Assembly (NCBI GenBank): GCA_016234265.1
Contig: JACRFW010000004.1
Location: forward strand, 1 to 46,809
Direction: 5' to 3'
Length of the DNA stretch: 46,809 nucleotides
DNA from: Candidatus Magasanikiibacteriota bacterium
GTDB taxonomy: Bacteria > Patescibacteriota > Patescibacteriia > Magasanikbacterales > GWA2-37-8
Positions 1 through 46,809 of this stretch are shown in pieces. The notes under the pieces were generated by a model that was given only the letters and a program-made list of their open reading frames with translations, ran no database searches and was not told where the DNA came from. Within the stretch, counting starts at the first letter, position 1; each line of letters opens with the position of its first letter. A program made the translations under genes and the position numbers.

Positions 1-2180
1 CGCGACGATTTATTGAGATAACCATACACGAACAACGCGTCCTTAAAACGCTGGAGTGGTGTCGTATGTACCGTGCCCACTCTGTGCCAAAATAAATCAT
101 GCGCGGTATAGATAGTAAAAAGGTAGGCGGTGGCGGCGTCATCATCAGACAAAATAACGCCTGGTTGCTTAATTTTTTGGAGCCAACCAATAAGAGGCTG
201 ATAGTTCTGTTCGTACAACTTACTGGCATAAATAGTCCAAAGTGACTGGTACTGGCCGACGGCAGTATTCAAAAACACCACCAAGATCAAAATATAAAAA
301 AATACGGAGCGTGCCCGCTGCCAAGGCAACAAAAACCACAGCATGTAAAAACTGACAATAATGGAAAGTGGGACAATAAAAAACCAATAATAATGACCAT
401 ATTGAACTACTCGACCCGTCAGGAGTTGTTGATTCAAAGCCACCCAACCGCCCAAAATAAACGATCCGATAATGATAGAGTTTTGATCCCGCCGCCGCTT
501 ATAAATATAGAGGGCAAATAAGAGCAGCGTGACAAACCCGATCTTGCTAAAGACTGGCTGGCGCCCATGTGTCGCCCACAGGAAATAGGAGGCCTGTTTC
601 CCAGCCGCAGTGCCAAAGTACAAGAGCATTTTGATCACGCTATATGCACCCAACGCCACGCCGACTGCAGCAACAGTAAAAACTTTTTTTGCCCGATCAA
701 TATCTCTGGTGAGAGCGTACAACACACATAAGATCCCCGTCAGCGAAAGCGCAATAGTCCACGCGTAAAAATAACTGTAAAACAGCCAGCCCAAAGCCAA
801 GCCAGCCCAAATAACATGCCGTCGCCGACTTTCCCGCAAGCTCTTAACAAGTAAATTCAGGTAGGTAAAAAAACCCAAAGAGCTGACATATGGGAATGTC
901 GGACGTCCATAAATATTAAAATCAATATAAAATAAGGTCTTGTTGTAAATGATCGAATAACCACCAATGACAAAAAGCGCCGTGGCGGCTGAAAGAAAAG
1001 TATTGCCAGAAAGTTGCTGTGCCAAAAAATATATCAACAGAATGACTATAAAGACACCAATAAAATTATAAATGTTATAGATGGTAGCGGCATTTACCCG
1101 ATCGGACAGCCCAAGCAATTTTATTGGCGCCATGAGCACATATTCATTCATCGTAAATAGATAATCCTGCCCATCCTCCTTGCCTTCGCGAAAAGTAAGA
1201 TTGCCGAGCGAATGTCCCTCAAGCACTTCTTTGCCCCGAGCGATATAATTATGTCCGTCCGAGCCAAAGTGAGGAATATTAATGCCGCGGTAATCACTAC
1301 CGGCTAGATAGGAAAAAATAATTTGAGGGAACGAAACGAGCGTCGTCAGCAACAAACCGGTAATGATGATAAACGCATGGACAGACAGACCCTGCCAAAA
1401 ATTATTCTGAGACTTAGGAACATCGACACCAACGGTTGTCGCTAATTCACGAGTATAAAGTCCAGCCGCGGCCCGCTGCATAATCTTGCCAAGGCCCACG
1501 AGTGAACGGATAGAATCGCAAAAAGGATGTACTCTGGAATTTCTGAAATCGGTCCATAAGACCGGCATTTCCTTAATACGCCACCCTCGTTTGTTGGCAG
1601 TATAGGCCAGTTCAGCTTCGGCCAAAAAATGATTATCGTATTGATAATTAATAATGTCATGTCCGGCAGCCCTGGTAAACATTTTAAACCCTAAGGCGTA
1701 ATCCGTACTTTTAAAACCGAAAACCAATCGTGCCAAGAATAAAAATACATAGCCCAGACCAATGCGCAACCAAGACTGATGCGTCAAAATCTTGGCTCCC
1801 GGGGCATTGCGGCTGCCCATGAGCACGTCAACATTTTTTTTGCTCTGCAAAGTAGTATAAAAACGCAAAATTGCCTCCTCATCAACACTACCGTCAGCGT
1901 CAGTTTCAAGAATATAATCCCCCTGCGCCTGTTTCATTCCAGTTCTCACTGCCGCGCCCCGCCCCTGGTTAGGCGTATAGGAGATGAGCACAACTCGTCC
2001 GGGAAATTGTTTGACAAATTCTTCCACGACCCGCGCGGTTCTGTCGGTAGAGCCGTCGTTCACAACAATCAATTCATACTCTTCTGAAAAATGTATATTC
2101 AAAAAATTAAGCGTGCGATCAAGCGTACTGGGCAAACGGTGTTCTTCATTATAGGCAGGAATAACAACGGAAAGCCGCAT
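1..2180 (-). CDS. Fusion protein: N-terminal GT2 (dolichyl/polyprenyl-phosphate sugar synthase-like) plus C-terminal multi-TM GT-C-like domain; 3' end runs off window
   Basis: Manual translation of the minus strand from ATG at 2178-2180 (MRLSVVIPAYNEEHRLPSTLDRTLNFLNIHFSEEYELIVVNDGSTDRTARVVEEF...ETDADGS) stays open to position 1. The ORF track omits it, presumably because no stop lies inside the window. Confidence 0.88.
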   Translation of the reverse strand, partial: MRLSVVIPAYNEEHRLPSTLDRTLNFLNIHFSEEYELIVVNDGSTDRTARVVEEFVKQFPGRVVLISYTPNQGRGAAVRTGMKQAQGDYILETDADGSVDEEAILRFYTTLQSKKNVDVLMGSRNAPGAKILTHQSWLRIGLGYVFLFLARLVFGFKSTDYALGFKMFTRAAGHDIINYQYDNHFLAEAELAYTANKRGWRIKEMPVLWTDFRNSRVHPFCDSIRSLVGLGKIMQRAAAGLYTRELATTVGVDVPKSQNNFWQGLSVHAFIIITGLLLTTLVSFPQIIFSYLAGSDYRGINIPHFGSDGHNYIARGKEVLEGHSLGNLTFREGKEDGQDYLFTMNEYVLMAPIKLLGLSDRVNAATIYNIYNFIGVFIVILLIYFLAQQLSGNTFLSAATALFVIGGYSIIYNKTLFYIDFNIYGRPTFPYVSSLGFFTYLNLLVKSLRESRRRHVIWAGLALGWLFYSYFYAWTIALSLTGILCVLYALTRDIDRAKKVFTVAAVGVALGAYSVIKMLLYFGTAAGKQASYFLWATHGRQPVFSKIGFVTLLLFALYIYKRRRDQNSIIIGSFILGGWVALNQQLLTGRVVQYGHYYWFFIVPLSIIVSFYMLWFLLPWQRARSVFFYILILVVFLNTAVGQYQSLWTIYASKLYEQNYQPLIGWLQKIKQPGVILSDDDAATAYLFTIYTAHDLFWHRVGTVHTTPLQRFKDALFVYGYLNKSS

Positions 2181-2185
2181 AGAGT

Positions 2186-2992
2186 TTAAAATAATAATTT
2201 ATCTACCCACATAGACGTCAGGCGCTTACAGAGTTCCTCGCTATTGTCGCCCGATCGTATAAATACATAGAGCTCCAGGCCGAATTCGTGAGCTTCGTGC
2301 ACGAGCTCTGGCGTCATTTTCCCGGGCTCAACAAAAAACACATAATTACAACCGAGCTCATGGGCCGCTTTGAGCCCCGCGTTCTCCCAAGTGTCACCCT
2401 CGTGATAATAGCGCAAGGCGCTCGCGGCAATCGGATTTTTTCCGACATGCTCGGCGCTGGTTAGCCAGGTGAAGCCCAACCGCAGAGTGAGGCCGGTTTC
2501 TTCCAGCGCTTTTTTGGCAGCCATTACCGCTTCGGGAGAAAAGGAGTGAATGCCCATTTGTTCAATAAAACGCGACGGTTCTTTGCCCTGAACTTTAAAG
2601 GCGCCCTCTGCCCGCATGTCGCCTATGGTGACAACTATCTGCCGCGCTGTTTGAGCGGCCTTTTCTGGCGTACTACCCTTCGCCTCAAAAAAAACTTGGA
2701 TACCGCGATCATAGCAACCGGCCACATACTCCCGAAAAAAAGGAGCCGCGCCGCCAATTTGGTCAGGGGCGCGCACCTTGAGCTTGGCAAAAATTTCGGG
2801 GGACATGTTCTCAATATCCGGATCTCTCATTTTAAAATCGGCCGGGTGCACCACCCCCAGTGTTTTTTCATCACTCAAAAGCATGACATCGGCCTCCACC
2901 CCGCCGCCATAAAGACGAAAGGCTTCAAAGGCATTCGGAAAATTTTGCCCTTCCCATTTTCCGCGATGGATAATATTTGGTTTGGTTTCCAT
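2186..2992 (-). CDS. Glycerophosphodiester phosphodiesterase-like (divergent GDPD/PLC-like TIM barrel)
   Basis: 268 aa; IIHRG, GGVEADV and VVHPADF resemble GDPD motifs, but the PENT and HD motifs are altered. Confidence 0.6.
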   Translation of the reverse strand: METKPNIIHRGKWEGQNFPNAFEAFRLYGGGVEADVMLLSDEKTLGVVHPADFKMRDPDIENMSPEIFAKLKVRAPDQIGGAAPFFREYVAGCYDRGIQVFFEAKGSTPEKAAQTARQIVVTIGDMRAEGAFKVQGKEPSRFIEQMGIHSFSPEAVMAAKKALEETGLTLRLGFTWLTSAEHVGKNPIAASALRYYHEGDTWENAGLKAAHELGCNYVFFVEPGKMTPELVHEAHEFGLELYVFIRSGDNSEELCKRLTSMWVDKLLF

Positions 2993-3000
2993 AGAGGACG

Positions 3001-3984
3001 CTATTTTTGTAAAATTTTTTCACACGCCTCGGTCACGCGACAGGCAAAAGTGCTGTCGGTAATGGGCTTGGCACCAGTATGTACACAATGTATGAAATGC
3101 TCTAGCTCATTAAGAAGGGGCTCGCGGGCGTTGATAGACGGTTTTATAAATTTGGCCTCTTTTTCAAATTGGACTATCTGCGAACGATTGCCCTTACTGT
3201 TCGTGGTGCTGGGGTAGGGTAATTTCCACAAACTTAGTTTATCATGTTGAAGCTGATCGTCAAACACTGCCATGCCTTTGTCGCCCACAATGGTAATTTT
3301 TCGCACTTTTTCTGGCCAAAACCAACTGGTGGTGAGCGCGGCGGTCAAACCGTTTTGATATTGTAAGGTAGTGGAGGTAAAATCATCGCGCTCGGAGTGA
3401 CTTATAGAATGACGGCTACCCGAAATGCTAAATTGTTGCCCAGGAAAAAAATATTCTAAAATAGCCAAATCATGAACCCCAGCATCTTGAAAACAGCCCA
3501 CGTCACTCCGAATTGGACTACAGTACAAATGTTCGCCGCGGAAATATTGGATCATACCAAAACTGTCTAAAACACTTTTGAGATACCGGATGTAGTCGTT
3601 GTATAAATACTGAAAACCGACCATAAAAATATTGGATTGGCTGGCTGCGACTTTTTGTACCGCCTGGGCCTGCTTTACTGTTAACACCATCGGTTTTTCC
3701 ACCAGCACGTGCTTACCAGCTTTGAGCGCGGACATAATAAGATCAAAGTGCGTCGCGAGCGGGGTCGCAATAATGACGCAATTGAGTGTCTGGTCGCCAA
3801 AAATTTCCGCGGCGTCAGTGGTGGTTTTAATGCCTGGAGCCAACTCGGTCGCGGGCGTCATGAAAGATGCTTGGGTGCTGGCGCACACCGTGGTGAGTTG
3901 AACGCCGGGCGTGGTTTGCAAAAGCCGGGCATAGTGTTTGCCGAAGCGACCAAACCCGATGAGGCCAAAACGTAGCATAAACAC
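3001..3984 (-). CDS. Gfo/Idh/MocA family oxidoreductase
   Basis: 327 aa; Rossmann start LRFGLIGFGRFGKHYARLL, motif GKHVLVEKPM. Confidence 0.88.
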   Translation of the reverse strand: MFMLRFGLIGFGRFGKHYARLLQTTPGVQLTTVCASTQASFMTPATELAPGIKTTTDAAEIFGDQTLNCVIIATPLATHFDLIMSALKAGKHVLVEKPMVLTVKQAQAVQKVAASQSNIFMVGFQYLYNDYIRYLKSVLDSFGMIQYFRGEHLYCSPIRSDVGCFQDAGVHDLAILEYFFPGQQFSISGSRHSISHSERDDFTSTTLQYQNGLTAALTTSWFWPEKVRKITIVGDKGMAVFDDQLQHDKLSLWKLPYPSTTNSKGNRSQIVQFEKEAKFIKPSINAREPLLNELEHFIHCVHTGAKPITDSTFACRVTEACEKILQK

Positions 3985-3992
3985 ACGCTAAT

Positions 3993-6290
3993 TTAGGACA
4001 ACGCCGCACTATTCTTAAACCAGCGATAAGACCGTTTTAAACCAACCTTAAGATCAACCTTAGCGCTATAGCCCAAACTTTTTTTGGCTTTAGTTAGATC
4101 AGGACATCGACGACGGGGTTCGTCTTGCGGATAATTATCCGGATAGGAAACTAGATTCACCGCAATTTTATTATCAAAAACAACTTCAGCTACCGTATCT
4201 GCCAGCACCTTCATATTAATTTCATCGTTATCATTACCAATATTATAGACTTCTCCATCAGCGCCAAAAAGTAACACCTTAAGAAACCCCACGATAGCGT
4301 CGGTCACATAACAAAACGTCCTGGTTTGGTTGCCTTTATCGTGCACCGTCAGTGCCTTGCCTTCCATGCCTTGGCTCAAAAAAGTGGGAATGACACGATA
4401 GTCTTTAGAGCTCATACCGGGACCATACACGTTGAAAGGGCGGACAATTTTTATTGGAGTATGGTGGACCTGGTGATATGACATGGCCAGAGTTTCTCCT
4501 AAACGCTTAGATTCATCATAACATGAGCGCGGCCCTATAGAAGACACGTTGCCTTTGTATGTTTCCGGAGTCGGGATAACATTGGGGTCCGGGTCGCCAT
4601 AAATTTCGCTTGAGCTGAAATAAAGGACACTTTTCGCCTGCTTTACTCGCGCCAATTCAAGGGTATTTTTGAGCCCAAAAATTGTGCCCTCAATTGTCTC
4701 AATAGGATATTTTTTATAATATATAGGGGAAGCCACCCCTGCGGCGTTGATGATATAATCCACGCTGCCCTCTACGGTAAAAGGGGTACAAACATTATGT
4801 TCTAAAAAGGTAATAGCTGGACTGGAAATTTCACGCAATAAATTATTCTTTTTGCCCACGATATGGTTATCAATAGATACTACCCTGCATGATTCTGGTA
4901 AAAAATACTTATTGAGCATATCAACGGTCGCTACCATATAACTGCCAATAAAACCGGAGCCACCTGTTATTACCACTGTTTTGCCAGAGAGAAGTTGCGC
5001 CTCTTTACCCAAAGATTGGATGATGGAATACAAATCCTGATCAACAATATTTTCAATGATAAGCGGGCGCGGCACGGGTATTATAAATCGCTCATGCTGA
5101 ACTAATTTCTTCATAATAGGCTCGGCAAAATTCCAGGCCAAGATCAATATATAATCCGGATGGTCAACGGCCAAATGTTCCGGTCCTACCACCGGCAAAT
5201 GAGTTCCTGGCATGAATAATCCCTGCTTCCAACTACTGTCATCAACCACATAGTCAATAGTATCCTTACCAATGCCAAAATAACTAAGAAGCGTTGTGGC
5301 TTTAGCCGGCGCTCCATAGCCGACTATTTTCTTTCCTGCGGATTTCAATTCACCGAGCAACTGAAGTAACTGTCGTTTATTCTCGCCTATTCTTTGACCA
5401 AAATGAATAAAGGTTGCTTCTTGGGAAAGACCACAGGTCTCTTCCTCGGCAAAAAACTGATCAATAGCAGCAGTGTGCGGCGGCCGTGAACCTCCGCGCT
5501 TTTGCACAAAAACACGGAGCGAACCGCCGTGAGTGTCGGTGCGCTCTATGTCGAATACTTCCATGCCCAAACGCTTGAATAAAGCGCACAAGGTGTGGAC
5601 CGTAAAATACGAGAGGTGCTCATGGTAAACTGTATCAAATAGATTTTTTTCAATCAGATCGCGCAGGTAATATGCTTCAATTACAAAAACGCCATCCGGA
5701 GCCAACAATATTTTCACGCCCTCAACAATTTCATCTAAATCATCAACATGCGGAAAAACGCTCGTCGCCGTGACGAGATGCGCCGTGCCGTGGTCTCTCA
5801 CAATTTCGCCTGCCACCGTTGGACTAAAAAAAACTGGCTTTGTTTCAATGCCATTGCTGGTAGCCATCTCTGCGATCTTGATTGCCGGATCAATACCGAG
5901 CACTCGCCTGCCACGATTTTTAAAAGGGCGCAGGAGTATACCATCATTGCTCCCAATATCCACCACCAAAGCGCCACCAGGCAAAGACAGACGACCTATC
6001 ATGGTTTCGGAAAATGTTTCAAAGTGAGAAACAAAGGCCGGTGAAGTTGAAGAGACATATACATAGTTGCGAAACAACAGTTCAGGCGAAACAACATCCG
6101 CGAGTTGCACAAAACCACAGTCGCGGCACAGTTGGAGCTCAAGCGGAAAAGACTGCTCTAGTAGCTGCAGCTGATCTGGACGTAGAAAGGCGTTGGCCGG
6201 CGGTGTTGAGCCAAGTGATAGTACGCCGTGCAGATTCTGTCCAATGCAAACGCGGCAGGTTGTTCTCTTCATTACCATCATACTTCTCAA
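3993..6290 (-). CDS. Fusion: sugar C-methyltransferase (CxxC N-domain, SAM domain, C-terminal MT domain) plus NAD-dependent UXS-like epimerase/decarboxylase
   Basis: 765 aa. N-part: CRVCIG...CRDCGFVQLADVV, VVDIGSNDGILL, VYHEHLSYF, GYGAPAKATTLL. C-part: VVITGGSGFIGSYM, EIYGDP, PRSCYDESKRLGETLAMSY, DEPRRRCPDLTKAKKSLGY. Domain joint near 5000. Confidence 0.87.
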   Translation of the reverse strand: MRSMMVMKRTTCRVCIGQNLHGVLSLGSTPPANAFLRPDQLQLLEQSFPLELQLCRDCGFVQLADVVSPELLFRNYVYVSSTSPAFVSHFETFSETMIGRLSLPGGALVVDIGSNDGILLRPFKNRGRRVLGIDPAIKIAEMATSNGIETKPVFFSPTVAGEIVRDHGTAHLVTATSVFPHVDDLDEIVEGVKILLAPDGVFVIEAYYLRDLIEKNLFDTVYHEHLSYFTVHTLCALFKRLGMEVFDIERTDTHGGSLRVFVQKRGGSRPPHTAAIDQFFAEEETCGLSQEATFIHFGQRIGENKRQLLQLLGELKSAGKKIVGYGAPAKATTLLSYFGIGKDTIDYVVDDSSWKQGLFMPGTHLPVVGPEHLAVDHPDYILILAWNFAEPIMKKLVQHERFIIPVPRPLIIENIVDQDLYSIIQSLGKEAQLLSGKTVVITGGSGFIGSYMVATVDMLNKYFLPESCRVVSIDNHIVGKKNNLLREISSPAITFLEHNVCTPFTVEGSVDYIINAAGVASPIYYKKYPIETIEGTIFGLKNTLELARVKQAKSVLYFSSSEIYGDPDPNVIPTPETYKGNVSSIGPRSCYDESKRLGETLAMSYHQVHHTPIKIVRPFNVYGPGMSSKDYRVIPTFLSQGMEGKALTVHDKGNQTRTFCYVTDAIVGFLKVLLFGADGEVYNIGNDNDEINMKVLADTVAEVVFDNKIAVNLVSYPDNYPQDEPRRRCPDLTKAKKSLGYSAKVDLKVGLKRSYRWFKNSAALS

Positions 6291-6296
6291 CTGGTC

Positions 6297-6683
6297 TTAA
6301 ATAAGTTTTACGCGGACAGTATCAGCCTCATAGGCGGCCTGATGGCGGGAGTTGAGAGCCATCACTACCCATGTGGTGTCTTCTAAAAAACGAAAGGCAT
6401 GAATGACCATTGCCGGAGAATAAACCATGTCGCCAGTCTGTAAAATTGCTGACTTGATCTCTGAATCTTCAGCTCCTACTGGTTTCTCAAAATATTCCAT
6501 TTTACCAGAGAGCATGTAGCAGTAGTGCGCATCGGTCTTGTGATAATGGTTCGCCCGAACGCTTCCGGCTTTAGAAGTGATAATTAAGGTACTTTTTATG
6601 ATAGTTTTTCCATCATCTAAAATTTTTGTAATGCCGCCGCGATTGTCGGTAAACTCGGGACGTATGCCTTTTGTTATATGCAT
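6297..6683 (-). CDS. Cupin-fold sugar epimerase/isomerase-like protein (RmlC/FdtA-like)
   Basis: Track ORF 6297-6746; start MHITKGIRP at 6683 preferred because a promoter at 6718-6746 would exclude the upstream start. Cupin pattern NHYHKTDAHYCYMLSGKMEYF...GDMVYSPAMVIHAF. Confidence 0.75.
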   Translation of the reverse strand: MHITKGIRPEFTDNRGGITKILDDGKTIIKSTLIITSKAGSVRANHYHKTDAHYCYMLSGKMEYFEKPVGAEDSEIKSAILQTGDMVYSPAMVIHAFRFLEDTTWVVMALNSRHQAAYEADTVRVKLI

Positions 6684-6717
6684 AAAATAAAGGCTATATG
6701 AATTAAACAACCCCCTT

Positions 6718-6746
6718 ATTATGAATGACCCTAAGCGCTTTGTCAA
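6718..6746 (-). promoter_or_regulatory. sigma70-like promoter TTGACA-N17-CATAAT for the cupin to GT2-fusion operon
   Basis: Minus strand: -35 TTGACA (6741-6746), 17-nt spacer, -10 CATAAT (6718-6723). Confidence 0.7.
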
Positions 6747-7417
6747 GGAGACAAAAGATGTTTTGACTCTATAAAATCCACCACGCTTTCCGCCACCATT
6801 GCATGGCCAGCGGCGGTGAAGTGCCCGGTATCACGAATAAATACTTGGGTCTTTTCCGAGTTGATAGCCCTCGCAGTTCGATCGCTGAGATCCAAAATAG
6901 GAAACTTTGTTCCGATAACCTGTTGAAATATTTTATTCGGCAAAGAAGCGTCATACGTTGCCGGAAGTGTTTCAGACAGTTGTTTAGCATATTTATTATC
7001 TACTTGCCAATAATTAGGTATAATAACAACATTAAACTTCCCGCCATCACGATTTACTGTTTCTCCGAGTTTAAGGGCTAATTCGGCCGTAAAACGCATC
7101 AATTTAAGCCGATCAATATCGGCCGGATTAAAAAAGGCGCGATCATCGTCCCCTAAGGTCACCGCCTTAATAGCTACCGGATCAAATAGGCCAAGTCGCA
7201 GCCACTGTCTATATAAAAATGTCGCAGGCCAGCGTGCTATGCCAATTTGCTTAATGGAAAGTAGATAAAGATGCTCAGTGACAATAGCCAAAAGGCGCCT
7301 TATAAAACGGACTAATTCTAACTGCTGACTTTCATTATTCTGGGCAGCCGCTGTAGCATCATTCAAAGCCGCCTTCAAACTAAGCAAGCGACGGCCAGAT
7401 AAAAAATTAAGTTTCAT
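6743..7417 (-). CDS. SGNH/GDSL-hydrolase-like protein, C-terminal half only
   Basis: 224 aa; C-terminal block DTGHFTAAGHAMVAESV and VVIIPNYWQVD; no GDS block in the N-terminus; next to an MBOAT gene. Confidence 0.6.
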   Translation of the reverse strand: MKLNFLSGRRLLSLKAALNDATAAAQNNESQQLELVRFIRRLLAIVTEHLYLLSIKQIGIARWPATFLYRQWLRLGLFDPVAIKAVTLGDDDRAFFNPADIDRLKLMRFTAELALKLGETVNRDGGKFNVVIIPNYWQVDNKYAKQLSETLPATYDASLPNKIFQQVIGTKFPILDLSDRTARAINSEKTQVFIRDTGHFTAAGHAMVAESVVDFIESKHLLSP

Positions 7418-7434
7418 AATATCAGCAGAATTTC

Positions 7435-8901
7435 TTAAAACTGAAAATAGATAAACGGACGCTCACCAAAATACCCAAAAAATATTATCCAAAGCATCAG
7501 GGCATTATAAAATGTCCAACGAACCCATGGCGCGCGCGCCGCGAGCGCTTCACCCAAGGTGCCATTTTTTATCCGAAAATGCACATACTCCATAAAAATA
7601 ATGGCAATAAATATATGCGCCAAGCTAAACGTGCTCACGCCGAGCACGCCGGACAATCTAATAAACGAACCTGCTCTCAAAAAATAATCACCAAGTCCGA
7701 CAAAAAAATGCCGGAAAATATAAACGGCATCGGCAATAGATTTGGCCCGGAAAAGTATCCAACTGATGGAAATCAAAAAGAATGTTATGATCATCTGCAA
7801 AAACGCGCGCAAACGCAGACTCTGGTCAAAACGAATAAAATTAATGATTTTCTCACGAAGAGCCTTGGTCCAAATTGAAATAACTATATAACAACCAAGA
7901 AGACCGCCCCAAATAACGTAGTTCCAGGCCGCACCATGCCACAAACCACTCAACAGGAAAACAATCATGATATTTAACGATCGACGCCATTTTGCCACTA
8001 ACTTACCGCCCAATGGGATATACACATAATCACGAAACCAAGAGGAAAGCGAAATGTTCCAGCGCCGCCAAAATTCTCCGACCGATTTAGAAAAGTATGG
8101 CCGATCAAAATTGTTCATTAGTTTAAAACCCATGACCTTCGCTGAACCTATAGCGATATCAGTATAACCTGAGAAATCGCCATAAATTTGGAAAGCAAAT
8201 AAAATGACGGCAATAATAAGTGGCCAACCATAAAATTGGGTCGGATAGTCAAACACTCGATTAACAATCGTAGCGCTATTGTCGGCAATAACAATTTTCT
8301 TAAAAAAACCCCAAAGCATAAGACTCAGCCCAGAAGACACCCGCGGCCAACTGAATTCATGTTTTTCCCTAAATTGATGAAGCAAATTCTGCGGCCTTTC
8401 AATCGGTCCCGCTACGAGCTGGGGGTAAAACATGACATATAACGCATAAATGCCAAAATGCCGCTCTGCCTTTTGATTGCCGCGATAGACTTCAATAGTG
8501 TAACTCAACGCCTGAAAAGTATGAAAAGATAATCCGATTGGTAAGATAATCTTTAGAATCGGCATAGAATAGTTCCAATGTAGTGCTTGCATGAGAACAT
8601 TCAGATTGCCGCTGGCAAAACCATAGTATTTGAAAAAAGCCAAAAAACCAATATTGGATATGATGCTGATGATCAAATAGGCTTTCCTCCTCGCCCCGCT
8701 AGAGCGATCGATCAAAATGCCAGCTATATAATCGACAATGATCGTGGTGAACAAAATAAGAATGTAAACGGGTATAAAAGCCATGTAAAAAACGCAGCTG
8801 GACAACAGCAACCAAAGCCAACGAAATCTGTGTGGCATCATGAAATAGACGGCGGTAACAACCGGAAAAAATATAAAAAAAATAAAAGAATTAAAGATCA
8901 T
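7435..8901 (-). CDS. MBOAT family O-acyltransferase (AlgI/DltB-like)
   Basis: 488 aa; FFKYYGF, GLSFHTFQALSYTIEVYRG, YPQLVAGPIERP, NFDRPYFSKSVGEFWRRWNISLSSWFRDYVYIPLGG, LLSGLWHGAAWNYVIWGG, terminal YFQF. Confidence 0.96.
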   Translation of the reverse strand: MIFNSFIFFIFFPVVTAVYFMMPHRFRWLWLLLSSCVFYMAFIPVYILILFTTIIVDYIAGILIDRSSGARRKAYLIISIISNIGFLAFFKYYGFASGNLNVLMQALHWNYSMPILKIILPIGLSFHTFQALSYTIEVYRGNQKAERHFGIYALYVMFYPQLVAGPIERPQNLLHQFREKHEFSWPRVSSGLSLMLWGFFKKIVIADNSATIVNRVFDYPTQFYGWPLIIAVILFAFQIYGDFSGYTDIAIGSAKVMGFKLMNNFDRPYFSKSVGEFWRRWNISLSSWFRDYVYIPLGGKLVAKWRRSLNIMIVFLLSGLWHGAAWNYVIWGGLLGCYIVISIWTKALREKIINFIRFDQSLRLRAFLQMIITFFLISISWILFRAKSIADAVYIFRHFFVGLGDYFLRAGSFIRLSGVLGVSTFSLAHIFIAIIFMEYVHFRIKNGTLGEALAARAPWVRWTFYNALMLWIIFFGYFGERPFIYFQF

Positions 8902-8909
8902 ATACTACG

Positions 8910-9581
8910 CTACCGTTCTAGGAGAAAATGAAAAGTATTAAAATACAAGGGGCGCAACAGCACCTTGTACAATAAAAAAACAAAAAAAGCGGAATGCCCA
9001 AACCTTTGTCTGATTTTTATTTCGCGGATATCACGAACAGTAAAACCAACGCTCGCGAGCATGCTCTTCGCGGCCGTATAAGTATAGTAATGCATGGCAA
9101 CCAACCGTTGGCGCCCCGCCGCCCCATCTTCTTTCTGCCTTCCGAATAGACGCAACAGACATTCAGCCCATGCACGCGGAAGCCAATTAATACCATACAT
9201 ATGGTAGTGGTAGTCATACCAACCAAAACGGTTATGAAAACTAATATATCCCTTGCCGCTCGGCTTTAAAACTCGGAAAATTTCTCGCGCCACTTGGCGG
9301 GGGTCATCAACATGTTCGGTCACTTCAGCACAATTCACAAAATCAAAATAAGCGTCGGGGAAAGGCAGCCGCTCTCCTTTTCCTTGGTGTACAGCAACAG
9401 TAAGCCCGCGCATCTGAGCACTTTCCCACGCTTCCATATTGTAAGCAGAATTTATTTCCAGGCCATAAACCATGAATCCCCGCTCGGCCATCTCGCACAA
9501 AAATTTACCCCGACCAGAACCAACATCTAGCACTTTTCCTGAGGGGGGGGCAAGTTGGGCGCAATAATCACAATGATTCAT
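8910..9581 (-). CDS. Class I SAM-dependent methyltransferase
   Basis: Track ORF to 9614 (overlaps upstream gene); likely start MNHCDYC at 9581. GKVLDVGSGRGKFLCEMAERGF, FDFVNCAEVTEHVDDP. Confidence 0.82.
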   Translation of the reverse strand: MNHCDYCAQLAPPSGKVLDVGSGRGKFLCEMAERGFMVYGLEINSAYNMEAWESAQMRGLTVAVHQGKGERLPFPDAYFDFVNCAEVTEHVDDPRQVAREIFRVLKPSGKGYISFHNRFGWYDYHYHMYGINWLPRAWAECLLRLFGRQKEDGAAGRQRLVAMHYYTYTAAKSMLASVGFTVRDIREIKIRQRFGHSAFFVFLLYKVLLRPLYFNTFHFLLER

Positions 9582-9588
9582 AAACGAA

Positions 9589-10323
9589 CTAGGCCATCCA
9601 CCCCTTAAAATCACTCAGAAACTGCTGAACGACCTGGTCGGTCTTAAAATGCTTCACCATATCGGAAAAAAATTTTGGCGGCACCGTGGCAATATGCGCC
9701 CCGGCCAAAGCCGCGTCGCGAATATCTGCCACCGAACGAATACTGCCGATAATAATCTGAGTGGCGCTCTCTCCGCTATCAACTATTTGCCGCACTGATT
9801 GGGTGACAAACGCCGGGTCAAAATCTTTCGCGTCCAAAGCCTTCTTTTTCTTCAATTCTTCGCGCGCGGCCGCGGCCGATTCTTCCACTCCGCCGTCACG
9901 AATTCTGCCCCAAAATAAACTCACATAAGCCGCTCCAGCTTCAATGGCGAGCATTGCCTGGGATACAGTCATGCAGGCCGTACAGTTAACCGATACACCC
10001 GCCGCGCTTAACTGCCGGATCGTTTCCAGCTCGTTCCAACCGATTTGGACCTTAATGCTGATCGGCGGATAATTGAACCGCCTGACAAACTCCCTGGCTT
10101 GTTTCAAAATTTCTTCCGTGTCCCGGGAAAATACCTCCACGCTCAAGTGAATGCCCGGCCGATATTTTTTTATCAAAGCGATGATTTTTTCAATATGACC
10201 TTCAAAAGAACCTTTTGGTTCTTTTGAAAGCAATGATGGATTAGTGGTAATCCCCTGGATGAAACCGCGTTTTAATGCCGATTCAATGTCATCCAGGTGG
10301 GCGCTGTCAATAAATATCTTCAT
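9589..10323 (-). CDS. Transaldolase / fructose-6-phosphate aldolase family
   Basis: 244 aa; MKIFIDSAHLDDI, GITTNPSLL, SIKVQIG (Schiff-base Lys), VNCTACMTVSQAMLAIEAGAAYVSLFWGRIRDGG. Confidence 0.9.
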   Translation of the reverse strand: MKIFIDSAHLDDIESALKRGFIQGITTNPSLLSKEPKGSFEGHIEKIIALIKKYRPGIHLSVEVFSRDTEEILKQAREFVRRFNYPPISIKVQIGWNELETIRQLSAAGVSVNCTACMTVSQAMLAIEAGAAYVSLFWGRIRDGGVEESAAAAREELKKKKALDAKDFDPAFVTQSVRQIVDSGESATQIIIGSIRSVADIRDAALAGAHIATVPPKFFSDMVKHFKTDQVVQQFLSDFKGWMA

Positions 10324-10365
10324 ACGCTTATTATAAAACTAAATAAGGCCTTTATAAGTGCTATT

Positions 10366-10394
10366 ATATTACCAAAAATAAAAAAACTGGTCAA
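10366..10394 (-). promoter_or_regulatory. sigma70-like promoter TTGACC-N17-TAATAT upstream of transaldolase
   Basis: Minus strand: -35 at 10389-10394, -10 TAATAT at 10366-10371, spacer 17; overlaps terminator hairpin. Confidence 0.65.
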
Positions 10395-10411
10395 TCCTAT
10401 TTAGCCAGTTT
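10375..10411 (-). terminator. Rho-independent-like terminator after gmhB
   Basis: Minus strand AAACTGG-CTAAATAGGATTGA-CCAGTTTTTTTATTTTT: 7-bp stem followed by a T tract. Confidence 0.6.
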
Positions 10412-10421
10412 CTTGATAATA

Positions 10422-10994
10422 TCACTCGCCTATAATGTCCAGGATAGCCGCCAGCTCTTCGGCGCGCCAATCGGAAGCAAGATCATTGTTGCGGCCGTCC
10501 GAAATGATAATTGACCGCGTCCCGGCCGCCCGAGCGGCTTCCAGATCACTCTTGGTATCACCCACCATATAGGATGACGGCAAATGGATACCCCACTTCT
10601 CCGCCGCCGTCAAAAGCATTCCGGGCAATGGCTTCTTGCAAAGGCACCCGTCGTTGCGGCCGTGGATACAGACATAAATATCGTCCAGAGGCAGATTCTT
10701 CACTTCGGCCATTATTTTCTCATGTTCCTCCGGTGGCATGGTGCCATAGGTGATATCCGGCTGATTAGTGACCAGGATACGCAACCACCCGCGCTCTCCC
10801 AGCGCTTCTAACACCTCAACGATGCCCGGTTTAAAACGGAATTCGTTGTAATTGAACGGGGCCGTCCAGCGGACTTTTTTACCCTGAACGAAAAAATCTT
10901 CGCCGCGATCAACGACATCATTCAACACGCCGTCGCGATCAAGAAATATAGCTCGTTTCCCGGTAGCCGGAATTTTTGGACTGTTGATAGTCAT
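10422..10994 (-). CDS. gmhB: D-glycero-D-manno-heptose 1,7-bisphosphate 7-phosphatase (HAD)
   Basis: Track ORF to 11015; likely start MTINSPKIP at 10994. FLDRDGVLNDV, TNQPDI, CxCKKPLPGML, MVGDTKSDLEAARAAG. Confidence 0.85.
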   Translation of the reverse strand: MTINSPKIPATGKRAIFLDRDGVLNDVVDRGEDFFVQGKKVRWTAPFNYNEFRFKPGIVEVLEALGERGWLRILVTNQPDITYGTMPPEEHEKIMAEVKNLPLDDIYVCIHGRNDGCLCKKPLPGMLLTAAEKWGIHLPSSYMVGDTKSDLEAARAAGTRSIIISDGRNNDLASDWRAEELAAILDIIGE

Positions 10995-11619
10995 ATATCT
11001 TTTGTTTAAGGCCAAAAATAATCAGATGGTGCAGGACCACATGCATCCCCTCCACGATCGGGGTGGAGTTGGCCGGAACGACAATGCCAATATCCACCAG
11101 GTCTTTCATCGGTCCGCCGTCAAAGCCCGACAGGCCGATAGTTTTGCCCCCGCTATCTTTTATAAATTGCAAACCCTTCATCAGATTTTGCGACCACTGC
11201 CCGGCCTTGTCCTGCCCGCTGCCACCATGAACGCTAACAGCTATACCGACACCGCCTTCAACGTACAGCGTGGAAAGCTGATGAACATAGATGTTATCCC
11301 AGCCCCAGTCATTTACCAAAGCTGTAACAAGGGGAATATTGTCCAAAAGGGTCATGGCTTTGATGCCTCTATCTTGCGGCGCGGCGCAAATGGTTTTGGT
11401 TAGATCGGCTACCAGGTGCGTAGCCGTAGCGGCTGACCCGCCATTTCCCATGACATACACCCAACGGCCATCCTTCCAAGCTTCAAAAAGTAGCTCAATC
11501 GCTTGATCCAACTTTTGGCTATAAACTACCTTAATGGCAGTAGCGACTTCCTGTACCTCTCCCAAAAATGTGGCCGCAAAAGACTGACGCGGTTGTAATT
11601 CTTCCATACTATTAATCAA
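10939..11619 (-). CDS. gmhA: Sedoheptulose-7-phosphate isomerase (SIS domain)
   Basis: 226 aa; VYVMGNGGSAATATHLVADLTK, VSVHGGSGQDKAGQWSQNLMKGL, GLSGFDGGPMKDLVDIGIVVP. Confidence 0.87.
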   Translation of the reverse strand: MINSMEELQPRQSFAATFLGEVQEVATAIKVVYSQKLDQAIELLFEAWKDGRWVYVMGNGGSAATATHLVADLTKTICAAPQDRGIKAMTLLDNIPLVTALVNDWGWDNIYVHQLSTLYVEGGVGIAVSVHGGSGQDKAGQWSQNLMKGLQFIKDSGGKTIGLSGFDGGPMKDLVDIGIVVPANSTPIVEGMHVVLHHLIIFGLKQKIYDYQQSKNSGYRETSYIS

Positions 11620-12133
11620 AAGTAACTAACGAATGAATAGTACACCCTCTTAAACGTTCCCTTCCAGCCATAGGAGTCATTTCAACAATAAATGATAACC
11701 CAACAATTTCTCCACCCAATTTTTTTACTAGCTTCACCGCTGCGGCCATGGTTCCGCCAGTCGCCAACGTATCGTCAACAATTATAACCCGTTGCCCGGG
11801 AGTAATAGCGCCCTCCTGCATCTCAATAATTTGGGCGGCGTATTCATAACTATACTCCTGCATGACCGTTGGAGGCGGCAACTTATTCTTTTTCCGAATC
11901 ATCGCCATGCCAACGCCCAATCGGTAGGCCAAGGCGGACGCTATGACAAACCCTCTGGCTTCAATGCCGACCACCAGATCAATCTTTTGTCCTTGATAAG
12001 GCTGCGCCAACTGTTCAATAATTTCCTTAAACATGGCGGCGTCTTTCAGGAGCGGAGCGATGTCGTAACAAACTATTCCCGGTCGCGGCCAATCATTAAT
12101 CTGGACAATTTTTTGTTTCAAATTTTCCCACAT
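11612..12133 (-). CDS. apt: Adenine phosphoribosyltransferase
   Basis: 173 aa; VVGIEARGFVIASALAYRLGVGMAMIRKKNKLP and PRPP loop VIIVDDTLATGGTMAAA. Confidence 0.92.
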   Translation of the reverse strand: MWENLKQKIVQINDWPRPGIVCYDIAPLLKDAAMFKEIIEQLAQPYQGQKIDLVVGIEARGFVIASALAYRLGVGMAMIRKKNKLPPPTVMQEYSYEYAAQIIEMQEGAITPGQRVIIVDDTLATGGTMAAAVKLVKKLGGEIVGLSFIVEMTPMAGRERLRGCTIHSLVTFD

Positions 12134-12163
12134 ACCTATAAAAACACCACTAATCTTTCGTAA

Positions 12164-12192
12164 ATCCTATCATCAAACAGGTCAAGCGTCAA
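12164..12192 (-). promoter_or_regulatory. sigma70-like promoter TTGACG-N17-TAGGAT for apt-gmhA-gmhB
   Basis: Minus strand: -35 TTGACG (12187-12192), 17-nt spacer, -10 TAGGAT (12164-12169). Confidence 0.65.
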
Positions 12193-12210
12193 GATTGCGC
12201 TATTCACTAA

Positions 12211-12227
12211 CCCAAAACTATTTTGGG
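12211..12227. repeat. Small inverted repeat CCCAAAA-CTA-TTTTGGG
   Basis: Read directly; 7-bp arms, 3-nt loop, at the edge of the GC-rich unit. Confidence 0.7.
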
Positions 12228-12239
12228 ACACTGTACAGC

Positions 12240-12256
12240 GGGGGTGACCAGTCCCC
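12240..12256. repeat. Hairpin H1 GGGGGTGACCAGTCCCC, related to H2
   Basis: Read directly; 5-bp stem including one G-T pair, 7-nt loop; 13/17 identical to H2 at 13415-13431. Confidence 0.65.
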
Positions 12257-12307
12257 AGTAGGTCGTTTTCTCCTTTGTTGTCTCTTGCTAGGTAACTCGT
12301 AGCGGTG

Positions 12308-13240
12308 CTAGACGCCGGGGAGCGCCGTGCCCTCCAGGACGAACGTCGCCTTGAGCCGCTCGAAGAGCCAGTCCACGAGCTCGGGGGCGCCGGCGATGAA
12401 GCCGAGGCCCCCCTCGGTGGTGCGGTTGCTCCGGTGGTAGCTCGCGAGGTCGGGCTCGGCGAGGGCGGCGATGGTGCCGTTGCGGTAGTGGTAGTACTGG
12501 ACCGTGCCGCCGGCCGCCCGGATGATCTCGGCCGAGGCCCAGTCCCACGGCCACTGGTGCGGCTGGACGATGGCCTCGGCGCGACCGGCCGCGACCAGGG
12601 CCACGCCGAGGCCGCAGGAGCCGGCCGTCACGACCGTCTCCACCGCGTTGGCGACACGGTTCCCGAACCGCATGAACTGCGGCCGCTTGAGCACGTCCAC
12701 CCCGAAGAGCACGGTGGACTTCTGGCGGGGGCGCTCCACTACGCGGACGGGCTGGAACCCGCTGCCCGGTACGCCATCACGCAGAAATACACCATCTCCT
12801 TTCGCGCCGAGCACCAGGAAACCACCACGAACGTCTGGGGCGCAGATCGCCCCGCCCTGGTGCTCGCCGTTCTCCACCCGGTTCAGGACGACGCTCCAGT
12901 CCCAGCGCCCGCGGTAGGCGCCGGCGGTGCCGTCCACCGCGTCCACGATGAGCACCTCCCCGGGCCCCTTGACCAGGGCGAGGTTGTCGTTCTTGATGAG
13001 ATCCGGTCCCTTGCACTCCTCCTCCGCGATGAAGTACGCCCCGGGGAAGCGGCTCCGGAGCTGGTCCAGAAGGAACGTCTGGCTCTCCTCGTCGGCCTCC
13101 GTGCCGATGGAGTGGTGGCTGCCGCCGGGCTGTCCCTCCTTCACGGTGACCTTGACCCCGCGCGCCATGGCGTCCTTGACCAGGCCTCCGGCGACGGTGA
13201 CGGCGATCGCGAGCTGCTGCAACTTCCAAGAAAAGGGCAT
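12308..13240 (-). CDS. Inositol monophosphatase-family phosphatase, GC-rich/foreign composition
   Basis: Track ORF 12308-13294; start at 13240 (MPFSWKLQQL) preceded by AAGGAGCAGGCAC. IMPase motifs IAEEE, IVDAVDGTAGAYRG and WPWDWASAEIIRAAGGTV. Confidence 0.83.
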   Translation of the reverse strand: MPFSWKLQQLAIAVTVAGGLVKDAMARGVKVTVKEGQPGGSHHSIGTEADEESQTFLLDQLRSRFPGAYFIAEEECKGPDLIKNDNLALVKGPGEVLIVDAVDGTAGAYRGRWDWSVVLNRVENGEHQGGAICAPDVRGGFLVLGAKGDGVFLRDGVPGSGFQPVRVVERPRQKSTVLFGVDVLKRPQFMRFGNRVANAVETVVTAGSCGLGVALVAAGRAEAIVQPHQWPWDWASAEIIRAAGGTVQYYHYRNGTIAALAEPDLASYHRSNRTTEGGLGFIAGAPELVDWLFERLKATFVLEGTALPGV

Positions 13241-13271
13241 GTGCCTGCTCCTTGTGTGGGTGTGCTCCAGT

Positions 13272-13323
13272 GCACAACACCCCTGCTGCTTCAAAATATT
13301 TTAAGACAACAGGAGTGCTGTGC
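13272..13323 (-). repeat. 52-nt palindrome/RNA hairpin in the 5' leader of the IMPase-like gene
   Basis: 26-nt arms around AAAATATTTT. On the minus strand 20 Watson-Crick pairs, 5 G-U, 1 C-A mismatch. Confidence 0.8.
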
Positions 13324-13326
13324 AAA
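13298..13326 (-). promoter_or_regulatory. Possible promoter TTTGCA-N17-TAAAAT overlapping the palindrome
   Basis: Minus strand: -35 TTTGCA (13321-13326), 17-nt spacer, -10 TAAAAT (13298-13303). Confidence 0.4.
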
Positions 13327-13349
13327 GACTACGTTGAAAAGAACTTAAG

Positions 13350-13373
13350 GCAAAAATATTTATATATTTTTGC
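13350..13373. repeat. AT-rich near-palindrome GCAAAAATATTTATATATTTTTGC
   Basis: Read directly; 10-bp arms with mismatches only near the centre. Confidence 0.6.
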
Positions 13374-13414
13374 TCGTCGCTAGCCTTATTTTACAATCAG
13401 ACTACTGACGAACA

Positions 13415-13431
13415 GAGGGTGGCCAGCCCTC
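13415..13431. repeat. Hairpin H2 GAGGGTGGCCAGCCCTC, related to H1
   Basis: Read directly; 5-bp stem, 7-nt loop. Confidence 0.65.
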
Positions 13432-13440
13432 CGGTTTGAA

Positions 13441-13458
13441 ATCCGACAGGAGTCGGAT
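13441..13458. repeat. Perfect hairpin ATCCGAC-AGGA-GTCGGAT
   Basis: Read directly; 7-bp perfect stem with 4-nt loop, 9 bp from H2. Confidence 0.75.
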
Positions 13459-13482
13459 GGCCGTTGTACTTCGCGCCCACTC

Positions 13483-13560
13483 CTAGGCGCCGAGGTTGGC
13501 GAGGAGCGCCGCGACGTTGATCTCCCGCCAGTCCATGAACAGCCGGCAGACACCGGCCAC
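13483..13560 (-). CDS. Putative 25-codon micro-ORF coupled to the HIT-like gene
   Basis: Minus strand GTG start: (M/V)AGVCRLFMDWREINVAALLANLGA-stop. AGGAGG at 13566-13571 overlaps the stop codon of the upstream HIT-like gene. Confidence 0.4.
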   Translation of the reverse strand: MAGVCRLFMDWREINVAALLANLGA

Positions 13561-13569
13561 GGTCGCCTC

Positions 13570-14406
13570 CTACCGCCCTAGCAGGTGACCCAGCGTGTCC
13601 TCGTGCGGCCACGGGAGCGTGATCGGCGTGCCCTCCATCAGGGCCAGGTACTCCGTCCCGCCCCAGTTATTGAGGATGGGTATGAAGCACGCGTACACCA
13701 CCCGCCCCTTGATGAACTTGACGTTGATCTGGAAGTCGGGCGGCAGGCCCTGCGAACTCGTGAACTTCTCGGCGAACATCCGGATGATACGCTGGAGCAC
13801 GCCCGCCAGAGACTCGGCCGCGCTCTGGTCGAACGGACGCCCCTCGAGCGGAACGATGAAGCACTGCCCCGCCCGGTGCCCGCCGACCACTACTCGGAAC
13901 CCCTCCAGCTCGAAAAGCACGAGCAGCGACGAGGCGAAGTGACCGGCCACATCACGCTCTGGCCTCGAGAGGATGCGCTGGGCCGGCTCGAGCAGGTGGT
14001 AGTGCAGATGAGTGACGTTCTGCCCCGCCGTGGCCCCGACGTACACGTTGAGCCAGCGCTCACCAGCGATTGGAGCGAGGATGTCGCTCACGATCCGAAG
14101 AGCCACGGTGATCTTGTTCAACCCTCCCAGCGTCCGAAGATCCTCCTTCGACCAACAGGTCATCGGCATGATAAGCAGGTGGTTGTGGTACGGGGTGAAC
14201 TGGTTGGTGATCACCCGCCACCCGCCTTCTTCCTGGTAAAACCGAATCAGGCGCCCTTCCAGAGACTCTTCGTCTTCGAAGGGACACCTACCCGGGTTGA
14301 CGATGATGTCGGACTGCCAGGAGCGGTCGAGCTTGACACCGCGCCTGGTGCCGCCAGACATGGTCGGGATGCCACCGGGAAGCACTTCCAGGGAAAATTC
14401 CGACAT
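13570..14406 (-). CDS. HIT-superfamily / GalT- or Ap4A-phosphorylase-like nucleotidyltransferase/hydrolase, GC-rich
   Basis: 278 aa; FTPYHNHLLIMPM and HIT-like VTHLHYHLLEP. SD AAGGAGAG upstream of ATG. Confidence 0.65.
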   Translation of the reverse strand: MSEFSLEVLPGGIPTMSGGTRRGVKLDRSWQSDIIVNPGRCPFEDEESLEGRLIRFYQEEGGWRVITNQFTPYHNHLLIMPMTCWSKEDLRTLGGLNKITVALRIVSDILAPIAGERWLNVYVGATAGQNVTHLHYHLLEPAQRILSRPERDVAGHFASSLLVLFELEGFRVVVGGHRAGQCFIVPLEGRPFDQSAAESLAGVLQRIIRMFAEKFTSSQGLPPDFQINVKFIKGRVVYACFIPILNNWGGTEYLALMEGTPITLPWPHEDTLGHLLGR

Positions 14407-14427
14407 GGGTTCTCTCCTTCGGCTAAG

Positions 14428-14442
14428 GTAGTCAGGCTGGTC
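14428..14442 (-). repeat. GACCAGCCTGACTAC (minus), inverted partner of 14643-14657
   Basis: 14/15 identical in inverted orientation to GACCAGCCTGAGTAC at 14643-14657. Confidence 0.7.
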
Positions 14443-14443
14443 T

Positions 14444-14464
14444 TTCCCACCTCTCTAATGGGAA
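14444..14464 (-). promoter_or_regulatory. 5'-UTR hairpin of the HIT-like gene (TTCCCA-N9-TGGGAA)
   Basis: 6-bp perfect stem starting a few nt after the predicted transcription start. Confidence 0.5.
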
Positions 14465-14473
14465 GAACAAAGC

Positions 14474-14502
14474 ATCTTACTACAAAAGAACCGCCACGTC
14501 AA
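14474..14502 (-). promoter_or_regulatory. sigma70-like promoter TTGACG-N17-TAAGAT of the GC-rich unit
   Basis: Minus strand: -35 TTGACG (14497-14502), 17-nt spacer, -10 TAAGAT (14474-14479). Confidence 0.65.
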
Positions 14503-14543
14503 GAAGCTGTGCTAGAAGTGTCAACAGGAAGTTAAAATGTCAG

Positions 14544-14572
14544 TTTACAGAAAACCCTAATTTTGATATACT
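14544..14572 (+). promoter_or_regulatory. sigma70-like promoter TTTACA-N17-TATACT
   Basis: Plus strand: -35 TTTACA (14544-14549), 17-nt spacer, -10 TATACT (14567-14572). Confidence 0.6.
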
Positions 14573-14611
14573 TCCTCCAACATTTTGGAATAAATCAAAA
14601 ACTAATTTTGG

Positions 14612-14650
14612 GTCGGGAAAGTCGCTGGTTTGAGTCCAGTCCGACCAGCC
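14612..14650 (+). other. tRNA-3'-end-like / acceptor-T-arm minihelix-like sequence
   Basis: GGTCGG-gaaagtc-GCTGG-TTTGAGT-CCAGT-CCGACC-AGCC: T-arm-like hairpin (5-bp stem, 7-nt loop) bracketed by a 6-bp acceptor-like stem. No normal anticodon or D arm seen upstream. Confidence 0.5.
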
Positions 14651-14672
14651 TGAGTACATAATCCATAAAAGC

Positions 14673-15602
14673 ATGAAAAAATATTTTTTAATCTTATTTT
14701 CAATTTCAATTTTAATGGGTGGAATGTTTTATTATTTCGTAGAATTACCTCGTAGATTTGAACAAAAGACGTATTTCCATAATTTTGTAACAAATAATTA
14801 TGAACAGAGCCCTGAATTGCGGAACAATGATCTAAATAAGAGAATTTTAGTTCCACTTTTGTTGAATCATCCAATAAATTTTTTAACAAAATTTGTTGGC
14901 TACCATCGGGCATTTGAAGGTATCTTCTTAATTTTTGATATCTTTTCTTCTTTTCTTTTTACTTTTTCATTATTTCTCCTCTGTTCAATATGGTTCCCAT
15001 CAGAAAAATGTTTTACCATAATACTTTTTTCTAGTCTTTTATTTATTTTCACCTTTAAATCATTTGTTGCAGCTCCGTGGGATTTAATTCAACCCGGATT
15101 ATTTGCTTTAGGACTGTACCTCATCTATAAAGAAAAATTATTTTGGTTCTTAATTGTTCTTATAATTTCCACCATAAATCGAAGCACAAGCATTTTTTTA
15201 CCTATAGTTTTTTTACTATATAATTTTAGAAAACAATGGTTAAAGACATTCATTGTCTTTCTAACTTTTGGTATAGTAATTCTTTTTCTCACTTGGTTAA
15301 AGGGAAAAACAACGCTAGTTTCACCGTTTCAAACGATTATATCTAATCTCCGTTCACCCTTTAATTTAATTAATGGAATTTTAGATGTTACCATAATGGT
15401 TTTTCCTTGTTTGGTCATTTATTTCCAAAAATCTGGAAATAAACTACCCCCTTTTTTGAAAATTTGTATTTTAACATTACCGCTGTGGGCTTTCTTATTC
15501 ATCTTTTTTAAAAGATACACTGAAATAAGTTTTTTACCACAAATCTTTCCATTTTTTATTCCCAGTCTTTTTTATTTGTCTAAAATCGGTATACAAAAAT
15601 AA
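14673..15602 (+). CDS. Multi-TM membrane protein of unknown function, AT-rich
   Basis: 309 aa, strongly hydrophobic, plus strand, composition unlike neighbours. Confidence 0.75.
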   Translation: MKKYFLILFSISILMGGMFYYFVELPRRFEQKTYFHNFVTNNYEQSPELRNNDLNKRILVPLLLNHPINFLTKFVGYHRAFEGIFLIFDIFSSFLFTFSLFLLCSIWFPSEKCFTIILFSSLLFIFTFKSFVAAPWDLIQPGLFALGLYLIYKEKLFWFLIVLIISTINRSTSIFLPIVFLLYNFRKQWLKTFIVFLTFGIVILFLTWLKGKTTLVSPFQTIISNLRSPFNLINGILDVTIMVFPCLVIYFQKSGNKLPPFLKICILTLPLWAFLFIFFKRYTEISFLPQIFPFFIPSLFYLSKIGIQK

Positions 15603-15621
15603 TACTTTGTTAAGTTACTTT

Positions 15622-16737
15622 CTACTTACCGGTCTTCAATATTCCATCTCTTGCCATTTCATTATAGGTCTTCTCCAAAGCCTCTTTCAACCCATTAAAT
15701 TGGCGCACCCACTGTAAATAATCCTTCACCGCATCCCGTACTGTATATTTTGGCTCCCAGCCGAGCCCACGAAGCTTATCAATATTCATTGGCGTATACC
15801 GAATATTGCCCACCCGATAGCGATTATTGAACGACGGATTGAAAGGTACCCCGGATTCTTCAGCCACCATTTTCGCCAAATCAATAACGCGAATGCTCTT
15901 ACCTATTCCCACATTAAAACATTCAAAATCGGCGCGATGATCGGTAAGCACAGTTAGGTGCGCATGAGCAATATCCCGCACATGCACGAAATCATGGGTC
16001 TGACCGCCATCCTCATTCATCTGAATTGATTGGTTGTTGAGGACGTCCACGGCAAACGAGCGCAGCGCCCCAGAATAAAAATGCCGGAATGACTGGCGCG
16101 GCCCGAGCACGATACTATAACGCAAGGCGACACTGGGAACGCCATACTGCCGCCCTAGATTAAACAAAAACTTCTCGGATGCAAGCTTAGAAATACCGTA
16201 TGGTATCTGGGGACTCGGCTCATCACTTTCTGTTTCTGGCAAGGCAACGATGGGCTTATGGCACTCTGGACAAGTTACTTCCCACTGCCGGGCCGCTAGC
16301 TGAACTTCGCTCCGCATCGGTGGATACACAATGCCGTGCGTTTCACACTGATATTTCCCTTGCCCATACACTGATTGTGACGAAGCAGCCACAATTTTCT
16401 GGATCGGCAATTTCTCTTCCACAATTAGCTCGAACAACAGAGCCACACTTTCAATATTAGTACGAATGTAAGTACTAAAATCCAAATGATAGTCCATATA
16501 CGAAGCTAGGTGTACCACGCCGTTGATACCCCGGAGCGCCTTACGCCAGTCTTCTTTGCTCCGCACATCACCCTGCACAAACTCCGCCTTTTTATTCACC
16601 CATTCCGGTAGTGCGCCATTATGTGTTGGTGGCCCCAAATTATCAAGTATGCGCACCTTGAAACCAACCAACAAAAGTTCGTCGACCACGTGTGAACCGA
16701 TAAAGCCAGCACCACCAGTAACCAGAATGTGTTTCAT
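15622..16737 (-). CDS. NAD-dependent epimerase/dehydratase (extended SDR) with Cys-rich insertion
   Basis: 371 aa; ILVTGGAGFIGSHVVDELL, SSQSVYG, PYGISKLASEKF; insertion CETHGIVYPP...CPECHKP. Confidence 0.9.
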   Translation of the reverse strand: MKHILVTGGAGFIGSHVVDELLLVGFKVRILDNLGPPTHNGALPEWVNKKAEFVQGDVRSKEDWRKALRGINGVVHLASYMDYHLDFSTYIRTNIESVALLFELIVEEKLPIQKIVAASSQSVYGQGKYQCETHGIVYPPMRSEVQLAARQWEVTCPECHKPIVALPETESDEPSPQIPYGISKLASEKFLFNLGRQYGVPSVALRYSIVLGPRQSFRHFYSGALRSFAVDVLNNQSIQMNEDGGQTHDFVHVRDIAHAHLTVLTDHRADFECFNVGIGKSIRVIDLAKMVAEESGVPFNPSFNNRYRVGNIRYTPMNIDKLRGLGWEPKYTVRDAVKDYLQWVRQFNGLKEALEKTYNEMARDGILKTGK

Positions 16738-16744
16738 ATACTAT

Positions 16745-17755
16745 TTATTTTCCTTTATAGATCTTCTCCACAATTTTTAGTACTTCATATCCATCTCGAC
16801 CGCTCGGTACTGGGTCACGGCCTGCCCGAATGGCTGACGCAAATTCATTCAGTTCTTTGTTAAGCGACTTGTCCGCATCCGGGTCGCAGATAAATTCTTT
16901 TTCTATTGGATGATCAATATCCCCTTCTTTACGCCTGCCCCAGATCACTTTTTCCGTACCGCCATACTTGCGCCCCAACCCTTCAACTGAAATATAGCCT
17001 TTCGTACCAAAAATCTCAAAATTATGAATAGGTTTCCAATTCGACCAGCTCACGTGAATAGAGGCCAGCTGTTTCTGTTTCGTTTTCAAAATAAGCATGG
17101 CGTTGTCATCCGCGCCCGTGCCCCAAAATAGATCTTCGGCAAATCCAGTCACTCCAGAAAAATCACCCAAAAAAGACCGTGCCATGTCGATCATATGCAC
17201 ACCTTGATCAATGAGTTCACCACCACCAGAAATAAATTTCTGCATACGCCACTCTTTTTCATATCCGGCTCGCCCGCCAAAACCATAACGTGCGCGAATG
17301 AACATGGGTGTGCCGATCTTGCCCGCCTCATACAATTTTCTTACTAGAAGAAAACCGGCGTGATAACGGTGATTAAACCCGATCATATACCGCCGTTTGT
17401 GCTTACGCGCCAGCTCCAAAGTTTTTTTAATTTCCGCGGCCTTGATACCCCCCGGTTTTTCACAAAGCACATGCTTGCCATGCTGCAAAGCGCTCTGCGC
17501 GATCGGCGCCAAAAAACGATGCGGCGTGACAATGACGACCGCATCAATATCAAGACGCTTCAAGACAACTTTCCAATCGACAACGCCATCGCATTTCTTG
17601 AAAAGACCGGCCAATTGTTGCGCTCGCGCTCGATCAACGTCAACCACCGCGCGTACATCAAACTGCCGCGCGCGAGTGAGAGCGCGCGCCCAGCGCTTTC
17701 CCATGCCGCCCGCCCCGATGAGAGCAATGCGTATTTTTTTACCAGTCATAGCCAC
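16745..17755 (-). CDS. Gfo/Idh/MocA family oxidoreductase
   Basis: 336 aa; IRIALIGAGGMGKRWARAL, GKHVLCEKPGG, YMIGFNHRYHAGF. Confidence 0.9.
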   Translation of the reverse strand: MAMTGKKIRIALIGAGGMGKRWARALTRARQFDVRAVVDVDRARAQQLAGLFKKCDGVVDWKVVLKRLDIDAVVIVTPHRFLAPIAQSALQHGKHVLCEKPGGIKAAEIKKTLELARKHKRRYMIGFNHRYHAGFLLVRKLYEAGKIGTPMFIRARYGFGGRAGYEKEWRMQKFISGGGELIDQGVHMIDMARSFLGDFSGVTGFAEDLFWGTGADDNAMLILKTKQKQLASIHVSWSNWKPIHNFEIFGTKGYISVEGLGRKYGGTEKVIWGRRKEGDIDHPIEKEFICDPDADKSLNKELNEFASAIRAGRDPVPSGRDGYEVLKIVEKIYKGK

Positions 17756-18584
17756 GATCTTTAGGTTTAATGCGTCGCCAATTATAAATGTCCGATTTCA
17801 TGATCTCCGACAGATGATTAGGTATATCTTCATAACGATCCCACACCGCACTGATATTTTTACCAGTCAGGCCACTGGATTTCTCGGAAGCCAGCCACAC
17901 GGCGAGCGCGGCGGCTTTGTTCGGAGGGACAGGCTGTTCACTCCCCGCCCCCTGCGCCGCAGCATATTTCTCCGCTCCCGCCCGTGCCGCACCAGCCGCT
18001 ATAATTTCTTCGCGCAGACCGGACGCGACGGCACCTGGCGAAATGGCGTTAACCGTAATACCGAGCGGTTGGAGCTCGGCCGCTACTGTTTCGGTAAAAC
18101 GCACAATCGCACCCTTGGAACTCGCGTAGGAGCTAAAACGCGGGAACGCGCCTTCTCCGGCGCCGGCAAAGGTAATAATTTTGCCACACGGGCTCTTTTT
18201 CAAAAGCGGCAGAGCATATTTAATGGCCATCATCGTACCCAGAACATTTACTTTAAAGGCGGTGAGCCAACTGTCCGGATCACACTGCTCCAGCGTCCCA
18301 ACCTCGCCAAGCGTCCCCGCCGCGCAGACCAGAACATCCAATTGTCCACATTTTTTTTCTACAAAGGCGAGGCACTCCTGCACTGCCTTTGCATCGGCCA
18401 CATCAGCAGGAAAAATCTCCACGCTGGTCAAGCCTGATAACTCATGTTGCCTTTTTTTGAGTTGCTCCTCGGAGCGGCCAGAGAGTACCAAGCGAGCGCC
18501 CTCCCGAGCGAAGTGACGAGCAATCTCGCCGCCGATCGTGCCGGTAGCACCGGTGATAAGAGCTATTTTCCCTGATAAAATCAT
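17739..18584 (-). CDS. Short-chain dehydrogenase/reductase
   Basis: 281 aa; ALITGATGTIGGEIARHFAREGA, YASSKGAIVRFTETVAAEL, INAISPGAV. Confidence 0.9.
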   Translation of the reverse strand: MILSGKIALITGATGTIGGEIARHFAREGARLVLSGRSEEQLKKRQHELSGLTSVEIFPADVADAKAVQECLAFVEKKCGQLDVLVCAAGTLGEVGTLEQCDPDSWLTAFKVNVLGTMMAIKYALPLLKKSPCGKIITFAGAGEGAFPRFSSYASSKGAIVRFTETVAAELQPLGITVNAISPGAVASGLREEIIAAGAARAGAEKYAAAQGAGSEQPVPPNKAAALAVWLASEKSSGLTGKNISAVWDRYEDIPNHLSEIMKSDIYNWRRIKPKDRGYDW

Positions 18585-19591
18585 ATAGTATTCATTGCCC
18601 GCGGCCGTTGAAGTATCACTTGCGTGCCACTGGCATCCACACGATAAGGGACTTCCCGCATACCCGCCGTAGCGAACACACGCCTGACCGCATCTTGCGA
18701 ACCGTCCCTACAATAAACCAAGAAAAACCCGCCGCCACCGGCACCAACAATTTTACCACCTACCACACCCTGCACCTTTGCTTGTTTGTAAATATCATCA
18801 AAGCGATCATTGCTCATTTTGGCAGACATTTGACGTTTAAGATTCCAGTGGGCATCCATCAGCTCCCCAAACCGATCGAGATTCCCCTGTTCAAAAGCCT
18901 TCAAAATATCCTGGCCGATCTGCTTTGTTTGGTGTTTGAGATCAATGGCATTAGTTTGATGATTACGAATAACAGTCTGCTGTTCTTTCAATACATCCAC
19001 GCTGGAACGGCGCACGCCGGTGTAGAACAAGAGCGTTTGCCGCTCAAATTGTTCTTGGATCGCCCGCGAAATATTGGCCGGCGACACGGTCACCATACCG
19101 CTCGGGGCAATGTTCAAGACACAAAAATTACCAAATGATGCCAAATAAAAATCTTGTTTGCCGTCTGGCAGACCCAGATCATCGGTTGCGATCTCAAAAG
19201 CTTCCTCGGCCAACTGCCAACGCGAAACATTTTCTCCTTTCAAGGTGTGGAGGGCATTCAAAAGGCCGACCAAATAGCTGGCTGAACTGCCAAGCCCGGT
19301 GCCGTCAGATACATCGGCCATGGTAGATATCTCTATCATTTTGGCAATGCCGGTACGCTGCAGTGCCGCCCGGGCAATTTTGTGTTTCAATTCGGTAATT
19401 TTTTCCACGGTCTCACTATCATGATACTTTAGCCGGATCAAATCATCAACCGGCGGGCGATTCACGCCCGTGTACATGTACAAATTGATCGTCACCGCAA
19501 AAATAAAACCGCCAAACTGTTGGTAGTAGGCTGGCAAATCGGTGGAGCCTCCGCCGAGCGGGAGACGAAATGGTGTTCGTGCTAATATCAT
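18581..19591 (-). CDS. hddA: GHMP kinase, D-glycero-alpha-D-manno-heptose 7-phosphate kinase-like
   Basis: 336 aa; RTPFRLPLGGGSTDLPAYYQQFGG, GTGLGSSASYLVGLLNAL, KIVGAGGGGFFLVYC. Confidence 0.82.
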   Translation of the reverse strand: MILARTPFRLPLGGGSTDLPAYYQQFGGFIFAVTINLYMYTGVNRPPVDDLIRLKYHDSETVEKITELKHKIARAALQRTGIAKMIEISTMADVSDGTGLGSSASYLVGLLNALHTLKGENVSRWQLAEEAFEIATDDLGLPDGKQDFYLASFGNFCVLNIAPSGMVTVSPANISRAIQEQFERQTLLFYTGVRRSSVDVLKEQQTVIRNHQTNAIDLKHQTKQIGQDILKAFEQGNLDRFGELMDAHWNLKRQMSAKMSNDRFDDIYKQAKVQGVVGGKIVGAGGGGFFLVYCRDGSQDAVRRVFATAGMREVPYRVDASGTQVILQRPRAMNTI

Positions 19592-20277
19592 GCCAGTGGA
19601 ATATTTTTTAAACGCTGCTCCAGTCGGACAATATCCTCCATGGTAGAGAGCCCCCCAATAGCTTGGGCCGACTGCACCGCCATCGTGGGGTGATCATGAA
19701 CAAATTGATCCACCATACTGGTGAAAAAAAATTCGCCGTTGGGTTTCTGCTTGGGCTGATAGGAAAAAATGTCCCGCGTAAGCACTAAGACGCCGTTGGA
19801 AATAAGGTTGCCTGCCGGATGCTCCGGTTTTTCCACTATTTCAGCAATGGTGCCGTCCTCACGCAACATGGGTACGCCATGATTCCACGGGTCATCAACG
19901 GTCCAACACAGCACGCTCGCCGGATACTGGAGACAGGCGGCAATATCCACACGGCTGGGAAACTCATCACCATTGATAAAAAGAAAACGATCATCGTGAA
20001 TAAATGGCTCGGCCGCTAAAAAACTATAGGCGCTTCCGAGCGGGGAACCATCAGCGTAAACAATAGATCGGCCATGAAAAGTGGTTCCGCAATACTGTTT
20101 GATCTGCTCGCCCAAATAGCGTACCACCATCACTGCCTCAGTTATTTCTTCAGGCAGCGCTTCAAAGATATAGTCAAGCAGAGCTTTGCCCGCAATTTTT
20201 ACCAATGGTTTTGGGATGGTGAGGGTAAGTGGGCGCATCCGTGTCCCCTCTCCAGCAGCGATAATAACAGCTTGCAT
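19588..20277 (-). CDS. hddC: Sugar-1-phosphate nucleotidyltransferase, heptose-1-P guanylyltransferase-like
   Basis: 229 aa; AVIIAAGEGTRMRPLTLTIPKPLVKIAGKALLDY; next to hddA with 4-nt overlap. Symbol inferred from context. Confidence 0.72.
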   Translation of the reverse strand: MQAVIIAAGEGTRMRPLTLTIPKPLVKIAGKALLDYIFEALPEEITEAVMVVRYLGEQIKQYCGTTFHGRSIVYADGSPLGSAYSFLAAEPFIHDDRFLFINGDEFPSRVDIAACLQYPASVLCWTVDDPWNHGVPMLREDGTIAEIVEKPEHPAGNLISNGVLVLTRDIFSYQPKQKPNGEFFFTSMVDQFVHDHPTMAVQSAQAIGGLSTMEDIVRLEQRLKNIPLA

Positions 20278-20278
20278 A

Positions 20279-21205
20279 TTATTCTTTCACAATTCTCTCC
20301 CGAATGATATAGGGTGTTTTGTGGTTGGTTTCAAAATACACCCGCAAAATAAGTTCCGCCAAAAAGCCCATCATGAAAAATAAAATACCGGACAAGATGA
20401 AAAATATCGTGAGAACGGGCAGAGGCGTTTGGCCAAAATTGCGTAGAGCCATTACTTTGAGATAGACTGAGATGAACGCAGCTACAATGCCGGCGGCAAA
20501 AGAAAACACGCCGATACCGCCAAAAAAGAGCAGTGGTCGACCGGTCATGGTCACCAAAAATTTAATCGTCATCAAATCAAAGAGGTCCTTGACCGCTTTC
20601 ATGAAATAGTGCTTGGAAACACCGAATTGCCGCGCGTGATGTATAACCGGAATTTCTGCTACTTTGGCTCCCCGTCCGTATAAATACGCTGGGAGAAAAA
20701 CATGCATCTCTCCGTACAAATGTATCGCCTGTACCACTCCACGACGATAGGCTTTCATTGCACAGGCCGAGTCGTGCAGTGCCAGCCCCGTCATGCGAGC
20801 GGTCAGACCATTTGCCAACCGAGACAACCAGCGGCGGCCTGTCGAGTCATTGCGCTCCGCCCGCCACCCCGATACGACATCATAGCCCTCGCGAATCTTC
20901 GCGACCAAACGCGGAATATCAGCCGGATCATTTTGCAAATCGCCATCCATGGTGATAATGATTTCCCCGGTTGCGTCATGAATACCAGCATCGAGTGCCG
21001 AGGTCTGACCAAAATCCATCGCCAAAATAATAATTTTTACTTTCGGCAAAGATTTCAAACGAGCCACGGTCTGATCGGTAGAACCATCATCCACAAATAT
21101 GACTTCAAAATCCTCGCCCATCGCGTACATGGCCGAAACAATCTTTTGATACAAAAGATCAACGTTTTCCTCTTCATTATAAACTGGAACAACAATAGAA
21201 ATCAT
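20279..21205 (-). CDS. GT2 polyprenyl-phosphate glycosyltransferase with C-terminal TM segments (GtrB/DPM1-like)
   Basis: 308 aa; ISIVVPVYNEEENVDLLYQKI, FVDDGSTDQT, MDGDLQNDPADIPRL, two hydrophobic C-terminal segments. Confidence 0.92.
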   Translation of the reverse strand: MISIVVPVYNEEENVDLLYQKIVSAMYAMGEDFEVIFVDDGSTDQTVARLKSLPKVKIIILAMDFGQTSALDAGIHDATGEIIITMDGDLQNDPADIPRLVAKIREGYDVVSGWRAERNDSTGRRWLSRLANGLTARMTGLALHDSACAMKAYRRGVVQAIHLYGEMHVFLPAYLYGRGAKVAEIPVIHHARQFGVSKHYFMKAVKDLFDLMTIKFLVTMTGRPLLFFGGIGVFSFAAGIVAAFISVYLKVMALRNFGQTPLPVLTIFFILSGILFFMMGFLAELILRVYFETNHKTPYIIRERIVKE

Positions 21206-21232
21206 ACAGTATGCTAGTTTAAATGTAAGCCA

Positions 21233-21261
21233 ATTTTAGAGAAAAAATTGCTTTTTGTCAA
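21233..21261 (-). promoter_or_regulatory. Near-consensus sigma70 promoter TTGACA-N17-TAAAAT
   Basis: Minus strand: -35 TTGACA (21256-21261), 17-nt spacer, -10 TAAAAT (21233-21238); drives GtrB-like, hddC, hddA and onward. Confidence 0.8.
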
Positions 21262-21276
21262 GCAGCCACCACTATC

Positions 21277-22599
21277 TTAACGACCCACACCAAGATAGCT
21301 GAAACCCGCCGCGCGCAGAGCTACTTCTTGGTCGTAGAAAAAATTTCTGGTGTCAAAAAATATATAAGGCGGCTTTAAACACAACTTGAGCTTGATAAGA
21401 TTCAATTTCTTAAATTCAGGCCAGTTGGTAATAATAACTACTGCTTGGCAGCCTTTGGCGCACTCGTAAGAGTTGGCAAAAAACTCCACGGGCAGAGCCT
21501 TTTTTACCTCCTCGGCATCAGCCATTGGATCGTGCGCGTGGATAATTGCTCCGGCGGTGAGCAATTTAGAAATTATTTCCAAAGCTAAGGCTCGGCGCAG
21601 CGTGGCTGTGCCTGGTTTATACGTCAGCCCAAAAACGGCGATCTTTTTCCCTTTTAAATTTCCTAGATAATCTGTTAGATATTTGGTTGCTAGCGATCGC
21701 CGGATCTTATTTTTCTTAAATACACCAGCGATAACCGGCAGATCAATATCCGCTTCGTGAGCTTTATTGAGAAGGATTTTTAAATCTCTGGCCAATGTGC
21801 CGCCAGAGAATCCGATGCTCGCATCTAGATAAGCCCCCGGCCCAATACGCTCATCAGAGCGCAACGCTTTGGCTACCGCCACAATATCTGCGCCATACAG
21901 CTGGCACAGATCGGCAATGTCGTACGTAAAACTAAGCGACGTTGCCAAAAAAGCGTTGAGAGCGTGCTTGCTCATTTCCGCTGACGACGGATCCATCACC
22001 AGAAAAGACGTGCGCAAAGGCGCAAAAATATCTTTTATCTTTTCTGCCGTCTCAGCTGTAGATGCCCCCACCACGATTCGTCCTGGCTTCATAAAACTTT
22101 CCACGGCCTTGCCGAGTTGTAAATTCTCCGGCACATAGGCCACTGAAAATTTTAACTCCGGCCTCGCTTCGGAAATAAAACCTACTATGGCCTGAGTGGT
22201 GCCAACAGGTAATTGACTGGAAATAACAACTAGCACGTCTTGTTTTAAAACCGGTACAGCGCGCTGTAAAAAATCCCAAATAGGGTCCAGGTGCACCATA
22301 TCCTTTTCATCCACTGGCGTATCAAACGCGACCCACACAGTATTGCACTCCTTCAGTTTATTTAAATCGGTAGTAAAATCCAACCGGTAATCGTGAATGC
22401 AATTTTTAATTTTGTCTTCCAACTGCGGCTCCATGAGCGGCGCCCGGCCTTCCTGCAAACGAGCCACCACCGCGGCGTCTTGATCCCACCCAATCACAGT
22501 GTGCCCCACGTCTGCTAAACAGCCAGCATACACACTACCCAAGTGCCATAAGCCAGCAACAGCAATTATATATTTATTTTGCACGACAAAAATGCTCAT
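21277..22599 (-). CDS. UDP-glucose/GDP-mannose dehydrogenase-family protein, catalytic Cys replaced
   Basis: 440 aa; YIIAVAGLWHLGSVYAGCLADVGHTVIGWD, EMSKHALNAFLA, IGFSGGTLARDL in place of GFGGSCxxKD, GLTYKPGTATLRRA. Confidence 0.88.
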   Translation of the reverse strand: MSIFVVQNKYIIAVAGLWHLGSVYAGCLADVGHTVIGWDQDAAVVARLQEGRAPLMEPQLEDKIKNCIHDYRLDFTTDLNKLKECNTVWVAFDTPVDEKDMVHLDPIWDFLQRAVPVLKQDVLVVISSQLPVGTTQAIVGFISEARPELKFSVAYVPENLQLGKAVESFMKPGRIVVGASTAETAEKIKDIFAPLRTSFLVMDPSSAEMSKHALNAFLATSLSFTYDIADLCQLYGADIVAVAKALRSDERIGPGAYLDASIGFSGGTLARDLKILLNKAHEADIDLPVIAGVFKKNKIRRSLATKYLTDYLGNLKGKKIAVFGLTYKPGTATLRRALALEIISKLLTAGAIIHAHDPMADAEEVKKALPVEFFANSYECAKGCQAVVIITNWPEFKKLNLIKLKLCLKPPYIFFDTRNFFYDQEVALRAAGFSYLGVGR

Positions 22600-22617
22600 A
22601 GAATATTGATAAAAAGA

Positions 22618-23349
22618 TTATTTATATAAACCGCGCAATTGATTTAACTTCATATTAAACAGTTCCCACAATGAAGAAAAAATCGCCTGAAAAACTTTTA
22701 CCTTGGAATCGGCGTCATGCGCCCAGCTTACTGGTATCTGTTTAATAGGCAGGTAATGCAGAGTGCCGACATAGAGAAGTTCTGCGTCAAAACCCCAACG
22801 GTTTATCCGGGCTCGGGGGAAAATGATCGCGACCGCGGTCCTGGAAAAACACTTAAAACCACAGGTGAAATCAACTACGGACGGTACCAACAAATTTGAT
22901 AATTTTGTAAAACAATGACCGAGTAGTGTCCTCGTTTTTGATTCCCGTACGTTAATTTGCGACGCTGGCAGACGACGGCTACCAATTACAATCTGGTCGC
23001 CCGGGGCAAGCGTCTCTACCAAGAGGTTAAACTCTTCCAACGGTGTGGCTAGATCAACGTCAAAAAATACCACCCAATCCCCTTTGGATGCCAACGCCCC
23101 CTGACGCACCGCGTATCCTTTGCCTTGATTTTTTTGATAACTAATTATTTTAAAATTATATTTATTATTATACGCCGACAAAATCGCCAACGTTTGGTCG
23201 GTCGACCCATCATTCACAAAAATAATTTCTACTTTTTGATGTGTGGTAAGAAAAAATTGGCAGATCTTGTCAATGTTTTTCGGCAAACGCCTCTCTTCGT
23301 TATAGACCGGAATAACTATCGAAAAATTGATGTCGTCCATACTCACCAC
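22618..23349 (-). CDS. GT2 glycosyltransferase (dolichyl-phosphate glucose synthase-like)
   Basis: 243 aa; FSIVIPVYNEERRLPKNI, FVNDGSTDQT, FFDVDLATPLEEF. Confidence 0.9.
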   Translation of the reverse strand: MVSMDDINFSIVIPVYNEERRLPKNIDKICQFFLTTHQKVEIIFVNDGSTDQTLAILSAYNNKYNFKIISYQKNQGKGYAVRQGALASKGDWVVFFDVDLATPLEEFNLLVETLAPGDQIVIGSRRLPASQINVRESKTRTLLGHCFTKLSNLLVPSVVDFTCGFKCFSRTAVAIIFPRARINRWGFDAELLYVGTLHYLPIKQIPVSWAHDADSKVKVFQAIFSSLWELFNMKLNQLRGLYK

Positions 23350-24068
23350 ATTTTCTCATTATAAACGCCGCGCCAATCATTATACAAGATACGAAAAATA
23401 TCAAGTAACACCACCACGTAATCAAACTTCTTTACCGTAGTAGTCGGATCGTTCACCCAGACAACTGGAACCTCGACGATGTGAAAACCGCGTTTATGCG
23501 CTACATAGAGTATTTCCATATCAAATCCCCACCGATCGATCGTCTGATACTCAAAGACACTCTTAGCCCGAGCAGGAAAAAGTTTAAAACCGCACTGCGT
23601 ATCTTGATAGGGCAGGCCTAAAAACAATCGGATGACACTATTGCCCAGATTTGCTGCCCGTTCTTTGAACCACGACTGGTGGCGGATGATCCGCGAATCA
23701 GCCAAGCCTCGAGAAGCGATAACGACATCATCCTCTCTCGCCGCCCACCACAAAACTTCAAATTGATCAAGCGGCGTAGAAAGATCAGCGTCCATAAACA
23801 AAATATAGTCGCCTCGCGCCTCCTCTACTCCCCGTTTTATTGAGTACCCCTTACCGCGATTGGTCTCATTGCACAAGAGTCGTATCACTTTGTTCTGCAG
23901 AGCCACCTGCTCAACAAGTGACACAGAATTATCCGTTGAACAGTCATCAACCACTAGTATTTCCGTCACCCACTGCGGCCGGTCAGCAAAATATCTCTGA
24001 ATCGCGGCTAGGGTGTTGGCGATAACGGTGGCTTCATTGAAAATGGGAATGACAACGGATAAACGCAC
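23343..24068 (-). CDS. GT2 glycosyltransferase (dolichyl-phosphate glucose synthase-like)
   Basis: 241 aa; LSVVIPIFNEATVIANTL, VVDDCSTDNS, FMDADLSTPLDQF, QDTQCGFKLF. Confidence 0.9.
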   Translation of the reverse strand: MRLSVVIPIFNEATVIANTLAAIQRYFADRPQWVTEILVVDDCSTDNSVSLVEQVALQNKVIRLLCNETNRGKGYSIKRGVEEARGDYILFMDADLSTPLDQFEVLWWAAREDDVVIASRGLADSRIIRHQSWFKERAANLGNSVIRLFLGLPYQDTQCGFKLFPARAKSVFEYQTIDRWGFDMEILYVAHKRGFHIVEVPVVWVNDPTTTVKKFDYVVVLLDIFRILYNDWRGVYNEKMW

Positions 24069-24119
24069 ACTATAGCTGTAGATATAAACAAAATCTTATT
24101 CCAACTCATTGCCTCTAAA

Positions 24120-25949
24120 CTACCACACTACCTTATATAAATAAACGCCGTTTGAAACAACCAGTTCCTGTAATTTCCCTTTTAAAAAGGACAGATCCCA
24201 TGTCGGATTCTGATTCCTATCCCAAACAATGTAATTAACCTCGCTCTTCTTGAGAATATCCATAATACCCTGGGAGCTCGCAACTTTTTTATACCCATCA
24301 AAAAGACGACTAAGGCCTTCATCACGCTTCGCCATGACAACAGGATTTTGTGCCGCCAATCCAAAACTATACGCATTGGGGCTAAAACCAGACCAATAGG
24401 AGGTCAAAAAACGATATATGAACGGATATTGTCGGTCGTCTCCGTAATCTCCAGGTCCCGACTCGTAATCCGAGCGCTTGAGGCGTGCCACAAAATCATT
24501 CCGCGTTTCTTTGTCTAAATACGCGTACACATACAGGGCATCAATAATTCTCTCGATCGGAGTATTAAAAACAAGTGCCTGGCTATGCCAGAATAGATCG
24601 TGGCGAGTGTACACGATCAAGTATTTCGCAAAAAATGCCTGCGAGTCTAAAATAACTCCTGGTTTTGGATCGCGATTGAGAACATCAAAAATTGGACGAT
24701 AGTCCTGTGCATGCTGGCGCAGGTCAAACGTAGCCAGCGTACCCAAATATTGCTGCCTGGCGGTAGTAAAAAAAGCCACAACAATCAACGCGACCAGCGC
24801 GATCCAACCATATTTCTGGACAAATTTCAATTGCATACTCTGTACCAGGGACCATGCTAGATAGGAACCGACCACAATAGAGGTTGGTATAGTAAAATAC
24901 CAAAAATAATGTAACAACTGAGGGCTCTGGCCGGTTATAACCTGCTGATTTAAACAGATCCAACTGGCCAAGACAATTGCCAACAGGAGCGGCAAAGACT
25001 CGTCTTTTCTATTCTTATAGGCATAGAGCGCCAACAAAATAAGCACTAACACGGAAAGTTTGCTGACCGGGTAAGGAGTATGATTATTAGTATCATCAAT
25101 AGCAAAATACATTATTTGCTTACCCATAGTGGAGTACGGAAAAGTGACTGTCCTCACCAGGGTGTACGACCCGACAACCAAGCCGATGGCCATAACGGCC
25201 AAAACCTTTTTTACCTGTACTGTCTTCCTGAAAACTATGTACACCAACAGTAAGCTACCTGTGAGCGCCCCGGCAAACGTCCAGGTGAAAGGATAAACAT
25301 AAAATAAGGTTCCAAATAACAAACCAGACCAGTATACATTCTTCCAGCGGTCTGACCTTAGACTTCTTATCAGTACGTTCAGGTAAGCAAACAGGGTCAA
25401 GAGCCCATAGAGCGGTATGATGGGTCGGACAAACATATTAAAATCCGGCCTCTCCATCGTCACCGGATCATGATAGAGCTTAACGAGCGTGTACCCGCCA
25501 ATAGTGAACAGAGCGATCGTGATAGCCAGGAGCTTGTTGCCGCCTGACAAATACAAAATGAAAAAATATATGAGCAAAGCCAAGCCAATAATCCCGAAGA
25601 TGGCGACAACATAGTACAACTGCGTAATGTAGAAAGCCATAACATCACCGAGCCCCAACAACCGAAGCGGGCCCAGGAAAAGATACTCAATGTATACTTG
25701 ATGCGGGTCAGACGAGGCATCTTTGCCAATTTTTAAATTATCATTACCCAAAGAATGCCCCTCAAGTATTTCTCTGCCTTTACCAAGATAATACGAATAA
25801 TCTACCCAACTGCCAATATCAACTCCTCGATACGAGTTGCCGGCTAATAGAGGATACAAGAAAGACGGCGAAATAACGAAAAAACCCAGTGCTGTTGCCA
25901 GCAAAACTATAGCTTTATGCTCAATGAAAAAATTACATAGTCTTTTCAT
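24120..25949 (-). CDS. Multi-TM GT-C-like membrane protein, homologous to C-terminal domain of 1-2180
   Basis: 609 aa; shares EILEGHSLGN and (LR/IK)LLGL(G/S)D segments and TM layout with the fusion protein. Confidence 0.8.
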   Translation of the reverse strand: MKRLCNFFIEHKAIVLLATALGFFVISPSFLYPLLAGNSYRGVDIGSWVDYSYYLGKGREILEGHSLGNDNLKIGKDASSDPHQVYIEYLFLGPLRLLGLGDVMAFYITQLYYVVAIFGIIGLALLIYFFILYLSGGNKLLAITIALFTIGGYTLVKLYHDPVTMERPDFNMFVRPIIPLYGLLTLFAYLNVLIRSLRSDRWKNVYWSGLLFGTLFYVYPFTWTFAGALTGSLLLVYIVFRKTVQVKKVLAVMAIGLVVGSYTLVRTVTFPYSTMGKQIMYFAIDDTNNHTPYPVSKLSVLVLILLALYAYKNRKDESLPLLLAIVLASWICLNQQVITGQSPQLLHYFWYFTIPTSIVVGSYLAWSLVQSMQLKFVQKYGWIALVALIVVAFFTTARQQYLGTLATFDLRQHAQDYRPIFDVLNRDPKPGVILDSQAFFAKYLIVYTRHDLFWHSQALVFNTPIERIIDALYVYAYLDKETRNDFVARLKRSDYESGPGDYGDDRQYPFIYRFLTSYWSGFSPNAYSFGLAAQNPVVMAKRDEGLSRLFDGYKKVASSQGIMDILKKSEVNYIVWDRNQNPTWDLSFLKGKLQELVVSNGVYLYKVVW

Positions 25950-25960
25950 AGCTTTTTGTC

Positions 25961-26719
25961 TTATACTACTTCTGTATTTTTCTGATACACCGCGAGCAAC
26001 GAAACTCCGAATGGAAAGTCGATCAACCTAAGCAATGGTAACTCAGCCTTAAAAATAGCATAAAAAACAGCATTTAACGTCGATAACCGCTCAAAGGAGT
26101 CTTTATCTTTTAATTTAAACAGCTTGATAATGAAACGCATGAAGACGATCGGTGGAAAAAGAAAAAAATTAAAGTAACTGACTTTATTTTTGGTCCACCC
26201 TGATACAAATAGAGCCTCCAGGCTCTTTTTGTCATAACGCCTCTGGTGCATAAGATATTCATCGTGCGCCGACCATAAAAAGGAAAAAGCAGGGACAAAA
26301 CAAATAAAAATGCCTCCGGGTTTGAGCACTCTTTTGATTTCTTGGGTAGCACCCTGATCGTCTTTTAAATGCTCAAAAACATCCAGGGCAATGACAAGAT
26401 CAAAATTGCCATCGCCAAACGGAAGAGAGTTTGCTTCGCCTCTATACAAATTTTTTAATCTTTGCTCTGAACAAAAACGCAGAGCTTCCTCCGATACATC
26501 CAATGAATATACTGTTCCAAACGACTCCAACAATTTACTGTTCAAACCAGTGCCACAACCGACATCAAGAATTTTCAAATTACCAGAATGAATAAAATAT
26601 CTTTTTACCAGTAGCCGTAACAATCGTGCCCGCACCCTTGTCCACCAATGTTCCTTTTCTACTTTATACAGCACGCCATAAGCTTCTACGTTCATATTAC
26701 AACAAATAGCTTTTACCAA
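25961..26719 (-). CDS. Class I SAM-dependent methyltransferase
   Basis: 252 aa; LKILDVGCGTGLNSKLLESFG, FDLVIALDVFEHLKDD. Confidence 0.9.
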   Translation of the reverse strand: MVKAICCNMNVEAYGVLYKVEKEHWWTRVRARLLRLLVKRYFIHSGNLKILDVGCGTGLNSKLLESFGTVYSLDVSEEALRFCSEQRLKNLYRGEANSLPFGDGNFDLVIALDVFEHLKDDQGATQEIKRVLKPGGIFICFVPAFSFLWSAHDEYLMHQRRYDKKSLEALFVSGWTKNKVSYFNFFLFPPIVFMRFIIKLFKLKDKDSFERLSTLNAVFYAIFKAELPLLRLIDFPFGVSLLAVYQKNTEVV

Positions 26720-28209
26720 AATGTATAAAACAACAATTGCACAATTATACTTTGCGCGGCCAAAAGCGCGAGGAAAGCTGAAAAAAACTTCTTATCTTCT
26801 AGAACGAAAAAGGGGCTGTAAAAAAAGAGAAAAAAGGGGACAATAAAAAGCCAAATCCTTCCTACTTCGCCCTGAAATATACCAACTATTAAGAAAAATG
26901 TCAAATTAAAAAGTCCGAATTTAAACCATAGAGCGCTCTTTTGGAAACTCTCCGGCCACTGCCGTATAAACACAACGAGTAGTGGTATGCCAAAATAAAA
27001 ACCAAACTCCAGCACATTCATAAACATGTATCCAAAATAGACCAAAAGAGAAGAAAAATTACTTTCTACCAAAGCACTATTATAGCTGCGCGCTATAAAA
27101 AAATTCGTCACGGGTGAATAACCTGTCAGCAACCACAAAATAACAAAGACGGTAAGAAAAGATGCCCCGCTCAGTATAACCCTCAAAATAATTTTCCACT
27201 TATCCGCTGGCGCTGTTCTGATGAGATAAACAATAAAAGCCAAGAAACACGGCCCGAGAAGAAGAAACAAAAAATTACCTAAAACCCCCAGAGCCATAAA
27301 AACACCGGCTGCCACCGACCAGCTCATTTTTTCTTTCCAACCAAAGAAGGCCGCCACCAGGGCATACGAAACTACCGCCACAAATATTGCTTCCACGGAG
27401 GTGGCGGAAAAAAGCACCAGCGCGGGGGAAAAAACCATCATTGAGATAATAGAACGCGCCTCCTTTCCCCCTCGCCAACGCTCGGCAACATAAAAAATAG
27501 GTATAAAAGAAAGACTCGCCGTCATAATCAGCAAAACGGCCATTCCCAATAACCCAACTGAAAAAAACTGTTGCCAACCATATAAAACTAAAGGATAACC
27601 CGGCGGATGAAGCTGCACATGCACCGGCAACCGTGGTATGAGCGAAATAAAATTGCGTAAAAAATCGGGAGCATCTTTAATAAAAGGCAGGGCTCCGGTA
27701 TATTCCCAGTATGTGCGCGTCAGCGGATCAATAATACTGGAGACCCCGCCCCGTATTCCGGCGACGGCCAGGGCAAAACCGATAAATACCGTCATGGTTA
27801 CAATGAGGAACTGCCATCGTTTGAGCCGTTCAAAATAGGAACGGAAGTAAATAAACAAGAAAGCAATGGCTGACGCCAAGCCCAGCCACATAAAACTCTC
27901 AAGACGCGGAGAAGGCACAGCGTAAAAAAACCACCGGTCCGACCAATACCCTCTGATCCGGAGAGAAACTCCATATTTTAAAACCAACTCCCCGCCGAGC
28001 AACGTTGCCGTGGCGACAAAAAGCTGCTTGATCCGCTGGTCAATTTTTGCCAGATAGTTCCAGTAAACAGCAGAAAAAATGATACAAAATAAAAGAAAAC
28101 CAACCATCCCGAGCAGGATATGCGGTAATTTCTCATCCCAGGCGGAGGTATACGATTGCCCCGTAACCCGTGAAATCAGACGATAAAAAAATGGCGTAAA
28201 ATTACTCAT
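26713..28209 (-). CDS. Multi-TM glycosyltransferase-like membrane protein (GT-C type)
   Basis: 498 aa, about 10 hydrophobic segments, HVQLHPPGYPLVLYGWQ motif. Confidence 0.75.
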   Translation of the reverse strand: MSNFTPFFYRLISRVTGQSYTSAWDEKLPHILLGMVGFLLFCIIFSAVYWNYLAKIDQRIKQLFVATATLLGGELVLKYGVSLRIRGYWSDRWFFYAVPSPRLESFMWLGLASAIAFLFIYFRSYFERLKRWQFLIVTMTVFIGFALAVAGIRGGVSSIIDPLTRTYWEYTGALPFIKDAPDFLRNFISLIPRLPVHVQLHPPGYPLVLYGWQQFFSVGLLGMAVLLIMTASLSFIPIFYVAERWRGGKEARSIISMMVFSPALVLFSATSVEAIFVAVVSYALVAAFFGWKEKMSWSVAAGVFMALGVLGNFLFLLLGPCFLAFIVYLIRTAPADKWKIILRVILSGASFLTVFVILWLLTGYSPVTNFFIARSYNSALVESNFSSLLVYFGYMFMNVLEFGFYFGIPLLVVFIRQWPESFQKSALWFKFGLFNLTFFLIVGIFQGEVGRIWLFIVPFFLFFYSPFFVLEDKKFFSAFLALLAAQSIIVQLLFYTFW

Positions 28210-29329
28210 GGTGATAAAAAATAAAATCTTTCATAAGCGCCGAGCGCGCTTCCCAGCTGTACTGCCCGATGTTCTCCCGCAACTTTCCGGCCGCTTGTTG
28301 ATACTTGCTCTCGTCCTCAAGAACGGAACGGATTGCCCGCGCCAGATCTTCTCTGTTATCCGGTTGGAAAAAAACTGCTTCATCATCTTTCACTACTTCG
28401 CGCATTGCCGGTAAGTCGGAAATAACCATCGGGGTGCCGGAGGCCATATATTCAAACAATTTCAGAGGCGACGTATAGAGTGCGCCGATCTTCTCTTTGC
28501 CGCTGTTTGGCAGGACCACTACGTCCGCCGCTTTGTTCCAATACGGCATCAATCGGTGCTCCTGCCAGCCAATAATATGCAGGTTAGGTGAACGATATGT
28601 TTGCTTAAATTTCTCCACGTCTTCAGTTGTGCCGCCTACTATATACACATGGATATCGACAGACAAAAGCAACGCCGCTTCAGCCAGAGTACTAGCGCCT
28701 TTCCACTCATACAAGTGCCCGGTATATACTACGATCTTTTGGCCAGCCGGCAAATGGAGTTTTGTCCGACACTCGGCGGGGGTGTCAAAGATCTGAAACT
28801 GATGAACATCCACCGCGTCGCGGGCGACCAATATCTTTTTACCATCTACCCCCTCCCCCACCAGAGCCTGCTTGATACCGTCGCTTATCACCACGATTCC
28901 TTTCGCCCGCTGCCAGGCACGGCGATGAAACCAAGCAATTTTGCCCGGCACGGTATGAATTTCATAAAAAATCGGACCCGGCAAAACAAGCGCCGGTAAT
29001 AAATCACGAGTATGGCACGGAACCTTCTTACCCCTCACATACCAACGGGCAGCAATAGTAAAGGTGAGGGTTTCGAGCCAGAAACTAAACCACTTGAAAA
29101 ACTTCCCTGACAAAAAATCAATACACCAAAGTTTAGTAATAGTAAAATTTTTGTCCACCTGATAATACTCAAACGGAACAACGCTAATAGTGTTATGTCG
29201 CCGCGGCACAACCAGCTCAATCTGAACACCCTGCCGCACCAAAGATTCACAGGTCTTCATAATTTGAATCCCGTGCGCTTTTTCGGTCGGAAGCCGGATG
29301 TTGGCGATGTAAAAAATCTTACTGCTCAT
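28202..29329 (-). CDS. GT4 family glycosyltransferase
   Basis: 375 aa; IVVYTGHLYEWKGA, PNSGKEKIGALYTSPLKLFEYMASGTPMVISDLPAMREVV. Confidence 0.92.
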   Translation of the reverse strand: MSSKIFYIANIRLPTEKAHGIQIMKTCESLVRQGVQIELVVPRRHNTISVVPFEYYQVDKNFTITKLWCIDFLSGKFFKWFSFWLETLTFTIAARWYVRGKKVPCHTRDLLPALVLPGPIFYEIHTVPGKIAWFHRRAWQRAKGIVVISDGIKQALVGEGVDGKKILVARDAVDVHQFQIFDTPAECRTKLHLPAGQKIVVYTGHLYEWKGASTLAEAALLLSVDIHVYIVGGTTEDVEKFKQTYRSPNLHIIGWQEHRLMPYWNKAADVVVLPNSGKEKIGALYTSPLKLFEYMASGTPMVISDLPAMREVVKDDEAVFFQPDNREDLARAIRSVLEDESKYQQAAGKLRENIGQYSWEARSALMKDFIFYHHE

Positions 29330-29985
29330 ACCACTCTAAAAAACAATCCTAACGAAAATTTTTCCTTTCCCATTTTCGGACGAAATTTAGTTATGACCCA
29401 ATCAACACAAAGCACCCCTGGAACTAAAATTATTTTTAGCACACGAGGCAAAGCCATTTCCAATTGTGAAAAGGCGGCCGAAGCTGGCCCAAAACCAAAT
29501 GGTCTGATCTGAACAGTCGTAAAACCAATTTCCGTAAAAATTTTCTGCAGAGTTTCTTTGGTATAACGCCAATAGTCGTGCGGGTCGGGATGATAACTGA
29601 CCAAAAACGGCACGGCGCCTATCAGTTGTCCACCGGGTTTAAGCACACGTTTAATTTCTGACAACACCAAACGATGATTATACAAATGTTCCAGCACATT
29701 AAAAAACAGTACCACATCAACACTCTCTGCGGCATAGGGCAAAGTATCTTTTTCCAAATCAATCGGCTGGCTGCCTCCATCTGTTTTTTCAAAACCAAGG
29801 TCCAAGCACTCTATCAGCGTGCCTGGCTCTCGTTTCAAAAAACGATGATAGCTGGCCAAAGTCTTCCCGCTGCCAACATCCAGTACTTTTCCCCCAATGA
29901 TCTCGGGAAAGCACTCCTCGTTCATAAAGATGCGGTAGAGATCTTTGCCGCGCCACATTTCGCGCCACACTGATAAAATGTTCAT
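29326..29985 (-). CDS. Class I SAM-dependent methyltransferase
   Basis: 219 aa; GGKVLDVGSGKTLASYH, VDVVLFFNVLEHLYNHRLVLSEIKRVLKPGG. Confidence 0.88.
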   Translation of the reverse strand: MNILSVWREMWRGKDLYRIFMNEECFPEIIGGKVLDVGSGKTLASYHRFLKREPGTLIECLDLGFEKTDGGSQPIDLEKDTLPYAAESVDVVLFFNVLEHLYNHRLVLSEIKRVLKPGGQLIGAVPFLVSYHPDPHDYWRYTKETLQKIFTEIGFTTVQIRPFGFGPASAAFSQLEMALPRVLKIILVPGVLCVDWVITKFRPKMGKEKFSLGLFFRVV

Positions 29986-31838
29986 ATGGTATCTTTTATA
30001 AACTGCTCATACCACAACTGCCACATGACCATGGCCCAAATAATATTCAGGTTATACACTTCCCCGGTCAGATGCTTCTGCCACACCTCGCGCACCGCTT
30101 CCTGGTTAAAATAGGCCGGCTCAAGCCGGGAAAGAATTTTTTCCACCGGAGAGCGGAGTTCGGCGCGCAGCCACTTGGCCATCGGCGTAAACCAGCCGCG
30201 TTTCTCCTCACGCAGCAAGTGATCTGGCAGATACTCACGGATTGCCTCCCGCCAGATATACTTTCCTTGAAACCGGTGCCAGTTAGAAAGATTGGTTTTC
30301 ATTTTCCAATGTGTTGGTATGCGGGCCGCCAGCTCTACCAAACGATAATCTAAAATCGGCACGCGCTCTTCCAACCCGTGCGCCATCGTCATCTTGTCGG
30401 ACCGCAGAAGAGATTCATCAACGAGCCAGCTCTGCCGGTCAAGTTGCATAAATTGTTTTTCAAAATCGCCTAGGTTCCCACCACTAAAGTAACGCTGATG
30501 CAAATAGTACTCGCTCACCTTGGGGCGATAGACGCCTGGGTTGATCACTCTGGAGAGAAGGGCCTCTTTCTGGGCAAGAAATGCCAGCGCCCGCTGCTCG
30601 TTTGGCGGTAAGGCAAGCTGGCGAACTACCATATCTTTTCCGGCAATGCGGAGCACTGCTCCTCCAAGACTTCTCACAGTCCGGGGTAACCGCTGGTACC
30701 GGGAAATTAAATTGCTGTAGAAGTAACGGGGATAACCGCCAAACAGCTCATCGGCTCCGTCACCGCCGAGAACTACTGCTACCTGTTCTTTAGCCATTTT
30801 AGACAAAAGAAAGATCGCACCGGCCGTCGGATTAAAATTTGGCTCATCCAGATGCCAGGCAATAGTTGCTAAATTGTTCTCAATATCTTTCGCTGAGATA
30901 GTAAGTTCATAGTGATCGGTGCCATAAAATTTCGCGGTCTGCCGCGCTAAGAAAAAATCAGCATTAAATTTTTCTTGGCTGTTCTGAACAGAAAAACCGA
31001 CCGAAAAAGTCTTGACGCTGCCCGCACTGCATTGTTTCACCCGACCGAGCACTGCGGTTGAATCCAACCCGCCGCTCAGAAATACACCCACCGGCCGATC
31101 GGATATAAGTTGACGTTTTACTGAATCATCAAACAAACGGCGGATCTCCTTTTTCGCGTCTTCATATAAACCAAGATCTTCAAAACGGTCAACCTGCCAA
31201 TACTTTTTTATTACTACCGTAGCGCCATGCAATTTCAAGTAGCTCGCCGCCGGTAATTTTTTAATGCCGCGAAACATGGTATACGGCTCGGGAATGTAGA
31301 GCAGCTGGAAATATAAGTTGAATGCTTCCGGATCAACTTCCCGGGGGATGTCATGGACTAAAAGGCTCTTTATCTCCGAAGAAAATATCAGCCGGGTGCC
31401 GTCGTAAAAATAATACAGAGGTTTCACACCACTCTGGTCGCGCGCCAAATAGAGCTCATTCGTCCGCATATCCCACAAAGCAAAAGCAAAGATGCCGTTA
31501 AATTTTTTGACGCACTCTATCCCCCATTCGCGGTAAGCATACAAAATAACTTCTGTGTCACTCTGCGAGCGGAATAAATATTTTTTCTCAAGCTCTTGGC
31601 GCAATTCTTGAAAATTATAAATTTCCCCGTTAAAAACGATCACGAGCTCGCGCGCAGCGTCCCACATGGGTTGTTTGCCGCGTTCTGACAAATCAATAAT
31701 GGACAGACGATTGTGCCCCAGTGATATCGTTTCACCGACAAAAAGATCAGTCCGGTCGGGACCGCGGTGATGCGTCCGTTCGTTCATCTTCTGAATGAGT
31801 TCCGCATTCTTGAAGTTGAAACCGTTAATGCCGCACAT
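29982..31838 (-). CDS. asnB: Asparagine synthase (glutamine-hydrolysing)
   Basis: 618 aa; MCGINGFNF with Cys2, FNGEIYNFQELR, GVFLSGGLDSTAVLG, GGDGADELFGGYPRY. Confidence 0.95.
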   Translation of the reverse strand: MCGINGFNFKNAELIQKMNERTHHRGPDRTDLFVGETISLGHNRLSIIDLSERGKQPMWDAARELVIVFNGEIYNFQELRQELEKKYLFRSQSDTEVILYAYREWGIECVKKFNGIFAFALWDMRTNELYLARDQSGVKPLYYFYDGTRLIFSSEIKSLLVHDIPREVDPEAFNLYFQLLYIPEPYTMFRGIKKLPAASYLKLHGATVVIKKYWQVDRFEDLGLYEDAKKEIRRLFDDSVKRQLISDRPVGVFLSGGLDSTAVLGRVKQCSAGSVKTFSVGFSVQNSQEKFNADFFLARQTAKFYGTDHYELTISAKDIENNLATIAWHLDEPNFNPTAGAIFLLSKMAKEQVAVVLGGDGADELFGGYPRYFYSNLISRYQRLPRTVRSLGGAVLRIAGKDMVVRQLALPPNEQRALAFLAQKEALLSRVINPGVYRPKVSEYYLHQRYFSGGNLGDFEKQFMQLDRQSWLVDESLLRSDKMTMAHGLEERVPILDYRLVELAARIPTHWKMKTNLSNWHRFQGKYIWREAIREYLPDHLLREEKRGWFTPMAKWLRAELRSPVEKILSRLEPAYFNQEAVREVWQKHLTGEVYNLNIIWAMVMWQLWYEQFIKDTI

Positions 31839-32574
31839 ATTTGTCTTGTCTAATCTGCCACCGTATTATCACCATATCACGAAGCATCAAAAAAGTATCT
31901 ACTACCAGCCGCACACTGCTCTCTTTGCGATGAGTGAGCTGAACCGGAAAATCCTGATATTTCCAGCCATTGACGCGGGCGATGGCAAAAAGCTCCATAT
32001 CAAAAGCGAACCGGTCAATAACAGCAACCCGCGCGGCCAATTGAGTAAGTTCGGAACGGAACATTTTGACGCCGCAGTTGGTATCCGCCGCGTCAGCCGT
32101 AAGGAAAAAAGTGGTTATTATGGAAAAAAAATACCGGCCCAATCTGCGGATCCAACCATAATCAACAATATTCCCCGAGTCGTGGTGGGCGCGCGAACCA
32201 TAGAGCAGATAAATGCTTGCATCCGCTCTCACGGCTCCCATCATCCGCTCCAAGACCTCCAATCCGTATGGTATGTCCGCATCGGTGAAAGCTACCCAAG
32301 GCCACCGGGCCCGCTTAAAGCCTTCACGGATCGCATAGCCCTTTCCGCGGTTCTCTGGTAGATTAACAATTGTGCAGGCAAGTGAACCGTATTTAACTAC
32401 AAAATCGGCGATGACACCTCTCGTGCCGTCACTGCTACCGTCGTTGACAATAATCAGCTCTATGGGTTGGTGGCTCTTCATCATCCACTGGGATATTTCT
32501 TCCAGTTTCACAGCTAAAAACTTCGCCCCATTGAAGACTGGAATGATTAGAGATAATGCTCCAGCGTCATTCAT
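31825..32574 (-). CDS. GT2 glycosyltransferase
   Basis: 249 aa; LSLIIPVFNGAKFLAVKL, IVNDGSSDGTRG, FTDADIPYGLEV. Confidence 0.9.
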   Translation of the reverse strand: MNDAGALSLIIPVFNGAKFLAVKLEEISQWMMKSHQPIELIIVNDGSSDGTRGVIADFVVKYGSLACTIVNLPENRGKGYAIREGFKRARWPWVAFTDADIPYGLEVLERMMGAVRADASIYLLYGSRAHHDSGNIVDYGWIRRLGRYFFSIITTFFLTADAADTNCGVKMFRSELTQLAARVAVIDRFAFDMELFAIARVNGWKYQDFPVQLTHRKESSVRLVVDTFLMLRDMVIIRWQIRQDKYVRH

Positions 32575-34031
32575 AGTCGGTAACGATACAAGGTGTAATG
32601 CTCCTCTTGATCAACCAGCCGATAGGAACGAACTAGCATGTCCGCCAGGCCGGGAAAAGAGACTGAATCTGGACTGCCGTTCAGTATGATATAATCATAG
32701 GGACGGTTCTCTTCATCAGACAACTTGGCTTTTCCAAAATACAATACCGGATTGATCTGAAGGTATTGATACACTTGTTCCTTTGGTAATAGAAAAGCAA
32801 TGCTGGGAGCGTTTATAACCAAAACGGCATCATTCCGATTGATGATCTGACCGATCGCGCTGGTTATGCGCCGGACGGCGGCGGAATTATAAAACGAATT
32901 GTCGCGCTTGGTAAGCAGATAACCGAATTGAACCAGAGCCAACCCGGCGACTAATGACAATGCTATCGCCCGCCGGCGTATAAAGATGGCCCGGAGCGCG
33001 GCGGGAAACAACAAAAAAAGTAGCAGATGCGCCGTGAAAAAATACCGATACCAGCCGGGTGTTTTAAGGTACCAAACCAAGTTGAGAATGACAAAAATAC
33101 CCAGGACAACTTCCTCCTTTTTAAACGGTTCGCCCAGACGGCGGCGTGTCCAGGCCGCCATTGCTATCGTGCCAAACAAAATTAAAAAATGAAAGGGCGT
33201 GGTCTCGGTGAAAAATCGTTTACTATTTGTCACTATCTGCGAAAAAAAGTTGTCAGACGCATAAGAATTAGAATAATAACCGACCATCGCCTGTAACCCC
33301 TGCCAGGAAAACTGGGGCAGAATACTGAATAACCAAATAATCAACGGACCAACGGCGCCGGCCAAGAGCCACCCGATCCGGTTCCAAAAACCAGTCTGCT
33401 TATATTGATAGGTCTCGCCAATGAGAACGGCCGGAGCGACAATCAGAAAAAATGGTTTGGTGGCGGCGCTCAAGCCAAATAACAGACCCGCTAAAAACCA
33501 CCGCCGAGGATGATATTCTCCCGACCAAGCGACCAGACCGGCCAGAAAAAAGACCAAACCAGGCACCTCCCCGAGGACGGCCTTGCCATTACCATAGAAT
33601 GGCACAAATGTGACAACCAAAGCCAGACTCATAAGCGCGCACTCCTTGCCATATAGCCGCCTGGCCGTTACGTATAAAAGCGCCGCCGCTACCCAAAGAA
33701 ACAGCACCATGGGCAGACGCGCCGCCGCAAAATCATTTCCGGCCAAGTAAATCGCCAGCGCCACCGGTGCCAAGACCGGATAATTATTGGTAATCAGAAA
33801 AGGCCGCTCTAGTACGAATTCATGAGGTCCAACCTGCAGACTATATACCCCATTCTCGACCAGACTTTTAGCGATGCCAAGACTGATGCCTTCGTCAAAC
33901 CAAGTAGCGGGGCTGTCAGACAAGTGCCAGACACTAAAAATTATGAGCACAATCGCGAGGATTCCCGCCAGGCCATTCTCTCGCACCGATGCTAAACTGA
34001 ATTTTTCTTTAAAAGCGATCAAACTTCTCAT
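32571..34031 (-). CDS. Multi-TM glycosyltransferase (GT39/ArnT-like)
   Basis: Track ORF to 34142; start MRSLIAFKEKF at 34031 likely. TWFDEGISLGIAKSL and hydrophobic profile. Confidence 0.82.
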   Translation of the reverse strand: MRSLIAFKEKFSLASVRENGLAGILAIVLIIFSVWHLSDSPATWFDEGISLGIAKSLVENGVYSLQVGPHEFVLERPFLITNNYPVLAPVALAIYLAGNDFAAARLPMVLFLWVAAALLYVTARRLYGKECALMSLALVVTFVPFYGNGKAVLGEVPGLVFFLAGLVAWSGEYHPRRWFLAGLLFGLSAATKPFFLIVAPAVLIGETYQYKQTGFWNRIGWLLAGAVGPLIIWLFSILPQFSWQGLQAMVGYYSNSYASDNFFSQIVTNSKRFFTETTPFHFLILFGTIAMAAWTRRRLGEPFKKEEVVLGIFVILNLVWYLKTPGWYRYFFTAHLLLFLLFPAALRAIFIRRRAIALSLVAGLALVQFGYLLTKRDNSFYNSAAVRRITSAIGQIINRNDAVLVINAPSIAFLLPKEQVYQYLQINPVLYFGKAKLSDEENRPYDYIILNGSPDSVSFPGLADMLVRSYRLVDQEEHYTLYRYRL

Positions 34032-34036
34032 AGTAT

Positions 34037-35365
34037 CTAAAACAGGAGACGTAAATGGCCAACAACCGTTGGCCAATACACGAACGCATCCGCCAGACTT
34101 ATCAAAATCAGCCCGGCAACAACCGCGCCACCGATCTTCCATCGCCCGATATCTTTTCGCAAAAAAGCCAGCAGATAGTATCCGCCGAAAATGGCTAAAA
34201 ACGGATAGATCTGAAAGCGGTAGCGCGATTCAACGACCGTGGGTAAAAGAACTAGCGGCGAAGTAAAAGCTAAAATAACCAACAGGGTATAAAATATTTT
34301 CTTCTCCCGTAAAGCCAGTAAAGACCCGGAAAAACCGGTGATGAAAAGCACGGCCTGGCTTAAAGCGGAAGAGGCCACAAAAACAACCTGGCCGAGCCCG
34401 CTCTGATAGAACCAAAAGCCCATTGGACGAATAAGGCTGAAAAATCTGATAAAGCGTAAAGCGCACAGCTTCAGGAAAACCAACGGATAACCAAAAATGA
34501 AAACAAAAAATTCTCGACTGGCCTTGCTTTTTAAGTCAAAAAATCCATACACGCTCGTGTAGGCATCCACTGGGTTTGGTCCGCCGGAAATCTGTCCGCC
34601 GATCGACAGTAGTGTGTTCCCCACCCACAGGTTATAGCTACCCACCAAAGTGGTCAGAATAAATTGATGATACACAAAATAATTACGAACAACCCAGGGA
34701 GAGAACGCCGCCGCGAGACCAAGGAGAAAAAACCAGGCTGTGCGGTATTTTTTCTGATATAACAGGACGGCGATTATGCCGGGCACAAATAAAACAACCG
34801 GCGGACGGGTGAGGATCGCCACGCTCGTCACCATGCCAAAAATAATACTCTGCCACCATGATGATTTTTTGCCGAAAACTATTTCAGCAAAGAACCACAA
34901 CGCTAGAATGATCAGGAATAAATAAAGCGTCTCGGTCATGAGCATGGCCGAGATCTCGATCAGGTCTGGGTGGAGCCCGAAAAGTCCGGCGGCAAACAAA
35001 CCGATGACGCCCCCCTGCTCCGGAAAAATTTTCCGGCAAATGAGAAACAGGAGCAGAGCTGACAATGCATGCAGAATCGCCTGCAGTACCCAAACCGGTT
35101 CATAGCGATGGCCAAAGACAACATACAGGCCAGCGAGAAAGAACTCATACCCGGGTCCGGCCCGGATAATTGATGGATCAAATTGGTAGCTCCGAGTACG
35201 AACCTCTCTAAAACCAAAGCCATCGGTGATGTTCACCGCGATGGCGTCATAAGCTCCGGCATCAACCAGCGGCGGAATACGATACCAGAAACTATAACCC
35301 AGCGACAACAAAAAAGAAGCGCCGATGATCACTACCAGGATTTTGTTGTTGCTAATAAAATTCAT
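34037..35365 (-). CDS. Multi-TM glycosyltransferase (GT39/ArnT-like)
   Basis: 442 aa; PPLVDAGAYDAIAVNITDGFGF, AILTRPPVVLFVPG, WVVRNYFVYHQFI. Confidence 0.85.
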   Translation of the reverse strand: MNFISNNKILVVIIGASFLLSLGYSFWYRIPPLVDAGAYDAIAVNITDGFGFREVRTRSYQFDPSIIRAGPGYEFFLAGLYVVFGHRYEPVWVLQAILHALSALLLFLICRKIFPEQGGVIGLFAAGLFGLHPDLIEISAMLMTETLYLFLIILALWFFAEIVFGKKSSWWQSIIFGMVTSVAILTRPPVVLFVPGIIAVLLYQKKYRTAWFFLLGLAAAFSPWVVRNYFVYHQFILTTLVGSYNLWVGNTLLSIGGQISGGPNPVDAYTSVYGFFDLKSKASREFFVFIFGYPLVFLKLCALRFIRFFSLIRPMGFWFYQSGLGQVVFVASSALSQAVLFITGFSGSLLALREKKIFYTLLVILAFTSPLVLLPTVVESRYRFQIYPFLAIFGGYYLLAFLRKDIGRWKIGGAVVAGLILISLADAFVYWPTVVGHLRLLF

Positions 35366-36594
35366 ATGGCTTTCCCGCTAAACAGTGGCTGAAGAACAGA
35401 GTGCACCTTTTCTTCGATCGCGGTGCTGGAAAATAATTTTTGGGCCAGCGCGCGAGCATTCACCGACAATTCCTGCCGTCGTTTTGGATCGCGTAGCTCG
35501 CCTAAACAGCGCACGAACGCCGGAGCATTTTCGGCCAGAAGCAGATGCGCATGATCTTGAAACGGATACCCCGCCATCCCCCTGGCTGAGGTTATGGTCG
35601 GAATACCGCGACAAAGCGGTTCGAAAATCTTTTGCTGCATACCAGCACCGAAAAGAGATGGCACAACCGCAACATCCATTCGCTCCATCAGTTCATTGAA
35701 TTCCCCCAAATCAAGATACCCATGATTGACAACTCCGTTGACAAAATATTTTTTAAATTGCTCGGGCACCTTGCCGCCAAAAATATGAAATTCAAATTGT
35801 CCGGGGAACTGCCGTTGTGCCGCGGGGATGATCTGCGCCAGGAAAAATTCCAGCGCCTTACGGTTATGCGGCACATTATACGTTGAACCGGAGAAAAAAA
35901 CATTCAGAGGTCCGCTCCTCTGCGCATCATGGACGGGGGCTGTCAGCAAGCGCGGCAGGCTGCGCAGCGGCAACGTGGCGCTGTGCTTCGCGCCAAGACG
36001 GCGGTAGGTTCTTTCTTCAAGCGGAGTAATGGCAAATAGAAAGTCGCTCCACCGGACCGTGGTGTACTCAGTTATCAGTTTTGCGATCGACCGCACATAA
36101 TTAAAGAGCGTCCTCCCCTCCTCTTCCAAAAAGTGGGCCGGTTCAAAATTGCACGAACGGGTAACGATGGGGATATGCCGTTTCCGAACCTGTCGATAGA
36201 GCGGCCAGAGAAATGTATAATCAAACCACACGAGGTCAGGCTTAAAAGAATCCAGTGCCTTGGTCACGGCCTGCTGTATCTCCGGCTCTGTATATTCATA
36301 CGCCGCCCCGTCTGGGTACCACGGCGTGAGACAACGCTTCAAACCGTGCCACACTTTCTGCCGCCACGTCCGCAGATACAAATATTTATATGTGATGGGA
36401 ACGATCGTGGTCCCGAGCTCCTTGGCAACGCGCACCGCCTCGGCTTTATAGCTCTCAGCATACACTTTGCTTATCACATAGACGTCAAAACCCAACCGAA
36501 GCAGGATCTCAAGGCCAGCCGCTCGGTCAGCCTCGTCCGCCCCGGATGGTGGGTAGGGAAATTTCGGCGTGACAAGCAAAATTTTTTTTCTCAT
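35362..36594 (-). CDS. GT4-like glycosyltransferase
   Basis: 410 aa; [52 protein letters not shown]. Confidence 0.88.
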
Positions 36595-37289
36595 GCAAAG
36601 AGATTATACTTCACAATCGACCACAAGGCGCTGAAGCCATCTTTCCAACCGATCTTTTTGCCGTCGGCATAGGTGCGGCCGCTGTAAGAAACACCGACTT
36701 CGTAGATACGAAGCTTTTTCTTAGCCACCCGAGCGGTGATCTCCGGTTCAATGTTAAACCGATTGGACTGAAGTTCCGGGAGAATGGCCTGAAGAGCGCC
36801 ACGCGTAAAGGCTTTATAACACGTTTCCATATCCGTCAAATTCAAACCGGTCAACATATTGGAAAAAATCGTCAGAACCTTATTCCCAACATAATGCCAA
36901 AAAAACAGCACGCGATGCGGACGGTCGCCGACAAAGCGCGACCCGAATACCACATCAGCCCGGCCGTCCCGAAGCGGCCCCAGCAAAATCGGGTACTCTT
37001 CCGGGTCATACTCCAGATCCGCGTCCTGAATAACCACAAAATCGCCGGTCGCTTCCTTAAACCCCCGGCGAAGCGCCGCTCCTTTTCCTTGATTTACTTC
37101 CTGATGGAAAATTTTGTACTGCTGTCCAACGAACTTTTCAAGAACATCCCGCGTCCCATCGGTAGAACAATCATCAACAATCACGACTTCCTTTTCCAGG
37201 CCAGGGAGATCAACAGCATTTACCGCCGCTAGAAGCGCCTGGATTGTTTTGGCTTCATTATAGACCGGAATGACAACAGACAATTTCAT
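36591..37289 (-). CDS. GT2 glycosyltransferase
   Basis: 232 aa; [64 protein letters not shown]. Confidence 0.93.
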
Positions 37290-37291
37290 AA

Positions 37292-38362
37292 TTAAACGCT
37301 AAAATAAGCCATTATTTTACCAACAAGCGTGTCTAAATTATGGTTTTTTTTGACATACTCAATGGCTTTCTGGTTTGGGACTAGTATACCAGCTTTGTAG
37401 ATTTTTTCAATAGTATTAGCCAATTCTTGGTAGCCGCCTGGTGGGAACCAAAAAACAAACCCACTACCATCCAAATGTCGATAAGCTTCGCTTGAAGTAA
37501 CGACGATACGACCGGCGGCAAGGGCTTCCAAGACTACTTTGTCCATACTACCGGTACGACTGGTGTGGATAAGGATATGATGTGTTTGATATACATGAGA
37601 CATTTGCTGATAGGATCTTGAATCATTCAATCGCACATTGCCGGCGCAATGTAATTCTTTCTTAAAACTTTCTAGTTTCTCCTTGTAATTATAATCAACA
37701 TCAAGAATAGGACTGCCTATAACATCCAAAAAAACTGGTGGAATATCTTCAATATGTTTCAACGCAGCTACCGCGCGAATAGGCGTTTCTAAATCTTTTG
37801 ACGGAGCAACCCGACCAGCAATTAACAACAAAATCTGCTCTCTGTAATTAGGTAATTGGCGCAACCATTTTTGGGTCGCAAATTCTTCCATGTTTACCCC
37901 ATGCCCTACCACTTCTACTTTTTTACTGGGTAGACGAAAACTCTCTTTGGAGGCAGTGAAAATTTTTGTAACAAATTTTTCCGCTAGACGCAATTTCAAA
38001 TTAACAGCCTTATGCGTATACCACAGCAAAACTTTTTTACCAGCCAAGCGCCAAAACAGCCCGCCCATAATAGCATACTCCGGATTCATGTGCACCAAAA
38101 CTTTATCGTACTCCCCCCGCAATCGCCATAGGTGCGCGTAAAAACGAGCCGCGTATCTCACGGTTGATACGGCACCACGCTCTTTACCGAGCGACAAAAT
38201 GGTGACCTTATCTGTATTTAATGTGTCCTCCCCCTTTTGCAAACAAACAACATATAAGTGATCCACCTGCTCGGACAACCTCTGAAGCCAAGCATGAAAA
38301 GACCCCAAGTTGGAATCATTCAAATCCACCTTTTGTGTTAACACCAAAAGTTTCATATCCAC
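37292..38362 (-). CDS. GT4-like glycosyltransferase
   Basis: 356 aa; [43 protein letters not shown]. Confidence 0.88.
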
Positions 38363-38363
38363 G

Positions 38364-39398
38364 CTAGAAAAACCACTTTGCGAACTTTAAGACCCCCTGC
38401 TTCCATGGCACGCGGTGCGACACGCCGCTTTGCCCCTTAAAAGAATCAGCGTGAGCCAAGTACCATTCATAATTACGAATGAGTGCTTGCTTGTTGGAAA
38501 AACGCGGCTGCCACCCTAATACTTTTTGCGCCTTATCAATAGAAACGAAAGAATCTTTGTGGGCGGTCTCATACACCCACTTGTAGAGCGGCGAAAGCTT
38601 GAGCTTTTCCAAGATCCGGAGTGTCCAAATGACTGGCGCGGCCGGCAGGCCGACGATCTTTTTGCCAAAACCGGCTTTGTCTAGAACGGCCTGGTAGTCC
38701 TCGCGCATGGTGGTAAACTCCTTGGCACCGATATTGAACGTGTCATTTACGGTGGCGGGCGGGATCATGGCACAGAGATAGATCGCCTCACAGAGGTCTT
38801 CCACATCAAGCAGCTGGTACCGATTGCGGCCGCTCCCGATCATCGGGAACCCGTGGCCATCTTTGGCCCAATCGTAAAAAAGCGCGAAAACGCCAAGACG
38901 TTCCGGACCGACAAATGATTTGGGGCGGATAATGGAAACGCACTTGCCTTGACTACGCATCTTCAGGCACTCCTCTTCCGCCAATATCTTCGCTTTGCCA
39001 TAGGGGCCGACGCCGTCCAGCTTGTCTGTTTCCAAAAGCGGGTGATGGTCTGGTATACCATAAACAGCAGTTGAAGAAATATGCACGACCCGCTCCGCTC
39101 CCTCGGCGAAAGCCAGTTCTAAAACATTTTTTGTGCCGACAACATCGGTAGTATAAATGTCCTCTTCAGAATACAGCGGTAAAGCGGCGGCCGTATGTAC
39201 CACGATATTAATTCCCTTGAGCGCGTCCCGCAGCACCTCCCGGTTACGAATGTCGCCAAGCACTGTTTCAAGTTTATCCTTTTCCGGGTAATCAAACGGC
39301 TCCTTATCAATCGAACGAACTTGATGCCCTTTTTGGAGCAAAAAACGAATGATATTAATACCAAGAAAACCTGACCCGCCAGTGATAAGAAATTTCAT
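38364..39398 (-). CDS. NAD-dependent epimerase/dehydratase
   Basis: 344 aa; FLITGGSGFLGINIIRFL, ISSTAVYG, GPYGKAKILAEE. Confidence 0.9.
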   Translation of the reverse strand: MKFLITGGSGFLGINIIRFLLQKGHQVRSIDKEPFDYPEKDKLETVLGDIRNREVLRDALKGINIVVHTAAALPLYSEEDIYTTDVVGTKNVLELAFAEGAERVVHISSTAVYGIPDHHPLLETDKLDGVGPYGKAKILAEEECLKMRSQGKCVSIIRPKSFVGPERLGVFALFYDWAKDGHGFPMIGSGRNRYQLLDVEDLCEAIYLCAMIPPATVNDTFNIGAKEFTTMREDYQAVLDKAGFGKKIVGLPAAPVIWTLRILEKLKLSPLYKWVYETAHKDSFVSIDKAQKVLGWQPRFSNKQALIRNYEWYLAHADSFKGQSGVSHRVPWKQGVLKFAKWFF

Positions 39399-39862
39399 AG
39401 GAAATTTTTAAACCATGAATAAATACAAAAAATAATATTATCTAACCAATAACTCACCTTAACAAACCAGCGCTCGTGCCCAGAAACTAAACGTTTACTT
39501 TTTATAAAACTGGCGCCGATGCGTACAGCAAACCAACCATCAACTAGACATTTATCTCCAATCACAATTATTTTCGATGGTACCGGCGGCACGAATTCTG
39601 TCACTATTTTCCTGCTTGGCTTTTTATACTTCCCCGATGTAGTGGGCAACCGGAACAATCCCGCAAGCCGCGCCCGCCGAGCTTGGTCGCGCGTGTTAGT
39701 GCACAGCACTACCCGGTTCTCTGCCCCCCACCGCGACAACAGTTCGCGGGCAGTGGGACTGACCGCATAGTCAGCATCTGCAGTAAGGGTGCCATCAACA
39801 TCAAGCAGAATAAGGGCCCCGCGAACATTCAATTGTATCTCCTCCAACGGTATCTCATTCAT
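39395..39862 (-). CDS. HAD-superfamily phosphatase
   Basis: 155 aa; LLDVDGTLTADAD, CTNT, KKPSRKIVTEF, VIGDKCLVDGWFAVRIGASF. Confidence 0.8.
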   Translation of the reverse strand: MNEIPLEEIQLNVRGALILLDVDGTLTADADYAVSPTARELLSRWGAENRVVLCTNTRDQARRARLAGLFRLPTTSGKYKKPSRKIVTEFVPPVPSKIIVIGDKCLVDGWFAVRIGASFIKSKRLVSGHERWFVKVSYWLDNIIFCIYSWFKNFL

Positions 39863-39865
39863 AAA

Positions 39866-40723
39866 TTACCCCTGCCACAGCACGATCGCCATGCTGAATA
39901 AAAGCCAAACGATCACCGTCATCTGCAACGGCCGGTCGGAAAAAACATCGTCGGTCGGACCATCATTGTCAGTCTGCTTGTTCTGGGTAATAAAAAGATA
40001 GCGGAACAGGCCGTACATCACGATCGGCACAGTTATCATGATCAAACGGCTGTGTTCGGAAAAAAAGGTGTACAACGTATAGGTCATCAGGGTGAGCGGA
40101 AGCGCCACCATGGTCATCTGGTCCAGGAGAGGTAAAGAATAGGCGGAGAGAACGGGCCGAGTGGCGGAAGCCGGACCCAGCACGCGAAATTCGGTCTTGC
40201 GCTTGCTGATGCCCAAAAAGAGCATTAAAAAGAAAGTGCAAAAGACGAGCCACGGAGAGAAGGACACGGCAATCACCACCGCGCCGCTGACCACCCGCAA
40301 GACAAACCCCAGCGCGATCGTGATCACGTCCAGAATCACCTGCTGTTTAAGGATGAAGGTGTACAGGAACATCAGGGCAAAGTACGCTCCAATGGTAAGG
40401 GCGAACTTCGGCTCCAGGAAATAAGCGAACGCCAAGCCGCCTATGAGAAGCAGGAGCGCCGTTATCAGAGCCGCGCGGACCCCGATCTGGCCGGACGGAA
40501 GCGGACGGAACCGCTTTTCCGGATGCTGACGATCAGCTGGTAGATCTTTAATGTCATTTACGATGTACACGGCGCTCGCCACCGCACACCATGAGATGAA
40601 AGCCATGATAACAATTTTCACTTTAGCGATATCGGTAAACTCGCGGACAAAAACCAGCGCGGCGAACACGAACAGATTTTTTACCCACTGCTTGGGACGG
40701 AGCAAACTAATAACATTTTTCAT
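39866..40723 (-). CDS. UbiA-family decaprenyl-phosphate phosphoribosyltransferase-like
   Basis: 285 aa; LLRPKQWVKNLFVFAALVF, YIVNDIKDLPADRQHPEKRFRPLPSG. Confidence 0.9.
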   Translation of the reverse strand: MKNVISLLRPKQWVKNLFVFAALVFVREFTDIAKVKIVIMAFISWCAVASAVYIVNDIKDLPADRQHPEKRFRPLPSGQIGVRAALITALLLLIGGLAFAYFLEPKFALTIGAYFALMFLYTFILKQQVILDVITIALGFVLRVVSGAVVIAVSFSPWLVFCTFFLMLFLGISKRKTEFRVLGPASATRPVLSAYSLPLLDQMTMVALPLTLMTYTLYTFFSEHSRLIMITVPIVMYGLFRYLFITQNKQTDNDGPTDDVFSDRPLQMTVIVWLLFSMAIVLWQG

Positions 40724-40734
40724 AAAATTATTTT

Positions 40735-40756
40735 ACCCACGCAGCATAGCTGCGGG
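40735..40756. repeat. Hairpin CCCACGCAGC-ATA-GCTGCGGGG between GT4 gene and UbiA gene
   Basis: 9-bp stem with one bulge and a 3-nt loop in the short intergenic gap; no clear T tract. Confidence 0.6.
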
Positions 40757-40777
40757 GAAAATTTGATTCATTTTAGG

Positions 40778-41773
40778 CTAAATAGAAATTATCGCCTGGA
40801 TCCACTTCTCCCGATCATTGATCGGCAAAATTTTTACCTTGTCACTCGGTTTGAGTTCGTGGTTGGCCACGCCGACGTCGTTCATGATTATTGGCGTACC
40901 GGCGGCGTAGGCTTCCATAGCGACCCTACTGTAACTTTCGCTTAAACTCGGGATCAACAAACAGTCAGCGGTAGAGTAATAACCTTGCAATTCATCTGCC
41001 CATCCTTTACAAATAATGTTACGACTCAAATTTTTTTTCTCAATTATTTCTCTAATCTTGGTCAGCTGCGAACCTTCGCCCAAAATTAACAACCCGTAAT
41101 TTAGTCCGCGTTGCGTTACAATTTCTCCAAAAACATCAATGAGCCACTCAACATTTTTAACTTCTTCAAGTCTGCCTACATACAAAAAACGTTTTACAAA
41201 AGTGGTATATTCATTTTTAAGATCACGCACTTGCCGGGTAACTAGGTGTCCCAAATCAAAAGTTGGCACCGGTTTCATGTAAATTTTACGTGCATCTATG
41301 CCTAAATCTCCAAGGCTCTTCCGCACGCGCTCACTTACTACTCGCACCCTGTCCGCAGCGAGAATATTTTTCTTGCCAAATAAAAAATAACCAATTCTAT
41401 TTTTAATTGACTTTTTATAATAGTCAGAACTATAAAAATCACCGTGCAACTGAACTTCTAAGGTCACACCAATTTTTTTCTTAAGCCACCGTCCAATATT
41501 GCCGATGAATGAGGGGTCCTGGACGGTAACAAATTTTATTTCGTATTTTTTTATAAGTTCAAGCCCCATTTTTTTCAGACGAAATAACTGCTGTAATTTA
41601 TTGCCTCCCGTGGAGAACGCTTGTACGGTATTACTCAGTTGTATTTCTTTTTTTTCAAAAGACGGCACTAAAATAAAAAGCTCGTCGGTCTTTCCATACT
41701 CAATCATGCGTTTGGCTACGGCTGAGGCGGAATCGAGGATCTTTTTGTCCAAACTGATCATCAGCTGGCGCAT
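40778..41773 (-). CDS. GT4 family glycosyltransferase
   Basis: 331 aa; FLYVGRLEEVKNVEWLIDVF, LGEGSQLTKI, LIPSLSESYSRVAMEAYAAGTPII. Confidence 0.92.
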   Translation of the reverse strand: MRQLMISLDKKILDSASAVAKRMIEYGKTDELFILVPSFEKKEIQLSNTVQAFSTGGNKLQQLFRLKKMGLELIKKYEIKFVTVQDPSFIGNIGRWLKKKIGVTLEVQLHGDFYSSDYYKKSIKNRIGYFLFGKKNILAADRVRVVSERVRKSLGDLGIDARKIYMKPVPTFDLGHLVTRQVRDLKNEYTTFVKRFLYVGRLEEVKNVEWLIDVFGEIVTQRGLNYGLLILGEGSQLTKIREIIEKKNLSRNIICKGWADELQGYYSTADCLLIPSLSESYSRVAMEAYAAGTPIIMNDVGVANHELKPSDKVKILPINDREKWIQAIISI

Positions 41774-42876
41774 ACTTCTTCTAATATTTTTTTAGTCTCT
41801 GCGATCATAGTCTCAAAACGAAAACGTTTGGCAAATTCCGCTGTAACTGGTTCTGCCGGATGAAGCAGCGCGTTATTCAAGCACTCCTTGATAGCGCCAA
41901 CATCGTTCCAAGGAAACAAATAATTGTCCGCTAAAACTTCCGGGTTACCACCAATACGGCTAGCGATAGTGGTGCGACCAAGAAAGCGCGCTTCCAACAA
42001 TATATGTGACAAACCTTCGTACCCACTATTTAAAACCACCACATCAGCGGCTGCAATATACGAGAGCGCCCCCGCGCGTGGTACGTTGCCGAAGAATGAT
42101 ACCGTCGAAAACAAACCTAATTCTTTCTGAATAGCTTCTAGTCTACTTCTGTCTGGCCCATCGCCAATAATCTTTAACTTCAGGCCCGGGAACTGCCCCT
42201 GGAGCTCTTTTACAGCCCGCATAACGGCCTCCACGCCCTTCCAGGGCACTAAACGAGCCACGCTCACCACCCAGCGCTCTCCGGCTGGCTTTTCCGCCGG
42301 TTTAACCTCAGATGGCATCTCAATGGAGTTGTAGACCACTTCAACCTTATGTCCCGGCGCGCCCCAGCCCTGCACCATACCGGCCAGATATTTGCTCGGC
42401 ACAATCACTCGATCCGCTTTTTGCACCACCAATCTTTCGGCCTTCTGCAATCTACCTACAAAATCTGAATAAGTTTTATTTTGAAATTCATCTACCGATT
42501 CCTTAACACCGCATTTAACTACACCTTGTTCCCAAGCATAGTCCCCTACCACTTTGACGACAAATTTTTTATGTAACACTCGCGCTACGATCGATGTTGG
42601 CCAACCGGCATTGACCGGGCCCATAGCATAAATAAGGTCAACTTTCAGAGCGTGCCTAAACAACAGCCAAAAATATTGCAAATAACGCGATCGTTTGTTC
42701 GTAGACGACACACAATACATAGGACATGTAACAACCGTTTTATCAGACTGCGGGTTGAGCGAAACAATACAAACTTCTACGCCTTGTTTTACCAGCTCGT
42801 TCGCAAGCGTTACCGAATAGGTGGCCGGTCCGCCGGCTTGAGGGGGGAAAATATCCGCGGCAATGAGTATCTTCAT
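41761..42876 (-). CDS. GT4 family glycosyltransferase
   Basis: Track ORF to 42924; start MKILIAADIFPPQAGGPATYS at 42876 gives a 4-nt ATGA overlap with the upstream gene. VVSVARLVPWKGVEAVM, IIGDGPDR, SGYEGLSHILLEA. Confidence 0.93.
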   Translation of the reverse strand: MKILIAADIFPPQAGGPATYSVTLANELVKQGVEVCIVSLNPQSDKTVVTCPMYCVSSTNKRSRYLQYFWLLFRHALKVDLIYAMGPVNAGWPTSIVARVLHKKFVVKVVGDYAWEQGVVKCGVKESVDEFQNKTYSDFVGRLQKAERLVVQKADRVIVPSKYLAGMVQGWGAPGHKVEVVYNSIEMPSEVKPAEKPAGERWVVSVARLVPWKGVEAVMRAVKELQGQFPGLKLKIIGDGPDRSRLEAIQKELGLFSTVSFFGNVPRAGALSYIAAADVVVLNSGYEGLSHILLEARFLGRTTIASRIGGNPEVLADNYLFPWNDVGAIKECLNNALLHPAEPVTAEFAKRFRFETMIAETKKILEEVCAS

Positions 42877-44039
42877 AGGAGAGAACGTATAAAATCCGCC
42901 ATTCGCGGGGCAACGGTACCCCAAGAATAGTCTCGCGCCACGAGCGCGCTGGCATTAGCGCGCAGTTTATCACTCAAAACCGGATCAGTAAGCACGCGCT
43001 CAATTTTTTGCGCGATATCCTCGGCATTGGCCGCCTGACAAAACAAACCGGTTTCCCCGTCTTTTAAAAAATCCGGAATGCCACCCACCGCGGTGGCCAC
43101 CACGGGCACTCCGGCCGCCATGGCCTCAAGAAAAGCGTTGCCCAACCCCTCGGAAAGACTGGGCCGGCAAAAAACATCACTCCCCCACAGATAGGGCGGG
43201 ATATTACGATGAGCAATTTCTCCCAAAAAATGAACGCGTTTGGTAAGCCCAAGCTGCGCGCTCAAGCGCTCAAGCGATGGCTGACGCTCGCCACCACCCA
43301 AAATGACTAGATGAGTATTAGCCGGTAAAAGAGCCGAGGCCAAGAGGAGATCCTCAAGCCCGTTCTTTTTAACCAAGCGGGAAACGGTAATAATAATTTT
43401 GGTATTTTCAGAAATGCCCAACTGCGAGCGCAGTTCCCGCCGAAGCGTGGCCTGGTCGTGACCGAGGGGAGGAGTAAATGTCGGCACCGCCACGCCATTC
43501 GGAATAATGACTGGAGTGTACGAAAAACTAAGTTCAAGAGCCCACCGAGACAAGTATGAACTGATAGCTTGCACCGCGTTGGCTTTTTTGAAGATCTGTT
43601 TAAAATACGGCCAGCACCACCACACATGCTTATAAATATCCCACTTGCTATCCCCTTCTTGCAAAGTAAGCAAAAATGGCACGGTTTTGTTTCTTTTCTT
43701 AAAGCGCAACGCGGCAAAACCGGCATAGCTCGCCATTATGCCCCACACCAGGTCAAATCCGCCAGCTAGCGGACAGAGCTCTTTCGCTTTTTTGTATCCA
43801 GATAAAATTAAACGATATTTGTCCCAGGCGTTGCCCTTGCCAATGCGATATACTTCCACCGCGCCAATTTTTTCGTACTCTGGTGCATCAGGCTTCAGCC
43901 GAGCGGTAATAAGAACAAAAGAAAAATCGTGAGCCAAGCGATCAGTCAGCTCCTTTACCGCCACTTCGGCCCCGCCTACATACGGAAGATAGGCGGTTGA
44001 AAAAATGAGAATCCTTTTTTTTGGCTGGTTCGCTATCAT
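42873..44039 (-). CDS. GT4 family glycosyltransferase
   Basis: 388 aa; ILIFSTAYLPYVGGAEVAVKEL, TVSRLVKKNGLEDLLLA, PSLSEGLGNAFLEAMAAGVPVVATAVGGI. Confidence 0.94.
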   Translation of the reverse strand: MIANQPKKRILIFSTAYLPYVGGAEVAVKELTDRLAHDFSFVLITARLKPDAPEYEKIGAVEVYRIGKGNAWDKYRLILSGYKKAKELCPLAGGFDLVWGIMASYAGFAALRFKKRNKTVPFLLTLQEGDSKWDIYKHVWWCWPYFKQIFKKANAVQAISSYLSRWALELSFSYTPVIIPNGVAVPTFTPPLGHDQATLRRELRSQLGISENTKIIITVSRLVKKNGLEDLLLASALLPANTHLVILGGGERQPSLERLSAQLGLTKRVHFLGEIAHRNIPPYLWGSDVFCRPSLSEGLGNAFLEAMAAGVPVVATAVGGIPDFLKDGETGLFCQAANAEDIAQKIERVLTDPVLSDKLRANASALVARDYSWGTVAPRMADFIRSLL

Positions 44040-44986
44040 ACCTGACTTTTCTCAAGCCGGGCACGGAAATCAACAATAGTTTTCTTCAGCCCATCCGCTA
44101 AAGACACCTTCGGCTCCCATTGCAACAGTTTCTTGGCTTTGGTGATATCGGGGCAACGGCGACGAGGATCATCAATTGGTAAATCTTTGTATAGAGGTTT
44201 TTGTTTACTATCGCATAGGTCGCTTATGGTCGCGGCAAAAGTTTGTATTGACATTTCTTGAGGATTGCCTAAATTGATTGGGCCAGTAATTTTTTTATCT
44301 GTTTTCATCATCGCAATAAGCCCGGTCACCAAATCATCAACATAGCAAAAACTCCTGGTTTGCGAACCATCGCCATATAAAGTGAGCGGCTCTTTCTTCA
44401 GCGCTTGAACAATAAAATTAGAAACCACGCGACCATCGTTAAAAGCCATCCGCGGACCGTAGGTGTTAAAAATACGCACCACTTTTATTTCCATCCCGTG
44501 CATACGAAAATAATCAAAGCAGAGCGTCTCGGCTACTCGCTTGCCTTCGTCATAGCAGGCCCTGGGGCCGATTGGGTTCACATTACCGCGATATTCTTCC
44601 ACTTGCGGGTGCACCTCCGGGTCGCCATAGACCTCGGAAGTGGAAGCCTGAAGAAATCTTGCCCCATGTTCCCTAGCCAAACCGAGCATGTTAATCATGC
44701 CGACTGTATTCGCTTTAATGGTATGCACCTGATTGCTCTGGTATTGCACCGGCGAAGCCGGACAGGCCAAATTATAAACTTGATCAATCACACCATCAAT
44801 AAACAGCGGTTCAACAATATCATGTTTAATGAAAGTAAAACGAGGATTGTCGGCGACTCCCTCTAAATTATCCATTGAACCGGTAAACAAATTATCCACG
44901 CACACAACTTCGTGACCTTGCCCGATAATACTCTCAGAGATATATGAGCCGATAAACCCCGCCCCGCCAGTGACCAAAATCCGCAT
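44036..44986 (-). CDS. UDP-glucuronate decarboxylase (UDP-xylose synthase)-like SDR
   Basis: 316 aa; ILVTGGAGFIGSYISESII, ACPASPVQYQ, ASTSEVYGDPEVHPQ, GPRACYDEGKRVAETL, DDPRRRCPDITKAK. Confidence 0.9.
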   Translation of the reverse strand: MRILVTGGAGFIGSYISESIIGQGHEVVCVDNLFTGSMDNLEGVADNPRFTFIKHDIVEPLFIDGVIDQVYNLACPASPVQYQSNQVHTIKANTVGMINMLGLAREHGARFLQASTSEVYGDPEVHPQVEEYRGNVNPIGPRACYDEGKRVAETLCFDYFRMHGMEIKVVRIFNTYGPRMAFNDGRVVSNFIVQALKKEPLTLYGDGSQTRSFCYVDDLVTGLIAMMKTDKKITGPINLGNPQEMSIQTFAATISDLCDSKQKPLYKDLPIDDPRRRCPDITKAKKLLQWEPKVSLADGLKKTIVDFRARLEKSQV

Positions 44987-45020
44987 AAATAAGCTACTAT
45001 TGTATGAAAATATTAAAGAT

Positions 45021-45049
45021 AGTATGCTATAGTTGGTCTAAAAAGTCAA
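45021..45049 (-). promoter_or_regulatory. sigma70-like promoter TTGACT-N17-CATACT for UXS and downstream minus-strand genes
   Basis: Minus strand: -35 TTGACT (45044-45049), 17-nt spacer, -10 CATACT (45021-45026). Confidence 0.6.
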
Positions 45050-45062
45050 CTCGCTAAATCCA

Positions 45063-46226
45063 ATGAAACCAACCAAAAAAATCCTCTACGTCATCACCCA
45101 GGGGGAATGGGGCGGCGCGGAACGTTATATCTATGACCTAGCGACCGCCCTCGGGCCTAATTTTGACGTTATAGTGGCTATTGGGGAGCCAAAAGGCCGC
45201 CGAGACCTGCAAAATAAATTAAGCAAAGATGAGCGGATCAGGGTCATACAGCTCTCTCACCTAGTGCGACGAATTACCCCCTACCATGATCTGCGAGCAG
45301 TATTTGAACTGGCAAATCTTTACAAAAAATTACAACCTGATATTATCCACCTGAACAGTTCAAAAGCCGGTATTATCGGGTCGCTGGCTAAAAAACTACT
45401 CCCTGCCCCCTACTCCCTACGCACTGTCTATACCATACATGGCTGGATATTCAACGAGCCCCTCCCCTGGCTTAGAAAAAAGCTGTACTTCTCTCTTGAA
45501 AAATGGACTGCCCGGCTCAAAGATGGCTTTATCGCGCTCTCGTCATTTGAAGCAGAACAGGGCAAAACCCTTCTCAAAATCCCCTCAGATAAAATAACAG
45601 TCATTCCGCATGGGGTGAGCAAACAAAATGCGCCGCTTTCAAAAAAAGAAACGCGTAGCGAACTGGCAAATAAAATTGGCCGCGCACTTTCCGAAAAAAC
45701 TATTTGGGTTGGCTCAATTGCCAACTATCACAAAACGAAGGGGTTGGATGTTCTTATTCAAGCTCTTGCGGAAAAGAAAAACACCCTGCGAGATGTTTTA
45801 TGCCTGCTCATTGGCGGGGGACCAGAAAGAGACCAACTGTCTAAGCTCATTTCTGAAAACCATTTGGAAAATTTAATTTACCTGACCGGAACAATAGCCG
45901 AAGCTAGCCGTTACCTGCCGGCCTTTGACCTATTTGTTCTGCCTTCCCGCAAAGAAGGTCTGCCTTATGCGCTCTTGGAGGCGATGCAGGCACGCGTGCC
46001 GATTATCGCCACGCGCGTGGGGGGTATTCCGGAATTAATTGAAAATAAAAAATCCGGGCTGTTAGTCAGTCCAGATTCGGTGGAAGAATTGGCTGAGGCA
46101 TTGTGTTTTTCTGTTGAAAATCCTGATGCGATGAAAGAGTATGCACAAAACGCTCTCACTCCCCCGCCATTATCGGAAATGGTAGCGCAAACTACTTCTT
46201 GGTACCGGGCGCTTGATCCGCGTTAA
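45063..46226 (+). CDS. GT4 family glycosyltransferase
   Basis: 387 aa; ILYVITQGEWGGAERYIYDLA, LPSRKEGLPYALLEAMQARVPIIATRVGGIPELIE. Confidence 0.95.
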   Translation: MKPTKKILYVITQGEWGGAERYIYDLATALGPNFDVIVAIGEPKGRRDLQNKLSKDERIRVIQLSHLVRRITPYHDLRAVFELANLYKKLQPDIIHLNSSKAGIIGSLAKKLLPAPYSLRTVYTIHGWIFNEPLPWLRKKLYFSLEKWTARLKDGFIALSSFEAEQGKTLLKIPSDKITVIPHGVSKQNAPLSKKETRSELANKIGRALSEKTIWVGSIANYHKTKGLDVLIQALAEKKNTLRDVLCLLIGGGPERDQLSKLISENHLENLIYLTGTIAEASRYLPAFDLFVLPSRKEGLPYALLEAMQARVPIIATRVGGIPELIENKKSGLLVSPDSVEELAEALCFSVENPDAMKEYAQNALTPPPLSEMVAQTTSWYRALDPR

Positions 46227-46806
46227 CCATCGCTTCAACCTGCTGCCCTTGGGCATCAAAAACGATGCCTTTTTGTTTTGCCAAATCAAGCATTTCTCTC
46301 GCTTTGGCATTATCCTTATAAAAATTATAAATATACGCCAACCGCCAATAGCCTTCGCCAATGCGATTGTCATCGGTAATAGCCTGCTCCATTATCTGCA
46401 CCGCCTCATCTTTTTTATTAAGTTGAGCCTTGATCGTTGCCAACATATACAAAAGCTGCTGGCGATGGGGGCTATACACCAAACTGGTTGTTAAATAACG
46501 TTCGGCATTAAGCAGATAACGACCATCATTATTCACCACGGATTGCAACTGGCCCACCTGAGCCAGCATCATGTACAGACGAATGTCGCGCGGGTGGAGC
46601 GATAAATTTCTTTCCAGCGCTTCGGTAATGGCGTTAAGCATCTCATTGCTGGTGTCCCGCCCCAGACGAGTATAGGCACGATTAATAACTTCAAGCATTA
46701 CTCTGGCGAGATCGCTCCGGATATCATCAATGTGCGGAGATTCAAAAGTAAGCGCGTCCTTCACAGCCAAAAAACCAGTCAGCGGATCACCGGCCAGCTG
46801 CGTCAT
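46192..46806 (-). CDS. TPR-like C-terminal region, probably the end of a longer protein starting outside the window
   Basis: 204 aa; helical repeats NAERYLTTSLVYSPHRQQLLYMLATIKAQLNKKDEAVQIMEQAI...GYWRLAYIYNFYKDNAKAREMLDLAKQKG. First Met lies 4 nt from the window edge. Confidence 0.6.
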   Translation of the reverse strand: MTQLAGDPLTGFLAVKDALTFESPHIDDIRSDLARVMLEVINRAYTRLGRDTSNEMLNAITEALERNLSLHPRDIRLYMMLAQVGQLQSVVNNDGRYLLNAERYLTTSLVYSPHRQQLLYMLATIKAQLNKKDEAVQIMEQAITDDNRIGEGYWRLAYIYNFYKDNAKAREMLDLAKQKGIVFDAQGQQVEAMVNADQAPGTKK

Positions 46807-46809
46807 AGC

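Follow-up and report, generated by a model that had tools for sequence, protein, structure and literature searches.

The question posed by this locus is how two unusually GC-rich genes came to lie among the heptose genes of a Candidatus Magasanikiibacteriota bacterium. The window, that is, the whole stretch of DNA that was analysed (46,809 nucleotides), is one entire contig (G000:C25) of a genome of 913 kb in 55 contigs that is 98.5% complete. Composition was judged against approximately 818 kb of this genome (G000; 663 ORFs), and relatives were sampled from the same family and order; two of these, G008 and G017, are referred to throughout. We consider it fairly probable that the unit is a horizontally acquired, GC-rich, self-expressed module and one of a class of GC-rich genes within the family. 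Its features, and the AT-rich ORF next to it, are the following.

12308..13240, minus strand: IMPase-family phosphatase gene, 310 aa (Pfam Inositol_P and motifs).
13248..13253, minus strand: Shine-Dalgarno (SD) site AAGGAG of the IMPase gene (sequence).
13261..13413, minus strand: structured IMPase leader with three helices (conservation in G017, pair changes).
13415..13462, minus strand: element E, two hairpins, GGCCATCCGAC..GTCGGAT..GAGGG-C-TGGCCA-CCCTC, with one copy here and two in G017.
13483..13569, minus strand: remnant of a HAD-family phosphatase gene, the final 28 codons and stop (match to the G017 HAD C-terminus).
13570..14406, minus strand: HIT-like protein gene, 278 aa (translation, weak Pfam HIT match).
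14407..14470, minus strand: leader preceding the HIT-like gene, containing a short hairpin (TTCCCATTAGAGAGGTGGGAA) and the SD site GGAGAG (sequence, fold).
14474..14502, minus strand: predicted sigma-70-like promoter of the HIT-like gene, TTGACG-17-TAAGAT (consensus scan, 9/12; a pattern only).
14673..15602, plus strand: AT-rich neighbouring ORF, 309 aa (GC3), outside the GC-rich unit in the same gap.

The GC-rich block is real and compositionally extreme. Along the window the GC content rises from 0.46-0.52 (11-12 kb) to 0.55-0.71 (12.0-14.5 kb) and falls to 0.29-0.31 (14.5-15.5 kb), in agreement with the original prediction of an abrupt GC-rich shift at about 12.3-14.4 kb between lower-GC flanks, with a very AT-rich stretch at 14.52-15.6 kb. 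The IMPase gene (GC 0.70, GC3 0.92) holds the two highest-GC 500-bp windows in the approximately 818 kb of G000, and the HIT-like gene has a GC of 0.63 and a GC3 of 0.84. These GC3 values of 0.84-0.92, set against a genome-wide mean of 0.55 (sd 0.076), uphold foreign composition as a sign of acquisition; the remaining genes of the window lie at 0.38-0.69, mostly 0.4-0.6. The AT-rich ORF likewise looks foreign and shares the gap with the unit: it has no Pfam, NCBIfam or PHROGs match, its GC is 0.27, and its GC3 of 0.23 is the minimum of the 663 ORFs.

The neighbouring apt, gmhA, gmhB and hddA genes were confirmed with family models, and both position and synteny suit hddC for the gene at 19588-20277. 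The unit does split apt-gmhA-gmhB from hddA-hddC, as had been claimed, but an epimerase, a Gfo/Idh gene, an SDR gene and the AT-rich ORF also intervene before hddA. The corresponding operon of G008, which belongs to another genus of the same family, reads hddC-hddA-SDR-Gfo/Idh-epimerase-(~270 bp)-gmhA-gmhB-transaldolase-methyltransferase, its heptose operon proteins being 51-79% identical to those of the window. There the epimerase ends at 10128-10137 and gmhA begins at 10398-10404, and this gap contains no apt, IMPase, HIT or AT-rich ORF; its equivalent in the window spans 3.5 kb and holds four genes with three distinct compositions. G008 thus provides the relative without the genes at the matching place that comparison with close relatives had been expected to reveal. 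Synteny alone fits either a gain in G000 or a loss in G008, and the composition of the GC-rich and AT-rich genes favours gain. G021, a congener of G017, was discarded as a further empty site, its flanking gene being only 39% identical.

The IMPase protein scores 85.7 bits (E 5e-24; cut-off 27) against Inositol_P (PF00459). Its translation contains EEE, DAVDGT and WDWA; EEE, DAVDGT and PWDW, corresponding to the E-E, D-x-x-D-G-T and W-D metal-site motifs of the inositol monophosphatase family, are common to the IMPase of G017. It is alike in fold family and metal-site motifs to that family with its CysQ and HisN branches, but falls far beneath the cut-offs of the two closest NCBIfam models, CysQ (TIGR01331; 48.9/228.8 bits) and HisN (45.7/275.15 bits); identity as a CysQ bisphosphate nucleotidase was accordingly rejected on the missed equivalog cut-off. 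In a comparison with 36 further genomes from this family and order, the best relative is the G017 IMPase (~30% identity, E 5e-23), the next match standing at 1e-11, and searches of genome contigs and viral contigs returned none.

The HIT-like protein is a more tentative assignment, as it reaches 18.0 bits (E 0.0044) against Pfam HIT (PF01230), under the cut-off of 21.5. Its translation contains HLHYHLL, which fits H-phi-H-phi-H-phi-phi, the motif of the HIT superfamily, and it is 27% identical (E 1.5e-7) to a HIT-type protein of G252. Its C-terminal half has no family assignment. A search of 287 genomes of the phylum gave weak HIT-domain matches, a search of 95 near genomes gave a single weak partial match, and no relatives were found in genome contigs, viral contigs, phages or plasmids. 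A single-sequence structure model (mean pLDDT 41) was too poor for a fold search. The substrates of both enzymes would be small phosphate esters (nucleotides or sugar phosphates) with a link to the glycan locus. The self-expression and good SD sites foreseen for the unit are borne out, as sequence patterns, by the predicted promoter at 14474-14502 and by AAGGAG and GGAGAG ahead of the IMPase and HIT-like genes; the whole leader of the latter folds no better than shuffled sequences (z -1.5).

The HIT-like and IMPase genes are intact, and between them lies the tail of a third gene. The reading frame continued past the HIT-like stop gives EATVAGVCRLFMDWREINVAALLANLGA and then a stop, and this tail matches the C-terminus of a G017 HAD protein (63%; E 3e-9 in a search against two proteins, E 3.6e-6 against the collected loci); the DNA match extends into element E. 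In G017 the genes are ordered HAD, DUF218-like, IMPase (L022:15029-17853), with heptose genes approximately 12 kb away on the same contig. The two loci have in common the HAD tail, element E, the IMPase leader, the IMPase as final gene, heptose genes nearby and a GC3 exceeding that of the host. They differ in that the G017 cluster has intact HAD and DUF218 genes, no HIT-like gene and a GC3 of 0.6-0.7, whereas in the window HAD is reduced to its tail, a HIT-like gene lies upstream and DUF218 is missing. On the evidence of the HAD tail, the unit is decayed and probably derives from a larger cluster that included a HAD phosphatase; it is not the plain two-gene cargo originally envisaged. Nor is it clearly a recent acquisition, the IMPase of the related cluster being merely 30% identical.

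Judged by sequence comparison, no other part of the unit is as well conserved as the spacer between the two genes. The 220 nt from element E to the IMPase start are approximately 74% identical to G017 (E 1e-35), whereas the IMPase proteins are only 29-30% identical, a clear case of a spacer conserved far better than the enzyme downstream of it. The original prediction overlooked this part of the unit. It did anticipate structured non-coding DNA, and the spacer folds with z -5.6 (0/100 shuffles as good). All 49 base pairs of the IMPase leader are kept in both genomes, seven of them changed on both sides; this covariation involves two sequences alone, window and G017. The pair test was equalled by 2 of 500 shuffles and not by slid versions of the alignment. 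A model of the leader matches 2 of 381 genomes of the class, those of the window and G017, and the leader was absent from two searched congeners of G017. Element E barely varies between copies, and pairing of its second loop with the 5′ GGCCA would form a candidate pseudoknot. The G017 copies lie 3′ of the HAD and DUF218 genes, so that the element follows three different genes in two genomes; its model found the same two genomes and one borderline place among 380 genomes of the phylum, and its pattern had no match in viral contigs. In Rfam only tRNAs exceeded the gathering score and no family matched the spacer. Conservation exceeding that of the protein suits a constrained RNA of long standing better than one that arrived recently. 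The spacer would act as an RNA that keeps the IMPase message apart from the gene upstream and controls its translation, processing or stability. It constitutes a new structured element that is directly testable.

The window unit is not alone. At least nine further GC-rich ORFs (GC3 0.82-0.91), mostly orphans, lie between ordinary genes of G000, and the unit would thus be one of at least ten apparently self-expressed GC-rich insertions in this genome, instead of the single acquisition event first proposed. They were found by a GC3 scan; the neighbouring genes are named from their sequences.

L028:17886-18650: GC-rich ORF adjoining ruvA.
L028:3984-4370: GC-rich ORF near the ribosomal protein L1 gene.
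L082:5879-6373: GC-rich ORF near ileS.
L043:11726-12091: GC-rich ORF near groEL.
L047:3070-3687: GC-rich ORF between secE and gyrB.
L083, L085, L027 and L059: further GC-rich ORFs.

The GC3 distribution is near-bimodal, since hardly any ORF of at least 120 aa has a value within 0.72-0.82. None of eight tested GC-rich proteins matches Pfam over a cut-off. GC-rich genes, with GC3 up to 0.96, are also carried by G008 and by G017 (GC 0.40, median GC3 0.34), those of G008 including a fatty-acid desaturase, a radical-SAM protein and an EamA transporter. None was seen in samples of G002, G012, G014, G004, G011, G027 and G036, an absence that is provisional because these samples are 20-100 kb in size.

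The GC-rich genes have a common anatomy. Of 26 GC-rich genes, 73% have within 300 nt a promoter of at least 10/12 consensus (half a point being given for an extended -10); among 147 host genes whose upstream DNA is free, the figure is 20%. SD-like motifs precede 92% of GC-rich genes versus 18% of host genes, a contrast that is softer than it looks because host gene starts are uncertain. The 120-nt 3′ flanks have a mean fold z of -5.2 against -1.7 for host genes (p 6e-7), and the 5′ flanks -2.5 against -1.4 (p 0.015). In the window pair the 3′ flanks show no unusual folding (z -1.3 and -0.7), the fold signal sitting in the spacer. On the reading that we favour, many intergenic sites in G000, and in two or more further genera of its family, would have received GC-rich genes and mini-operons, probably drawn from one GC-rich pool. 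Since the majority combine a strong SD site and a strongly folded 3′ end with a sigma-70 promoter close to consensus, they would be expressed wherever they land. If this is true, bacteria with reduced genomes keep receiving ready-to-express GC-rich genes from a common pool, mostly without known relatives, and the composition of these genes would indicate unknown partners or vectors. The conserved spacer and the genome-wide class were unexpected and are undescribed as far as our partial coverage of the literature shows; within that coverage no report of such genes in Patescibacteria was found.

Independent, ordinary transfers in which diverse GC-rich neighbours each donated single genes, no special system being involved and the landing sites supplying promoters and terminators, offer a possible though somewhat doubtful explanation of the same data. 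The cargo is indeed diverse (desaturase, radical SAM, EamA, phosphatases, orphans) and, the promoter aside, has no common flanking motif. Such transfers do not readily account for the likeness in codon usage of GC-rich genes from three genera: synonymous codon distances are 0.36-0.68 among the three GC-rich sets versus 2.1-3.1 to the hosts, a likeness that arises partly by construction because the genes were selected by GC3, and AGG makes up 8-14% of the Arg codons in these sets. They also leave aside the elements common to different genera, namely the IMPase leader and a 3′ element (model R3) that a G000 gene (L085) has in common with a G017 gene (L093). The analysis revealed neither a donor or vector nor a junction repeat or transfer gene.

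A stronger form of the common pool, in which the GC-rich genes are an undescribed mobile gene-cassette system that draws on a shared set of high-GC3 genes, mostly orphans, and uses an as yet unrecognised, non-integron mechanism, is in our opinion unlikely. Each gene would on that reading bring a consensus promoter, a structured leader, a strong SD site and a structured 3′ element, and the genes occupy many intergenic sites, some holding different genes in different genera. Integron gene cassettes and their insertion at genomic attG sites are the topic of PMC11023631 and PMC12444791. The likeness consists of mostly single genes, folded 3′ ends and scattered sites; the GC-rich genes differ in having their own promoters and neither attC cores nor an integrase over the IntI cut-off. 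An integron origin was rejected on two counts. The attC core pattern (RYYYAAC...GTTRRRY) occurs in 0 of 23 3′ flanks (0.2 expected in shuffles), and the best integrase candidate scores 239/265 bits for TIGR02249 and passes the cut-off for XerA alone. This candidate comes from a PF00589 search of the whole G000 genome, about nine tenths of which were read as sequence; the contig itself has no tyrosine recombinase (PF00589), in keeping with the earlier remark that no integrase is visible. Pieces of the island elsewhere in G000 gave only chance-level matches, one of them to a tRNA-Asp gene. Ten proteins had no match among PADLOC defence models, PHROGs gave nothing usable, and two other GC-rich proteins had no relatives in viral contigs.

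The conserved spacer might instead be a DNA element for recombination or mobility, such as the end of a mobile cassette, a suggestion that we find quite improbable. Its best points are the occurrence of element E behind three different genes in two genomes, the R3 3′ element, which 9 of 381 class genomes carry at a total of 10 places, and the similar hairpin elements flanking two G017 GC-rich genes on both sides. The spacer, however, stands immediately ahead of an SD site, its compensatory and G-U changes suit an RNA at least as well, and neither attC cores nor convincing target duplications or flanking repeats were detected.

More improbable still, in our judgment, is that the GC-rich genes are native and fast-evolving, their GC3 having been raised by selection on expression or mRNA structure. 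Their promoters are of the host type, one form also occurring ahead of an ordinary gene in L048; some combine an ordinary GC1 (0.48-0.54) and GC2 (0.42-0.47) with a GC3 of 0.90-0.96; and in G017 a high GC3 is maintained in a host with a median of 0.34. Against this, groEL, gyrB and ileS are without GC-rich codon use, the IMPase gene has a GC1 of 0.70, and presence is patchy across relatives. At matching sites G008 either has no unit (165 bp beside ruvA) or, next to ileS and in the mutM-thioredoxin region, carries GC-rich genes other than those present in G000.

A chimeric assembly or binning artefact, which the abrupt change in composition could suggest, is exceedingly improbable because at least ten such places lie amid ordinary genes of one genome, the same gene class occurs in two others and the spacer is conserved in another assembly.

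Considered as a compositional island, the unit belongs to a known kind, the acquired islet. Genomic islets and moron-like insertions are short, of foreign composition, and carry their own promoter and often a terminator; the window unit is likewise a short insertion of foreign composition with its own predicted promoter. It differs from them in lying in a bacterial chromosome and not a prophage, in being GC-rich and not AT-rich, and in that here there are many per genome, with codon usage in common and a conserved structured spacer.

The GC-rich genes adjoining ileS differ between the genome of the window (G000) and G008, a relative from another genus of the same family (L082, 5625-7351, in G000 vs L107, 1284-4942, in G008), which suggests that this stretch is a reused insertion site. 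The mutM-thioredoxin region of G000 (L027, 14524-15500) carries small GC-rich genes other than those found there in G008, where the arrangement is as follows.

L140, 8571-10762: three consecutive GC-rich genes with a single consensus promoter ahead of them

Recurrent sequences accompany GC-rich genes on their 3′ side, one being a structured element conserved between G000 and G017, a relative from a further genus, and the others being hairpins of G008.

L085, 11920-12042, minus strand (G000), and L093, 6448-6570, plus strand (G017): conserved structured element, directly after the stop
L103, 37-67 and the 2842-2872 region, and the 3′ flanks in L104 and L107 (G008): recurrent hairpin sequences

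The structured element follows a different GC-rich gene in each of the two genera; searching the 381 genomes of the class with its model gives 10 hits, spread over 9 of them. The hairpin sequences of G008 read CGTTATGGC..GCTATAACG and CCCCCGTGCGCC.CACACGTTC..AAAGTGGCA.

A promoter together with its leader is also repeated in G000, two of the three copies being close to contig ends.

L053, 8530; L069, 125; L085, 12786: the repeated promoter with its leader, which reads CTTGACAAAAGGCC..TTTTGTGCTATACTGC..

The gap in the window that holds the GC-rich HIT-like/IMPase-family unit contains or adjoins three further features.

11612-12133, minus strand: apt, of ordinary composition
14610-14647, plus strand: tRNA-like fragment resembling an acceptor and T-arm half, GGTCGGG..GCTGGTTTGAGTCCAGTCCGACCA
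14673-15602, plus strand: AT-rich ORF sharing the gap with the unit, GC3 0.23, the genome minimum

The AT-rich ORF, which probably encodes a membrane protein, is a second foreign-looking gene, its composition being opposite to that of the unit. No apt is present in the corresponding G008 gap (epimerase to gmhA), and the 726 kb read from the G008 genome yielded none either. The fragment adjoining the unit is possibly a tRNA remnant; it matches the 3′ half of the G000 tRNA-Asp at 82% over 34 nt, with an E-value (0.056) at chance level.

Elsewhere in G000 lies a recombinase.

L128, 1462-2307, minus strand (contig G000:C54): tyrosine recombinase, 281 aa

Its top NCBIfam model is the integron integrase (239/265 bits, under the cut-off), and it passes the cut-off for XerA.
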